Assembly: GCA_019914995.1 (NCBI GenBank)
Contig: CM034128.1
Coordinates: forward strand, 8,620,501-8,684,500
DNA from: Acanthochlamys bracteata
Taxonomy: Eukaryota; Streptophyta; Magnoliopsida; Pandanales; Velloziaceae
DNA: 64,000 bases
Direction of reading: 5' to 3'
Part shown: piece after piece, positions 1-64,000 of the stretch
Numbering within the stretch: the stretch's first letter is position 1
How the letters are laid out: each line of letters starts with the position of its first letter
Made by a program: the position numbers and the translations under genes
Notes under the pieces: model-generated
Database searches by the model: none
What the model was told of the DNA's origin: nothing
The model's input: only the letters and a program-made list of their open reading frames with translations

Positions 1-235
1 GGCTTCGTTAGTGCATCAGCTACTTGATCATTGGAGGAGACGAGGAAGACACTGAATATCACCATGTTGTACTTTTTCTCGAAAGAAGTGGAAGTCTACT
101 GCAATATGCTTCGTACGAGAGTGAAAAACAGAATTTGTGCAAAGGTATGTGGCTCAATATTATCACAGTAGACTGTAGGTGTTGTAGGTAGTGTGACTCC
201 TCACTCTTGCAGCAAAGATTGGATCCAAATGACCT
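1..235 (-). mobile_element. Ty1/copia retroelement fragment (3' end of pol, RNase H region)
   Basis: Read on the minus strand, this edge segment resembles the C-terminal RNase H region of copia pol. Recognisable family motifs are a TKHI-type segment followed by D-FHF-REK, and an [10 protein letters not shown] segment close to the window edge. The element runs off the window, so neither its LTRs nor its full length can be seen. It is a fossil fragment; age is not measurable here. Confidence 0.7.
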
Positions 236-2981
236 GCCTCAAAAAGCCTCAAAATAATTTAATTTTTTAATTTTTGTATTTTAAGCACTTCCAAATGACC
301 TGCCTTTTTTGGTCATCTAACACAACGGGTAATATCAACGTAGATGTTGCTGAATGCAGTTATTTACGTTGGTTCAAACGGTCAGTCCATTGAAATGATT
401 TTGCACTCTGAAAAGCTGAGAGATGTTCTTGATGGCCCAACTTATAAGTATATAATTATATATAATTTTCATATGTTTTCGTTATACTTTAAGTGTTAGT
501 TTTTCATATTTATAAGCTAAATTATCTTATGTTTGTGAAATGGTTAGGTAAAGAGTGAAAAGTTGAAGAAATAAGTTAACAAAAGAGAAAAATAAGAAGA
601 AAACGAGATGATCCAATGCCTTTCGGAACATCATCGATCGGCAACAGCAGACTTGTTATTCCTCTAGTGTTGTAGTATCTGTTTCACTTGAGACGAGGCC
701 ATCCATCTCACTCACCCCCATGCTTGTGTGTTGTGTACTTCTCTTTTCTTTTGGCTTCCTTACTCTGTTAGTTACTCGCGCTTTGCTTCTTAGCTAGCTA
801 GTTTTAGTTACAGTGATTTGAATGAATATGTAAGATAGACTATAGTCCATAAAGCCATGGGAAACCATGTGATCTTGCTCCTAATAATTAAGTCATCTGT
901 TAGTACAGATGCGATGTTCTTATACTGTACGAGTACAGTGGAGAACAATTAAGTATTATGAGAATGATAATTAAAAACAACTCAACCTATGCACGCCAAG
1001 TACTTGAACTACTTGCTAACTATTCAGAAATTCTAATCCAAGCACATATGTAAAATTGAATCATATCATCAGTAAAGAGAGTCAAAGGTTTTATGTTCTT
1101 GTTAACTGGGAATTTCTTCTATTCAGAAACCAATATGCACTGTAAGCTTATAATGTCAAGTTTATGTATCAACGCCTTAACCAAAATATGCATACTTAGC
1201 GCTGAATTGCTCACTTGATCAATATGTATTTCTTGGTAGAAAACATGCTTTAAACAGCGTTTCATTATGAACTAGAAAAGCCTCAGTTTCATGAACCTCG
1301 ACTCAACTAGGAAACCAAGTTGGCTCAAGGGCTGTTGTTAAAGTTGACATGGTACTGAAGTAGTGCACTCTTAGCAATATTCATTGGCATGAAGAAGCAG
1401 TAAGATGGCTAGCTTCCCATGTGAAGATGCTAACAGCACATGAAATTCGATAGCGATATGGGACCTCAAGCCATAAAATCCAGCACCATACTGGAATTTG
1501 TATTTAACGCGTATTCGGTTCTGTATTTTTTCTGTGAAGTTGATAATGTCCCTACGTCTCATGCTTTATTGTCTGAATAGCGACAACTAATTTTTTTGTG
1601 TGAAACTGAGGTTGACTATATGCTAGATATAATTTTATACATCTGCCTTGAATCTGTTATATGTGAGTGCCCTTTGTTGATCTGTTTGACACTGAAGCAA
1701 TGATCCCTTTGTTGCAGGAAATGTGCCCCAGTGTCATAGTACAAAAACGAAAAGAAAACAGTTTTTTCTCGAATCAGCTGGCTGCCGCTCCCAGTTTTGG
1801 ATTGAAAATTGTATGGAAGATCTACATGTATTGATATACTGAAAAAGGTTCAAGTTGTTTTAACGAAGCAGTTGCAACATGTCCTGAAAATTGTGAATAA
1901 CTCATGTTTACTAGTAATTTTTCCTATATAAAAGCTTCTAAATCACTTAAAATTTCATCCAAGGTTGGGAAAAAATCATAGATATGCAAGTTTTGAGTGA
2001 AGCACCTAGAAAAGAAAAGTTTAGAGCTATGGGAGTGAAATTCACAAGCATTACTCAAAATGAAAAGAATGTTGCAACATTCTTTCACAAAATCTTCTTT
2101 TGCACATGTGCCGAAATGGTCGTCTTGAGTAAATCAACTGTATTGGATAGTTAAGATTGTTCGGTAATACAATCTAAATGATATGGATTAAAGAGCGAAA
2201 TAGATCACAATACTAGAAGACATAGTAGCATTACTCTGAGTGAAGCCGTGACTCCGTTTGAGGAGAGATGAATTGCTTGGCATTAATATTGCAAATGCTT
2301 GGGATGTTAAAATTTCAAACTTTGTAGAGGAACTTGATAGCGAATAAACAACGGGTCTAAAGTTATCGCAGCTTTTATGTAAAAGGATGCATGCTTCTGA
2401 TGGTTATCCATGGGATTTGGAGTTTTAAGTTGGTAGCTTATATAAACTTCAAATCACTTCTGAGTTATACAGTGAGTGGGCATCTCTTTGGGTAGGACTT
2501 GCTTATAAAAGTCTCAAGTATTTTGCGAACTTGGTGATAGCATTGGTTCTCGCAACTTTACAAGTTGTACTCATATACAGTCACCAGGTCATGAGACATG
2601 CAATTTGCTTTAGTTTTGTATGAATAATTACTGCTTGGTATTGGTAATCTCCTAATTGACCATGCATGTATTTTCGAACTGCTAGGATTTATTTCTTACT
2701 GCCTGAGTTTCTTTTGCCTCTTTTCCTTTGATTTCAGCGCTGATGTTCCATTCAACGTGGTGTTTTGTAATGGAGATTGATGCCCTTTCTGCTGAAAAGC
2801 TGGTCATTGTACCTTCTAAATCTTGTATAAATGTATTTTCTTGAAGACAACCATATTATTTGGAGAGTATGTCAGATCATGTTCACACAACGAGATAATG
2901 GTAACCCTTTCGTTTGACTAGGATGTTATGTTATGTCGTTCTTTGCACACCATTTTTTCCTTGATAATATTTGTCAGCTAA
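236..2981. other. Gene-poor stretch, no supported gene
   Basis: No open frame in this stretch resembles a known protein. A possible splice acceptor followed by a short open stretch lies near 1717-1830, but nothing around it supports an exon. Base composition is moderately AT-rich, without the long A/T runs seen later in the window. Confidence 0.5.
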
Positions 2982-3239
2982 GAGCTCGTTTGGAATAGCG
3001 TGGGAAACGTTACTTCTGCTTTTCTTATTTCATATTTTTCAATACATTTTTTATAAATATTTATAAAATTTATTTAAAAATTTAAAAAGTATAAAAAAAT
3101 TCTACATAGTGAGATTTTTTTATTACATATTTTTATTATTTTTTTGGAGATTAAAAAAATAGAGTTCGTTTTTCAAAAAAAATAAAAATACTTTCCATTC
3201 CAGAAAAACTCTATTTTATAAGCACTTCAAAACACCCCC
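2982..3239. mobile_element. Tourist-like MITE (PIF/Harbinger type), 258 bp
   Basis: The element begins GAGCTCGTTTGG and ends with a degenerate inverted copy (CAAAACACCCCC). It is flanked on both sides by TAA (2979-2981 and 3240-3242), the 3-bp target duplication typical of PIF/Harbinger insertions. The interior is A/T-rich, has no coding potential, and is shared with copies near 34.1-34.7, 40.9, 48.9 and 59.9 kb. Family assignment rests on terminal sequence and TSD only. Confidence 0.7.
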
Positions 3240-3242
3240 TAA

Positions 3243-6200
3243 ATCCAATCATATTAATCATGCCTAAACAAGTATGATGTATCTGTAAACTCAAGTCACC
3301 AGTCTAGATGTTATTTATTTTTTTTGTCAGATTTTGATTTTGAATTCACAGTATTTGTTTTAGTTTATTTCAAACTCACCAACCTCATTTTTATTTTTTT
3401 TTTTACAGAATTTAATTTTATAAAACTTAGTTTCTATTAATTAAAACATATTCTTAATGAAAGTTTGAGGTATTAGAAATAGATGGAAACAGCATATTAA
3501 TCTGTCTTGAGATCTGCCCATACTACATGATTATCAGTCTCATGTTGCCAAAAAGTCGGAGCAATTAGATTCCTATTTGAACTCGGCCTCTCCTTGTGGT
3601 AACAGAAAATACCAAACTCACTTGTTCCTCTAGCTTTCCTGCACGTGCTTCTCTTTTCTTTTTCCTTTTTAGAGGATATCCTTCCTTTTTTTCTCATAGA
3701 TCCATGTATTCTTTAGGAAGTCCTCCCGGAAACCACTTCCTGATGAACTTTGTCATCTTATTCTCAAAATTGCTGTATGATGTAAAGATAATTATGCAAC
3801 AGGACACGGCAAAGTCCTGTTAGATTAGTGGTGGTTTCCATTACCTGGCTGTCTTTCATAGCTTGCACTCATTCTGTTTTGATGTGTAGCGTATGCATGA
3901 TACATTGCGTTAGTTCTCTGAACTTCCTTATCTGAAGAAGAAAGATCAAACATGTTATTGTTACTGCACGAAGTCTGTACGCTATCTTCATCTATCTCTC
4001 CTGCAGAAATAGCTTCAGCATGATATCACAGTTTGTCGATTCTTACCGGTATTCTTTTTCTGTGTGTGAAATGGAAATATGTGTCTTCATGATGTCATAT
4101 TTTACTACCCATGTTGAAAATAGATATTTCTCCTTCAATAAAGAGCACTATTTACTGGATATGCTGGCCATTTGGAATGGGTAATTTTTTACATGCAGAA
4201 CAAGTATCTTGCAATTGTGAATAGTTCCAGATGACGAATGAGATAGAACATTGTATCATAAAAACTGTAATCTCAAACCATATCTGTGAACCCCTTTAAT
4301 TTACTTGCTTGTACTTGAACAGGATTGGTAAATTTACTAAGGAACTTCTCTTCCAGTGGATCTCAAATATCAAATGTTAAATGATCTCGGACCGGACCAC
4401 CATCATATATAGATGAAGTAAATCCATCTTTATGAGTTTTCGGTTGTCCTCTGGTAGGGCAAAAGTTGTTAGTTGACAAATGTGTACAGTTCGGATACCT
4501 ACATATGGGTTACATCTGTTATTAGCATGCACATATGAGCTACAGCAGTGTTATATGGGCTATATCTGCAAATATATTACAAGCATGCATATCACCTGCT
4601 GTGAATAAATGAGCTCTCTTCTTTAAGAGCAGTAACGAGTGGGTTAGATATGTACTGGAGAGTACCACAAGTAATGCGTTTGTTTCTTGTTTTGGTGGTT
4701 TTCAGTTTCTCATGGTGAGTTATGAGCACCCATGAATGCAACGATAGCAACAATGCCATCTGTTAGTGATGGGAACACAGAAGCCATGTGGATTTCATAT
4801 TTACTGCAGTAGAAATTTATGTCATATCTGACTAATGTATTTATTTGTATTTTGTGTTTGCTTATGTCCTTACAGAGCCTAAAGCTTGCTTGCTTCGGGA
4901 GGTAGTTCTTCATGTTTGCATTCGGTTAGTTACTTTCTGTCTACCAGGACCCTGTACTTATTTTATGACCGTATTATATTATGGCACCTAATTCATTAAT
5001 GTATATCTATCTACATCCTTTACAAGATTTTTGCTTTCTTGTATCGCTTTAAAAGGCTGTTTTCTCTTGAGATTCTTGCATGTAGTGTCCAATCTGAGTA
5101 TCACAATGTCTTTCCTATTCAAGGTTGAGTAAATCTCATTTTTCGTGCTTAATAAATCAGGCTATAGAAGTTCAACAGGATTACGCATATATGCAGACAA
5201 GCCTAGGCAACTTAAAACAAGAAAAAATGGACATGACAATATGTATCTGAATGTCAAAATTAAGAAACCAACATAGATGGTTATCAGCTATTTAGGAAAC
5301 TGTATTTATGCATTTGTAAGTTCTTGTATATGAGGGAAAACCAAAGATATGCAAATAGCTTGCAGAATGATGAAAAGTAAATTAACAGTAACATTTTATT
5401 TAGCAGAATAAGTTAACTATGAGCAGAGAGGGGCAGCTAAACCTTACTGAAGTTTGGCATACAGCTAGTAACATTGAAGTTCCTCACTTATCTAAGTTAA
5501 AGCTGTGAGAATCTAAGCAAATAAAAAGGAATAAAGTGAATTTCTTCGATTTGAAGTGTTTTGAACTTGGGGTCTTCCTATGATTGTGTTACCATGCATG
5601 GAGCTAAATCAGCTCTTTCTTTTACACAAGTTTGGGATCGGCAAGCGGTCTCACTTAGGCTGTTTGGTGTAGTTTTAAAAACGCATGTATGCCTTTTAAG
5701 TAATTTTCTCAGAATAGAAAGGTAGAATTTCAAGTAAACAGACCTATGATTGAGAATAATATGACTTTTTTTTAGAATAAAAATAGGTGGGTAAAGCATT
5801 GCCAAACACTGCCCCATGATTGAGAGAGAGAGAGTTCATTATTTGCCTTCCTGAAATTTAGTTAATCAAGTTGGCGTCATTCCAAACCAAATCAACGCAA
5901 TGATATGATATGTAACTTTTCTACTAATTGAACTGTTATTGTCAATTTCATTTGCTTAAATTGTTTCGCTGGAGAAGAATGTCCGGAAACATATTGCTAT
6001 TATTAATTTTCATATTCTTTCATTTGCTTTAAATTTAGTAGCTTAGCTGCTTAAAGATTGTTGTCAGAGAACCTAATTACGTTATGTTCTTTATAATTGC
6101 TTGAAACGGCTTCACCACAGAATGATTGTGCTAGAGGACCACATCTACTTCAGACTTTGGAAACCCTTTAACAAACCCATATAAATAACCACCAAGCTTG

Positions 6201-6459
6201 GCAAATAAGTAATGTAAGGCAGTCAACACCTCCGTCACGTATAGGCCAGGCGCAATCTCTTCACTTAGACCAATTCTCACATGCGGCATGCTCTGCTATT
6301 ATGTTTGAGGAGCCTTGGGTAGAAGTAGAACTTAACTCTAAAAATTAGCTCAAAAGATAAAGAGTCTTAGACTCGTATAAACAGTCATCCAGCTTGGCAT
6401 GCAGTCAATATGAGAAAATTCAACATAAACATGAGCATAATGTGGGCGACAAGAATGGA
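3243..6459. other. Intergenic, no supported gene
   Basis: Nothing recognisable as a gene. Short open frames near 3.5-3.8, 4.7-4.9 and 5.6-5.8 kb show no family resemblance and no exon-like context. A short GA run occurs at about 5822-5834. Confidence 0.5.
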
Positions 6460-6467
6460 TGAAGGAT

Positions 6468-7322
6468 TAGGGGTGGTAATTTAGATTAATGGATCGGTTT
6501 CGGATCGACCCATTTAATAATCGGATCAAATTCGTTCAATCCTAATCTAATTTATGAATTTATACGGGTCAAAATTATCAACCCTAACCCAACCTATTAA
6601 TAATCGGATCAAATTCGAATCGATCTATTTAATAATTAAAATTATTAATTTTTAATTATATATTTTTAAGCTTCAACGAATTTATAATAACAGTTGTAAT
6701 AAAAGGCACGATATTTTTAGTGACGAGATATAGTGAATACCCGTCAAGATGTGCTTTTTTTAGTATCTTCATCAGTTTTTAAAATATTCTAAAAAATATT
6801 TTTATTTTTTGAAAATATGTGGTGACGGCTAACATTTTATGATTACAAATACATATTAATAATTTCGATAAAATTTTGATAAACATAGCTATCTAACAAA
6901 ATTTTGATAAAAATTTTTATACAAAATTCAAATTCGTCATTACAGAAACACCTACATAGTAATACTTTCGATAATATTATAATTCTCATTATACACTATT
7001 TTATTAAGATATAAAAATAACGATTAATTATAAATATCATATAATTTAATAATTTATAATTTACTATTATCGATTATTTTATTACTAATATTTTAATAAA
7101 TAAAAAGAAAAAAGTAAATGTTATTTCTTCAAAAAATAGCAATTCGAATTCGTAAGTTAATTTCGGATTAATTCGAGTTGACTCATTTAATAACCGAGTC
7201 AAATTCGCTCAATTCTAATCCAATTCATATATTTATACGGATCAAATTTTTTAATTTTAATTTTAATTAAATAGGTCGATTTTGGATTGCGTTTTCGGAT
7301 CGAGTCATATATTATCACCCTA
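6468..7322 (+). mobile_element. Non-autonomous hAT-type element, 855 bp
   Basis: The left end reads TAGGGGTGGTAAT and the right end is its imperfect inverse (ATTATCACCCTA). The flanks carry an 8-bp target duplication with one mismatch (TGAAGGAT at 6460-6467, TAAAGGAT at 7323-7330), the hAT length. Both sub-terminal regions hold degenerate repeats of a motif like CGGATCGACCCATTTAATAA. The interior is about 80% A/T and has no open frame. The 846-bp element at 57309-58154 is the same family in inverse orientation, and partial relatives lie near 39.88-40.59 and 56.8-57.1 kb. Confidence 0.75.
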
Positions 7323-7330
7323 TAAAGGAT

Positions 7331-8850
7331 GCGATTTGTATCATATATGGTCAATTATTAAGCAGTAGATCAGGTCAGTACCATGTTATCTTTTTCTTTC
7401 TTCCCCGTTAATGTTGTAATCATTTTTATTTCTAATTGATTCTTGTAGCGAACATAACAGGGAATCTCCTGTATATTTATTTATATGATAAAGGCAAGGT
7501 AGATGTTAGGAACCAAAATGATTACGCTAAAAGATTAACAAACATGATGAAAGAAAGTCAACTAGCAGGTACTGGTCTGAAAAAGTAACCAAAGACCTTT
7601 TGCTATTGATAAATTGTGACGGAAGGCTAGCGGCTGTTACCAGAAATTACAAATGATCTCTTCAACCTTCTGCTCTTGTTTTCTCGGAAACGCTTTTCCT
7701 TTTTAATTAAAGTTTTCTGAGAAATGCCAATAGAAGAGTTTTATTTAGTAGGCGAGGTTTATATATCATAGGTGGATTTCTTCGTTCCTTGTTATTTTTT
7801 TGGAAGTTGGACATAATTTTACTCTGGAGTTGGTATTGAAGCTATTGCATACAGAACTAATAAAAACCAACAAACTCAGATCCTTCCTTTAAGATAGCTT
7901 CTCAGGCAGTTTGAGCATTCTCACATGGTTTAGGAACACGCACTAAACAAGCCGAATTCTTCGCACCAAAACTTTTGAGTGAGCAATCAATGACTGAGGA
8001 GAAAAATTTTGAACATCTCTGTTTAGGAAACATCAACATCCTGAAAAAGTTGGATTCGAGACCGCCACTAACCTGGAATTAAAACCTTTAATTAATAGCA
8101 TGAATCTGGGCGGGCATTTGCAACACTCTTTCTTCATAATATCTTAGCATGAATAATAAACGTACACAATTGAGATATTCATTGTATGGCCTTAACATGG
8201 ATCAATGACCTACCTCACAATCTAAAACAAACATGCTTGTACACCAAGAGTATTTTTATGCAAATTTTGGGTATCAGCATGAACAAGAACAAGAAAGGCA
8301 ACACGGCACAATGTAGACCTAAGCGGTTAAACCAACCTGAATTCCTAACTAAGCCAAACATGGATACATATCTGGGAGTTCATGTTTCATAAATAACATA
8401 TAGCTGAACAGAACAGAAATGAAGAGATAAAGCACGATTTAGGAAGCAACTTGAGGAGCCGTATAATCTTATTCATCTAGAAACAAAAAAGAAAGTGCCT
8501 GCTAGCTAAACAAACTGAAGTTACTGGAGTTAGGGACCAGTGCTAATGGTTGAGTAGGTTAGAGAAGCGGTCACATACTAGCTTCTTTAGTATGATACTA
8601 ACAACCATATGTGCTTATAAGGCAACACTGAAGTAGCTATATTCGAAAGGTATGCATATTCATCTTATTTTTGGTATTCTTTAAGAAACACTAAAATTTT
8701 TCAAATACATAAGTTAAATAATGAGCGAGTAGTCCTAATGAAAAAACAGCAGAGTTAGTGAAGGCTGTAATGTCCTTTTGCACGGACATATACACGCAAC
8801 ACGCCCGTGCCACTGTCCGTCCCCCACCACATGCCTTTCCTTGCTCCTTC
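7331..8850. other. Intergenic and upstream region of the SAUR gene at 8986
   Basis: No supported gene. Close to the SAUR, a TATA-like CTTTAAATT at about 8858-8866 lies roughly 120 bp before the ATG. Apparent open frames on either strand between 8.69 and 8.98 kb overlap this leader and have no family resemblance. Confidence 0.4.
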
Positions 8851-8985
8851 TGCATGCCTTTAAATTCCCCGTCTCCTCGCACTCATTTCCTCTCGTCTCC
8901 ATCAACAGAAACGTCTCAATTTCCACTCTTTCCATTGATATTCGCTTCATTGTTCATACAGGAAATCACATAAGCATTTAGAAAC

Positions 8986-9282
8986 ATGGGCGAAAAGAGA
9001 GGAAACAAGGGTTTGAAGCAGATACTGAAGAGGTGTTCAAGCAGCTTAGGACGAGGAGGTAAAGAAGGCTTGCCAGAGGATGTACCCAAAGGTCACTTTG
9101 TAGTCTACGTTGGAGAGAAAAGGAGCCGCTACATTGTCCCAATATCTTACCTTTCACGACCAGAGTTTCAATCCCTTCTACGGAGAGCTGAAGAGGAGTT
9201 TGGCTTTCATCATGACATGGGTGGCCTGATTTTACCATGTGAAGAAGTCACTTTCATTTCGCTCACTTCCAAATTCCGGTGA
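8986..9282 (+). CDS. SAUR family protein (small auxin-up RNA)
   Basis: This is an intronless 98-residue protein of the plant SAUR family: short-lived, auxin-responsive proteins that in well-studied members promote cell expansion by inhibiting PP2C.D phosphatases at the plasma membrane. The SAUR core is complete: a basic N-terminus ([10 protein letters not shown]), then [12 protein letters not shown] (about 33-44), [14 protein letters not shown] (about 47-60), [11 protein letters not shown] (about 63-73) and a GGLILPCEE motif (about 78-86). It stops shortly afterwards, as many SAURs do. The ATG at 8986 follows an A-rich context (AAAC before ATG) and gives the usual N-terminus. Lack of introns and small size fit the family. 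No canonical TGTCTC auxin element was seen immediately upstream, so auxin response is inferred from the family only. Confidence 0.92.
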
Positions 9283-9299
9283 AGTTTATCATTAGAATT

Positions 9300-11598
9300 A
9301 TGCAAAGAGAAGGGAGTAGTACACCAGTTAACTATATTTGCTGGGTTTGTGGCTTTTCTTTGTGATGATTCTACTGCGTAGCATGATTTTTTCTCTATTA
9401 TAGTTGGACACTCTCTTTTAAGGGTGTAATTTGTAAAATGCCGAGCGGCGTGCGAACGGTGCCGCCCTGTAAGAGCGTTGGTTAACTGCAAAGAGTTGGA
9501 GCTCCTCTGTTTGCTTTTCGGAGCTGATCTCTGTTTTTTTAATTCCAACTTCTTATCCGTGGCTTAAAGCTGCTACAGAAAAGTGCAACAATTGAATGGG
9601 GATTTTTCATTCTGGTCCACGTGAAACACTACATCTCATTCGGCTCAGAATGCAAAAGCATATTTATGCTTCTATTACGTTTTGGAACCTTTGAAAAACT
9701 TTTCCGATATGAAGTAGAAGTGAAAGACACGGAATTTATATTGTTATTTAATAGACTAGATCATCTTTGTGGCGACATTGATATGAATATGACTCGCGAA
9801 AGAGGGAGGTGCTTTTGATCTTAATATTTTTTACTTTTTTCTATTTGATAACAATTTGTCTTTAAGAGAGAAGTTCTTTTTCGTTGTCTGACTAGAATAG
9901 CTATGGTGGGGGAAAAAATTGTTCAAATGAAATATCAGCAAGGTACGACATTTTCCTTCCTCGTCCAATGTGAATGACTAATATCAACTTCAAAATTTTA
10001 GCAGCAGTTGTTTTCTGTTTCTCATCATTGAGGTTTCGATCGCACTTCCGTTCTCCGTCATTGCAAATGTTGCTTAACTAACATGTATCTATAATGACTG
10101 TTAAGTGTTTTGAACTAGTTTCTTTAGATAAAAAACTAAAGAATTTTTGGTGAATGATATCTTGGGTCCTTAGTACTTCGTTTTCTTGTTCCTAGAACTG
10201 AAGATATATGAAAGGTCATTATGGAGTATAAATCCTTTGAGGAAAAAAAAAGAGGGCAATATTGAATGTAGGAACAACACCAAAACATATATGATAAGGT
10301 ACATCTTAAATCGTCGTCTTGAATTGATTTGATAAACCCATGATTTCGCGAGCCTAATATCATAACAGTACTGAAAGTTGATGTTTCAACACCCAACTAT
10401 ATAATTTGATTAGATCGCAATAGTTTGTCGAAATTATATGAAGTTTCTGTACATGTGCACTAATGAGCATATGAAACTTTACAGCCAGTGAAAACATAAA
10501 CTTCCAACCGAGATAGCAAGAAAATCCTAGCCATCAATATCTATATCATATTAAGAATAATATAATTGTCGAATGCAGCTTAGTATGAGTTCCACTTACA
10601 TATTTCGTTTCTTTTAATCATGAACCACAAGATTAGGTGATGTAGCTGTCGATGGAGCCCATTGCAGAGAAAAAAACCTGGCCGGCAATAGCAACAGAAA
10701 ATAAGAACCAAACATGCAGGCAAACCTTTGAATCTTGGACATGGTCACGCGGACGCAGCAGTTCACCCGGGACAGGTATGGAGCCATGAGCGCGTGCTAT
10801 GCCGGGATAAAATAGTGCATTGGGTCGTTGGGCTACTGAGAGCTTGCTTGCTGCCTTCAGCGATGGCTCCACAAGACACACCTTTGGCACCATTGGTGAG
10901 GAGTGATTTTGTGGGGCTGATGCAGCTTGCAGTACATCTAAGATGACAACTACCAGAGAAGTGTTGCATCTTTTCAACACAGGAACAAACAGTGTGCTTA
11001 AAATCGCGCGAAATATAGATATGGCAATTTGGTCCAGAGCTTGACTTGTACAGTGATAGCGATGTATCGTAGATCTTCGGTGCAATGTTTGCAGATATTG
11101 TGATGCAATACAATCTATGTAACTGTCGTTGATGTACGTACCACTGGAGAATCTAGTGCAGAGCAGGAAAAGATCACTAAGATTTTACTATAAACAAATA
11201 CTGCAGTAGAACAGCATCACCCAGATTGAATAGACATCTAAACTCACGATAATTTTCAGAAGATTTTGAGTTTGGTAAAAGTTATGTACAAGCTTTCATG
11301 TTCGAATTTCACAACGTGAAATTATACGCTCATAACAGTCGAGCTTTTACATATCAATACTGTTCATAAATGCTGATCTGTCTAGACCAAAAGCCATCTA
11401 TCATATACATTCATGACTTACCTTAGTTAACCTAATAAACATACATCTCATCAGTTGAAAACCAAAATATTCGATAACTGGTTCTCTGGGACAAAAATGC
11501 TCTTGAAGGTTCTACCTGATAAGTAAGACCTTCCTCCTTGAACACACAATTTCTAGCTCGGATTAGCTTTGCAGTATGTAATTTGCAGCCAGACAAAT
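9300..11598. other. Intergenic, with one GC-richer unassigned island at about 10.63-11.10 kb
   Basis: Most of this stretch shows nothing. Between about 10630 and 11100 the sequence is clearly richer in G+C than its surroundings and is open over long stretches in more than one minus-strand frame (one frame is open for 150 codons), which suggests exon-derived DNA. I could not match it to a family, and the similarity seems to move between frames, as in a decayed gene. Confidence 0.35.
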
Positions 11599-14550
11599 CT
11601 AGTCGTATGCTGCTGAATTAACTGCAATGTGAATTGTCTGCAGGTATTCTAAATCCACTAGTCCTTTTGACTTAACTGTTAGTGATAACATAGTCGTCCT
11701 CTTGATCTTAGAGGAATCCACCCAAATAACTGAGTCCTCCATGTTCCTGGTCACAAGGATTGCTGGATCTGTGAGAGCCTCTGGTCCTACCCTTATATGA
11801 CCCTGTTCAATGTATGTCACTGCCTCCTTCAGATGCTCCGCAAACTTAAGATGCACCAGAACAGATGCTAACCTGTGCCTGCATCACCAGAAGGCACATA
11901 AGCAACCTTCTGATATGCAACAATTCTACATAGTCAAATAGCATCTAACATAAGGATATAGTGAGGACTAAGCACCGTGGAAACATGACATAATCAGAAA
12001 ATTGGAGAAACAAGACATCGCCACCAGTGAATATCATTGCATTTTGTTAGCTTAAGTTCCAGTTTCTTTCAACAACACACCTTCTGTCCTTTGCAGTTTC
12101 AGAAACACTTGAGTCGTTATCCACTTCATAATGTTTAGACTCAAACTATATCAGCACTTGTTTAATTGGTCTCAGTGTCACTACCAATCAATCTAAGTTT
12201 CATTGATAATATGGTGAAACGCAGAGGTGGATCGAGAAAAGTTGCCACTGACATTACTCTTAAAACAAAAGAGAAGAAGTTCCATAGAGCAATTAAACTA
12301 AGTATGTTAATACAATAAAGCACAACGACATGAAAGAATCCATTTAGCCAATCTTACTTACTAAGATAAGGCTTAGTTTTCGTTCGTGCATGTTAATGCA
12401 ACATGTGAAAAGGCAAACTGTGAACTCAAAGGAGACTTATCAGGCTCAAAAGCCAGATTCTTACACAGAATTATCCTATGCAAGGTGATTGCTTCAAGAG
12501 CCAAACCACATCACAAATTTGACAAAATTGCATCACTTTGACAGCCACATTTCTTTTTCCCATTAGAAAGTACTACTTTTAATGAAAACCGCAAAGAAGC
12601 TTATTCAGAATGGTGAAATTACTTGCTGTTATTTTACATCTTAAATCCACAAAAGAATGGATAAAAATAAGGGGGCCTATAATTGTATCTTCAGTACTAC
12701 ATTATTCAAGAAACAAAAGACTTGTAGTGGCACAAAAGGTTGCTCAACGATAAAACGAACTCACAGATAATTTTTCACACTTAACCAAGCTTTTCTTAGA
12801 TGAAATCAACACCCATGTTGTACCTGAAAACACATAAGAATCTTAGTTGTCTCAACAGAAAGACCTATCAACTGCTCTTGGTACCAAAAACTAAAGCGAC
12901 AAAACGGTGCATATGAGCATGCTAACCATTAAAACAGAAAACTCTTCAATAATATTAGAAACATATTCTCTCTTCAATGTGCAGAATCTTAGTCTTATCA
13001 TCCCAATAATTCTCAGTGGCTTCAGACCCACAGTTGTTCACACAATTAGAGTCCAGCAAAGAAGTACATAAAAGAACAAATGCAATTGTCTTTTCTGCAA
13101 TGTATATTCTGCTAAGTTGTTCTAGAAACATCGTAATTCAAGAGTTCCTGGCATATCAGGAACTCATACTTTCTCAAGATTAAGAGCATTTTATTAAATG
13201 TAACCTGGTGTAGTAATGTAGTTAACAAGTAGTGCTTTCTTCCAACATTCTGCATGGAACTAGTTCAGCGTCTTATATAGTTCGAGCGCCAGAATCAATA
13301 TCAAGACTTTCTAAATATGCTAATGGCTCAACAATTTGTTGATGGCTTGCTAAAGTTGCTTGACAAGAGCTGTTTGGCAGCTTATACCCAAAATACTTTG
13401 TATTAAGTTCACTTTATCTACCCAAGTAACAAACTATTCTAACGAACTCTTTTGACATTTGTACACAGGTCTTTCTCCCACCCCTATATGATGGGTAGTC
13501 ACCACAGAATGAGCATTCCTTTTGTTCTCTACCCATTTTGTTAATTTTTTTTGGAATGTTATGCTCCTACCCTCTTATGATTACATTATGTTCTTTGTTT
13601 AGGTACTCCAAGCATTAATTTAAACAGGCAAAGATAATTAACAAGCTATGCCATCTTCCAACTCTTCAGTCTTTTAGCCTCATCTTAGGATGTCGGATCA
13701 TTACTTCATAGAGCTTTACTATCAACATTTACAAAACTTGGTAAACCAGCATGACTAGCAGATCTTCGGCATCCATTCTGATATTATTTTACAGAGAACC
13801 ATGACGAACACATGCAACTACTTCCTTTTGTTGGTTGAAGTCATGCTTCTGTTTGGAAACCAAAACCAGTGCATTAAGGATATTAGGCGCCAGTTTTCTC
13901 ATACAAAAATTAGCAGAACGGGAAACAACACGTTGTCCGCATATATATATATTAATCAAAAGAACCTATTCAAAGCAAACTACCACCATGGCTCCAGAAA
14001 GCAAATTTTTTAAGCAAGATCCAGAAAAGAATTTCAAATACGTAAATACTACAAAGGGAAATTTATATATAAAAGCAACCAATGATCTTAACTAATTACC
14101 AAACATCACGACAATATAGCATGATTCAAGTTAATAAGTAAAACCGTAAAACCTGTACAAAACAATTATGTTTTGCATTATGAAAACATAGAAGTGAAGA
14201 TAACATACAGCTTATCTAGTAGCGTATCAGTCATTTCAATTCGGTAAGGTCTCTAGGATCCATCTGCTTCGATAAGTTCACGAGCTTCTGTATCATCCTA
14301 CGTATACCCGAATTTAACAAGAAAAAAAAAAAATCTTTCCCTGACTAGTTAGGAGAAAAAAAACCCCATTATAATCGAATCTTCTTCATGAAAATAATTT
14401 AAAAGAAAGAATAGTACTTCTTGTAATCATCTCTTTCGGTGAGTAGGTAACGCCGCGTCACCAGAGCTTCTGTGTGACCATCTCCTCTTATACTAGATAA
14501 CGTTGACCTTTTTCAGCAGCTTCTTCTCATGAAGCTTCATTTTCCCTCAT
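11599..14550 (-). pseudogene. IMP3: IMP3 pseudogene (U3 small nucleolar ribonucleoprotein, S4 domain), four exons
   Basis: IMP3 is a nucleolar U3 snoRNP protein needed for 18S pre-rRNA processing. Four exon-like blocks on the minus strand follow its order. At about 14413-14550 are the N-terminal HEKKLLKKVN and RDDYKKY motifs. At 14209-14302 is QKLVN...KQMDPRD. At 12749-12823 are YNMGV and KKSLVKCEKLSVSSF. At 11599-11878 is the S4 part, [33 protein letters not shown] and WVDSSKIKR. Block 2 to block 3 joins through a consistent GT-AG intron that restores KLYNMG. The copy is broken: frame shifts follow the ATG, fall between KKVN and RRY, after MDPRD and before KKSLV, and the C-terminal end after KIKR has diverged. 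Retained introns and a GC-rich leader (about 14690-14760) argue for a gene duplication that decayed rather than a processed copy. A working IMP3 would be expected elsewhere. Confidence 0.78.
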
Positions 14551-15480
14551 TTTTCCTTCTGCAAAATCAACACTACGCAATTCAAAAAACATAAAAGGGC
14601 CAAAAAAGAAGAAAGAAATTCAAGAAAACACAAAAAATCAAACCTTTTTAACCTAACGGGTTGTATTCGATACAAAACTTATCAACACCGGTGAAATTCA
14701 AAGGCGGAGAGCCGGCGCGACGGCGGCAATCAAAGAGCAGCAGATGGAGAAAGAAAAGGTATCTTCTTCCACTCACTGCTATTTAGAAATTCAAAATCGA
14801 GCCACTAGTAAGAAACATTATAAAACTAGTTCCATTAATTTGTTTCACGATTCTGCCCCTAAATTAATACTGCCTCTTCGAATTTCCCGCCAAACCAACT
14901 CCAAACAGATTCTGAACTTCTGAAAATAAAATCTCTGTTACTAAATTTTTTCGTCCAAACATTTCTGTGCCTCTGATTTCAGTTCACATTAATGCTTTAT
15001 GTTATCAGTAATATCTATACATCCGTGTTTTAAATTTTTTTGTTTGAATAATGTTGAATCTTAGAGGACGTTTTCTCTCTAGGAAACCTTAAAAACCATC
15101 TTCTGAAAGCTAGATTGACATTCAGTTTAATCAACCTAACAGAAATATCATTGTCCATGAAGTTTTTATTTTCAAACATACGAAAAAAAAAATCCAGCAT
15201 ATACAATTTGGTAAATCCCCAAACACAAATATACCAGAAGATAAAGCCCAACCTTCAACTGATACCCAACCATATAGGTAAAAACTTTTGTTTGTAAAAA
15301 ATACAAGAAACACAAGACGCCATTTTGTTGCACGATGCATTCAATCCAAAACACACAAATGCTTTCAATTGCAATCAAAGATAAAGAAGTTCTCCTCCTC
15401 TGTTACACCAACTGCTGTAGACTAGCAATCAGGTGGACTTCCGTGAGCATTATTATCAAACATCTGAAGGCATTTAGTAC
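14551..15480. other. Leader of the IMP3 copy and spacer to the FPP gene
   Basis: A GC-rich patch with GCCGGCGCGACGG at about 14711-14723 sits upstream of the IMP3 copy and looks like a retained promoter/5'UTR, including a possible leader intron ending TTTTGCAG just before the ATG. The rest is A/T-rich spacer and the 3' region of the minus-strand FPP gene. Confidence 0.4.
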
Positions 15481-18400
15481 TTAGTTCTCGTTCTTCCCCT
15501 TTGAGAATAATCTAGAGAAGGAAGACGTGGATGATGGCCTGTTTTTCTGTTTATGGATCTTCGAACTATTGCTGGAACTAGTATTCAAGATTCCGACTGC
15601 ATCGGAGGAGCTCACATCACTGCTTCTCTTTAAGGGCTCTGCAGTAGTATCTCCCTCATTCTGTGAAAGAGAAACAACTTTGTCAACTTCAAGCTCATCT
15701 GTTCTCCTGCAGTTCAGCGGGATTAGTGAGTCACATTTGTCCAGCTTTAGAATATCACCTATCCGATGCCTCCCACTTGGAGAAGGAATCGAAGGATTGA
15801 CAAATTCAGTCGAAGAGTTCATTGCTTTTAACTGTCTTCCAAGAAGGATTATGGTCTCCTGGCACTCAGCAAGCTTCTCGGTTGCTGCTGCTATTTCTAG
15901 TTCCTGTAACACCAGAAAGCATTTCTTTATCCTTAAAACTAAGAATTTTAAGTGGTAGGGAAGATTGACAAAATTAAGTGAGATTCTCATATCACTTCTA
16001 AATCTCTATAACTTCTTTGGTATGCTGAATGAAAGATGAAGCAGTTTATTCTTCTGATCAATATCTGCTGTAGACTGTTACAATTTTAGTGTGAATAGTT
16101 CAAGAATCCTAAGCAAAATGCGGACTCCAGAAGTACACGAATTATAACTTGGAGATACTAACAAGGATAAAATTATGTAGAATCCCTAAAAAGTTGTAAT
16201 AATGATGATACTAACGAGTATAAAACTTTACAGGGATTATAGGCTTTACCTTCTCCCTTTTGCCGTTCAAATCAGAAGCTAAATTGCATTTGCACCTTGA
16301 ACAACCATCAAGCCTTCACAAGATTAAACGAAAATAGAAACATCAAAAAGGTAGAGAAGTATCACAAGTAAATAGTAGAGCAGGTAGGACAGCATATGTC
16401 CCTTTTATATGAAATGTTAAAAGATTAATCAAGTGAAATTTGAATAATCCTGTATATGATCACAGGAGCACATGCAATCGTATGTTGAACGCAGAAAGTA
16501 ATAAAGACGCTATAGGAGAATCAGTTTCCAATTTTCATAATGCTAACCTCTCGATCTGGGCTTGAAGATCGTTAGTTTTGGCTAAATCCTCTTGATGGCT
16601 TTGCCTTTCTTCTCCAAGTTCGCTTTCTAGATCTTCTACTTTTACGCGTAACTCCTTTATTTCTGCCTCTAGTTCTTGTGACCGTGACTCTAAGGACCTG
16701 TATGATTCAACCATGCACTTTAACTGTGTCTCAGCCATGCTGTTCGAGTTTTCACTAGCTGCCAACTTCAGCTTTAACTCTTCCAGATGTCTTTCCGTCT
16801 CAGCCAGCTGAAGCTTTGTATTTGCCAAATCTGTATTCATATCCCCTTTCTCCAGTTTTAACTGTTCAAAAATTTCATCCTGAACAAGTTTAGGACTACA
16901 AGCAGGAGAATTTTGTGATCCTTCTGAAATTCTTTCTCTTCCCAGTTCGTTATCACCTATTTTCCTTTCTAGTAATGTTACCTTGTCAATGAAGTCATCG
17001 CTGTTTTCGTCAGCTTTAGTTTTCTGACCCATATCACTGATTTCAGACAAGAGACGAGACAACACTAGGATAAAATTACTTAGGCTGGCTTCATTTTTCA
17101 GAACTCTTTTCATGGATGCTCCAAGCTCCTCCAAATTATTTATTTGCTTATGAGTGCCAGAAGACGGTCCATTGGTTTCCATGGCCTTTCTACTCAGTGA
17201 GAATACAAAGTCATGAATTGAAGTAAGGGCATTTCCTAAGTCCTCGGATATATCAAGTCCCGTAACGTGAGATTCCTTGGTTGCTAGCACTGAATTTGCA
17301 ATTTCCTTCTTACCTTCATGACTTGGCTCCTGCACACAAGCAGAATCTTTTGAAGCATCTCCTTCTTTCATAAGACTCACACAATGCTGAAGTAAGTCTT
17401 CTCGTGTTGATCGTAGGACATGCCTCATGTCTTCTAGAAGCTTCCTTATTGTACTGTCTAGAGCTTGTGATTCTAGTAGAGAAGCAATCCTTGATGCCAA
17501 ACCTGAGAGCAGAATGCTTGCAGGTGCCTTTGAGCTTTGCAGCTCCTCTGTACTGGCATCCTTTTGATCCTTTGTGCTCCTAGCGACATATTTTTCTTTT
17601 GCAAACTGCGAAAATTCTGGTGTTACTACTGTTGAAGTGCATGACTCAGAGCTAAATTCTTCATCAATCCCATCTTCAGACATGGATGTAAAGCTTGGAG
17701 GACTACATGCATTCTGAATGCGTGAGCTTTCAAGGGATGCACTGGTTCCCTTAGTGAAACTGCTGGTTTGGTTGTCATCCAGAGTGCGTGCTTCAGTGCT
17801 ATGAAGCTTGCCTGCTGTTTTAGCATACAGCTCTCTAGCAGCCAGCAGCTCATTGTTGCGATCTGATAGAGCCTCCTTGAGCATCTTCATCTCTTCTTCC
17901 ATTGTTAGCAAACGGGCGGCGAGGAATTCGTTCTCTCTGCGAACATGTTCGATTTTGTTGAAAGAAAATTCTGATTCAGATCCTTGGCGAGGGCTTGAAG
18001 TCTTAGAATGTGTTTGTCGAACTTTCTTTTCTGTGCCGTGTAGACCCAAAGTCTCAACTTCCTGTTTTATTTGAGCTATCATGGCAGGACCAGGTAACTT
18101 CTTTCGTAGCAAGCCACGCAATTTCTGGCATTCTGCTTCTAGCTTGTTTATTTTCTTTGCATCCTCCAGATGCTGCTTATTTGCAGTATCAGCAACTCTC
18201 ATGCTCATATTCTTCTCTTCGTTGCAGATTTCAATTTCTTTGGACATGATTTGAAGTTCATACTGTAGTGAATTCACTTCCTTCTCGCAAGATTTAATCT
18301 TTGAATTCAAGAACTCAATTTCTGCTTCAAGCTGAGATTTGGCTTCACCGGCTTTGAACAGCTCATCAGCACTTTCTTGAAGAGACCTTCTGAGAGCCTC

Positions 18401-19334
18401 GTTTTCTGCAGAAGCTCCCATGATATCTCTTTCACAGTTTGCTATATCAGATTCTAGATCAAATTTGATCCTTTCCCATTGCTTGGTTTTCGCAAATATC
18501 GTATCTTGCAGCTTCTGCTCATTTTCATTTCTCTCCTTTTGCATCTGCTTCATGCACTCCTTTAGTGCATCATCAAAGTGGGATGCCCTTTCTTCAGCTG
18601 TGAGCCTCTCCAGCTTAACAGAATCGAGTTGTTGCCTTAACGTTGCCGCTTCAGCTTCAGCCTTCTCCCAGCCTAGAACAAAAGCAGATATTCAAGAAAT
18701 CAAATACTTTTCTAGACGAATTTATGAAAATTCACAAAACTTCCACTCCAAATTATATTATAACAACTAGCATATACCTGCAACTGCTTCTCCAGCCACT
18801 TTAGCATGCTGTTTTACTGCATCATCCTTGGCTGTAATTTCTGATTGTGCTGAAGACAGTTTGTCATTCAGTTGTGTTACTTCACTTTCCAAAGACTTGA
18901 CTTGATCTTCGAGGCTAAGAAGATATGAATGAGATTCAACGCTGATTTTTACGTAGCCATTGTCCTGCAAGTAAAACTAGTATTAGATTAGGAAATACTT
19001 TCGAGCCATAGCTTCATGGCATTAGTCCTTAATAATTCTAGTTCCTCACAAGAAAAAAAATAAATAAATCAAATTCTAAAACAAAGACAGAAACTAATAA
19101 CAACACCTTTCAGAAAAATAATCGCACAATACACCAACAGATTAGCACATTCAAACATTCTCTCATCAAGAGTCGGAAAAAAATTGAACTTGAAAACTGC
19201 TCGCAGGAGATTTTAGAAACAATAGTACTTAATATTACGTAGCAATTTTTTCAATCAGAAACACTCACCGCTTCAGTGGCTGTAGCCGTCTTGTCAGAGG
19301 ACTTCTTCTTCCAAAGCCAGCCTCTCTTATCCAT
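15481..19334 (-). CDS. Filament-like plant protein (FPP), long coiled-coil protein, 5 exons
   Basis: The coding exons are complement(15481-15903, 16250-16295, 16548-18672, 18778-18964, 19269-19334). All junctions are GT-AG and the frame is unbroken: 2847 bp, 948 residues, a normal FPP length. The first exon encodes the family's MDKRGWLWKKKSSDK start. Exon 2 has the SYLLSLEDQVKSLESEV coiled coil, and the exon 2/3 junction rebuilds GWEKAEAEAATLRQQLDS, a hallmark of the family. Exon 3 holds most of the heptad-repeat coiled coils (about residues 85-310 and 640-790) separated by a Ser-rich central region. The last exon opens ELEIAAATEKLAECQETIILLGRQLK, the conserved C-terminal FPP block, and ends in a Ser/Lys-rich tail. 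FPPs (DUF869) interact with MAR-binding filament protein and some members act with cortical microtubules in secondary-wall patterning. Which member this is cannot be told. Confidence 0.93.
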
Positions 19335-20470
19335 AAATTTTCCTACACAGAGACGACTCACGGATATCATTAATTACAGGAAGCGTCTTGAATGCAAATG
19401 TGAATAGCCCATCAATTGCTTTAATTGGAAGAAAATTAAGAAAAATCACACTAAGTTTAAAGATTGGATTGACACAAAGACAACTCTCATATATTACGAC
19501 ATAGAGAGTCAGGAATATCGACGAGAAATAGTCAAACAATTCCATTGATTGCGAAGCAAAGACAACCACTAGATCTTAATTCTGAATTCATGTCACTTCT
19601 TTAATGAGTTATTGTTTATCGTAACTCTGCAATTCTCCTACCTTTAGACAAGCACCTTCTATATATTTTTGTTGGTATGGAAATTCACCGTACAATTAAT
19701 GCAAATTATAGAATCGAATTCTCAAGCTAAAATGATTGACCAAATATTCCATTGAATTCTGATTCTAATTATAGAATTGAATCTCTAAACTAAAATGATT
19801 GATCAATCACTTAGAATTTAGCATATCTCATTTATAAACAAATATAAAGCGTGACTATTAAATCTATCAAATTATGATCTATTTGATTCAACTCTAAATG
19901 AATTACTGGTGCATCTCTAAATTAACTAATATATTTTTTATTTGAACACTATCTATAAACTCGTACACTAATAATGCGAATCTAGTCTAACTTGAAGGCT
20001 TAATACCAACAAATTTTAATAACTAGGCTCAATAGAAAGGCACTACTTGCATGCCTCAGGCTATAGTAGTGCGTTTCTGTGTTACATCTATACATTATAT
20101 TATAAATTTCACAATTTGATGTCAAACAAGTTTAACAATCTTATTCTTCATCGTTAACAAACTCCTATGACTTAAATTTGCAACATTTGAAATTTGAATA
20201 AATAATTAGAAATTTTTACTAAATTAGTAAGTACAAAAAATTATTATTTAAAAAAATATTTTTCTATTTGTTGCGAGTTCGGAATGTACAATAATTTATG
20301 CTCATATTAAGTTGTACTCAACGAGGAATAAATTCTTTATATTTTTTAAAATGAAATTATAAACTTTATCAAAAAATATATGAATGTAATAGAAAGGTGT
20401 TGTGAAACCGTTATATAATTATTTTCCTTAATGTGCTAGTAAGATGTTCTTCCATCTCTACTCTAATGGA
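19335..20470. other. FPP upstream region and A/T-rich spacer
   Basis: This is the region 5' of the FPP gene. It has no recognised gene. An A/T-rich stretch from about 19.65 to 20.46 kb leads up to the copia insertion. Confidence 0.45.
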
Positions 20471-21054
20471 TGTTAGAAATTATAAAGCCACTACGTAAAT
20501 TAGTTGTTTATTAAAATGCAACAAGTTAAATGTGCATTCATATTGGAATGCCAAAGATCAAGGAAGACGAATCATCACCCAAGAAGTTAGAAAGCCAACG
20601 ATCAAGAACTTTGAAGCATCTTTTGGAAGATAGAAGATCAAAGGACTTGAACAATTAATGGAAAGATGAAAGGACAACCGTTTGGAAGTTCAAGAGTCTC
20701 CTTGAGGCATTATATATATGAATAAGAGGCATTTGCTTGGAAGAGAGAACAAGATGAGAAAAAGAGAAATGATCATTCTCACATCAAGTGTGAAAGATAT
20801 AAACAAAACATTCTAGTGAGAGTTCCCACTTAAAGTGTAACACAAGAGTTTGTAATTGTTTTGGTTTAGTGATTTCCTTGAAGGCTAGTTTGCCTTCCTG
20901 TGAAATTTTTCTCGTTTTTTTCCACGTAAATCTGTTGTCTTTGTAATTGTCTTGCTCTTGTCTCAATTCTTATATTGCTTAAACAAGATCCTTGAGTGTG
21001 TTTTATATTTCCGCTACGTCTATCGACAACTGAACACACTCGCTATTTCCAATA
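20471..21054 (+). repeat. 5' LTR of the copia fossil
   Basis: Starts TGTTAGAAAT and matches 23684-24267 along its whole length. It carries a TATATATA promoter-like motif at about 20710-20718 and is followed two bases later by the primer-binding site. Confidence 0.92.
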
Positions 21055-23683
21055 AGTGGTATCAGAGCCATTAGTTTGTTGCAATGACAAGCAAGTACGA
21101 GATTGGAAAGAAATATAAGACTATGACAAGTAAGGTTGGAGGTGCGGATCCCTCGGATGTTCCTTACTTGTGTGGCGTATTGATGATGGTGAGGCTTTAG
21201 TAGGAGAGACAATGGTTGTTGCATGTGACAAGTCTTGAAGTTGCTGGAGTCAGTTCCATCAAACTTATGACAAATGATGGAAGGGGATGCATCATCAGTA
21301 AGGTATGTTCTATTTTCGTCTTACGAAAAATTTATTGTCTGTAGGATAATTGAATGACTTGGACTGTAAGACTCGCGGTGGATGCGAGATCATTGAGGTC
21401 ATCAAAGACAGGTTAGAAAAACTGAAGGTTAAAATGATCGACTCAAATCTGTATAAGGTGCGTGGGGTGACACAGGTGTAGAAGATGCTTGTATTGCATC
21501 GGACAACATTAAGGATATCACGCGAGTTTGGCACCTAAAATTTGGGCACATCTTGGAATGTGATTTGAAGATCCTCAGTGATCGGAAGTTTCTAACAGAA
21601 CTGTCCGAGGTAAAGTTTTCATTCTGCTATGAGTGTGTCACCGGTGAACAGCACTATGAAAGATTTGGAGATCATTTTTAGTTTAAAGACAAGCTCGACT
21701 TGTTTCACTCGGACTGAAATTTGTATGTTTCTAATCCGAAGAAAGTCGGATGTTTTTGAGGTATTCAAATTTTTAAAAATTCGGGCTGAACTTAATTTAG
21801 CAGTAGGATTAAGTCCGAAAGATGTCTATGGTATGCTGAAGATGTTGGGGGTATTACCTATGGGACTCCACTGTCCATACGGTTATCTTCAGTAGGGATG
21901 TCATCTTTGCGAAGGATCAATGCAAAGAGTGACTGAAGGCGATGATGTAAGGGAAAAGGAGGCATCACTCCCAGCGGTGACCACATCGGTACTGAAAGGA
22001 TATGATGGAAAAAACGATCCTAATCTAAAGCCTGAACCAGCTGATGAGCACATGAAAGAGGATGGAGTTCCCAGGCCTACATTCTTTAGGCGTTCAACTC
22101 GCAAGAGAAACACACCTGAGAGGTATGAGAGTTATTTTATGAAGTTATCTCAATCTACATATTGCGTATTCACAGAAGAAGGAGAGTTATCTTCTATCAA
22201 GAAAGCGCTGGAGAGTTCAGATGCGTCTCTGTAGATGAAAGCTATGCAGGAAGAGTTTGAGTCACTTCATAAAAATAAGACATGAGAGCTGGTCCCTCTG
22301 CCTCAAAGTCGTAAGGCTATTGCGAATAAATGAATCTATAAGATCAAGCGAGACAGGAATGATCAAATAAGACGGTATTGTGCTCGGCTGGAGGTGAATG
22401 GCTATGCCCAGAAAGAAGGGATCAATTTTGATGAGATCTTCTCTTCAATGGTACGTTTTAATGTGGTCTTAGCGCTGTGTGCATCATCTTTCTTCATCTT
22501 GAGCAGCTCAATGTCAAAACGATATTTTTGCACGGGGAGCTTAAAGATGAGAAATATATGGTCCAGCCAGAAGGCTTTGCCGTGAAGGTAGGGAGGATCT
22601 GGTTTGTCGGTTAACCAAATCTCTTTATGAGCTTGAATAAGCACTGTGATGTTGGTATAAGAGATTTGATTCTTGTATCAGGAGCCTTAAATACAGCAAG
22701 CTGTTCTCAAACTCTTGTGTGTACATCAAGAGATTTGAGGGAGGTGAGTTTGTCATCTTGCCGCTGTATGTGGATGATATACTTGTGGCAGGTCCAAGCA
22801 TGGGTCGCATCCAATAATTGAAGGCTCAAATGGCTAGTGAATTCGATACAAAAAACTTGGGGCCGACAAACAGAATCCTAGGGATGCAGATATGGCGAGA
22901 TAGAAAAAATAGAGAGATTCAGCTGTCTCAGACTAGTTATCTGGAGAAAAGTGTTGAAACGGTTCAACATGTATGGTGGTAAGCCGATATCTATCCCACT
23001 ATCTATTAGTTTCACACTATTTTTTTTGTTATCCTCTAACCAGGAGCAAGAGAGGATAGGGATGTCTCGGGTACCATATGCATCAGCAGTGCGAAGCCTA
23101 ATGTATGCCATGATTTGCACTCGGTCTGACATTGCACATGCAGTGGGAGTGGTAATTAGATTTATGGCATGTCCTGATATTGAGCCTTGGAAGGCGGTGA
23201 AAAGGATCCTTCGGTATGTGAAAGGAACCTTGAATGCTGAATTGTGTTACAGAAGATCTAGGTTTATTGTCAAAGAATTTATTGATATAGACTATGCAGG
23301 TGATTTGGATAGGATGTTGTTTTCAATGGGAGCATTTATATGCTCAAGATTCCTACCAAAGGGAACCCTGCGGATGTCTTAACTGAGGCGGTAATCCTTG
23401 AAATATTTTTTATGTTGTAGATCTCTGTATGAAATCACAAGGGGGGGAACAGCATTGGATAACCAATGTCACAAAGAAGTCGAAAAAAAATCACTTCAAA
23501 ATAGCAATGGAATCGGGGAAAGATAGGCAACGGTATGAGATAAAGAAAGTCAGCTAGCATGCGTGCTAACCCTGCTCCTCTCAATCGTACCTATTTTTAT
23601 TATCATCGAATTTTGATACTTACATATCGATTTCTTGTTATTCTTGGATTGCAATTTACAAAAGTGTCTTTAAGTGAGAGATT

Positions 23684-24267
23684 TGTTAGAAATTGTAAAG
23701 CCACTATGTAAATTAGTGGTTCATTAGAATGCAACAAGTTAAATATGCATTCATATTGGAATGCCAAAGATCAAGAAAGACGAATCATTACCCAAAAAGT
23801 TGGAAAGCCAACGATCAAGAACTTTGAAGCATATTTTGAAAGATGGAAGACCAAAAAACTTGAACAATTAGTGGGAAAATGAAAGGACAACCGTTTGGAA
23901 GTTCAAGAGTCTCATTGAGGCATTATATATATGAATGAGAGGCATTTGTTTGGAAGAGAGAACAAGATAAGAAAAAGAGAAACGATCATTCTCACATCAA
24001 GTGTGAGAGATATAAACAAAGCATTCTAGTGAGAGTTCCCACTTAAAGTATAACACAAGAGTTTGTAATTGTTTTGGTTTAGTGATTTTCTTGAAGGCTA
24101 GTTTGTCTTTTCGTGAGATTTTTCTCATTTTTCTCTACGTAAATCTCTTGTCTTTGTGATGGTCTTGCTCTTGTCTCAATTCTCGTATTGCTTAAGCAAA
24201 ATTCTTGATTGTGTTTTATATTTTCGCTGCGTCTATCGACAACAAAACATACTCGCTATTTCTAACA
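23684..24267 (+). repeat. 3' LTR of the copia fossil
   Basis: Starts TGTTAGAAAT and ends TCTAACA. It has the same length as the 5' LTR and is preceded by a short purine-rich tract (AAGTGAGAGATT) that fits a copia polypurine tract. Confidence 0.92.
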
Positions 24268-24272
24268 ATGGG

Positions 24273-26525
24273 CATAAGGAATCATCAAAGTTTAAAACTT
24301 ACTACTAACATGAGCTTGTTGCAGAAATTTGAGGCAAATAACCAAAGCTAGGCAACAAGGAAGAGAACCAGATGAAAGAAGAATGAATTTCTAATACTAA
24401 TAACTTTATATGCACTATTTGATTTCTATTCTGTTTTCAATACCAAAACAATTTTTAAAAACGTAAAGAACCATTTGTGTGCAAACAACCAAAAGAGAAC
24501 CAGATGAACAGAACAAAATTCTGGTACCCATTTCATTGTTCTTCAACCAATCTACTGCATGTAATCAGAGCAAAAAGTACAAGAAAACTTTTGCCAGATT
24601 TTCAAAAAAGAAAGAAAGAAAAAGTGAAGTCGGGAAAGTTGGAGTACCCGGTTGATGCGAAGCAGATTACAACAAACAAGATAGAAGAAAGCTGGTAGCT
24701 TACAGCTTCATGAAAGGTTTGTTTTCCACTTCTTGGGAATGAAGAAGAAGAGGAAGACAAGCAGAGCTGCTCATCAAAGTAAAGTAAATTATAAAACTGA
24801 AGACAGCAAAAAGAAAGATGAAAAATTTAAAATATAAAGGAAAGTTGAAGACTTTAAAAATCATAATCATTAGAGTCATAATAATAACATAAAACAGTAG
24901 ATTAGCTTCAAATGCTTTATCATAGCATTATTATTCTTTGTCACTAGGTAGTCAGTGGCTATCCATTTGTAATCTCTTGTATGACATATATACCCCTTCT
25001 TAATCTAATACAAACTTTTATTTATACTTTTCATATTTGCTGCATCAAGTAAAAACTTGACTTAGTTGAGTTAATTTTATCTAAGGACTTCTAGTAAAAC
25101 CAAAACTTGTGGGTTCAAAACCAATACAGATAACCTTGACTATATTAATTCAACAAAGAAAAATAAAGTTCCTTTCAAAATTAGCAGAATTAGAAAGTTA
25201 ACATTGCTAATGATGTACTTTAGTGTAATATAAAAAAATAAAAGAGTTTACATGTTTTTGAATGCTTTTGAGGGTTAAAAATGGAAAGAGAGGGATAGTG
25301 ATTAGGAGTTGGATTAAAGTAATGGTGAGGGGATGTTAGTTGCCATGTCCTTATAACTTGTTCTGTAGGGTAGAACTCCTACTGATACCTTTCACCAAAC
25401 TAAATGATGATAATAATAAATCATGTAGATCAGATTCTAGGGAAATTTTTTATGTTGCTTAATAAAAAGTTTAATCTTCTTTTATATGTAATACTAATTC
25501 TCTACTAGTGATGTAATCATGTAAGAGATAACTCTGTTTGATTATGCTCCAATCAGTTAAACTGTATTATATGAAATCATCCTGAAATAATATTTTCGGA
25601 GAAAAAAAAAATCGATGTTGGAATATAGATTTCTCTTGTGTAATAACTACTACGGCCCTTTTTATTCATTAGAGAGCTTCTAAATTTGGCTATATATCTT
25701 TCAATAATAATAGCTCGAGGATGCATTTGGTATATGATATATTCGGGTATTTAACCACAGTTTCATTAGCTAGCTAGCAACTTCAATGTGTAGCTATGAT
25801 GCAACAGCAATAGCGGATCCTTGTAGCATAAGATACCTCCGTCGGCATTGTAATATAATAAGTTCCTTTCAAAAGTTTCGCATAATAGTTCTGACCTAGG
25901 ATTTCACCCACAGCAAAACAATCCTGAAAAAGTTTCTGAGTCCCTTCTAGAATAACTGACGAAGGAACAGGGGCTAAAAGAACTGGGACCTAACGAAATG
26001 AGAACTGATTTCAATCTTTTCTTGTATCTTATGAATTTGGTGATGATGACAGTGAAACCTCTTCAATTCTCCTAACATGCTAAATTGCTGATTCTTTCTT
26101 TCTTCTGTTGATTGAAGTTAAGATATATATATTGAAACTCCAAATTAGACTAGGTTCGGATTAGTAGCATGTAAAATTTGATGGATCCGAATGAAAGACA
26201 AACTAGCTCGGTGGACTAAGACTGAATTAGTAACGTAGAGGTCTGGAATGGTGCCTAAATAAAAAACGGGCTAGCTAATTTGAAGATGTGCCAGCAACTC
26301 GTTTTGAATTGAGCCAAATGAATCTTAATTTAGTGGGCTTAATAATCTACGTTCTTTAATAGTCTCACATTAGCTGGATGCTGGATTGGATATGTACTTA
26401 TAAGTAGAGAATACTAATTTCTAAAAAGTTAGTCAATTTTCTTAGCGCGAAGACCCAATTCTATAATATATTTTTGAAATTCTAATAAAAAGCTTGTAGA
26501 ACAACATGGTTAGCTGGTTCTGCTT
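24273..26525. other. Intergenic, no supported gene; possible SINE trace at about 25.05-25.15 kb
   Basis: No gene recognised. At about 25050-25150 a segment reading TTGACTTAGTTGAGTTAA and later GTGGGTTCAAAACC resembles a tRNA-derived SINE head, the latter matching a pol III B-box (GGTTCAAAACC). The A-box is not convincing and no A-tail or target duplication was identified. Confidence 0.3.
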
Positions 26526-26529
26526 TGCT

Positions 26530-26795
26530 GGGTGGAATGTCTTTTATGGATTTTCTTCTCTCTCTTGACACAAAAAGAAAGTAGTGGCATGGAAACTTCC
26601 TGGTCTCCCTCTTCCTTTGTCGGTAAATTTGCTTTAGTGATTGCCGACTGAATGTAACGTTAGCCGGTAACCTGCTTTACTAATAGAATTTGTGATTTTA
26701 TTGATGTAGATTTTCGGTCGGTATAGAACGAATTTTTTGTAATGGGAATGTCTTTATGGACTTTCTTTCTCCCTTGACAACAACAAAAGAAACAT
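26530..26795. repeat. Pair of diverged direct repeats of about 55 bp
   Basis: The segment at about 26534-26583 (GGAATGTCTTTTATGGA, then TTCTCTCTCTTGACA) recurs at about 26743-26795 (GGAATGTCTTTATGGAC, then TTTCTCCCTTGACA). The unit between them is not recognised. This may be a local duplication or an old insertion scar. Confidence 0.5.
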
Positions 26796-28040
26796 AGGCT
26801 GTGTGGGTAAATTTTTCAAAAATATAATTTTTAAAATTTTGAATTTATATTTTTTAATATATTCTTATAAATATTAATAATATATTTAAAATTTTTAAAA
26901 ATATAAAAAAATTTATATAATAACTATTTATTTTTAGTAATTTTTAAAATAAAAAATAAATTTTATTCTAAAATTACTTTCAAATGCTCCAATATTGACT
27001 AGGAAGTAGGAACCACGTTCTCTCTCTTTAATACTTGTCCTACTATAAACCTACCCAACTAAGACTTGTCACTTCTCTATAATCATCATTTAGAGATCAT
27101 TTAGAAATATTTCAAATTTTCTTAAAAATAAACTTAATTTTAATCTAAAATAATAATACTCATATAAAAAAATTACAATATATAAATTATTAGTACTTTT
27201 AGTATTTTAAAATAAATTTAATATATTATAAAAAATTATTAAAATATAAAATTAAAATAAAATAGAAAGTAGTATTAATAGTACTGCCAAACATACTCTT
27301 AGCTTTTTGTATTATCATCGAGATAGCCTAACAAGAAGAAAATTTTGAGTCAGCTGAGTTAACAAGAACGCTAACTCATCTCCCCCTTTAACTTGCCTAA
27401 CCTTTGTACTGTACCTGTTGAAACTGATAACCATAGCTGGGATAGAATGCATCAATTGCTCAAAGAAAAAAAATTTATTGCATTTCGGAGTGTTTTTGAA
27501 AATTTTTTTTTAAATAAAATTTTTTTTAAAAATTTTTTATTCTATTTTGAAAAACAAATTTTAGTTTTTTTTTCTAAAAAGTATCTAAATAAGCGATAGT
27601 AAAATATTATTAGTTAAATTTTTCTATATTTTTTAAAATTAGATCTGGAAAGTTGAAAATTTGTATTTTTAGAATCCGTTGCCAAACGGACGATAACTCA
27701 GTCTAGCAATGTTCTTCAACTAAAGTTAGCAGGGATTAGCATCAGAAGTGTGCTATCTTAATAAACACAACAAATGTTCTTTGTTTGCCTAAACTAAGAG
27801 AAATTTTGGTTGAACTTTTGAACTAATTGTCATTTCTAATAAATACTCCGCTTAAATTTTTATAGTATTTTATAAAAAAATGATCTATCATAAATATTTT
27901 ATATATGTAATTTTATTATTTTCTTCAGAACAGAAAAATCATATTTATTTCTTAAAAATTTTATAAATATATTTTTATTTTAAAAAATTTATTTTATAAG
28001 TACAATATTTCGTAAACCAAATCCGTCAAAATGTTTGGCA

Positions 28041-28126
28041 TAGGCCCATTCTATTGGGCCCTAAACCATAACCGATACTCCTTTTCTCTTCTGGGCCTTA
28101 TTTAGTGAAGAGACTCTAGTGGGCCG
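28041..28126. promoter_or_regulatory. Cluster of TGGGCC/GGCCCA site II motifs without an adjacent gene
   Basis: Within about 85 bp there are GGCCCAT, TTGGGCCC, CTGGGCCT and GTGGGCCG, and a CCCTAAACC telo-box-like motif beside the second. Site II elements bound by TCP factors, often with a telo-box, mark promoters of plant ribosomal, organellar and growth-linked genes. No open frame or known RNA gene was found on either side, so this could be an orphan promoter or chance clustering. Confidence 0.4.
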
Positions 28127-28800
28127 AATAGTCAAATTTGAATCTTGTAAAATATTTTGAAAATTTGGAGCTTTCTTTCCTTTCTTTTTTCTTTTCCTTT
28201 GTATCAAAGTATTGGACAGAGCTTCCATCGAGATGATCAAACTTAACATCTTAATCAATAATTATATGTGCCTTAAGTATGATTATCTAGAAAGTCATGT
28301 TTGGGATAGTTGAAACAAATATAGATTTTTTCCCAAGAAAATAAGAAATTATTTTCATGATTTTTGGAAAAAAAATTCACATCTATCTCATATACAAAAC
28401 TTATCTGTAATATTTTTAAATATCTTTTAAGTACTATAAATCGCATTTTTAGAGTAAAATATTTAAAAAGACTTTAGAAGAAAAAATCAACTGATTAATG
28501 AAGATCGTTTCTGTCAGTTTCACCATCGATAATGAGTAATTTTCACCGGAGAAACAAGGGACGGACGACCAATTGAAGTAAGTTGAATTATGAGCACTGA
28601 TGTAATTTTTGATTCATCGAGTCAATGAAGCGCCATTAGGACACGACTCATCTGATGTGTAGTGTTGTTCTTCGTCTTTCTGATCCATATCTACAGTAAC
28701 ACTTACGTTTGATGCGTTGAAGTTGATAAATCAACGTGGGTATCGTGTACGATCAAAAGATAATTTTTCTAAGTTAAAGTTGGAGTTAAACAAATTACAA

Positions 28801-29360
28801 AGTTAAGCAAGAATGTACAATTACTGGATGGAGTAGATGGGACTAACATTATTATTGATTTTTAAGATCAGTTTTAGTTTAATTTGGATAACTCTTGGAC
28901 TTATACCCAATATCTAAGAGACATGATAGTTAAGCTAACATGAGATTTAGGGTTTATTTTATTTTACTTAAAATTGGGTTTGAAAAAATAAGTCATAAAA
29001 GATAAATTATTACGAAAATAACCTTAATATTGTTCTATTTATTTTTTGTTAAAGAGTTTAAAATAAAATTTTATTTTTAAATATAATTATTAAAAATAAA
29101 TTTTGAAAATAAGTTACGAAATATAAAAACTTTAATAATAACAAACACAGGAAATTTTTTTATTTTAGTTAGTAAAGTTAACCGAAGAATGTAAAAATTA
29201 CTGGATGGAATAACGGGATTAGATTAGCTTAGTTTAATTTGGCTAACTCTTGAACTCGTCCCCAACATCGAAGATAGAACTCATAGAGGTAGTATAAGAT
29301 TTATTGATTTAGGGCTTATTTACGTTGCTTGAAATTAAGTTACCATAAATAAGCTAAAAC
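28801..29360. repeat. Diverged direct duplication (two units of about 190 bp)
   Basis: The unit at about 28801-28985 (TTACTGGATGGA, then TTTAGTTTAATTTGG, TAACTCTTGGAC and TTTAGGGTTTATTT) recurs at about 29175-29355 (TTACTGGATGGA, TTAGTTTAATTTGG, TAACTCTTGAAC and TTTAGGGCTTATTT). No coding content was seen. It is likely an old local duplication or two copies of an unnamed repeat. Confidence 0.6.
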
Positions 29361-30592
29361 TTATTTCATATTAATTATTAAATAATTTTAATTTTTATAT
29401 TTATTTTTATTTAAAATTTGATTATTCAAATGGGATTTAAAATATTTACGAAAATAATAGTTTTAATAGAAATACATAAAAAATCTTTCATGATTTACTT
29501 TTTAGTATTAAAAATTGAATTTAAGTATAAATAAATATGCCCTATAAATCAAGAAGGCCATTAATTTGGTTATTTCATTTATTTCACACCAAGAACGTAT
29601 TTACCAACACTCCAAAATCTATTTTTTTGAAACTTATTTTAAATATAAAATACATACAAAAATTAAAATAAATTTTTTTATCAATAATTTTGTTTTTAAA
29701 ATTTAATTTTGAAAATTTATTATAAATATAAAATTGATATTAAAGAATTATTTACTAAATATTTTTAATATTATTTTTTAAATTCATTTTTAAAAAACTT
29801 CACTTCACCTACTTTCCCACAAGATAAACACGCTCTAAGTTAACTCGCAAAACTAGCAGCCGCAAAATTGTAAGTACGGTCAAATGAGAGGATTCGACGG
29901 TCAATTCTAGATGCAGTCTAGATTTAAAAAACCATCAGGGAGAAGTGGCGCTGTAGTGACGGCCCTGATCAGAAACCGAACAAATCAACGGTGACAACTT
30001 TCTCCTGTTTATATGCCGTCCCACGCGCTATAGGCCCACAATAGCAGAATTGCACAATCTGCAAAGTGACAGAAACTAGCGACGACCAATCAACTAACAC
30101 CTCCCTACTTTTTAGTAAGTGGCCATTTTACCCCTGCCAACTGCTTTAAAATGCCGTCGTTAATAAATCAAAATAAGTAAAGAAAAATTGTGCTTTAAAT
30201 TACATTGGCAATAATCAGCAGCGCAATTTTCTAAATGCTGTTCCCCAAAGAGAAATACATAGAATTACAAACAAACTATTATATTTACAGAGAAAGAAAA
30301 GTAAGCAGTACTAGTTCTTAATTTCTCTGCTCAATAACAAAAAATATAAATTCCCTCCTCGTACTTCAATTTTATTTGATTAGAAGAAACTCTCCGATTC
30401 GAGGAAGGATGACTTTCTAAAGATTCCACGCCATCTCTCTTCCCATTTCCGGAGCACAACAAATTTTACAATCACAGATTCAAAACCCATCAAGCAAAAA
30501 AAAAAAAGAAATTTCAAAAGAAAGAAACGAAATCAACAATCAGCTAATCAATTCAATTGAATCCGATTGAAGTTGAACTAGACATCTATCGA

Positions 30593-31006
30593 TCACCACA
30601 CAGTTGGTTTCTCTGACAGTGTTCGAAGCAACGGGAGTGATTCCGATTGCCATCTCGCTCCAGCATTGCTGGAGCAAGTCGACTTCGTCGCCAATGAAGA
30701 CGAGATTTGTTTAAGGATTTCTTCGAAGAGTTGTTCGCCACAGGAAGGAAGAGCCAGTGGTCCGGCAGCGGAGTATCCGAACTCTTCCTCCGACTGCGCT
30801 AGAAGATTACGGAACAGAGGGTGGTTAAGGTACACCGTTCGAACAACATACCTCCTCGGAGCTGTTCCAACACATACTGCCACGTGTCCAGCTGGAACAT
30901 CTGCTGGTGGCCGTGATGATGCCGCTGCTACAGACGCTCGTCGGCGCCACCGTTTCAGCATCTGTCGTAGTCGAACTATGTGCCTGATCTTGCTGCATTT
31001 TCCCAT
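30593..31006 (-). CDS. SAUR family protein with C-terminal extension
   Basis: This is an intronless 137-residue SAUR. After a basic N-terminus (RLRQMLKRWRRRA) come ADVPAGHVAVCVG (about 34-46), RYVVRTVYLNHPLFRNLL (about 52-69), AQSEEEFGYS (about 70-79) and GPLALPSCGEQLFEEIL (about 82-98). A 40-residue tail ends LPLLRTLSEKPTVW. The GHVAVCVG and NHPLF variants are typical of the SAUR subgroup that carries C-terminal extensions. Coding DNA is GC-rich (Ala/Arg-rich), in contrast to the flanks. The nearest relative in the window is 37982-38437, with the same arrangement and a matching LPLLR tail. Upstream on the minus strand are a pyrimidine-rich leader and a TATATATA box at about 31161-31168, about 160 bp before the ATG. 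Function is inferred from the family (auxin-linked growth). Confidence 0.92.
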   Translation of the reverse strand: MGKCSKIRHIVRLRQMLKRWRRRASVAAASSRPPADVPAGHVAVCVGTAPRRYVVRTVYLNHPLFRNLLAQSEEEFGYSAAGPLALPSCGEQLFEEILKQISSSLATKSTCSSNAGARWQSESLPLLRTLSEKPTVW

Positions 31007-31084
31007 TATAGAAACAACAACACTATGAATGAAATTCCAAAAGAGAAATTTCTTCTCTCTCTATAAATTTCAAACCTCTTTGTA

Positions 31085-31146
31085 GAGAGAGAGAGAGATA
31101 ACAAGGAAGGGGAAGGGGAAGGGGAAGGGGAAAGGGAAGGAAGAGA
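31085..31146. repeat. GA and GGGGAA simple repeats in the SAUR leader
   Basis: A GA run (about 31085-31098) followed by about six GGGGAA-like units lies in the probable 5' leader of the minus-strand SAUR, so it reads as a long pyrimidine tract in the transcript. Such tracts are common in plant 5'UTRs. Confidence 0.85.
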
Positions 31147-31160
31147 AGGTAGGATGGAGG

Positions 31161-31168
31161 TATATATA
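31161..31168 (-). promoter_or_regulatory. Putative TATA box of the SAUR at 30593-31006
   Basis: TATATATA lies about 160 bp upstream of the ATG, which places the expected transcription start just upstream of or within the pyrimidine-rich leader. Confidence 0.5.
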
Positions 31169-31199
31169 CAGTAGCGGGTCTACATGTGGCCTTGTGTTT

Positions 31200-34139
31200 T
31201 CGTTGTATTTACGAAAAAGACAATAGGGTAATGTTGTTAAGTTAATGCCCTGTTACTTTGCACAATGGGGCAATTAAAATGTCATTATTAAATCTTCTTA
31301 AGGGAGCCTAATTTTGAAATGAAATTTATCGGACTAAGGATGAGCAAATGCAATCACGAGATTATTTTTTGATTCGATATTCACATTCTTGATGGTTCAT
31401 TTAGGCACAATAAATTAAAAATATAATTAATTACAAGATCAGTCAGTTATTATTAATTTTGAATTAATTGTGTTCCAAACCAATAAGATTGGGAGTACAG
31501 ATTATAAAAGTGATCTTTGTGTGTACATTTAGCATTCCCCTCAGACTACTATTATGATATTTGATGCTGTGATGAAAGAGTGTGCACATTAATTCAAGAT
31601 AAAGTTAGAAATGAGATTATTAGAGAGAAGTCAATATGAAAAAGTCAAGACATAAATTGACAAAAAAAGTTCTATTAAGAGAGTTAAGCAATAGTGTGTT
31701 TGGCATTGATTATCGAAGCTCTTCAACAAGTATTTTATTGTATATTTTTTAATAAAAAAATTATTTAAAAATTTTTAATATAAAGAATTGTATTTTCTAA
31801 AATTTTACTATTATATATTTTTATATTATAAGTACTTTTAAACACCTTCCAAATCGTAAATTTAAAAATTTGTTGTGAATTTTTAAAAATCATTTATTTG
31901 TTATGAATCTCATCAATAGTATTATTCATAATAAAGAGAAACTAAGAAGATAATTAGGCAATCCGGTTGAGGTGTGTTAATCAGAAAGACCAATTTAAAG
32001 ACTCACTAATGCAAACGTTTCTTAAGTTAGACGTGGTAGTTACTAGTGGTGGGGTCTATTTGAGTATTGTTTGGTGTTGTTTAAAATATTTTTAAAAAAT
32101 AATATTTTAAAACAAATAATTTTAACTGAATTTTATTTTTAAATAATTGACAGTTATATATAGTTTATTATTTTTTATAATTTTTTTAATAAATATAATA
32201 AAAATATTTAATAAATAAAATTGAAAGGAAGAGAAAATTTTGATAAAATATGCACTCCGTCAGTAGAGGAGGGAGGTGTAACAAAAATGCGCGGCTGTCT
32301 GTCTGTAACTCCTCATATAAATACCTCTTCGGTGAATTTACCGCTTTCAAAACTTAGTGAATGTTATAGTGTGTTTTAACTGAATTTCGTAAAAATAAAA
32401 AATAAATTTTTTTAAAAAAATAAAATAAAAATAAATTTAGTATTTATATTTTAATAAATTTTGAAAAATATATTAAAATATTAAAAAATATAATTATATT
32501 GAAAAATATATAAATAAAAAAATTAAAATTAAAATTTGTACGTAGAAATAGAATTTTAAATTTTTTATAATTAAAATATATAAATTATTTAGAATTTAAA
32601 ATTTGAAAAAAAAAATATTATGTATGTTTTAAATACGAACTTAGCCAATGGTTGAGGTTCCGGAGGCAGTGAAGAAAACGTAAAAGTTGAACGGGCACTT
32701 TTTTTTCTTTTTTTTACTACTTTACGAGGGTTATGAAGATGGTTCAGATTGAAACCGTTGTTTGCGCTCGTGGAGTGTCGGGTAAAAGTTTTTGATTCAA
32801 TCTCATAAAATTAGCAGATCTTCTTTTTTCTTCCTTCCCAGTTCCCAATCACGGTGATTACTCGCCATTTGTTATGCGAAATGGTTTCAGTGTATTCTTC
32901 CAATACCCCTCTATTTACAGTTTACTATAAATTACTATTTACTTTTACCGTCACAAACTTTTATGATAAGAAAATAAAATTCATATATACATATAACATT
33001 AAATATATTGCAGAAATAAAAAATGAGATAACTGAAATAGATAAATTTGATATAATTTTTAGCAAACTTTCATTACCGAAAATTTATTTGGTCTTTGCCC
33101 TAACAGCTATTATTACAGGGCATAAGAGAATAAGTGTGTTCTTTTACACACGAAAATGATTTTTTATTAAAAAATTATTTTTAATTTATTTTTTTATTAC
33201 AAAAAAATATATATTATTTTTTTATTTTTAATATAAAAATATAATTATTTTTAATAATACTATTTTTAACAACTTATTTTTAAAATTTTATTTCAAAAAT
33301 ACTTATTTTTAAAATCAAAAGAACGCACACTAATGGCAGAAAATTTAGGTTCTCAATAAAATTTCTTACATTAACATTTTTAATTAATATAATTTTTTTT
33401 GAATGACAGTAACTAATGGTATTTCCTAATACTGAAAAAAAAACCTAGAGGTTCTAGAAGGGTACGTTATATATCAATCTTGAAGATGCTGCAGCGGCGC
33501 AGCGGACGTACGAAGAAAAGGAGTTCACTCGTCCGGCCCACCACGTGCGAAGGTTCGCAACTTAAAGCCTATAACTCACTTTATTCCGGGCCTCCATGTT
33601 ATAAACTTTATACGAATGCACTACAGTCTTTATATAGTTTTTTAATAACTTAAAGTTTTTTAAATAAGTATATTATAAAATTTTAAATAAACTTAATTTC
33701 TTTATTTTATAAAATTAATAAAATTTAGTATATATAATTTCCTAAATATACTTTTTTAATTAAATTTTAAATTTTACAAAATTTATAAAATATTACAATT
33801 TAATTAAAAATATAAAATATTTAGTTAGAATGAAATAAAGTTGAAATTGTTTAACTAAATTGTGGCGAATATAAGCAAAGAAAGAATAAATTATAGAGGT
33901 AGTTGAAATTGAAATAAATAATAAAATAAAATTGTGGTAGCTAGCAAGTTTAAAGTATGATTCTTTTTAACAAAACTAGTTTTCATAGAACAATGAAACC
34001 CACCCATGTGCAACCTTATCCAATAAAATTCCTTCTTTCCTCTTTCACATTTCAAAAAAACTTGTGTGGTTTTTTAAAAAAAAATTACTTCATCTTGGCA
34101 ACCATTTTGTTTTGCTTCTATTGCTTTTGCGTTTATTTT
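31200..34139. other. A/T-rich spacer, no supported gene
   Basis: Contains a MITE-like remnant at about 31698-31853 (starts AGTGTGTTTGGCATT, ends CTTTTAAACACCTTCC) and A/T-rich tracts. A small G+C-rich patch at about 33480-33600 has CCACGTG at 33541-33547 but no gene could be built around it. Confidence 0.45.
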
Positions 34140-34396
34140 GGTTCGTTTGATAGTGCATACCGAAAGCCTTTTTTTAATTTTTTTTTATTTTATATTTTTC
34201 AATATATATTTTATAAATATTTAAAATTTTTATTTAAAAATTTTAGATAATGTAGAAAAATTTTATATAATAAGATTTTTTTATTGTATATTTATTATTT
34301 TTTTGAAAGTAAAAAAATATAGTTTATTTTTCAAAAAAAACAAAAATATTTTTTATTTTAGAAAAGTTTTATTTTATAAGCAATTCCAAACGTACC
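34140..34396. mobile_element. Tourist-like MITE copy
   Basis: Left end GGTTCGTTTGATAGTGC and right end the inverse GCAATTCCAAACGTACC. The A/T-rich interior is closely related to the copy that starts eight bases further on and to 2982-3239. No clear 3-bp duplication was found, so the exact ends are approximate. Confidence 0.6.
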
Positions 34397-34403
34397 AAAT
34401 CTC

Positions 34404-34658
34404 GGAACGTTTAGTTGAGCATTTTTTCAACTATTTATTTTTATTTTTTATTTTATATTTTTCAATCATATTTATAAATATTTAAAATTTTATTTAAAAA
34501 TTTAAAAAGTGTAGAAAAATTTTACATAATAAGATTTTTTTATTATATATTATTATTATTTTTTAAAAAATAAAAAAAATAAAACTAATTTTTCAAAAAT
34601 GATAAAAATACTTTCTATTTTTAAAAAAATTTATTTTATAAGCAATTCCAAACGTCTT
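34404..34658. mobile_element. Tourist-like MITE copy, head-to-tail neighbour of the previous one
   Basis: Starts GGAACGTTTAGTTGAGC and ends AGCAATTCCAAACGTCTTCG. It is strongly similar over its whole length to 34140-34396 and in the same orientation, so the pair reads as a tandem. Confidence 0.6.
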
Positions 34659-34683
34659 CGACTTTCATTTTAGCTTTATATTA

Positions 34684-34923
34684 GGGCGTGTTTACTAACA
34701 CCCCAAACTTAAACTCACTTTCAATATAAAATATATATATAAATTAAAATACAATTTTTTATTAATAATTTTTTTAAAAATTTTATTTTTAAAACTTACT
34801 ATAAATATTAAATTAATATATAATTTTATTTTTTATTAAATATTTTTAATTTTTAATTTTATTTTTTAAATTGACTTCTAAAAAACACATTTTACCCACT
34901 TTATTTGTAAGGTAAACACACCC
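34684..34923. mobile_element. Second MITE family (TTA target), 240 bp
   Basis: Starts GGGCGTGTTTACTAACACCCC and ends with the inverse GTAAACACACCC, flanked by TTA on both sides (34681-34683, 34924-34926). The interior differs from the GTTTGG family. Related copies lie at about 29590-29835, 37060-37255, 41590-41825 and 55885-56145. Confidence 0.7.
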
Positions 34924-34926
34924 TTA

Positions 34927-37900
34927 ATGAGCGAGATTTTCACGTTTAGTGCGTATTTATTTTGAAATAAATTTAGTTATTTAAAATTAAAAATTAAAAA
35001 TATTTTATAATTAAGTTTTTATATTTATTTATACTAAAAGTATATTTTAAAATTAAATTTTAAAAAATAATTTTTGATAAAATAATTTATCTTAAATTAT
35101 TTATTTATTTTGTATTAAAATTAATTTAAAAAAAATATATAGTTTGTAGGTTGGTAAACAAGCAATTATTGTACTGCTTTAATTAAATAAGAAATGTGCT
35201 TGGAATCTTATGCATACTTACCACATTAGGCTTCCCGCCGCTAATCTAGCTAAACTTAAAAAAGAAATTTATATCATTAATATGTTTTATCATGTTGTGT
35301 ACAGTTTTTAAGACAGTAGATTTAAGTGGTGTATTCAATTTTCACCCTTTGCGGTGATTTGGGATTGCTTAGTTGGACCGTAAGCTCAAATAAGTTTCAG
35401 ACAGTAAATTAAAACATTTGGTAAAAATACTTGTACACTATTTTGTCATGGTCTATTTAAAAATAGCAAACATTACTCCTTAAAATAAGCCGCTTATTTT
35501 GTAACCCACTCGGTGGAGCGAGATCATTTTATATATACACTCAACAAAAATTGAAGTATGACATGCGTTGTTTTTAAATTTTTAATTTAGGAAAAAATTG
35601 ATTTGAATCATAAAATTTCTACTTGTGTCCAAACTAAAAAAAATTGAACAATAAAATTAAAATACAAAATTTATTACTGAAAATATTTAGAAATTAAATA
35701 TATATAGAAACTAGAAAGATATGTTAAAGTTTAAATAATTAATGTATATATGAGAATAATCGATTGTATACTTAAGACGCTTTAAGTCATTTTTATTGTC
35801 TTTATATATATATATATATATATTTTATCCAATATTATATTTGGTTTATATTTCCAAGATTTATGTTTTAATAGTTTTTGAAAATGTGTTGAAAATTGAA
35901 AAATATAATTACATTAAAAAGATTGTGCAAATAAAAAGATTAGAACTGAAGTTTCGTATATGAAAATAAAATTTTAAATTTTTTGTATAATCGAAATATA
36001 AAAACTGTCCGAAATTTAAAATCTTACAGAAAAAAATATAATTACGAGTGATTTAAAATAAGTTCTAATTGACTTATTAATACATTTTTAACCAGCAATT
36101 ATCATATGATCAAACACACTGCTACGTAAGAATACTTCTGCTGCAACCGCAAGAGAAGGAATTGTCATATAAAATTAAAATTACTTTTGAACTCTCGAAG
36201 TTTAAAGAAGCTTTTCATAATGTTTTCGAAATTTTATTTAAACAATTTTTAAAAAATAAGAGTGAATTATAAGTTATAAAATAATTATAATTATACATTT
36301 TTCTTAAAATTTCTTGATAACATTTTTTAATTTTATTATTTGGCATTCCCAAATAATGACATGTACCACTATATGTAGTAGCCATTCACTATGAACTCGC
36401 AATAGCTTCAGTTAACAAACTCGTGATGGATTAAACCTCTCATAATAATAAACTTCGCAATGAAATTATTTACTTTTTCTTTTTTCTTTCTTTTCATAAT
36501 TCGATACAGAGATGTGATTCCTTTGTTCATTCTTTGTAATATTCAAGTGCTAGCCAATCATATAGATAATTATACAAAATAATCATCAATCTAAACATGG
36601 AACACAGGGAGTTGCAGTAACACCAGAAGAGATTCCTGTTCGTCATGCATTCAGTGATACTGTTGCTACTTAAATGATTCATTAAGTAACTGCTACTGCT
36701 GCAACTCTTAAAGCAAAAGGTATCAAAAGATTAATTGCTACTGCTGCAACTCTTAAAACTTCATACAGCTTTTCTTGTTAGTTTATTGCTTTGTTAAAAA
36801 AGTTCGATTGATTGATTGATTAATTGCTGTACTGACTTAAAAGTTAAACTCACTCGTGAGGCTTAATTTGTCGTCTTATACATAATCACAGTACGGATAG
36901 GACACGGATCGCTAGCATTCCAATATTATGAGCTTGCGTATGTGCTCATAACAAGGAAAAAAACATTAATTTAACAACTTCACAGTCTGTAAATTAATTA
37001 TCTGATCAGAAGCAAAACATTTAAAAAAAAGAAGGATTAGTACAGTTAACGACGTACAAGTTTTTTTTCGTTAAAATTAAAATTTCGAATATTTTACATA
37101 TCTCAAATATAAATTAAATTTGAAATTATTACATTACATTTTAATTTATTTTAAAAAATAATTAAAATATAAAATTAATTATATTTTAAATCTATTTTTA
37201 GAATATTTTATTTTTTATTTTTGTAAAACTTATTTACTTAGAAACACGCTTTAAAAGTCAAAAGTTTTTTTATTTCATAAAGTGTTAGCTCCTTTTATAT
37301 AGCTATCTAATTTACAACCAACTAATGATGAAAGCATCAAACTCTGATCAGATGCAATCTATGGTGGCCATGAATAACAGATCTATAGTTGGAAAGAAAA
37401 GATTGGGGAGGACAAAATTAATCAAATAAGTAGGAAAAAAGTTCATTGAAGATCTTTTTTTTTTCTGGGGAAAGCAAATTAGTTTTAATAACGGGAGTTA
37501 CTATTTATAATTGGACATGAATTGAAACAGTTAATCTACATCAGCTTGAAGATAACATGGTGACATGTTTGCTAATTGCTAGACAACTTCATAAAAACAC
37601 AACAATCGATTCACTGCAGAGTGCTGCCTAACTACCTAAATCGACTCACTGAATTACGGAACAAGCGAACTTTTTAATTACCCATAACTTGAAAAACAGA
37701 ACACAAAATTTACATGAATTTTACTGCACTATCTTAGTTTTTTTTTTTTTCTTCTTAAAAAGCTACTGGCAAAAGGAATCAAATGCAAATATGTTGCATC
37801 CATTTCTATGAACATGAACATACAACTCTCTGATGTTTTAATGATAATCATCATGAAACTACTCCAGCTTGATTAATTAGAACAAAATACAAGCTTGCCT

Positions 37901-37981
37901 TTCCGATTTTTTTTTTCTATATTTATATTTGTAAGTATATCTATTCAACATAGTAAAACAACTGTGAGCAACACCTGACGA
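34927..37981. other. A/T-rich spacer, no supported gene
   Basis: Contains a (TA)10 run at 35803-35822, a short imperfect tandem repeat at about 36682-36757 (unit with CTGCTACTGCTGCAACTC) and a MITE remnant near 37060-37255. No coding signal. Confidence 0.5.
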
Positions 37982-38437
37982 TCAGTAGATTCGTCGGAGC
38001 AGGGGCAGCAATTCTACATTCCGTTTCTTTACCCAACGATAACAACAACAACAGCAAGGGAATTTTTTTATGTAATCATCATCGGAGTACTTGCAAGACA
38101 AAATTCGGCGAAGCACGTCTTCGAAAACATCTTCGCTGCATGAAGGAAGAGCAAGAGGGCCAATAGACTGGAACCCGAACTCTTCTTCGGACTCTGATAA
38201 CAGTTGCCGGAACAACGGGTGATTCAGATCAGATGTTTTTACTATATAACGTCTTGCAAAGCTCCCTATGCAGACTGCAACATGACCTGCATGTACATCT
38301 GCAGGCAGTCTAGTTGAAGATGAAGAAGAACGGTACTGGTGCCGTCGCCGTAGCAATTGTCGGAGAAGCTTGATGTTTCTAATACTGCAGCAGCAGTTTA
38401 TCATGTTCGCCATTTTATTGAAGATCGGTCTCTGCAA
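37982..38437 (-). CDS. SAUR family protein with C-terminal extension (paralogue of 30593-31006)
   Basis: Intronless, 151 residues from the first ATG, or 143 from the second in-frame ATG at 38413, which aligns better with the neighbouring paralogue. Core motifs are LLRQLLRRR, LPADVHAGHVAVCIG, RYIVKTSDLNHPLFRQLL, SESEEEFGFQ and GPLALPSCSEDVFEDVL. They are followed by a tail with a run of Cys and a terminal LPLLRRIY. The shared HVAVC-G, NHPLF, GPLALPSC and LPLLR motifs mark it as a duplicate of the gene 7 kb away on the same strand. A TTATAAATAAA TATA box lies at about 38540-38550, about 105-135 bp before the two possible starts. Confidence 0.9.
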   Translation of the reverse strand: MQRPIFNKMANMINCCCSIRNIKLLRQLLRRRHQYRSSSSSTRLPADVHAGHVAVCIGSFARRYIVKTSDLNHPLFRQLLSESEEEFGFQSIGPLALPSCSEDVFEDVLRRILSCKYSDDDYIKKFPCCCCCYRWVKKRNVELLPLLRRIY

Positions 38438-38539
38438 GCTTTAGAGATCAAAAAAATTTGCTAGTAACTTCTCTGCTCTGTAAGTTCATGTTGTACGACT
38501 TACGAATTGAAGAACGAGAAGCAAGGGCTTAGTGGGGAT

Positions 38540-38550
38540 TTTATTTATAA
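38540..38550 (-). promoter_or_regulatory. Putative TATA box of the SAUR at 37982-38437
   Basis: TTATAAATAAA on the minus strand, about 105 bp upstream of the first in-frame ATG. Confidence 0.55.
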
Positions 38551-38559
38551 GGAGGGGAC

Positions 38560-39876
38560 AATAGTCTATCGATTGATTGTGAATAAAAGAGATGCATACA
38601 CCCGGTAATTTTTTAGGTTCTTAAGAAATTCTTTTGATTGATTGAATTTTTTTCATCTTTTTGGTTTTTCGCAAGTTTGGGGCATGGATTGGATAACTCT
38701 GTTCGATGTACATGGTTCCATATTGTTTATGTTATCTTTCAGTTCTATTTTAATACAAAGAACTTTTCCTACTAACTAAATATTTGAGTGTTTAAAATAA
38801 AAATATCTTTTAAAGAAATCATTTTAAAATTTCAAAAATAAATTATTTTTTTATTTAAAAAACTAATTATATATATTATTTAATTTGTTTTAATAAGAAC
38901 AAAATTTATTAAAAAATACTGATTTCCGCATCGGGAAATGCTACAATGCCAACTACGAATAAACAATTTCCACCGATTTCAATACTCAATCATCAGCTCT
39001 TTCTTAATTTTTCGGTTTTTCCCCTCTGTAAGAATTTTCTGTATTTTGTATTTTGTTTATTTTCATACAACAACCATAAACTCTAGCTCATTCGCTGTAT
39101 TAATAGTTTGGTAGCAATGCTAGATAACGTTGTAGAATATTAGAATCAATTACCAACTTTCCGCTATATTTTCTCGAAACGAAAAGAACTTCTAAATATA
39201 GATTTTTTAAGTATGTAACTTGAAGAATATTAAATCATTAAATTAAAGTTTGTTTTATTAATTATATTATATATTTTCAATATAATTTTAAGTAATATAT
39301 TAAAGTGTATGATCTGAATACCCACTTATGTATATAGCGGTGATAGTGATAGAATTGTTAATAATCAAATTTTAGCTCCAAGTAACTTCCAAAAGCTCAA
39401 CCATCATTTTAGTATTGTTTCAATATCACCAAACTTTACTTAGTTTTTCTAAAATTTAAATTTAAATTAATTTAGTCTTAATTATTATTTTAAATTTTAT
39501 TTTATTAAAATGTAAAATTTGTTTTTATAAATTTATTTTTTGAAATTCATTTTTTTATGGCTAAACATTCACTTCGCAGACATCGATCTCACGAGCTGCA
39601 TGAATTTCAGTTTTTTTTGGAATTTCAATCTACAGACTTAAAACTTCAAGGCATATATGATTCCAAGTTGCTATAAATAATAATAACACTGAGAAAAGAT
39701 TATTATATGGAAGGTCTCAGCATGATCGTGATATTCTGCAGCTTTTTCTGCAGGAAAGACACAATGCTTAAGCCTTATTTCCTGCGGGGTGTGTGCATGC
39801 CTGAAAAATTAACGGTTAGGCTACCGTGTGCCCATGCCCTACGGGTGTTCTTTACGCAACACAAACATAAAGATAT
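38560..39876. other. Intergenic, no supported gene
   Basis: A/T-rich. A less A/T-rich patch at about 39707-39890 holds a 60-codon open frame with no family resemblance. Confidence 0.4.
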
Positions 39877-40592
39877 AGTAATAATCTAATAAAATTTGTT
39901 CAATTTTGATACAATTCGTGAATTTATATATGTCAATTATTAACCATAACTTGATATATTTTTAAATTTGAGTAAAATTATAAAATTAATTAAAATAAAT
40001 ATACATGATATTTTTTTTTTTAATTTGAAAGTATTTGTCAAAATATGTATTATTTTATTTCTTTATCAATCCTTATAATGTTTCAAAAAAGTTTTTATTT
40101 TTATTTTTTAAAAATATGTGGTAACACCTAAGATTTATGAATATAAATATACAAAAATGTTTTTGATAAAATTTTTTATAAATATAGCTAGCCGATTTTG
40201 ATAAAAGATTTTTACAAAATCAAAATTCGTCATTAAATAAATACCTATATTAAAATATAAATACTTTCGATAATATTATATTCTTCATCTTGCGCTATTT
40301 ATCAAGATATAAAATAAATAATAAATAATAAATAATAAATATAATATAATTTAATAATTAAATTATTATTTTTTTGGTTGTCAAAATTATTATATAATAA
40401 AAAAAATTGTTCTTTCAAAATATGGCAATTCGAATTGTTAGTCCAAATTTGGATCGATCTATTTAATAACCGAATTAAATTAGTTCAACTCTTATTGAAT
40501 TCATAAATTTATATTAGTTAAAATTTTCAACTCAAATCGAATTAAATAGATCGATTTTGAATTAGATTTTCGGATCAGATCATATATTTTTA
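39877..40592 (+). mobile_element. hAT-type element, copy lacking its left end
   Basis: Aligns in order and orientation with 6510-7322: the sub-terminal TTCAATTTTGATACAATTCG region, the interior AAAAATATGTGGTAACACC, the TTTTCGGATCAGATCATATA region and a right end TTTTTATCCCTA. The first roughly 40 bp seen in the full-length copy are absent or unrecognisable, so no target duplication could be read. Confidence 0.65.
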
Positions 40593-40882
40593 TCCCTAGT
40601 CTTTACCACATGATTATATTAATAATATTAACAAATGCAAATGTGACGCTTATTTTACTTTTGAATTATTTATATTTTTATAAAAAATTTACAATATTTT
40701 ATATAATTATTAAAATTTTTACAATAAAAATTTATATGTTAAAAATAATTTTTATTATTATTTATATATATTATTTTTTATATCAAAAAATAAAACTTAT
40801 TTTGTAAATATTTTTTATTTTAGAAAGTTTTATTTGATAGGCACTCTCAAGCATCTCCAAAATTTTAATCCTAATATACTTA

Positions 40883-41119
40883 GTAACGCTTACAGCATTA
40901 TTTTTACTTCATAATTCTCAAGTTTTTAAATAAAGTTTTTTTAATAATTTTATAAAACTATCTTAAAATTTTGAAAAATATATATAACTTGTATATCGTG
41001 TTATTTTTTATGTAATTTTTTATTTTTAGGTAAAACTAATCAAGTGTATTTTTTGAAAAAATTTCAAAATACTGTTTATTTCAAAAAGATTATTTCTCAT
41101 AAGCAACCCAAACGCCCAC
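40883..41119. mobile_element. Tourist-like MITE, 237 bp
   Basis: Flanked by TTA on both sides (40880-40882, 41120-41122). The right end is the inverse of AGTGGGCGTTTGGGTTGCTT, and the left end GTAACGCTTACAGCATT is diverged. A further partial copy appears to precede it at about 40630-40858. Confidence 0.6.
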
Positions 41120-41122
41120 TTA

Positions 41123-43200
41123 ATCAATCAATAATATTAATAATATTTTTAAGTATGTATTTTTCTTAATTTATAAGTTGAGATTCAAACATTATTATAC
41201 AAGCTTCTTATTTTAAAAATAAGTCAAAATTTTTGTAAAAATAAATTTCTATATTTCCGTAAAAAGTTTTAATTTTAAGGAAGATCAAACATACTCTGAA
41301 ACCTGTGAGGAATTGTTAGTCGCATGTGTGGGTAAGTTTAGTAGCTGCATTTGGTAGTTGCCCAAATGAACTCCATGAACAGGGATTATTAGAATTTGGA
41401 ACCCTAATTCAGTAATTTTCCCAAAAATTGAAGCATAAAAATGAAAAAAGGAGAAAAACAACAACGAAAGCAAGAAGCAAAAAGATTTAAGCCCAACATG
41501 GCATATAAACCCTATTAGTAGCCCACTGTAAGGCCGACATACATATTCTAACAGAAGGCCCATGTACACATTCCAATAATAATTTGCTAAAGATTTGTTT
41601 ACATATCTCGTTAAACTCATTTTTTTAAACTCACTTAACGATACAAAACAAATTATAAAATTAAAATAAATTATTTTTATTAAAAATTTATTTTTTAATA
41701 TTTAATTTTAAAACTTACTTATAATATAAACTAATTATAAAATTTTATTTTTTATTAAATATTTTTAATTTTATTTTTTAAACTTATTTTAAAAAAATAA
41801 ATTTATCTTATAGTAAACACGCACTAATGCGTTATTATTACAATTTCTATAGTTCTTCGTGCGCTCAAAAACCTCACAAATTAAAAAACCGATCTCTGAA
41901 ACCTCCAGCACCAACTTCGGCGAAGGCGGCGACGGCGGTACGGCAGCAGCGAGCAATAATTTTCTAAAGAACAGCGATCATTTTCGAAATGAGATCACCA
42001 AACTCCTCCTCGGTAATCTCCACGACCGATTTTTAATCATCTTCCGGCTATATATATTCGCAACGATTGCCAGTTTCTTTGCAAACGGTGCCAGTCTATT
42101 TCGTTGTGGACCAAAACGCCCGCCGTCGCTGTTTCCAGCAGCAAAAGAGCCTACTCTAATCTTTTCTTTAAAAAAAAGTGAAGTAATAGCGGACTGATCG
42201 ATGCCGCTTTTGCTTCTTTGAAGAACCTCCAAAACATTACCTTTCATGATATGGTGTTAGTTGTTAATGCAAGTTTTGATATGATAATTTTAAGATATTA
42301 ATGTTTGTGTGGAAAGGTTAACTATATGTACCCTATGTATATATAATCTTTGAAAACAATAAAGCGAGCATATTTTTATGGTTTTATATTCTGTTGCTTG
42401 CATGTGATCAAATTTGGGGAGGAACAAATGGACTCCTCTGTCACGTATCCGTTTTGGGTTCTGGCTGAGAAGCCCTCATTAATTAGCATTAGGTGTGTTA
42501 TTTTGAATTTGAAAATAAGTTCTTTAAAAGTGAATTTTTAGAAATAAGTTTTTAAAAATAATATTATTTAAAATGAATTGATATTTTATATTTTTTATAA
42601 ATAAAAATAAATTAAAAGTGAGTTTTTGTGTTCTTTTGTATTATTTTGTATTTAGAAATAAATTATTAAAAATAAAAGAAAGTTAGATCCTGTGTGAAAA
42701 GAACAAACCCTAATTTTGCCTGCCACTTCAAGTTGAACTAAACACAGTTTGAAAACATCTTTTGCCTGCCCTTAAACAATCGATCTGGAAGGCGCGTTAA
42801 ATACGCCTACCTTTTACGGTTGGGATCTAGCTAGCTATGTGCATCGCTCCAGCTTCTCACGTCTCCCTTTTCCACGCGACAATCCGAAGAATGTTGGTGA
42901 GTTACCTCGGAGTGTAGGCAACAGAAGTTCAAGAACTACCTCTTGCTTGCCGGGCGTCGAAGTCCGTATGAAGGAGCAAGAACCCATTGTAGACGTGTAC
43001 GTAGGTGGGAGTAACGTTCTCGTGCATGACTTTTGTATGACCGTAACAAGATGGGACGGTTGAGGTTTGGCCTTCGTCGCGCTCGTACGAGATCATTGGA
43101 GAACGCGAAGATCAATAGCTGATGAAGTTGGTATAAAGTTTCAACTGTTATTTTTCGTTCTCGTCGTCTTGTTTGTCATATAACTGGACCTGTACTTCAT
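41123..43200. other. Spacer with MITE remnants and two unassigned G+C-richer patches
   Basis: MITE-like remnants lie at about 41590-41825 and 42490-42710. A G+C-rich patch at about 41855-42240 includes a 112-codon frame with no in-frame ATG at its start and no recognised domain. A second patch, about 42780-43090, is also less A/T-rich. Several GCCCA motifs sit at 41488-41562. I could not build a gene from these. Confidence 0.35.
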
Positions 43201-43214
43201 GGTTCGTATAAGTA

Positions 43215-43263
43215 GGCCCAATTAGACAATAACTATTATTAGGCTTCGTAACCTATTGGGCCT
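43215..43263. promoter_or_regulatory. Two site II (TGGGCC) elements upstream of RbfA
   Basis: GGCCCA at 43215-43220 and TGGGCC at 43257-43262 lie about 100-150 bp before the RbfA ATG. Paired site II motifs, bound by TCP factors, are usual in promoters of plant ribosome and organelle-biogenesis genes, which fits this gene. Confidence 0.55.
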
Positions 43264-43361
43264 GATAACCAAGAAGATTCCTAAAAGCATATGCCTTCAA
43301 TTTCAATCCGAAACTCCCAACCCAACCATTCGTCTATTTTCTTCACAACACTGAAATCAAA

Positions 43362-46026
43362 ATGCTAATGCTCTCTTCTCCGACCACTGCTGCCTCCAGC
43401 CTTCTCCGACTACCGCCCGTAGCACGCGCACTCCCCGTGTCTCTTCGGACTCCTTCTGTGGTGGTGGTTCGGTGTATGGCGAAAGAGAGGCGAGTTCGAA
43501 TGGTGGCGAAGCAGATACGCCGGGAACTGTCGGAGATGTTGCTGCGTGATAAGGTGCTGCAGTACGCTGTCCTTCCCGAAGCTTCTCTCGGCGCTGACCG
43601 GTATATTTCTTCACTCACCACAATCTCTGATGTCGAGGTCTCCGCAGATCTTCAGGTTAGACATTTTTTTTAAATCTTAAATCACTAACTTGAGATGAAA
43701 AGTTTGTAGGAATCTTGCATCTTGTTAGAGTGTTGATAGCTAGGAGATAATAAGAATTGGGTTTTATAGTTTGCTCGGTAACTTGTATTCCTCGTTAAAT
43801 AAAAGGTTGGATTTTTTTCTTTTTACTGTGACATTATGGTTGCTATAGGGAATTTCTTGTTCTCAGTCCACGATTAATTTTTCCATATAGTTTGGAGAAC
43901 AGATTGCTAGTGGTATAGACTATGCATGTGAGAAATATTTTTTATCTAATTGTTGGATGCATTTAACTGATCAAGCAATTGCTAGTGTTCCACGATAATT
44001 GGGAATTAATGTTTTAAGAAGTAGTAGGGGTTGTGTAATTCATGTTCAGGAACAAGTTTGATGCCAAAAACAACATTAATGTAGAAGTTCAAGGAACATT
44101 TCTTGATGGTTCTTTATAAAAAGTGCTTTTTTGTTATTAAAGAAAAACAATAACTGGAGCATCAATCAAGTTTATTGTGTGCCTGTTTGCTGCAAGGTCC
44201 TTGTTTATAGGCTGTTGTACTTTTCTCTATGTTTAGGACATTGCTAAGCCAAGCATACAAAACAATTTTGAAATGTATTACTACTCTAGATTAACATTAT
44301 GCATATTACTCAAATTCCTAACATATCTCTTATATGCGGTTCATTTTTCCATCCTATCTAGTGATTCTGCAGTAAATGACTTTCTAGGAACCCTGTTGCA
44401 TAGCCCTTTCCGAACTTTTTGTTTGTTTTTTTTTTAGTGGGAGTTTTATTCTGGGTGTTACCCACATGCAAATTTTTCTTCTTGAGGAATTCACTTTTTC
44501 TTTTATATTTGAGCTTTGGAGTGTCATGATCATCAAAGATGTGGCAGTGTATTCTTTTAGTTTATCTCAAGCCTTAGGGGGTGTTTTGGAGTGCTTATGA
44601 AAAGTGCTTTTTTGAAATGAAGGGTATTTTTGTTCTATTTTGAAAAACGAGGTCTACTTTTTTGTCTAAAAAAATTAATCAAAATAATCAAAATAAGATT
44701 TTACTACGTAAAATTTTTCTATACTTTCTATATTTTTAAATAGATTCTGTAAAATGTTATAAAAGGTTTATTGGAAAACGATGAAGTTGAAAAGTGCTTT
44801 TCCCAAATGCACATCCAAACGCGCCCTTAGTCAGTTGTAGAAGATGCACCGGCCAAGATTGCCTGCTTTTTCTAATTAATAAATCGACCTATGCTGTACA
44901 ATAATTTTTTAAAACTAGTGTATTTCCTATAGAATTTTTAGAAAGAGTATGACGTACTCAAGTCAACATGGTCTTTGCAGTTTGTAACAGTTATAATGTG
45001 AAACATATAGTTTTCAGCTCCAAGTAGCTAGTAAGTAGCAAGTAGAACCATTCAAGCTGATTACCTTTATTAAAGTCCACGCTACCAGTTTACACAACCT
45101 TAGATGACCTTATATTCAATTGTTTGGGAAATTCTTGATAAACTGTTTTTTGCTCATTTAGCTGTTTACGAAATTACAATATGTGATCAAAACTTTTGTC
45201 TTGCTCTGTAGATTTTATCTTGCTGTTGATAAATAATGGTAAAGCATATAAGTGAATTATGTTTTAAACCATATAAATGTAATTTTATTGTCTTCTACAC
45301 TTATGTGGCACCTTATTTTATGGCAATAGACAATGAGCAAGTGAACTTGGTGTGATGGCTCTTACTTATACAAACATAGAAGTGCTTTTTCTTCAAGTTA
45401 TTGAATTTCTGTTTTTTAACATTGTTAGAGTGTTCTCTGTTCAAGAAAATTGTCTGAGTTTACCTATGGTTATAGGTCGTGAAGGTCTATGTATCGGTTT
45501 TTGGTGATGAAAGAGGTCGAGAGGTAGCTATGGCTGGACTGAAGGCAAAAGCCAAGTACATAAGAAGTGAATTGGGAAGGCGTATGAAATTACGATTGAC
45601 TCCTGAAATTCGATTTATTGAAGACGAGTCTCTAGAACGAGGAAGCAGGGTAAATTCATCATTTCCCTTGCATTTATGCTTGTTCAACCAGTTTTCTGTC
45701 TTCAATTTTGCTACATTTCTTAATGTTAGTTAATTAAAATTTGTTTGGTTGTTAATCATATGACTCATATATATCTTCTCTAATTGGTTTTACTTAGTAC
45801 AACCAGCAAAACTATGACAAAGATCTACACAAGAGATACCCAAGTTATATTCTCACTTAGTAAGTTGACAACTGTCCTGCAGGTTATTGCAATACTTGAT
45901 AAGCTGAAGAATGAGAAGAATTCTGTTGTTGAAGATGGGGAGCAATCTGAACAATTAAACTCATCTGAAGAAGATGAAGGGTGGGACAACAATGATTCGG
46001 ATGAAGGCATAATCTACATAAACTAG
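43362..46026 (+). CDS. RBFA: Chloroplast ribosome-binding factor A (RbfA), 3 exons
   Basis: RbfA binds the small ribosomal subunit and assists late 16S rRNA 5'-end maturation; the plant protein works in plastids. Exons are 43362-43655, 45476-45649 and 45883-46026, all GT-AG, giving 612 bp and 203 residues. Residues 1 to about 38 are rich in Ser, Thr, Ala and Arg with few acids, as in a chloroplast transit peptide. Then follow the RbfA motifs: RRVRMVAKQIRRELSEML, ISDVEVSADLQVVKVYVSVFG across the first junction, the KAKAKYIRSELGRRMKLRLTP segment and PEIRFIEDESLERGSRV across the second junction. The C-terminus is acidic and ends DEGIIYIN, like other plant homologues. The first intron is 1.8 kb and contains a MITE (44577-44826). 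The gene is convergent with F3H. Confidence 0.95.
44577..44826. mobile_element. Tourist-like MITE in RbfA intron 1, 250 bp
   Basis: Starts GGGGGTGTTTTGGAGTGCTT and ends with the inverse GTGCACATCCAAACGCGCCC-type end, flanked by TTA on both sides (44574-44576, 44827-44829). The copy is less decayed than most others in the window. It lies about 0.9 kb after the donor and 0.65 kb before the acceptor of the intron. Confidence 0.75.
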
Positions 46027-46804
46027 GAAGTGGAACTCTGATTCCATCAGTTTGGTATCCTGGTGTGCTTGAGGTTGTACAAGACTTTATTCTTCACTTG
46101 TGCTGGGCACATGAGATTACGACATGGGCATAGATGTGGTGACCTATTCATAGAGCAAAAGGAAGAAACCGTCACCATCGGTGAACTAACTCTGCATGAA
46201 CTTGTATGCGATACTAACTCAAATATTATGGCTTTATCTCCAACATACTTCGTTTCAGTTCTTATGTCCTGAATTTCGTTTTATCTGCAGGGAACACACT
46301 ATTAGAATAACAACTTTTGAAGAGCATTGATTACGAGATCCTTGGACGCTAACTGAAGACTGCACTTTTTTGTAAATTCATGTTAATGCCTTTACAAAAA
46401 TATGTAAGCAATGTCATTCTGTATTTGTTTGCTTATAAACCATAACCTTGTTTGTACATGTAACAAGCATAGGCAAATGTGTCTTATGCGCCCTGCTTTA
46501 TGGATTTTGTAACTCATTGCCACTTGTTTTGAAAAAATGCATACAACTGCTGATGATTTCTGTAACAAAAATTTGTTTGCCTGACTTCTGTGGCTGAATT
46601 ACTCAATAAGATTTATTAGTTTTGACAGGAAGGGGACCTCAAACGTTACAAATCTTCTTCTTTCTTTGTTATACAATAACACCACACTCTCCATGCACAT
46701 AGACCAATCAATGTAAGCATCAGGTAAGCATAAAACTATCACAAACGACCTATAATTTTACCTCAATTCTAGCTAGAAAAATGCGATAGCTGCAACATAC
46801 AATT
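46027..46804. other. Convergent 3' region between RbfA and F3H
   Basis: This is the 3' untranslated and spacer sequence of the two convergent genes. Open frames here lack any family resemblance. Confidence 0.6.
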
Positions 46805-48189
46805 TTAAGCCAGGATCTCTTCCAGGGACTTTGCTTTAGCAACAGCTTCAACAGCCTTCTGTGCCTCCGGAACAACCTTCTGTTCTGTCTTTGCTAACTT
46901 CTTCAGCTTGGCAAGTTCAAGGTCTCGGCTCATCTTCCTCTTGTACATTTCTGCAAACGTGATCGGCTCGTCAAGCACTGGCTTCTCACCTTCTCTGATG
47001 GCGAGCGGGTAAACAATTGCCTCTGGAGCAGGGTTCTGGAATGTTGCAATGGACAAACGGCTGCTGTTGGAGTTAACCACTGCCTGGTGGTCTGCATTCT
47101 TAAATCTCCCATTGCTCAAGTACTGCAACAAGCAAGCATACGAATGTGATATGAAAGAGACGTATTTGAGCGAGTTCTGCCCATCTCTCTTTTTCTGGGA
47201 CGAACATACATATAGAAGCATGCTGGAAAGAGCTGCTGTAACTTACATGACCATGATCACCGAGATTGACAACGAAAGCACCGTCGACAGGTTGAACGGT
47301 TATCCATGTCTTGCCACCATCCTTTGTTGCCTGAAGTCCTCCAACGAGGTCTTGCAAAAGCAGCGTAATGGTGCCGGGATCAGTGTGGCGCTTGAGACCC
47401 AGAGTGAGATCAGGCTGTGGACACTTGGGGTAAAAGTTTATCACAACCTTCTGGTCCATGTCTACACAAGCCTTGGTAAGTGCCTCACGGTCAAGACCCA
47501 TTGCTTCTGATAAAACTCCGAGGAGTTTGCAAGCAAGATTCATCAAGCTCTCACTGTAGGCCTCGACAACCGGTCGCCAGCCCTCCGGCTTATCCGGCCA
47601 ACGGGAGTAATCACGGGTACGAATTGGGTAAGAGAAGTACGTCACAATCTCTCTCCAGTCCTTCACTACCTCTCCCTGCGAACAACAAACACATTTTCTT
47701 GAATCTTGAATTCACATGAACAACTAACCATAGAGAGGAAAAAAAAAAAAAAAAGAACAAATCACCGTATGTCGAGAACGAAATTTTTTTTAAAAATGAT
47801 TGCTCGATACCTACCTGAAGATGGCTAGAAACAATAAAACCACCCTTCTTCCCACCAGACATATCAAACCTAAGCTTTTCTTGGGCTGGCATAGCAAAGA
47901 ACTCCTTCGAAAACTTCACCATCTCCTTCACAAGATCTGAATCAACTCCATGATTAACAACCTGAAAAATCCCCCAATCTTCACAAGCTTCGACAATGCG
48001 TCGGCAAATCTCAGTCCTTCGTCCTCCTTCTCCTTCTTCGTCGATTCCTGAAAGCGATATCACCGGGATCTCATCGCTGAACTGATCGTACGCAACTTTA
48101 GGCCGTTCATCTTCGTCCCGTACGAAATTCTCACGAAGCTTATCCTCCTCACATTCCGTCGGCAAGAACGGTTTCGCTGCCGGCGCCAT
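46805..48189 (-). CDS. F3H: Flavanone 3-hydroxylase (naringenin 3-dioxygenase), 3 exons
   Basis: This 2-oxoglutarate/Fe(II)-dependent dioxygenase converts naringenin to dihydrokaempferol, the branch point to flavonols, anthocyanins and proanthocyanidins in the cytosol. Exons are complement(46805-47122, 47247-47675, 47815-48189), all GT-AG: 1122 bp, 373 residues, slightly longer than most family members. Diagnostic stretches are [53 protein letters not shown] and [20 protein letters not shown]. The iron ligands are H222, D224 and H280, and the 2-oxoglutarate pair R290-x-S292 lies in SSRLSIATF. The ATG at 48189 gives the usual MAPA start; an upstream in-frame ATG would add 11 residues (48222). 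The upstream region holds MYB and G-box sites. A receptor kinase gene is divergent to it. Confidence 0.96.
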
Positions 48190-48457
48190 TTGTGTTTGAA
48201 TATCTCTCTGTTTGTTTCCCAACTAAAATTTTAATGAGAAAATTTTCAATTTTTGAGAAAAGTTGAAAGATTGGTTGATATTTATTTTAGAAAAAGCAGT
48301 GTGTTTAATAGAGACGAATGAAGGAGAAGGGAGGATGGAGAGGAGCACGCTTCCAACTACCAATGGCGGGAACTAACGCCGAACACCAAACGCTTGCTGA
48401 TATTTTCATCCAATAGAAATTGAAAAATCGTTTAATACCGTTCTCTTATTTTTGGTG

Positions 48458-48579
48458 GTTAGGTAAACGTGGCAACTAATGTTACGACGCTTTCTTGTTT
48501 CCGTGTACTAGAGCAAGTAGGAGAACGAATAGGAAATGAATTGGTAGGTAATTTGAGTGGTGGAGAGAGATGCCACGTG
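48458..48579 (-). promoter_or_regulatory. MYB AC-elements and G-box in the F3H promoter
   Basis: In the F3H sense (minus strand), a CACGTG G-box (48574-48579) is followed after 24 bp by ACCTACC, an AC-I/MYB recognition element (48543-48549). ACCTAAC (AC-III type, 48458-48464) lies nearer the gene. The three lie about 270-390 bp before the ATG. A G-box next to a MYB site is the known light- and MYB-responsive unit of flavonoid genes such as CHS, F3H and FLS; function here is inferred. Confidence 0.6.
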
Positions 48580-48926
48580 GTGTTAACATGCGGTACTATA
48601 TCTAACGTTCATACAAAGAGAGTTAAATTTGGTACCTGTTTCAAGGTTTCTAGAAGATTTTAGTGATGAAGCTACCAACATTTAATGGGCCTGACTGAAA
48701 AGCCCATTGAGCTCTTTAGATGAATAAAACCCGTTAAGTGAACAGGCCTGATGCTTCTTTGTATATTTTCAAGGGCCGAACTTGTTGATCAAGCGAGCAA
48801 GCTCAGCCCATTACAGTATCATATTTGTTCCATGTTTTATTGGCTTAAGTTATAAATTATATGTCGTGTATCTCATATCTTATCATCACACAATTTGCTG
48901 TAATCCTTCAAATACAGTTAGAATAA

Positions 48927-49155
48927 GAGGCTATTTGATTTAGCTTACCAAAAAAATAGTTTTTTAATTTTTAATTATATATTTTTTAATATATATTTTA
49001 TAAGTATATAAAAATTTATTTAAAAATTTAAAAAGTATAAAAAAGTTTTATATAATAAAATATTTTTATACATATTTTATTATTTTTTTAATAAAAAAAT
49101 AAAAATATTTTTATTTAAAAAAAATTATTTTATAAATATTTTCAAACACGCTATC
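48927..49155. mobile_element. Tourist-like MITE between F3H and the receptor kinase gene, 229 bp
   Basis: Starts GAGGCTATTTGATTTAGC and ends TTTTCAAACACGCTATC, its degenerate inverse. It is flanked by TAA on both sides (48924-48926, 49156-49158). It sits in the shared divergent upstream region, about 310 bp before the kinase ATG. Confidence 0.7.
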
Positions 49156-49248
49156 TAAATAATGCCGTAAGGCGAGCACAGTGAAACTATTTCATACGCT
49201 ATCTTTACCCCCCGGAGTATTCTAACGTTTGTAACGTCTTTCCCTCGC

Positions 49249-49260
49249 GTCAACAGTCAA
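49249..49260 (-). promoter_or_regulatory. Two W-box cores upstream of the receptor kinase gene
   Basis: GTCAA occurs at 49249-49253 and 49256-49260 (TTGAC on the minus strand), about 210 bp before the ATG. Paired TTGAC cores are WRKY-binding sites common in promoters of defence-related receptor kinases. Short motifs, so only suggestive. Confidence 0.4.
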
Positions 49261-49466
49261 CCTTTGAGTGGACGCGCTGGCGGCGATGCAGTTAGGACTC
49301 GAGAATTTACTTTTATTAGTCTTCAGAGAATTTCAAGCCTTACTTTTGTCTCTCTCTTTTTATTTTGTTTCCTTTTGGATAATTTGATTTTTAACCACAC
49401 CACCTCCACGCATCCAACAACAGTTATATAGCAGGTTATGTCGTGAACCATCATCAATACAGCAAA

Positions 49467-52035
49467 ATGTTAGCAAAAACCAGCTGCATGCTCCTATTCA
49501 TAACTCTGATCTGCCTTTGTACCTATTTTCACACTGCAGCTTCATCTGGGTCTGTAGATACTTTAAGATATAGCCAGTCTCTCTCCGGCAACAAGACTCT
49601 GATCTCCGGCAACGGAACGTTTGTCTTTGGTTTCTTCCAACCAGGTAACTCGTCCGAATACTACCTTGGTATCTGGTTCAACAATCTCCCTAAAAACCAG
49701 TTCACAGTAGTCTGGATCGCCAACAGAGAAAAACCACTTTCGGATCCAGAAACATTCGAGTTCAAAATCTCCAATGACGGCAATCTAGCTCTTCTTGCTT
49801 CTGAGTCCAAAACCTTGATATGGTCCAGCAACGTAAGCTCAATATCCAGACCCAATGCTACTGCTGTAGTACTGAGAGAGAATGGAAATCTTATTCTGAT
49901 CAATGACGATGGTAGTGTTATATGGCAAAGCTTCGACCACCCGACGCATGCTGTGCTGCCCGGATCAAAGTTCGGGATGAACAAACTGACCAAGCAAGTC
50001 CAACAGCTGACTTCATGGAAGACCAGCGACGATCCATCACCCGGGCCGTTCTCTTTATCAATCGACCACAACGGAACGAGCCAATTCATTGTGCAGTGGC
50101 AATTGTCGAAAGCCTACTGGAATACGGGGTTGTGGACAGGCCATTCATTCAGCAGCATCCCGGAAATGATGCCTGGGGGACTACCTGCTTATCCTGGCAT
50201 GAAGTTTGCATATGTTGACAATGCGAACGAGAGCTACTTCACTTACTCAACTGGCGGCATAAATCTTATGCTCGAAACTCTGTTGCAAAGTTCTGGCGAT
50301 TTTCTGGAGCTGATGTTGGTGCCCAATAGCGGAAGCAACTGGATTCCATTCTACAAAGCACCAAAATTCCAGTGCTACGTTTATGGCCGCTGTGGGCCAT
50401 TTGGAATCTGTAATGAGGGAGCCTCACCACCATGCAGTTGCATAAGGTACGAGAGACATTAACTTTTGCCCAGCAAAGGAAGTTAAAGGAAAATCCCTTT
50501 TTGTATCAATGAAAATAAAACCACATATAGGCAGGAGTTGTTGAACTTATATATATATAAAATAATTCTGATATTTGATTGTAATACCGGCCAGGAGTTT
50601 TAGCCCAGCCTCACCAAAGTACTGGACGCTCGGTGACCAGAGCTTCGGTTGCAAGAGGAACAGTGCCTTGCAATGTGACCCCAACACGACGGCCTTTACT
50701 GACAAGTTCTATGAGATGCAAGGTATGAGATTGCCCGATATTAATCGTCATACACTAACGCTGGCCAATGTTAACGAATGTAAGTCAGCTTGTCTGAACA
50801 ATTGCTCTTGTAATGCTTATTCATACACAACTGGTTGCTTGCTGTGGTACGGAGATCTGTATAATCTCCAACAATTTAATGATGGAACTGGTAGCACCAT
50901 CTATATCAGAGTATCAGCTTATGACTTGCCAAGTTACTCTGAGCATAAAAAAGCAAAGGCCACTAGACTAGTTATTGTTGTGATATCGGCTGCTCTGTTA
51001 ATTTTCTTAACTATTGTTTGCATTCGGATCATTCGGAGACGAGAAATTCGTAGAGGCTTGATATCTAAATCTAAGGTGGAGAACTTGGTATTGTATAGCT
51101 ATACAGAGCTGAAACAAGTTACTAAGAACTTCTCTGAGAAGCTTGGGAAAGGAGGGTTTGGCTCAGTGTTCAAAGGGGAGTTGATGTTGCAAGGTTCAGC
51201 ACCAATATCCATTGCGGTGAAGAAGCTTGAAGGTGTCCATCAAGGTGACAAGCAGTTCCGAGCAGAGGTTAGCACGATTGGCACAATTCAACATGTCAAC
51301 CTGGTCCGCCTTCGCGGTTTCTGCTCTGAAGGACACAGAAGGTTGCTAGTGTATGAATATGTTTCTAATGGCTCTCTTGATCACCAGTTGTTCAATAACA
51401 AAAACGCAGTGATGGATTGGAACACCAGGTATAAGATTGCTCTAGGAACTGCGAGAGGATTGGCTTATCTTCATGAAGAATGCAGGGATAGAATCATACA
51501 CTGCGACATCAAGCCTGAAAACATCTTATTGGATTCTTCATTCAATCCAAAGGTTGCGGATTTCGGGCTAGCCAAGCTCATAGGTCGTGACTTCAGCAGG
51601 GTCTTGACCACACTGCGTGGCACCATCGGTTACCTCGCACCAGAATGGATCTCAGGCATGGCAATCACTGCGAAAGCAGATGTGTACAGCTACGGGCTTA
51701 CGCTCTTTGAGATCATATCAGGGAAAAGAAACTCCAAATGTGAGGCTAACAACAGTTCATTTTACTATCCTTTGTATGCAGCGCGTAAATTGTCGGTAGG
51801 AGATGTTCTTCCAGTGCTGGACAAGAGACTGGAGGGTGAAGCAGATATGGAGGAAGTTGCAAGAGCTTGTTTGGTGGCATGCTGGTGCATTCAAGATAAC
51901 GAGAGTGATCGGCCAACAATGGGACAAGTTGTTCAGATATTGGAGAAGGTTTTAGATGTTGAAATGCCTCCAATTCCAAGAACCCTTCAACTCATGATCA
52001 GTGCAGAAAGCAAAAGTGATGATGCATCGTGGTGA
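49467..52035 (+). CDS. G-type lectin S-receptor-like serine/threonine kinase (At2g19130-like)
   Basis: Exons are 49467-50446 and 50595-52035, with a 148-bp GT-AG intron: 2421 bp, 806 residues. In order: a signal peptide (about 1-29, hydrophobic LLFITLICLC), a bulb-type lectin domain (about 30-150), an S-locus glycoprotein domain with the Cys-rich CYVYGRCGPFGIC segment (about 300-330), a PAN/apple domain (about 354-432, CKSACLNNCSCNAYS), a transmembrane helix (about 451-470) and a kinase domain. Kinase landmarks are the GKGGFGSV loop (511 onward), the VAIK-type lysine K536 in IAVKK, HCDIKPEN with D631, DFG at 649-651 and APEW. HCD instead of HRD makes it a non-RD kinase, a class often tied to immune signalling. 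The ATG is the first after an upstream stop. The intron is unusual, as close relatives are mostly intronless. Ligand and role are unknown. Confidence 0.92.
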
Positions 52036-53045
52036 TACAGAGTAAATCACCTGAAAACACAAGTCATACTGATACTGGTATTAATGTAACATCTCCTTGA
52101 AACCAAAACTCAATTTTCTTTGCTTTATACTCAGAATTACATGTATTATACATACGGCAGGGGCAGCATAAAGAGTTATAAGACGAACCTAATAAAGTTA
52201 AACACAAAGCTATTAAATTTCATTTTGCACAGTAGTACTTCTTTCTAAAGAAAGTATGATATAAGTTCTATCTCCTATACTTGAAACATGGCTGGAAGAT
52301 GCAAACCTGTAACTTTGGATGGATTTCAATTCCTTGGAACCAAAATATTGCTTCTGCAGTTCAATCATCAACAGTACCTAGTGTGCTTCCTCTCTTGCTC
52401 CAACAGAACTGTAAAATACCAAGAAGCGGGCATTGATGTGAAGCCGAAAAATGAGAACCCACACATGATGGAGACTCCAAAACCTGAAGAAGCAACTTTG
52501 AGAAACAAAATTCACAAGCAAAATCTTCAGCCCAGTATCCTTTGTGTGCATGTTTCTCATGCTTCATAATCACTATTTAGACAGCAGAATCTAAACTATG
52601 AATAGGTTAACCAAATACCATCTGTAATTTCATTTTCCATGACAATTTGCAATAATGACAAATCCCCTTGCGTATAGCTAGTCAGTACAATTAACAGCTT
52701 AGAACTATATGAAACCAAAATTTGAAAAATCATCACATAATACTGACACATTGGCAGGTGACCAGAAGCTCTACATTCCAGATGAATGGTATATACACTA
52801 AATATACAAGATCAGCTCTCACAACGCTTTTGTGGGTTCCCTCACTCTCCTGTGCAACAGAATCGAACTAAGTTGTTTCAAGATGCTGACATTGAAACAA
52901 AAAACATATAACTGATATATGTTTGGCAATATGGGACTAGCAAAGATACTTTGATGCACCTGAAACTGGATGTAAAAGTGGTGCAGGATACTTATAAATA
53001 TTCATAAAACAAGAAAAAATACACACTCAATTGGAGAAATTCATC
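52036..53045. other. 3' regions of the receptor kinase and coiled-coil genes
   Basis: No gene seen. A 93-codon open frame at about 52.29-52.57 kb has no family resemblance. Confidence 0.5.
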
Positions 53046-55582
53046 TCATGACTCAGGAGCAGGAGAGAAGTCCTTAAGTTTGGGAACCTTAAAATTAGCA
53101 GAGAACAACCTGGGCCCCCTTGTCGACGGGGAGCTCCTATTACCTTCGGAGCTAGAACATCTCTTTAATCTCTGAAAAAGCAGTGAAAACCATACATTAG
53201 AAACAAATTCACAATACAAAAAAGCACTCATTCCAAACGCCCCACCAACCAACTATGATGCATGCATTTTCTTCACAGAGGTGTTTTCAATCTTGAAAGA
53301 CCTCATCCACATACCAAACTACTTAAATATGAAAATTGATGCTAGATTAGGATAATAGCAGTTTCTAAAAGCACATACCAAAAGCAACTATATATAGCTA
53401 GCTGAAAGAATACAAATAAAAACAGATGACAAGACAAAACGGCCCCCTCTAGTAGCCTAATTAAACAGATCAACCATTGTTTAATAGGTAAAGATACAGA
53501 GCAATTGAACCAGTAAAATATACAGTTACAGAAGCAGTACAAAAGTCTACTACCAAGCAAACAACAACCTAGAACAGATGAGAATGATGAAATAGATGCA
53601 GTATGGTGCATTAATCCGAAATTGTACAACTCCATATTATGAAAGATATAAACGAAAGATAATAGTGAAGCTTCTTTAAGATTTACATAGAAGGAGAAAA
53701 TGGTCTACAACTTCGATAACTATCAACCTCCTTAAATGCATAACAAATTACACATGATATGCTTACTAAAAGAAATTGATTTTAATTATTAGCAATGATA
53801 TGAAAAGACAAAAACAAGCACTTAGCAAACAACAAGAACCTTTTAGTTTATAAAAACATGGAACTTACACTGCTCATAGCCTGTGAATCTGAGGCATCTT
53901 CATTGAGGCGCTTTTTTGAACTATCACCTTCTGATTTATTACCTTTCGCTTTTTCGAACTATCACCCTCTTTCGCTTTTCGAACTATCACCTTCTGATTT
54001 ATGCCTTCCAGATAACCTAATCATATGGCTCTTGGCAGGAGTAGCTGAAGCACTTCTCGAATTCCTTCTTGAAAGTGAAATGCCTGCAACATTAGAAGGT
54101 CCAGCAGCTGATTTCTTTGAATCCACCTCAAGCTTAGCTAGGTCATTCTCAATCTTGCAATCACAAGATCCTTCTCCTTGCATGACAACTCCAACTCCTC
54201 CACATTATGCTGGAGCTCATCTATCTTTCCTTTAGCCTTCTCCACTTCCTTTTTGCCTCTCCTCCTATCAAACTCAAGGGTAGACCTCTCATCTTTTAGT
54301 TTGGCAATTGCTTTATAGCTAGATCGGTTTGGAGTTTCTCAATGCTTTCATTAGCTTGATCAACTTCTACTCTCTTGCTCTTAATGATAGCAGTGTAGTC
54401 ACTCTCCATTTTCTTAAACAGATTCCACACGAAATCCTTCTCTGACACTAATGCAGAAACCTCCACTTCCTTCTTTTGAACTGAGCTTTTTGTACACATG
54501 TTTTAATTTTCTTATCTCCGCCTCAAGGGCTTTAACGGACTGATGTTCTTCCTTTGAATTTACTTCAGAATTTTTATTACAAGCTTTTTGCTTTCCTTTA
54601 TCAGATGATGTGCTTTTCTCCTGAGTTAACTTCCCCTAAATTTTAAACACGATATAAACAAAGAAACATTCATTAAGAACAAGCAGAGGCAGTTTAAGTA
54701 ACAATATCTCAAAGACAAAAGCTCACAACATCCTGTCTAGCAGAATAATACCTTTAGCTACAAAATTTGGCCATTCAATGTCTCAACAAACTCATTAAAT
54801 TCTGCCCAATCACACTCTGCCAGTTCTGTCATCAGATTCCAATTCACATTTAAGTAAAAGAAACAATGAGATGGCTCAATATAAGCTAAGCAAAAATATT
54901 TTAGGAAAATGAAGAAAATGGAAACATCAACAACATATTCAAGAAATATGTCCTGGCACAATCCAAAACATCTACAGTCATTCCATATTTCATAGTCCAT
55001 TTCAGAAATTTCAAATAAAATGAGAAAATTCCCAAATCTAAGCAACTAACAGTTGCACAAGCTCGTAAAAGGTAATTAAATTTGAGCACAGGAAAAAGTC
55101 GTTTCCCAAAAACAAACCAGGAAAAGTAAAAAGAAAGAATTCATTAAAAAAAACAACTAACATTTCCAGAAACGAACCGTACTGCTTCTTGTAGCAAGCT
55201 AGCTGGCGCTCTTTCAACCCTACAGCAATGTCCAACGCCACCGCCTGGAGTCTCCGCCACTTCTCCTCCTCTTTTTTCATCTACTCAAAAATGCCGAAAC
55301 CCAAATTTAAAATTTTCCGCAATTGAAACCATAAGAAAACAAAATTAGGTTTAGCCAATCCTAGAAGAATCCAACCTGTTGAATTTGGGATCTTAATCGT
55401 AGCGTTCGATCAGCCCAACAACGGTGCTGAAGATTAGCGTAGTCTTCAAAAAACCGTCGTTCAGTTACGAGTGATTCGATTTGGGATTTCTGTTCCTGTA
55501 CAATTCCCACCATGGCCCTAAAGATTTGCTTCCACTTCTGCTGGTCCCTCACCTCAGCTGCCGCCGGTGAGCCACCTTCCAT
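53046..55582 (-). pseudogene. Broken multi-exon gene for a plant coiled-coil protein of unknown function
   Basis: Exon-like blocks on the minus strand are 55376-55582 (from an ATG giving MEGGSPAAAEVRDQQKWKQ), about 55160-55280 (MKKEEEKWRRLQAVALDI), 54752-54825 (ELAECDWAEFNEFVETL), 53869-54635 (a long Lys/Glu-rich coiled coil, then a Ser-rich basic part) and 53046-53171 (LKRCSSSEGNRSSPSTRG, ending SPAPES). Most junctions look like GT-AG; the 3' end of block 2 is uncertain. The reading frame is not intact: block 3 has an in-frame TAG just before its donor, and the coiled-coil similarity in block 4 changes frame at least three times. A 20-bp segment (around AAATCAGAAGGTGATAG) is duplicated near 53932-54000. 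Upstream, a CT-rich leader and a probable promoter remain. I do not recognise the family. Decay is the best reading, but unusual splicing or assembly errors are possible. Confidence 0.6.
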
Positions 55583-55671
55583 TGGTCGATTGATCTTTCG
55601 ATTGCTTCTCAACAACGCTATGGAGTTCAAGAAACGAGCGCGCGAGCAATCGAAAGAAATTGAGAGAAATT

Positions 55672-55690
55672 CGAGAGAGAGAGAGAGAGT
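55672..55690. repeat. GA microsatellite in the leader of the coiled-coil pseudogene
   Basis: A run of GAGAGAGA about 90-110 bp upstream of the ATG at 55582; it reads as CT in the transcript direction, as in many plant 5'UTRs. Confidence 0.8.
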
Positions 55691-55884
55691 GGGAGGAGGG
55701 GGATGTTTTGTTTTTTCTTTGTATTGAGAAAGATATTTTGAAATTTTTGGAAGAAGTATACCGTTGGAAGACTGGACATTATTATATGGACAATTTATGC
55801 TTTTTAGTTGATTGGGTTTCCTAATTTGGGTTTCTTGGGCTTGGCTTGGGTTGGCTCATGAAATGAAGTTGTAATCTAGGTCAT

Positions 55885-56145
55885 GTTTACTTTAGTATTA
55901 AATTTACTTTTTGGAAATAAATTTGTAAAAAAATAAATTTGATAAAAAGTGAAGTTTTATATTTATTTTATATTAAAAGTGAGTTTGAAAGTGAAATTTT
56001 TTGTTATAAAGTTTGAATTTTGAAAATAATATTTTTAGGGAAAAAATTTAGTTTAAATTCTGTGTTTACTTTAATTTAAAAATAAATTAAAATTAAAAAT
56101 AAATTTGAAAAAGTTTGAGTTTGGAGTGTAAGTAAACAAACTTTA
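55885..56145. mobile_element. MITE remnant of the GTTTAC family
   Basis: Starts near GGTCATGTTTACTTTAG and ends near GTGTAAGTAAACAAAC, an imperfect inverse. The interior resembles 34684-34923 in the opposite orientation. A related inner segment suggests a nested or duplicated structure. No clear target duplication. Confidence 0.45.
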
Positions 56146-56723
56146 GCTGAATTCAGTTCAAATTTTGGTTTGAAACTGAGTTCTTTAATCTTCGGCGTGG
56201 TTTGACTTAATTTTTTTCTCACTTTTAATTCCATAAAAATACTTTATATTTTTTTAATAAATTTTTATGGTATTTTATAAATTTTTTATAAAATTTTGAA
56301 AATTACAAACAAATTTTACGTCATAAAATTTTATTATTATTAATTATTTTTAAATTATAAAAATAGAACTTATTTTTTAAAATATTTCCTATTTTAAAAT
56401 TTTATATATTTTAAGTACTCTTAAGGATCTCCAATCTAAAGCTAATATTTTGAATATTTTAGATAGCTTTCGGGAATAAGTGAAATGTACTAGCTAGTTT
56501 CTGTCAGTGAAATTTTCTAAATATCTCGTTAAATTGGAGGAGCACCGATCACGCTTGCATAAGAACAATTACCTGCATTTATTAACCAAGGTATAGATTC
56601 AAACTTGATCTGAGAGGAATAGATCTATATTCAACACTCGCTAAGCAGTGGTTGACATATACATATGGATAATAAATGTGGTAAAAAAAAAAATTTATCA
56701 TGAAGGCTACGAATTTTAATTTA

Positions 56724-56726
<3 letters not shown>

Positions 56727-56799
<73 letters not shown>
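56727..56799. repeat. (TA)n microsatellite, about 36 units
   Basis: An uninterrupted TA run of about 73 bp at the edge of an A/T-rich block that leads into a hAT-type partial copy. Confidence 0.97.
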
Positions 56800-56802
<3 letters not shown>

Positions 56803-56809
56803 ATTTATC

Positions 56810-57114
56810 TTAATTTTAACTAATTTTTATTTAATTTATAAATTTTATTAAAATTAATATTTTTCTTTTTAAATATACCATAATTAATAATTTATATATT
56901 ATTATTATTAAAAATTAATATTTATAATTTTTATTTAATAATTTAATTATTAAATGGATTGATCCGAGTTTGATTCGGTTATAAATAGATTGGATTAGAG
57001 TTGATAATTTTGACCCATATAAATAAATACGTCAAATTAGAGTTTAATAATTTTGATCTAATTATTATATGGGTCGATTTAAAACTGATCCATGAACCTA
57101 TATTGCCACCCCTA
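56810..57114 (-). mobile_element. hAT-type element, partial copy
   Basis: The right end reads ATTGCCACCCCTAG, the inverse of the CTAGGGGTGGCAAT-type end of the family. Inside are the family's GATCCGAGTTTGATTCGG and TTGACCCATATAAATAAAT-like sub-terminal repeats. The other end fades into A/T-rich DNA beside the TA microsatellite. Confidence 0.55.
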
Positions 57115-57308
57115 GTGAGAGCGTGAGACCGGCTCAACTGGTGTCCAACTCGTATTTTTCATCCTTGTCTTTTTCTTCGTCTGAGTTTGATCGCTGCTGC
57201 TCCGTCGGTCCGAAAGGTAGATTCGCCGCCGCTACGTCGGTTCCATTACTCCGACATCTCAACGTCTTCATCTACTACGCTCGAATTTGATCGCGGCTCT
57301 AGCTATGT

Positions 57309-58154
57309 CTAGGGATGGCAATATATGACCCGATCCGAAATTACAATTTGAAATCGACCTATTTAATCAGGATTAAGGTTGGAAAATTTGACCCATATAA
57401 ATGTATGGGTTGGATTAGGGTTGAACGAATTTGACCCGGTTATTAAATAGGTCGACTCGAGTTAACCCGAAATTGACCTACCAATTCGAAATGTCATCAT
57501 TTGAAATAACAATTCTTAATTTTTTCTTACCGTATAATAAAATATTGGCAATAAAAATAATCGATAATAGTTATTTACAAACTATTAAATTATATTGTAT
57601 TTATAATTAATTTTTTATTTTTATACTTTAGTAAAATAGTGTAAGATGAAAATTATAATATTATCGAAAGTATTACTATGTAGATATTTTTAATGATGAA
57701 TTTAGATTTCGTATAAAGATTTTTATGAAGATTTTGTTAGATAGATATATTTATCGAAATTATTAATATGTATTTATAATTATAAATTTTAGCTGTTATC
57801 ATATATTTTCAAAAAATAAGAATACTATTTTTTTGGATATTTTAAGTACCGATGAAGATATTAAGGAATGCATATTTTGTCGAACATAATTATATCTCGT
57901 CAGTAAAAATATCTTACACTTCCATTCAAACTGATCTTATAATTTCGTTGAAACTTAAAATATAAAATTAATAATTAATAATTTTAATTATTAAATAGGT
58001 CGATCCGAATTTGATCCGATTATTAGTAGGTTGGGTTAGGATTAACAATTTTGACCCGTATAAATTCATAGGTTGAGTTAGAGTTGAACGAATTTGACCC
58101 AGTTATTAAATGGATTGATTCGAAATCGACCCATAAATCCATATCGCCACTTCC
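57309..58154 (-). mobile_element. Non-autonomous hAT-type element, 846 bp, with perfect 8-bp target duplication
   Basis: Flanked by AGCTATGT on both sides (57301-57308 and 58155-58162). The ends are CTAGGGATGGCAATAT and the imperfect inverse ATATCGCCACTTCC. It aligns end to end with 6468-7322 in reverse orientation, including the sub-terminal CGACCTATTTAATAA-type repeats and an A/T-rich non-coding centre. It splits a G+C-richer, UTR-like region (about 57115-57308 and 58163-58330) just upstream of the transferase pseudogene. Confidence 0.85.
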
Positions 58155-58337
58155 AGCTATGTCTTCTTCCTTTTAGATTTTTTTTTTTCCGGCTAGAGTT
58201 ATTGGCTGAATTTCTTCTCCGTTATAGATCCGAGCGATTGTCAAATGATCGATCTGCATCGAATCACTGTCGTAGATCCGGTGATGCTTTGGACAACTAG
58301 CTGAACAAACCATGCTGTAATTTTCATCGCTTAACCA

Positions 58338-58858
58338 GTGAAAAGAATACTCGCTGTCTTTCTCTCACCTCCTCCTGCGTACTCTGCTTCACTGCAAATA
58401 CCAACAGTAGAAATGGAATCGAGATCAACGTATGATGGCGTCACCTGGATCGTTCCAGTAGAGATAGTGTTGCTAATCATAGCAGCTACTACTACTGATG
58501 TCGTTTCCCCCTTCACTGCAACTGATGAGAAATTATTTGTAGGAACCTGAGGAAGCCAAGCTTTAGAGAATTCTCAAGGATGCACAGCAAAGTCATTCTT
58601 ACCACACTGAATGCTCCATGTGCAGCTCCTAACTCGATCATCAACGTCTCTCTCGAGAGTTTCAGGATAGGAAACGAGACACTAGAGCTTATAGACCATT
58701 TTATCATAATTGTGAAGAAGTATGACGGCGGTACGTGTTGTTGTTGTTGTGTTTGGCAAGAGAAAGGAATATGCCAGCACTGGAGATGGATGAACTCGCT
58801 GGAGAAAAAACAAGCAGTATTGCTTTCGCAGGTGTTCATGCTGTCTGACATTTGTTGA
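58338..58858 (+). pseudogene. Fragment of a nucleotide-diphospho-sugar transferase gene (GT77/PF03407-like)
   Basis: The block begins with an ATG-led frame containing a hydrophobic stretch (WIVPVEIVLLIIAA), as expected for the type II membrane anchor of these Golgi glycosyltransferases. It continues in another frame with the family's signature: VILTTLNAPCAAPNSI, then SLESFRIGNETLELIDHFII. In intact relatives a lead-in of the kind LERILKDA joins these directly. Here a stop and a frame change lie between them, and similarity is lost after the signature, so the catalytic DxD region is absent. I call it a truncated, decayed first exon. Enzyme activity is not expected. A hAT-type element lies 180 bp upstream. 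Confidence 0.6.
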
Positions 58859-58859
58859 C

Positions 58860-60960
58860 CAGATATATTGACCCGCGAGTCAACTCAATTGATCCAGCGG
58901 GTTGACCTATCGATGACCAGACACTATGTTGACGGTCGATTCGGTTCTCCCAATTATGATTAATACATAAAATCATCATTCTTAAAAACTAAAATGGCGT
59001 TTGGTAATTAGTGGATGTTTAAATATTTAATCTATTAAACTAATTAAATCTTAACGCGTATGTCACATTCAATATCTGAATTATTAACTATACTGATAAT
59101 TATGCTTTCTCTTTCTTTCCATATTTTTTTCTAAATTTACAATCAACATATGTTTGACGCTAATAAGGTCTCATAATTACTATAAGAAATATCTTCAAGA
59201 GAAAACGAAGCATACTCATTGCCCATATAAAAACTACTACTTAATTAAAGCTTTTCCAAAAGATCAAATTATCATTTCATCCCGTTTCTATAGCTTTCAT
59301 TCTGAAAATTAAGTAAATCAAAGTATAAATAAATTTCAATAACTGTTTTAACTAATTAAAACAGTTTAAAAATGATTTCTTATTTTTCAGCTGTTCTGGT
59401 AGGTCACAAAATTTAGAAACAGGAAGCAAGCATTGCTAGATTGCGTTTTGCCAAATATAGTTTTGTCTAGCTCAAGGATTGTATTCCAAATTAGTAATGT
59501 TTCAATTAATTGAAATAGAACAGGACTGATCAATTTCTTCTGCTGTGCTATATGATGAAAATTTAAAAAAATTAGTATAGGATGAGGATAACGACACATC
59601 CGTAAACCAAATGTTCTAACTATTTGATCAAAATATCTGACGATTATTAAGTATATTTTGACTAGGATTGCAAAAAGCCTATATACGGCGCCTAGTGATA
59701 TCCCCAAAATTGCATTTCAACAATCTTCATTTCTTTGCAATAGATAGAACTACATGCATATGACTAACAATTCTTCAGAAAACACAACAAAACTAAGAGA
59801 AGATCAGAATTTCTATGGTACGATGATTCAAGCTATGCATACAAGATACAAAATTCTTTTAACAATTAAAATATTTGCATTACTCTTTGAGCGTCGTTTG
59901 ACATTTCTATTGAGTGATTTTCGTTCCTCTATTTTATTTTATATTTTTAAATAAATTTTATATACAATTTTATAAAAATTTATTTAAAATTTTTAAAAAT
60001 ATTAAAAATTCTATGTTCTAAAATTTTATTTTATTTTAGATAAAAATATATATTTTATTTTTTAAAATATAATAAAACTATCTTCTATTAGAATAGCTCA
60101 ATTTCATAAACACTCTTAAATATCTTCATCTAAACAGAAAATCAGGACTTTCATGATTTAACAAGAAACACTTCATTGTAGAAGGCTTGTAACATAGATC
60201 TTAACAAATAAGGCTTAAGCTTTAGTTTTGGCTAATACCAAAAAGCCTAACCTTGAACACCAAAAATATATATAATCCACAACAACACATACAAGAAATA
60301 ATTGCTCGTTTGCTACTACACTTAATCAGCTGTGAATCGGCTATATCTAGACTGTCACTAAATAACAAGGTAAATTACAGAATACGTCTACCAAATAACT
60401 GATGTATAACATATCTAGATCGTCTTTAAGCTATGATCAAGAACTTCAAGGCCATGATCAGTACTACGTATATACTGAAACATATATCTGTCAATCTGTC
60501 ATGGTATAGAAAGAAAATGCAGAAGAGATTATTATAAGGGTTTGTCAGGCCAAGGGAAAACTTCATCGAATTTTCCCTTCTATCATAAAACTACTCTAAT
60601 AAATGAAAAATTCTAACAACAGCGCAGAGAGTCCAAATTAACCGCACATCAGCATGCTCTGGAGGCGGTGAGAAGCAGAACTCAAAATCATGCACAAAAA
60701 ATTAATTTAGAGTCATGAAATATAATAGAGAGGGGTTGTTGTTTGTAGCAATTTGAACCTGTGAAGAAATGATCACATCAGCTGCCATCGATTCCTTGGC
60801 TTCCTTCAAGTCAGCACACCAAACTTCCAGAGAACAAATTACAAAAACGAAAACCCATAAGCATATTATCAAGCAAGTTCAATGATCTTGATTGAATCCT
60901 AAAAGGAAATGAAAAGAAACAGATAGAAAGGTGATCTTCGAGTAAATGGAGATTATTGAA
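58860..60960. other. Intergenic, with a MITE remnant; 3' side of the MIR156-like locus
   Basis: A Tourist-like remnant lies at about 59888-60117 (starts GAGCGTCGTTTGACATT, ends CATAAACACTC). No coding signal. From about 60.2 kb the sequence is less A/T-rich and may belong to the primary transcript of the hairpin. Confidence 0.4.
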
Positions 60961-61053
60961 CGTGCTTGATAGAGAGTGAGCACAAATAGCTTCCGGCATC
61001 TTAACCTTTGATGCCAGAAAACAAACCATCTGTGCTCACTCTCTTCTGCCACC
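60961..61053 (-). ncRNA. MIR156: MIR156-type microRNA precursor hairpin
   Basis: On the minus strand the 5' arm carries TGGCAGAAGAGAGTGAGCAC (61051-61032), which differs from the conserved miR156 sequence only at position 3 (G for A). The 3' arm carries GTGCTCACTCTCTATC (60983 down to 60968), the typical miR156 star region. Thirteen consecutive base pairs (AGAGAGTGAGCAC with GTGCTCACTCTCT) form the duplex core. The loop side has a second strong stem, CTGGCATC with GATGCCGG, closing a nine-base loop. This layout matches known MIR156 precursors. At the base of the duplex the star side reads AAG where TGT would pair, giving a three-base internal loop at mature positions 3-5. miR156 represses SPL transcription factors and controls the juvenile-to-adult change. 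Whether this copy is functional is open. Confidence 0.8.
61032..61051 (-). ncRNA. Predicted mature miR156-like sequence (5' arm)
   Basis: 20 nt on the minus strand, identical to canonical miR156 at 19 positions; the change is at position 3, inside the seed region used for SPL target pairing. Confidence 0.7.
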
Positions 61054-61059
61054 CATCTC

Positions 61060-64000
61060 CCCCTCAATAAAAAACCCAATTGCAAACAGCAATAATTAAT
61101 CATAAATTAAACATTCCGCAATAAGGAAAAAGAAATCACATAAAATTAACGCTTTGAGAAACATTCAAAAACCTTCCCGTCGGTTACTTTCTCTAGATCA
61201 AATCAAACAAGCATCAACAATAATGTTCTATCATGAGTCTGGTTTTCCTGATGTTTGTTATTTGAAGTACGAAAAAGGCTTTAGAATTTTGCATTGAACA
61301 TAGAGGAGAGATGGATCATGGCCGACTAATAACAAACCCTAAAACTGGCGACGTCGTAGTACAGTGGTCTCCACAAATTAACCCTAGTTTCAATTTTCAA
61401 GTTCATCTGATCCATTTAATCCCATCTCCATCTCTTACCGCATACCAACGCACCTTGTAATTTTAAATCTTTATTCATCTGCCCTGGCTATCTTGGTGCT
61501 TGCAGAGACACACAACCATAAATACCATATTTATCAGATTCAGATTCCATTTATTTTTCATAAACCCATTCAATCAATGAAGAGACAGTGAAAGATTAGC
61601 ATTACTTCTTTCTTGTATCTTCATGAAGAAAAGGAAGTATTAGAAATTAGCATCAAATACAAAAAAAAAAGCTAGCGCTGGTTGTAAAGCATAGAAATGA
61701 TTCTGGGAAGCTTTTGGATTGTTTTTCTTTTTCATGAGAGTAGCAAAAAGGCAATTGGGCAAATTTCTTTCGGTATAGTTTAATATTAGTAGTGGAGAAT
61801 TTTAAACAAGCTTTACTAACAAGTTGTATTCTCGATACCGACTAAAAATTTTAAAATTACTTGTGTTTGTCAGAAGTCTGAAGATATATTTTTGACCAGC
61901 CGCTAGCTAGGTAGAGTCCATTGTGATGCAAAGCATCTCTGCGCGCATCTGCATGGTCCTGTATTTGCGTCCATGTACTTGCAAGTGATTGGGGCATGCT
62001 CTTCTTTGTATGTCTAACAGTACCTGCAATTTTCAATAGGAAAATACCAGTATTAATTGAGCCTATTGGTTTTGACAATGCTGATCATATACCGATAGCT
62101 ACTAATTACAAACTCAACTAGTAAATTTATACAATTAATATCTTCTCCAAAGGTCTATAAACACTAGCAACCATGTTATTTGTAGAATTTAGCCTTTGCC
62201 ATTTGAGGAAGACGACAACAGCAGCACTAGCTGACTAACAACAACAATAATTAATAATAAAGCGCATTAGGAAAAGTTAAATGATGCTTACACGCTGATA
62301 GATAGATCTGTAGGGAGTATTTGACATGAATGTCCTTGTCAAGACAGTACTAGATTGAGTTCATCCAACTTAAGAAAGGTACTTAGGTAAACTAGCTGGA
62401 ACGCACTTCTTCACCCATGGATCAACTTGATAGAGTTTTGCCTTGAAAAAAATGGCTATTGCAGGTTTCAACAAACTAGAGTTGGTATCTTGTAAAATCT
62501 TATAAAAGCCCACACAATTAAAAAAACAGCGAGATGAGAACAAATTATGAAATTCTCCTTCTGTTAGATCTTTATCCCTGCGAACTAATCCTTCAATTTC
62601 CAAGGGATGAGAATGAGAAGAAAAAAACCCTAACCCTATGGAATCCCAGGCTATTGGAGCTTAGGTAGGGTTTCATATGCTACAGTACCATGCAATTGCA
62701 AAAGAGATGATAAACTAAATTAATCCCATGTCAAGCCAGCAAAGGAATCAAAACCAAAGCTGCTGCTGCAAAAGTGCCCTCACCCACTCTTGAAAAGGAA
62801 TGTGTACTTCACCTTTCCACCATTCAGCTCCTACCTCTTTTGACTTATCTCTTCTATCCTGCTTGCTACCTTCTGGAAATTAAACTAACATCAACGCTCG
62901 TGCATGAGTTGCAGCGCTCACAGACGCCACAAACACATGCATGTACATTAATCGTTGATGTACATATATTCAAGTATGGGATCGGTATGGGTGTAGGAAG
63001 AACAAGGGTCTAGATCTATGTATGTATTTATTCTGGCATAAATTAATGTATACAATATGCCTAACTAATTACATGTAAGCTGCTGTTACATCAGTACATG
63101 ATCACCTTGGAAAAGTTAGGAGTTGAAGAAATACCAAAAGAAGTATTCTTGAGAAAGGTTATTATGGGTGCTAGCTAGCTAAATAGCTATTCATCCCAAA
63201 GCATCAATTCAAAAGTAGACAATTTAATTATTAATTCCTTAGGAAGTATAACACTTGATTTCACACTTCAAATCTGCAACCATAATTAATGCTGACCTTC
63301 GTAACTCCACCAATATCTATCAGTAGCACTTCCCTTCTACCTAAAAGAAAGGAGAAGTAAATCTACAGGAAAGAGCTCAGTAAATCTTATTCTACAATAG
63401 ATATAAATTTCTACCGGCTATATATGCGCGAGCTATGTATGTTTTTTATTCGGCTAATATTCTTTGAGTTAGATATCAAACTCAGAACAGGATTGCATAA
63501 GTCTTTGTAGCAAGCTAGCACATGCTACTTCAATCTTGTTATTACTTAATTCCACGGCGCCACTACCAGATATCAGCCGCGACAGGTTGATCGATCAATT
63601 ACAGAAAGTTAATAAACAGAGATTATGTATAGTAACTAATTAATAAAGTAAATTCCACATACCTTGAAAGCCTTCTGGAAAGATTCAAGATGCATTGGAA
63701 AGAAGCAATAGCGTTGTTGACTTCAGTATACATGTCTGTCATGCTTGATCATTTTCTAGTTAATTTAATGCATGCAAGATAAGGAAAGGAAAAGAAAGCT
63801 CACATAAGGATTTAACGACCACCAATATTGTTTAGAATAACGAGGCGTATTTGTCTGGTAGGTGTCGTTTGATAGATGATGATGATGATGTGAAGGGAAT
63901 CAAATGGGTGCTGAGCTTGTTTCAGCTTGGTAGCTAGGGTTTCTTTCAATAAATTTTTTATTTCGGAGACATTTATTCCAACCAATTTCAATGCAACAGC
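61060..64000. other. Upstream of the MIR156-like hairpin; no protein gene recognised
   Basis: Telo-box motifs (AAACCCTAA type) occur at about 61334-61342 and 62625-62638, both upstream of the hairpin in its direction of transcription, and could mark a promoter of the primary transcript. Short frames near 61.86, 62.37 and 62.77 kb have no family resemblance. The last kilobase shows nothing recognisable. Confidence 0.4.

Follow-up and report, generated by a model that had tools for sequence, protein, structure and literature searches.

Plant microRNAs are annotated from small-RNA reads of a precise miRNA and its star strand. For miR156, we take the canonical mature sequence to be TGACAGAAGAGAGTGAGCAC, carried on the 5' arm of the precursor. 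In Arabidopsis, pri-miR156a is reported to be processed from the loop to the base and to require its upper stem (PMC4973740). Such precursors are described as carrying 15-17 bp of stem between the duplex and a loop or bulge (PMC8688358), and another survey likewise takes miR156 to be processed loop-to-base (PMC8541648). In maize, the related miR156c and miR156b are reported to lie 198 nt apart and to be transcribed together (PMC2773440), while paralogous soybean regions carrying another family, MIR169, are reported to contain 'MIR169-like' members and to have changed in copy number and orientation (PMC3481472).

The DNA analysed here (the window) is a 64,000-nucleotide stretch of Acanthochlamys bracteata, C3:8620501-8684500, from a genome of 195.5 Mb in 557 contigs. 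On its minus strand, at 60961-61053, it reads AGATGGGTGGCAGAAGAGAGTGAGCACAGATGG...GAAGCTATTTGTGCTCACTCTCTATCAAGCACG and, as had been predicted from the letters, folds into a MIR156-type precursor. Folding of 60955-61060 confirms the described structure, with a minimum free energy (MFE) of -52.4 kcal/mol (z -7.72), and none of 200 dinucleotide-preserving shuffles is equally stable. Mature positions 8-20 form the predicted core of 13 perfect pairs and, as read from the fold, the run continues for about 7 more into the upper stem. Upper stem and terminal loop (60984..61031, minus strand) comprise 17 pairs and a 9-nt loop, compared with 16 pairs and 8 nt in the paralogous copy on contig C5. The mature-like 20-mer, TGGCAGAAGAGAGTGAGCAC at 61051-61032(-), is identical to canonical miR156 at 19 of 20 positions; its single mismatch is the G for A at position 3 (hereafter G3) already noted in the original prediction. 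Mature positions 3-5 lie opposite AAG in an internal loop, and their pairing probabilities are 0.55, 0.58 and 0.0, against 1.0 in the C5 copy, so that the base of the miRNA/miRNA* duplex is not paired as expected of a MIR156 precursor.

Aligned end to end with the Rfam MIR156 model (RF00073), 60962-61052(-) scores 58.5 bits (E 1.1e-11), slightly short of the curated cut-off of 62. A scan of the whole 64-kb window at the gathering score gave no match, and the hairpin surfaces only in an E-value search of 60600-61400. The hairpin is taken as a MIR156 paralogue by descent and not as a verified MIR156 gene; both sequence and local synteny tie it to C5:2725279-2725368, an undoubted MIR156 hairpin at 76.2 bits. 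Three loci with a perfect mature sequence, on C20, C19 and C11, likewise score below the cut-off (57.7, 53.8 and 50.9 bits). The plus strand of 60962-61052 also matches the model, at 33.6 bits, as do the opposite strands of several sister hairpins, since the duplex is nearly symmetrical in sequence.

Comparison with the other MIR156 loci of the genome places the hairpin in one of two paralogous clusters of four. The C3 cluster consists of the window hairpin on the minus strand and three plus-strand hairpins at 8684749, 8684940 and 8685281, just beyond the window end. The C5 cluster has a minus-strand hairpin (mature sequence at 2725348-2725367) and plus-strand hairpins at about 2729640, 2729832 and 2730087. 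The direct counterpart of the window hairpin, C5:2725279-2725368(-), carries the canonical mature sequence. Alignment shows that the 5' flank is conserved (61054..61079, minus strand), followed by an upstream block at 61441..61909(-) (C5:2725776-2726228, 72% over 490 columns), which would be the promoter or leader side of the window hairpin, and by five further separate blocks at 62119..63887, between the window hairpin and C3:8684749 (position 64249 in window numbering, hence outside). The blocks are collinear on the two contigs and run on to C5:2730154. The two clusters probably arose by whole-genome or segmental duplication. TATA-like words upstream were not used, their distances differing between the C3 and C5 copies.

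Positions in the two clusters were matched by collinear alignment and, for the first and second plus-strand hairpins, also by their 3' flank scores. Counting as 'intact' those hairpins whose mature sequence is perfect and whose star is paired, four of the eight qualify, and the same four pass the Rfam cut-off of 62. The minus-strand hairpin is damaged on C3 (58.5 bits) and intact on C5 (76.2). The first plus-strand hairpin is intact on C3 (72.5 bits) and has lost two mature bases on C5 (58.7), while the second is intact on both (73.4 on C3, 77.5 on C5). The third has two mature changes and a poor stem on C3 (43.6 bits; -27.5 kcal/mol for 120 nt); on C5 it has a perfect mature sequence and no recognisable star arm, and is absent among the best Rfam-model candidates scored. 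Thus at two of the four positions a single intact copy remains, each time in a different cluster: the minus-strand hairpin on C5 and the first plus-strand hairpin on C3. Four further loci with a perfect mature miR156 are found on C8, C11, C19 and C20 (the genome search for canonical miR156 allowed up to 3 mismatches, and the Rfam-model genome search scored the best candidates only).

The window hairpin aligns with C5:2725285-2725397 at 88.6% over 114 columns, and the homology then ends within the star arm. The surviving part of this arm, GTGCTCACTCTCTATC (60968..60983, minus strand), is identical to the C5 copy at 16 of 16 bases, and the stop falls between 60967 and 60968. Three of the four C5 hairpins align as far as this same base (C3:8681468, window 60968), and the alignment to the fourth, the one without a star arm, ends 13 bases earlier (window 60981). 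Past the stop the window reads AAGCACGTTCAA where C5 has TGTCACCACCCA, 12 bases whose similarity is no more than chance. The end of the star facing the mature 5' end has accordingly been replaced, AAGCA standing for TGTCA (60963..60967, minus strand). In the downstream flank (60560..60967, minus strand) no homology to the C5 3' flank is seen, and a genome search with it at E <= 0.001 returns itself as the only match. When 1000 nt of flank from the window and C5 copies are aligned locally, the 3' side scores 30, a value matched by 28 of 200 two-base-block shuffles, and the 5' side scores 309, where no shuffle exceeds 36. The internal loop described in the original prediction is real, but the change in the star reaches beyond the opposing bases, since from 60967 on the sequence shows no detectable homology to the C5 counterpart.

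Adjoining this stop is a block whose orientation is reversed between C3 and C5. The cluster block itself has the same orientation on both contigs, and the anchors on both sides are inverted relative to it. An inversion was suggested by a gene for a filament-like plant protein (FPP, PF05911; 16535..18553, minus strand), whose counterpart at C5:2797920-2799935(+) (78%) is inverted while the MIR156 blocks are co-oriented; the position of the left-hand gene and a far-side match for the C5 3' flank were then sought as predictions. To the left of the window hairpin, on the same side as the FPP gene, the gene region 53511..55659(-) (C3:8676159-8674011) matches C5:2732767-2734948 in opposite relative orientation (75.6% over 2271 columns), and the gene at 55361-55582(-) has its sole other match at C5:2732856-2733056(+), to the right of the C5 cluster. 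On the other side, the sequence downstream of the intact C5 hairpin (C5:2724106-2724406) has its C3 match beyond the other end of the cluster, at a distance of 17 kb. This consists of two inverted non-coding stretches, C5:2724106-2724219 with C3:8698889-8698772 (119 columns, 73%) and C5:2724275-2724406 with C3:8698680-8698561 (133 columns, 77%). It is the best of six other genome matches (E 1.4e-15), the rest being short stretches on other contigs. The query was the 1000 bases adjoining the C5 hairpin, since with the full 3.3-kb C5 flank the matches were dominated by a dispersed repeat at its distal end. This repeat, of about 310 bp (C5:2722001-2722307), has at least 39 other copies at 79-82% identity among 40 scored candidates.

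The right-hand breakpoint can only be bracketed, from about C3:8685376 to 8698561. A 52-bp match (C5:2731056-2731107 with C3:8685931-8685981) was too weak for placing it, and the many AT-rich matches of low identity that link C5:2722976-2724130 with C3 in either orientation did not serve as anchors. Near the right-hand junction that an inversion predicts, the lost star end did not turn up: TGTCACC is absent from both strands of C3:8693001-8699500, and when the C5 flank is aligned permissively to C3:8697700-8698570, 6 of 100 shuffles score as well. Two of the four proteins tested have a counterpart near the C5 cluster; none was found there for a dioxygenase at 47.1-48.2 kb of the window or for a gene at C3:8689750, which loss of duplicates would explain.

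The dioxygenase, 2-oxoglutarate-dependent, is read in two pieces (DIOX_N and 2OG-FeII_Oxy; 47100-48222, minus strand), and the best other genome match of its N-terminal piece is 38% identical. Beside it lies a G-type lectin S-receptor-like kinase (B_lectin, S_locus_glycop, PAN and kinase domains; 49443-52035), split across two ORFs (49443-50462 and 50575-52035) by a frame break, an intron or decay to a pseudogene.

Since the C5 hairpin is complete at the junction, the change is assigned to C3. The stop of homology is probably best explained by an inversion breakpoint within or close to the star arm, at or adjoining 60967..60968, although the star end could just as well have been lost through a later deletion or insertion next to the inversion. 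Recombination between the minus-strand and third plus-strand hairpins was rejected as the cause of the inversion, since the third plus-strand hairpin is still on C3 with its star end. No published case of an inversion breakpoint through a microRNA hairpin was found, and a literature search says little on this point.

Taken together, these observations make it fairly probable that the window hairpin is a decaying, possibly still processed MIR156 paralogue whose star end has been lost, probably at an inversion breakpoint or close to one. After the cluster was duplicated, the C3 cluster block would have been flipped by a small inversion, with one breakpoint in or close to the star arm of the window hairpin; the last star bases and the whole basal stem would have gone, leaving unrelated single-copy DNA in their place. 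If the hairpin is transcribed, the kept upper stem would position the first DCL1 cut and some miRNA could still be released. Since the second cut adjoins the internal loop, a lower yield or a ragged 5' end would be expected, and altered processing is possible on the predicted fold. The G3 product would remain able to pair with SPL mRNAs. Since both clusters retain intact miR156 hairpins, the window copy is most likely under relaxed constraint and decaying. Of the two outcomes offered by the original prediction, a decaying paralogue or a variant with altered processing and target range, decay is the one favoured by the paralogous cluster, the intact C5 copy and the missing star end, while the altered target range finds no support.

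A doubtful alternative, though one with a real chance of being correct, is that the locus is a still-working MIR156 gene with a shortened stem, in which loss of the base is tolerated and a G3 miR156 silences SPL genes redundantly. The upper stem of 17 pairs below a 9-nt loop fits the range of about 15-17 bp above the duplex reported for loop-to-base precursors (PMC8688358), and the reported dependence of pri-miR156a on its upper stem (PMC4973740) is in keeping with this. The degree of conservation points the same way. Apart from the loop, of 6 and 5 bases, and the replaced end of the star, the window and C5 copies disagree at just 4 of 78 positions: 1 of 20 in the mature arm, 1 of 24 plus 2 of 18 in the upper stem, and none of 16 in the star. 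At 25% divergence, which approximates that of the alignable flank blocks (70-81% identity), so few differences have a P of about 4e-6 if sites are independent. The hairpin was then constrained for long or until recently, through much of the period after the duplication, which counts against decay; it points to a fairly recent break or to residual function and keeps the working gene in play. Its product is also not without parallel: the 22-nt small RNA pmi-miR156n/o of Persicaria minor opens with the same 20 bases as TGGCAGAAGAGAGTGAGCAC and has SPL16 as a predicted target, with a score of 1.5 (PMC6636069), and no further published occurrence of TGGCAGAAGAGAGTGAGCAC was found in the literature searched.

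Against a working gene stand the position of the second cut, beside the poorly paired positions 3-5, and the pairing of the new flanks. With flanks of 12, 20 and 30 nt, 330, 337 and 143 of 500 shuffled flanks pair as well as the real ones, as do 275, 140 and 92 of 500 random flanks from the window. The new flanks thus pair no better than shuffled or random ones and give no sign of a rebuilt basal stem, and the short stem GGAGAU/AUCUCC was rejected as a mark of selection, shuffled or background flanks doing as well. That a G3 miR156 is still made in spite of a basal stem amputated by the inversion, loop-to-base processing needing only the upper stem, is a more specific suggestion which we consider improbable.

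It is also unlikely that the star end and flank simply drifted apart by point mutations and small indels, without a breakpoint at this site and with the nearby inversion a coincidence. Some bases do match when the flank is aligned globally, and the other inversion junction was not located in C3:8693001-8699500. Drift does not sit well, however, with 16 identical star bases out of 16 followed at once by 12 bases at chance, nor with a stop at a single position beside a block of opposite orientation on C3 and C5, which is unlike simple drift of the star bases. Anchored extension over 60 bases past the star end, started after the shared TGTCA and compared with 100 shuffles, was applied to six of the seven other cluster hairpins, the third plus-strand hairpin of C5 being left out as it has no recognisable star end. 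The counterpart pairs of the first and second plus-strand hairpins keep clear flank homology (scores 24 and 20, reached by 0 of 100 shuffles each), against a score of 2 for the window hairpin and its C5 counterpart, reached by 56 of 100.

Judging from these alignments, flank homology is generally weak across the MIR156 family, with 8 of the 15 pairs among the six other hairpins at or below 5 of 100 shuffles, and the firm contrast is that between counterpart pairs. For the window flank, the values are 3, 8 and 54 of 100 shuffles against the first, second and third plus-strand hairpins of C3, and 11 and 19 against the first and second of C5. The match slightly above chance to the first C3 hairpin (3 of 100) counts against a clean break and in favour of drift, yet in six tests it is about what chance would give. 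A chimaera with the 3' flank of another member is not claimed, the best candidates of the six being the first (3 of 100) and second (8 of 100) on C3. When the flanks include the shared TGTCA, the window flank is reached by 77, 17, 9, 109, 59 and 45 of 150 shuffles in the six comparisons, and 14 of the 15 pairs among the other hairpins lie at or below 3 of 60 shuffles, a control that is inflated because those flanks were cut at the shared TGTCA.

The suggestion that G3 gives an altered target range, with new targets carrying C opposite position 3, is very improbable, since all 13 SPL-type sites found in the genome (11 of one form, 2 of another) carry U at that place and still form a wobble pair with G3. 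Such pairing, the subject of the test proposed with the original prediction, costs 0.6 kcal/mol, or 0.5 in a plain mismatch score: the duplex energies are -32.4 for G3 against -33.0 kcal/mol for the canonical form at the 11-site form, and -29.6 against -30.2 at the 2-site form. By computed pairing, then, the G3 form would still recognise SPL mRNAs. Twelve of the 13 sites lie less than 2 kb from an SBP exon on the matching strand, as judged from the best 40 candidates of the SBP search. The site at C20:3024424-3024443 sits in an SPL-like frame (ALSLLS) with no SBP exon near it among those 40 candidates, and may belong to a partial SPL copy.

The window hairpin is a real object of an ordinary kind, with an instructive detail. 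If the favoured reading is right, rearrangement through a hairpin would be a concrete route by which an ancient and almost unchanging miRNA family loses one of its members, and the duplicated clusters would share the remaining work. If instead the miRNA is still made, the locus would amount to a natural removal of the lower stem, and thus a natural test of whether this part is dispensable in a loop-to-base precursor, in a miRNA cluster that survived a rearrangement through one of its own hairpins.

Compared with RF00073 and Arabidopsis MIR156A, the hairpin likewise carries its mature sequence on the 5' arm and shares the star core, the upper stem and the terminal loop. Its mature sequence is one base from canonical, and it shares local synteny with an intact copy; unlike the family at large, it carries G3, has its last star bases and basal stem replaced, and scores just below the Rfam cut-off. 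With several MIR156 hairpins packed into a few hundred bases of the same strand, the arrangement resembles that reported for maize miR156c and miR156b (PMC2773440), but here an extra hairpin on the opposite strand points away from the others, and the whole cluster is present twice. The uneven decay and the orientation differences between duplicated clusters recall the soybean MIR169 regions (PMC3481472), which concern another family and for which the part of that report consulted mentions no breakpoint within a hairpin.
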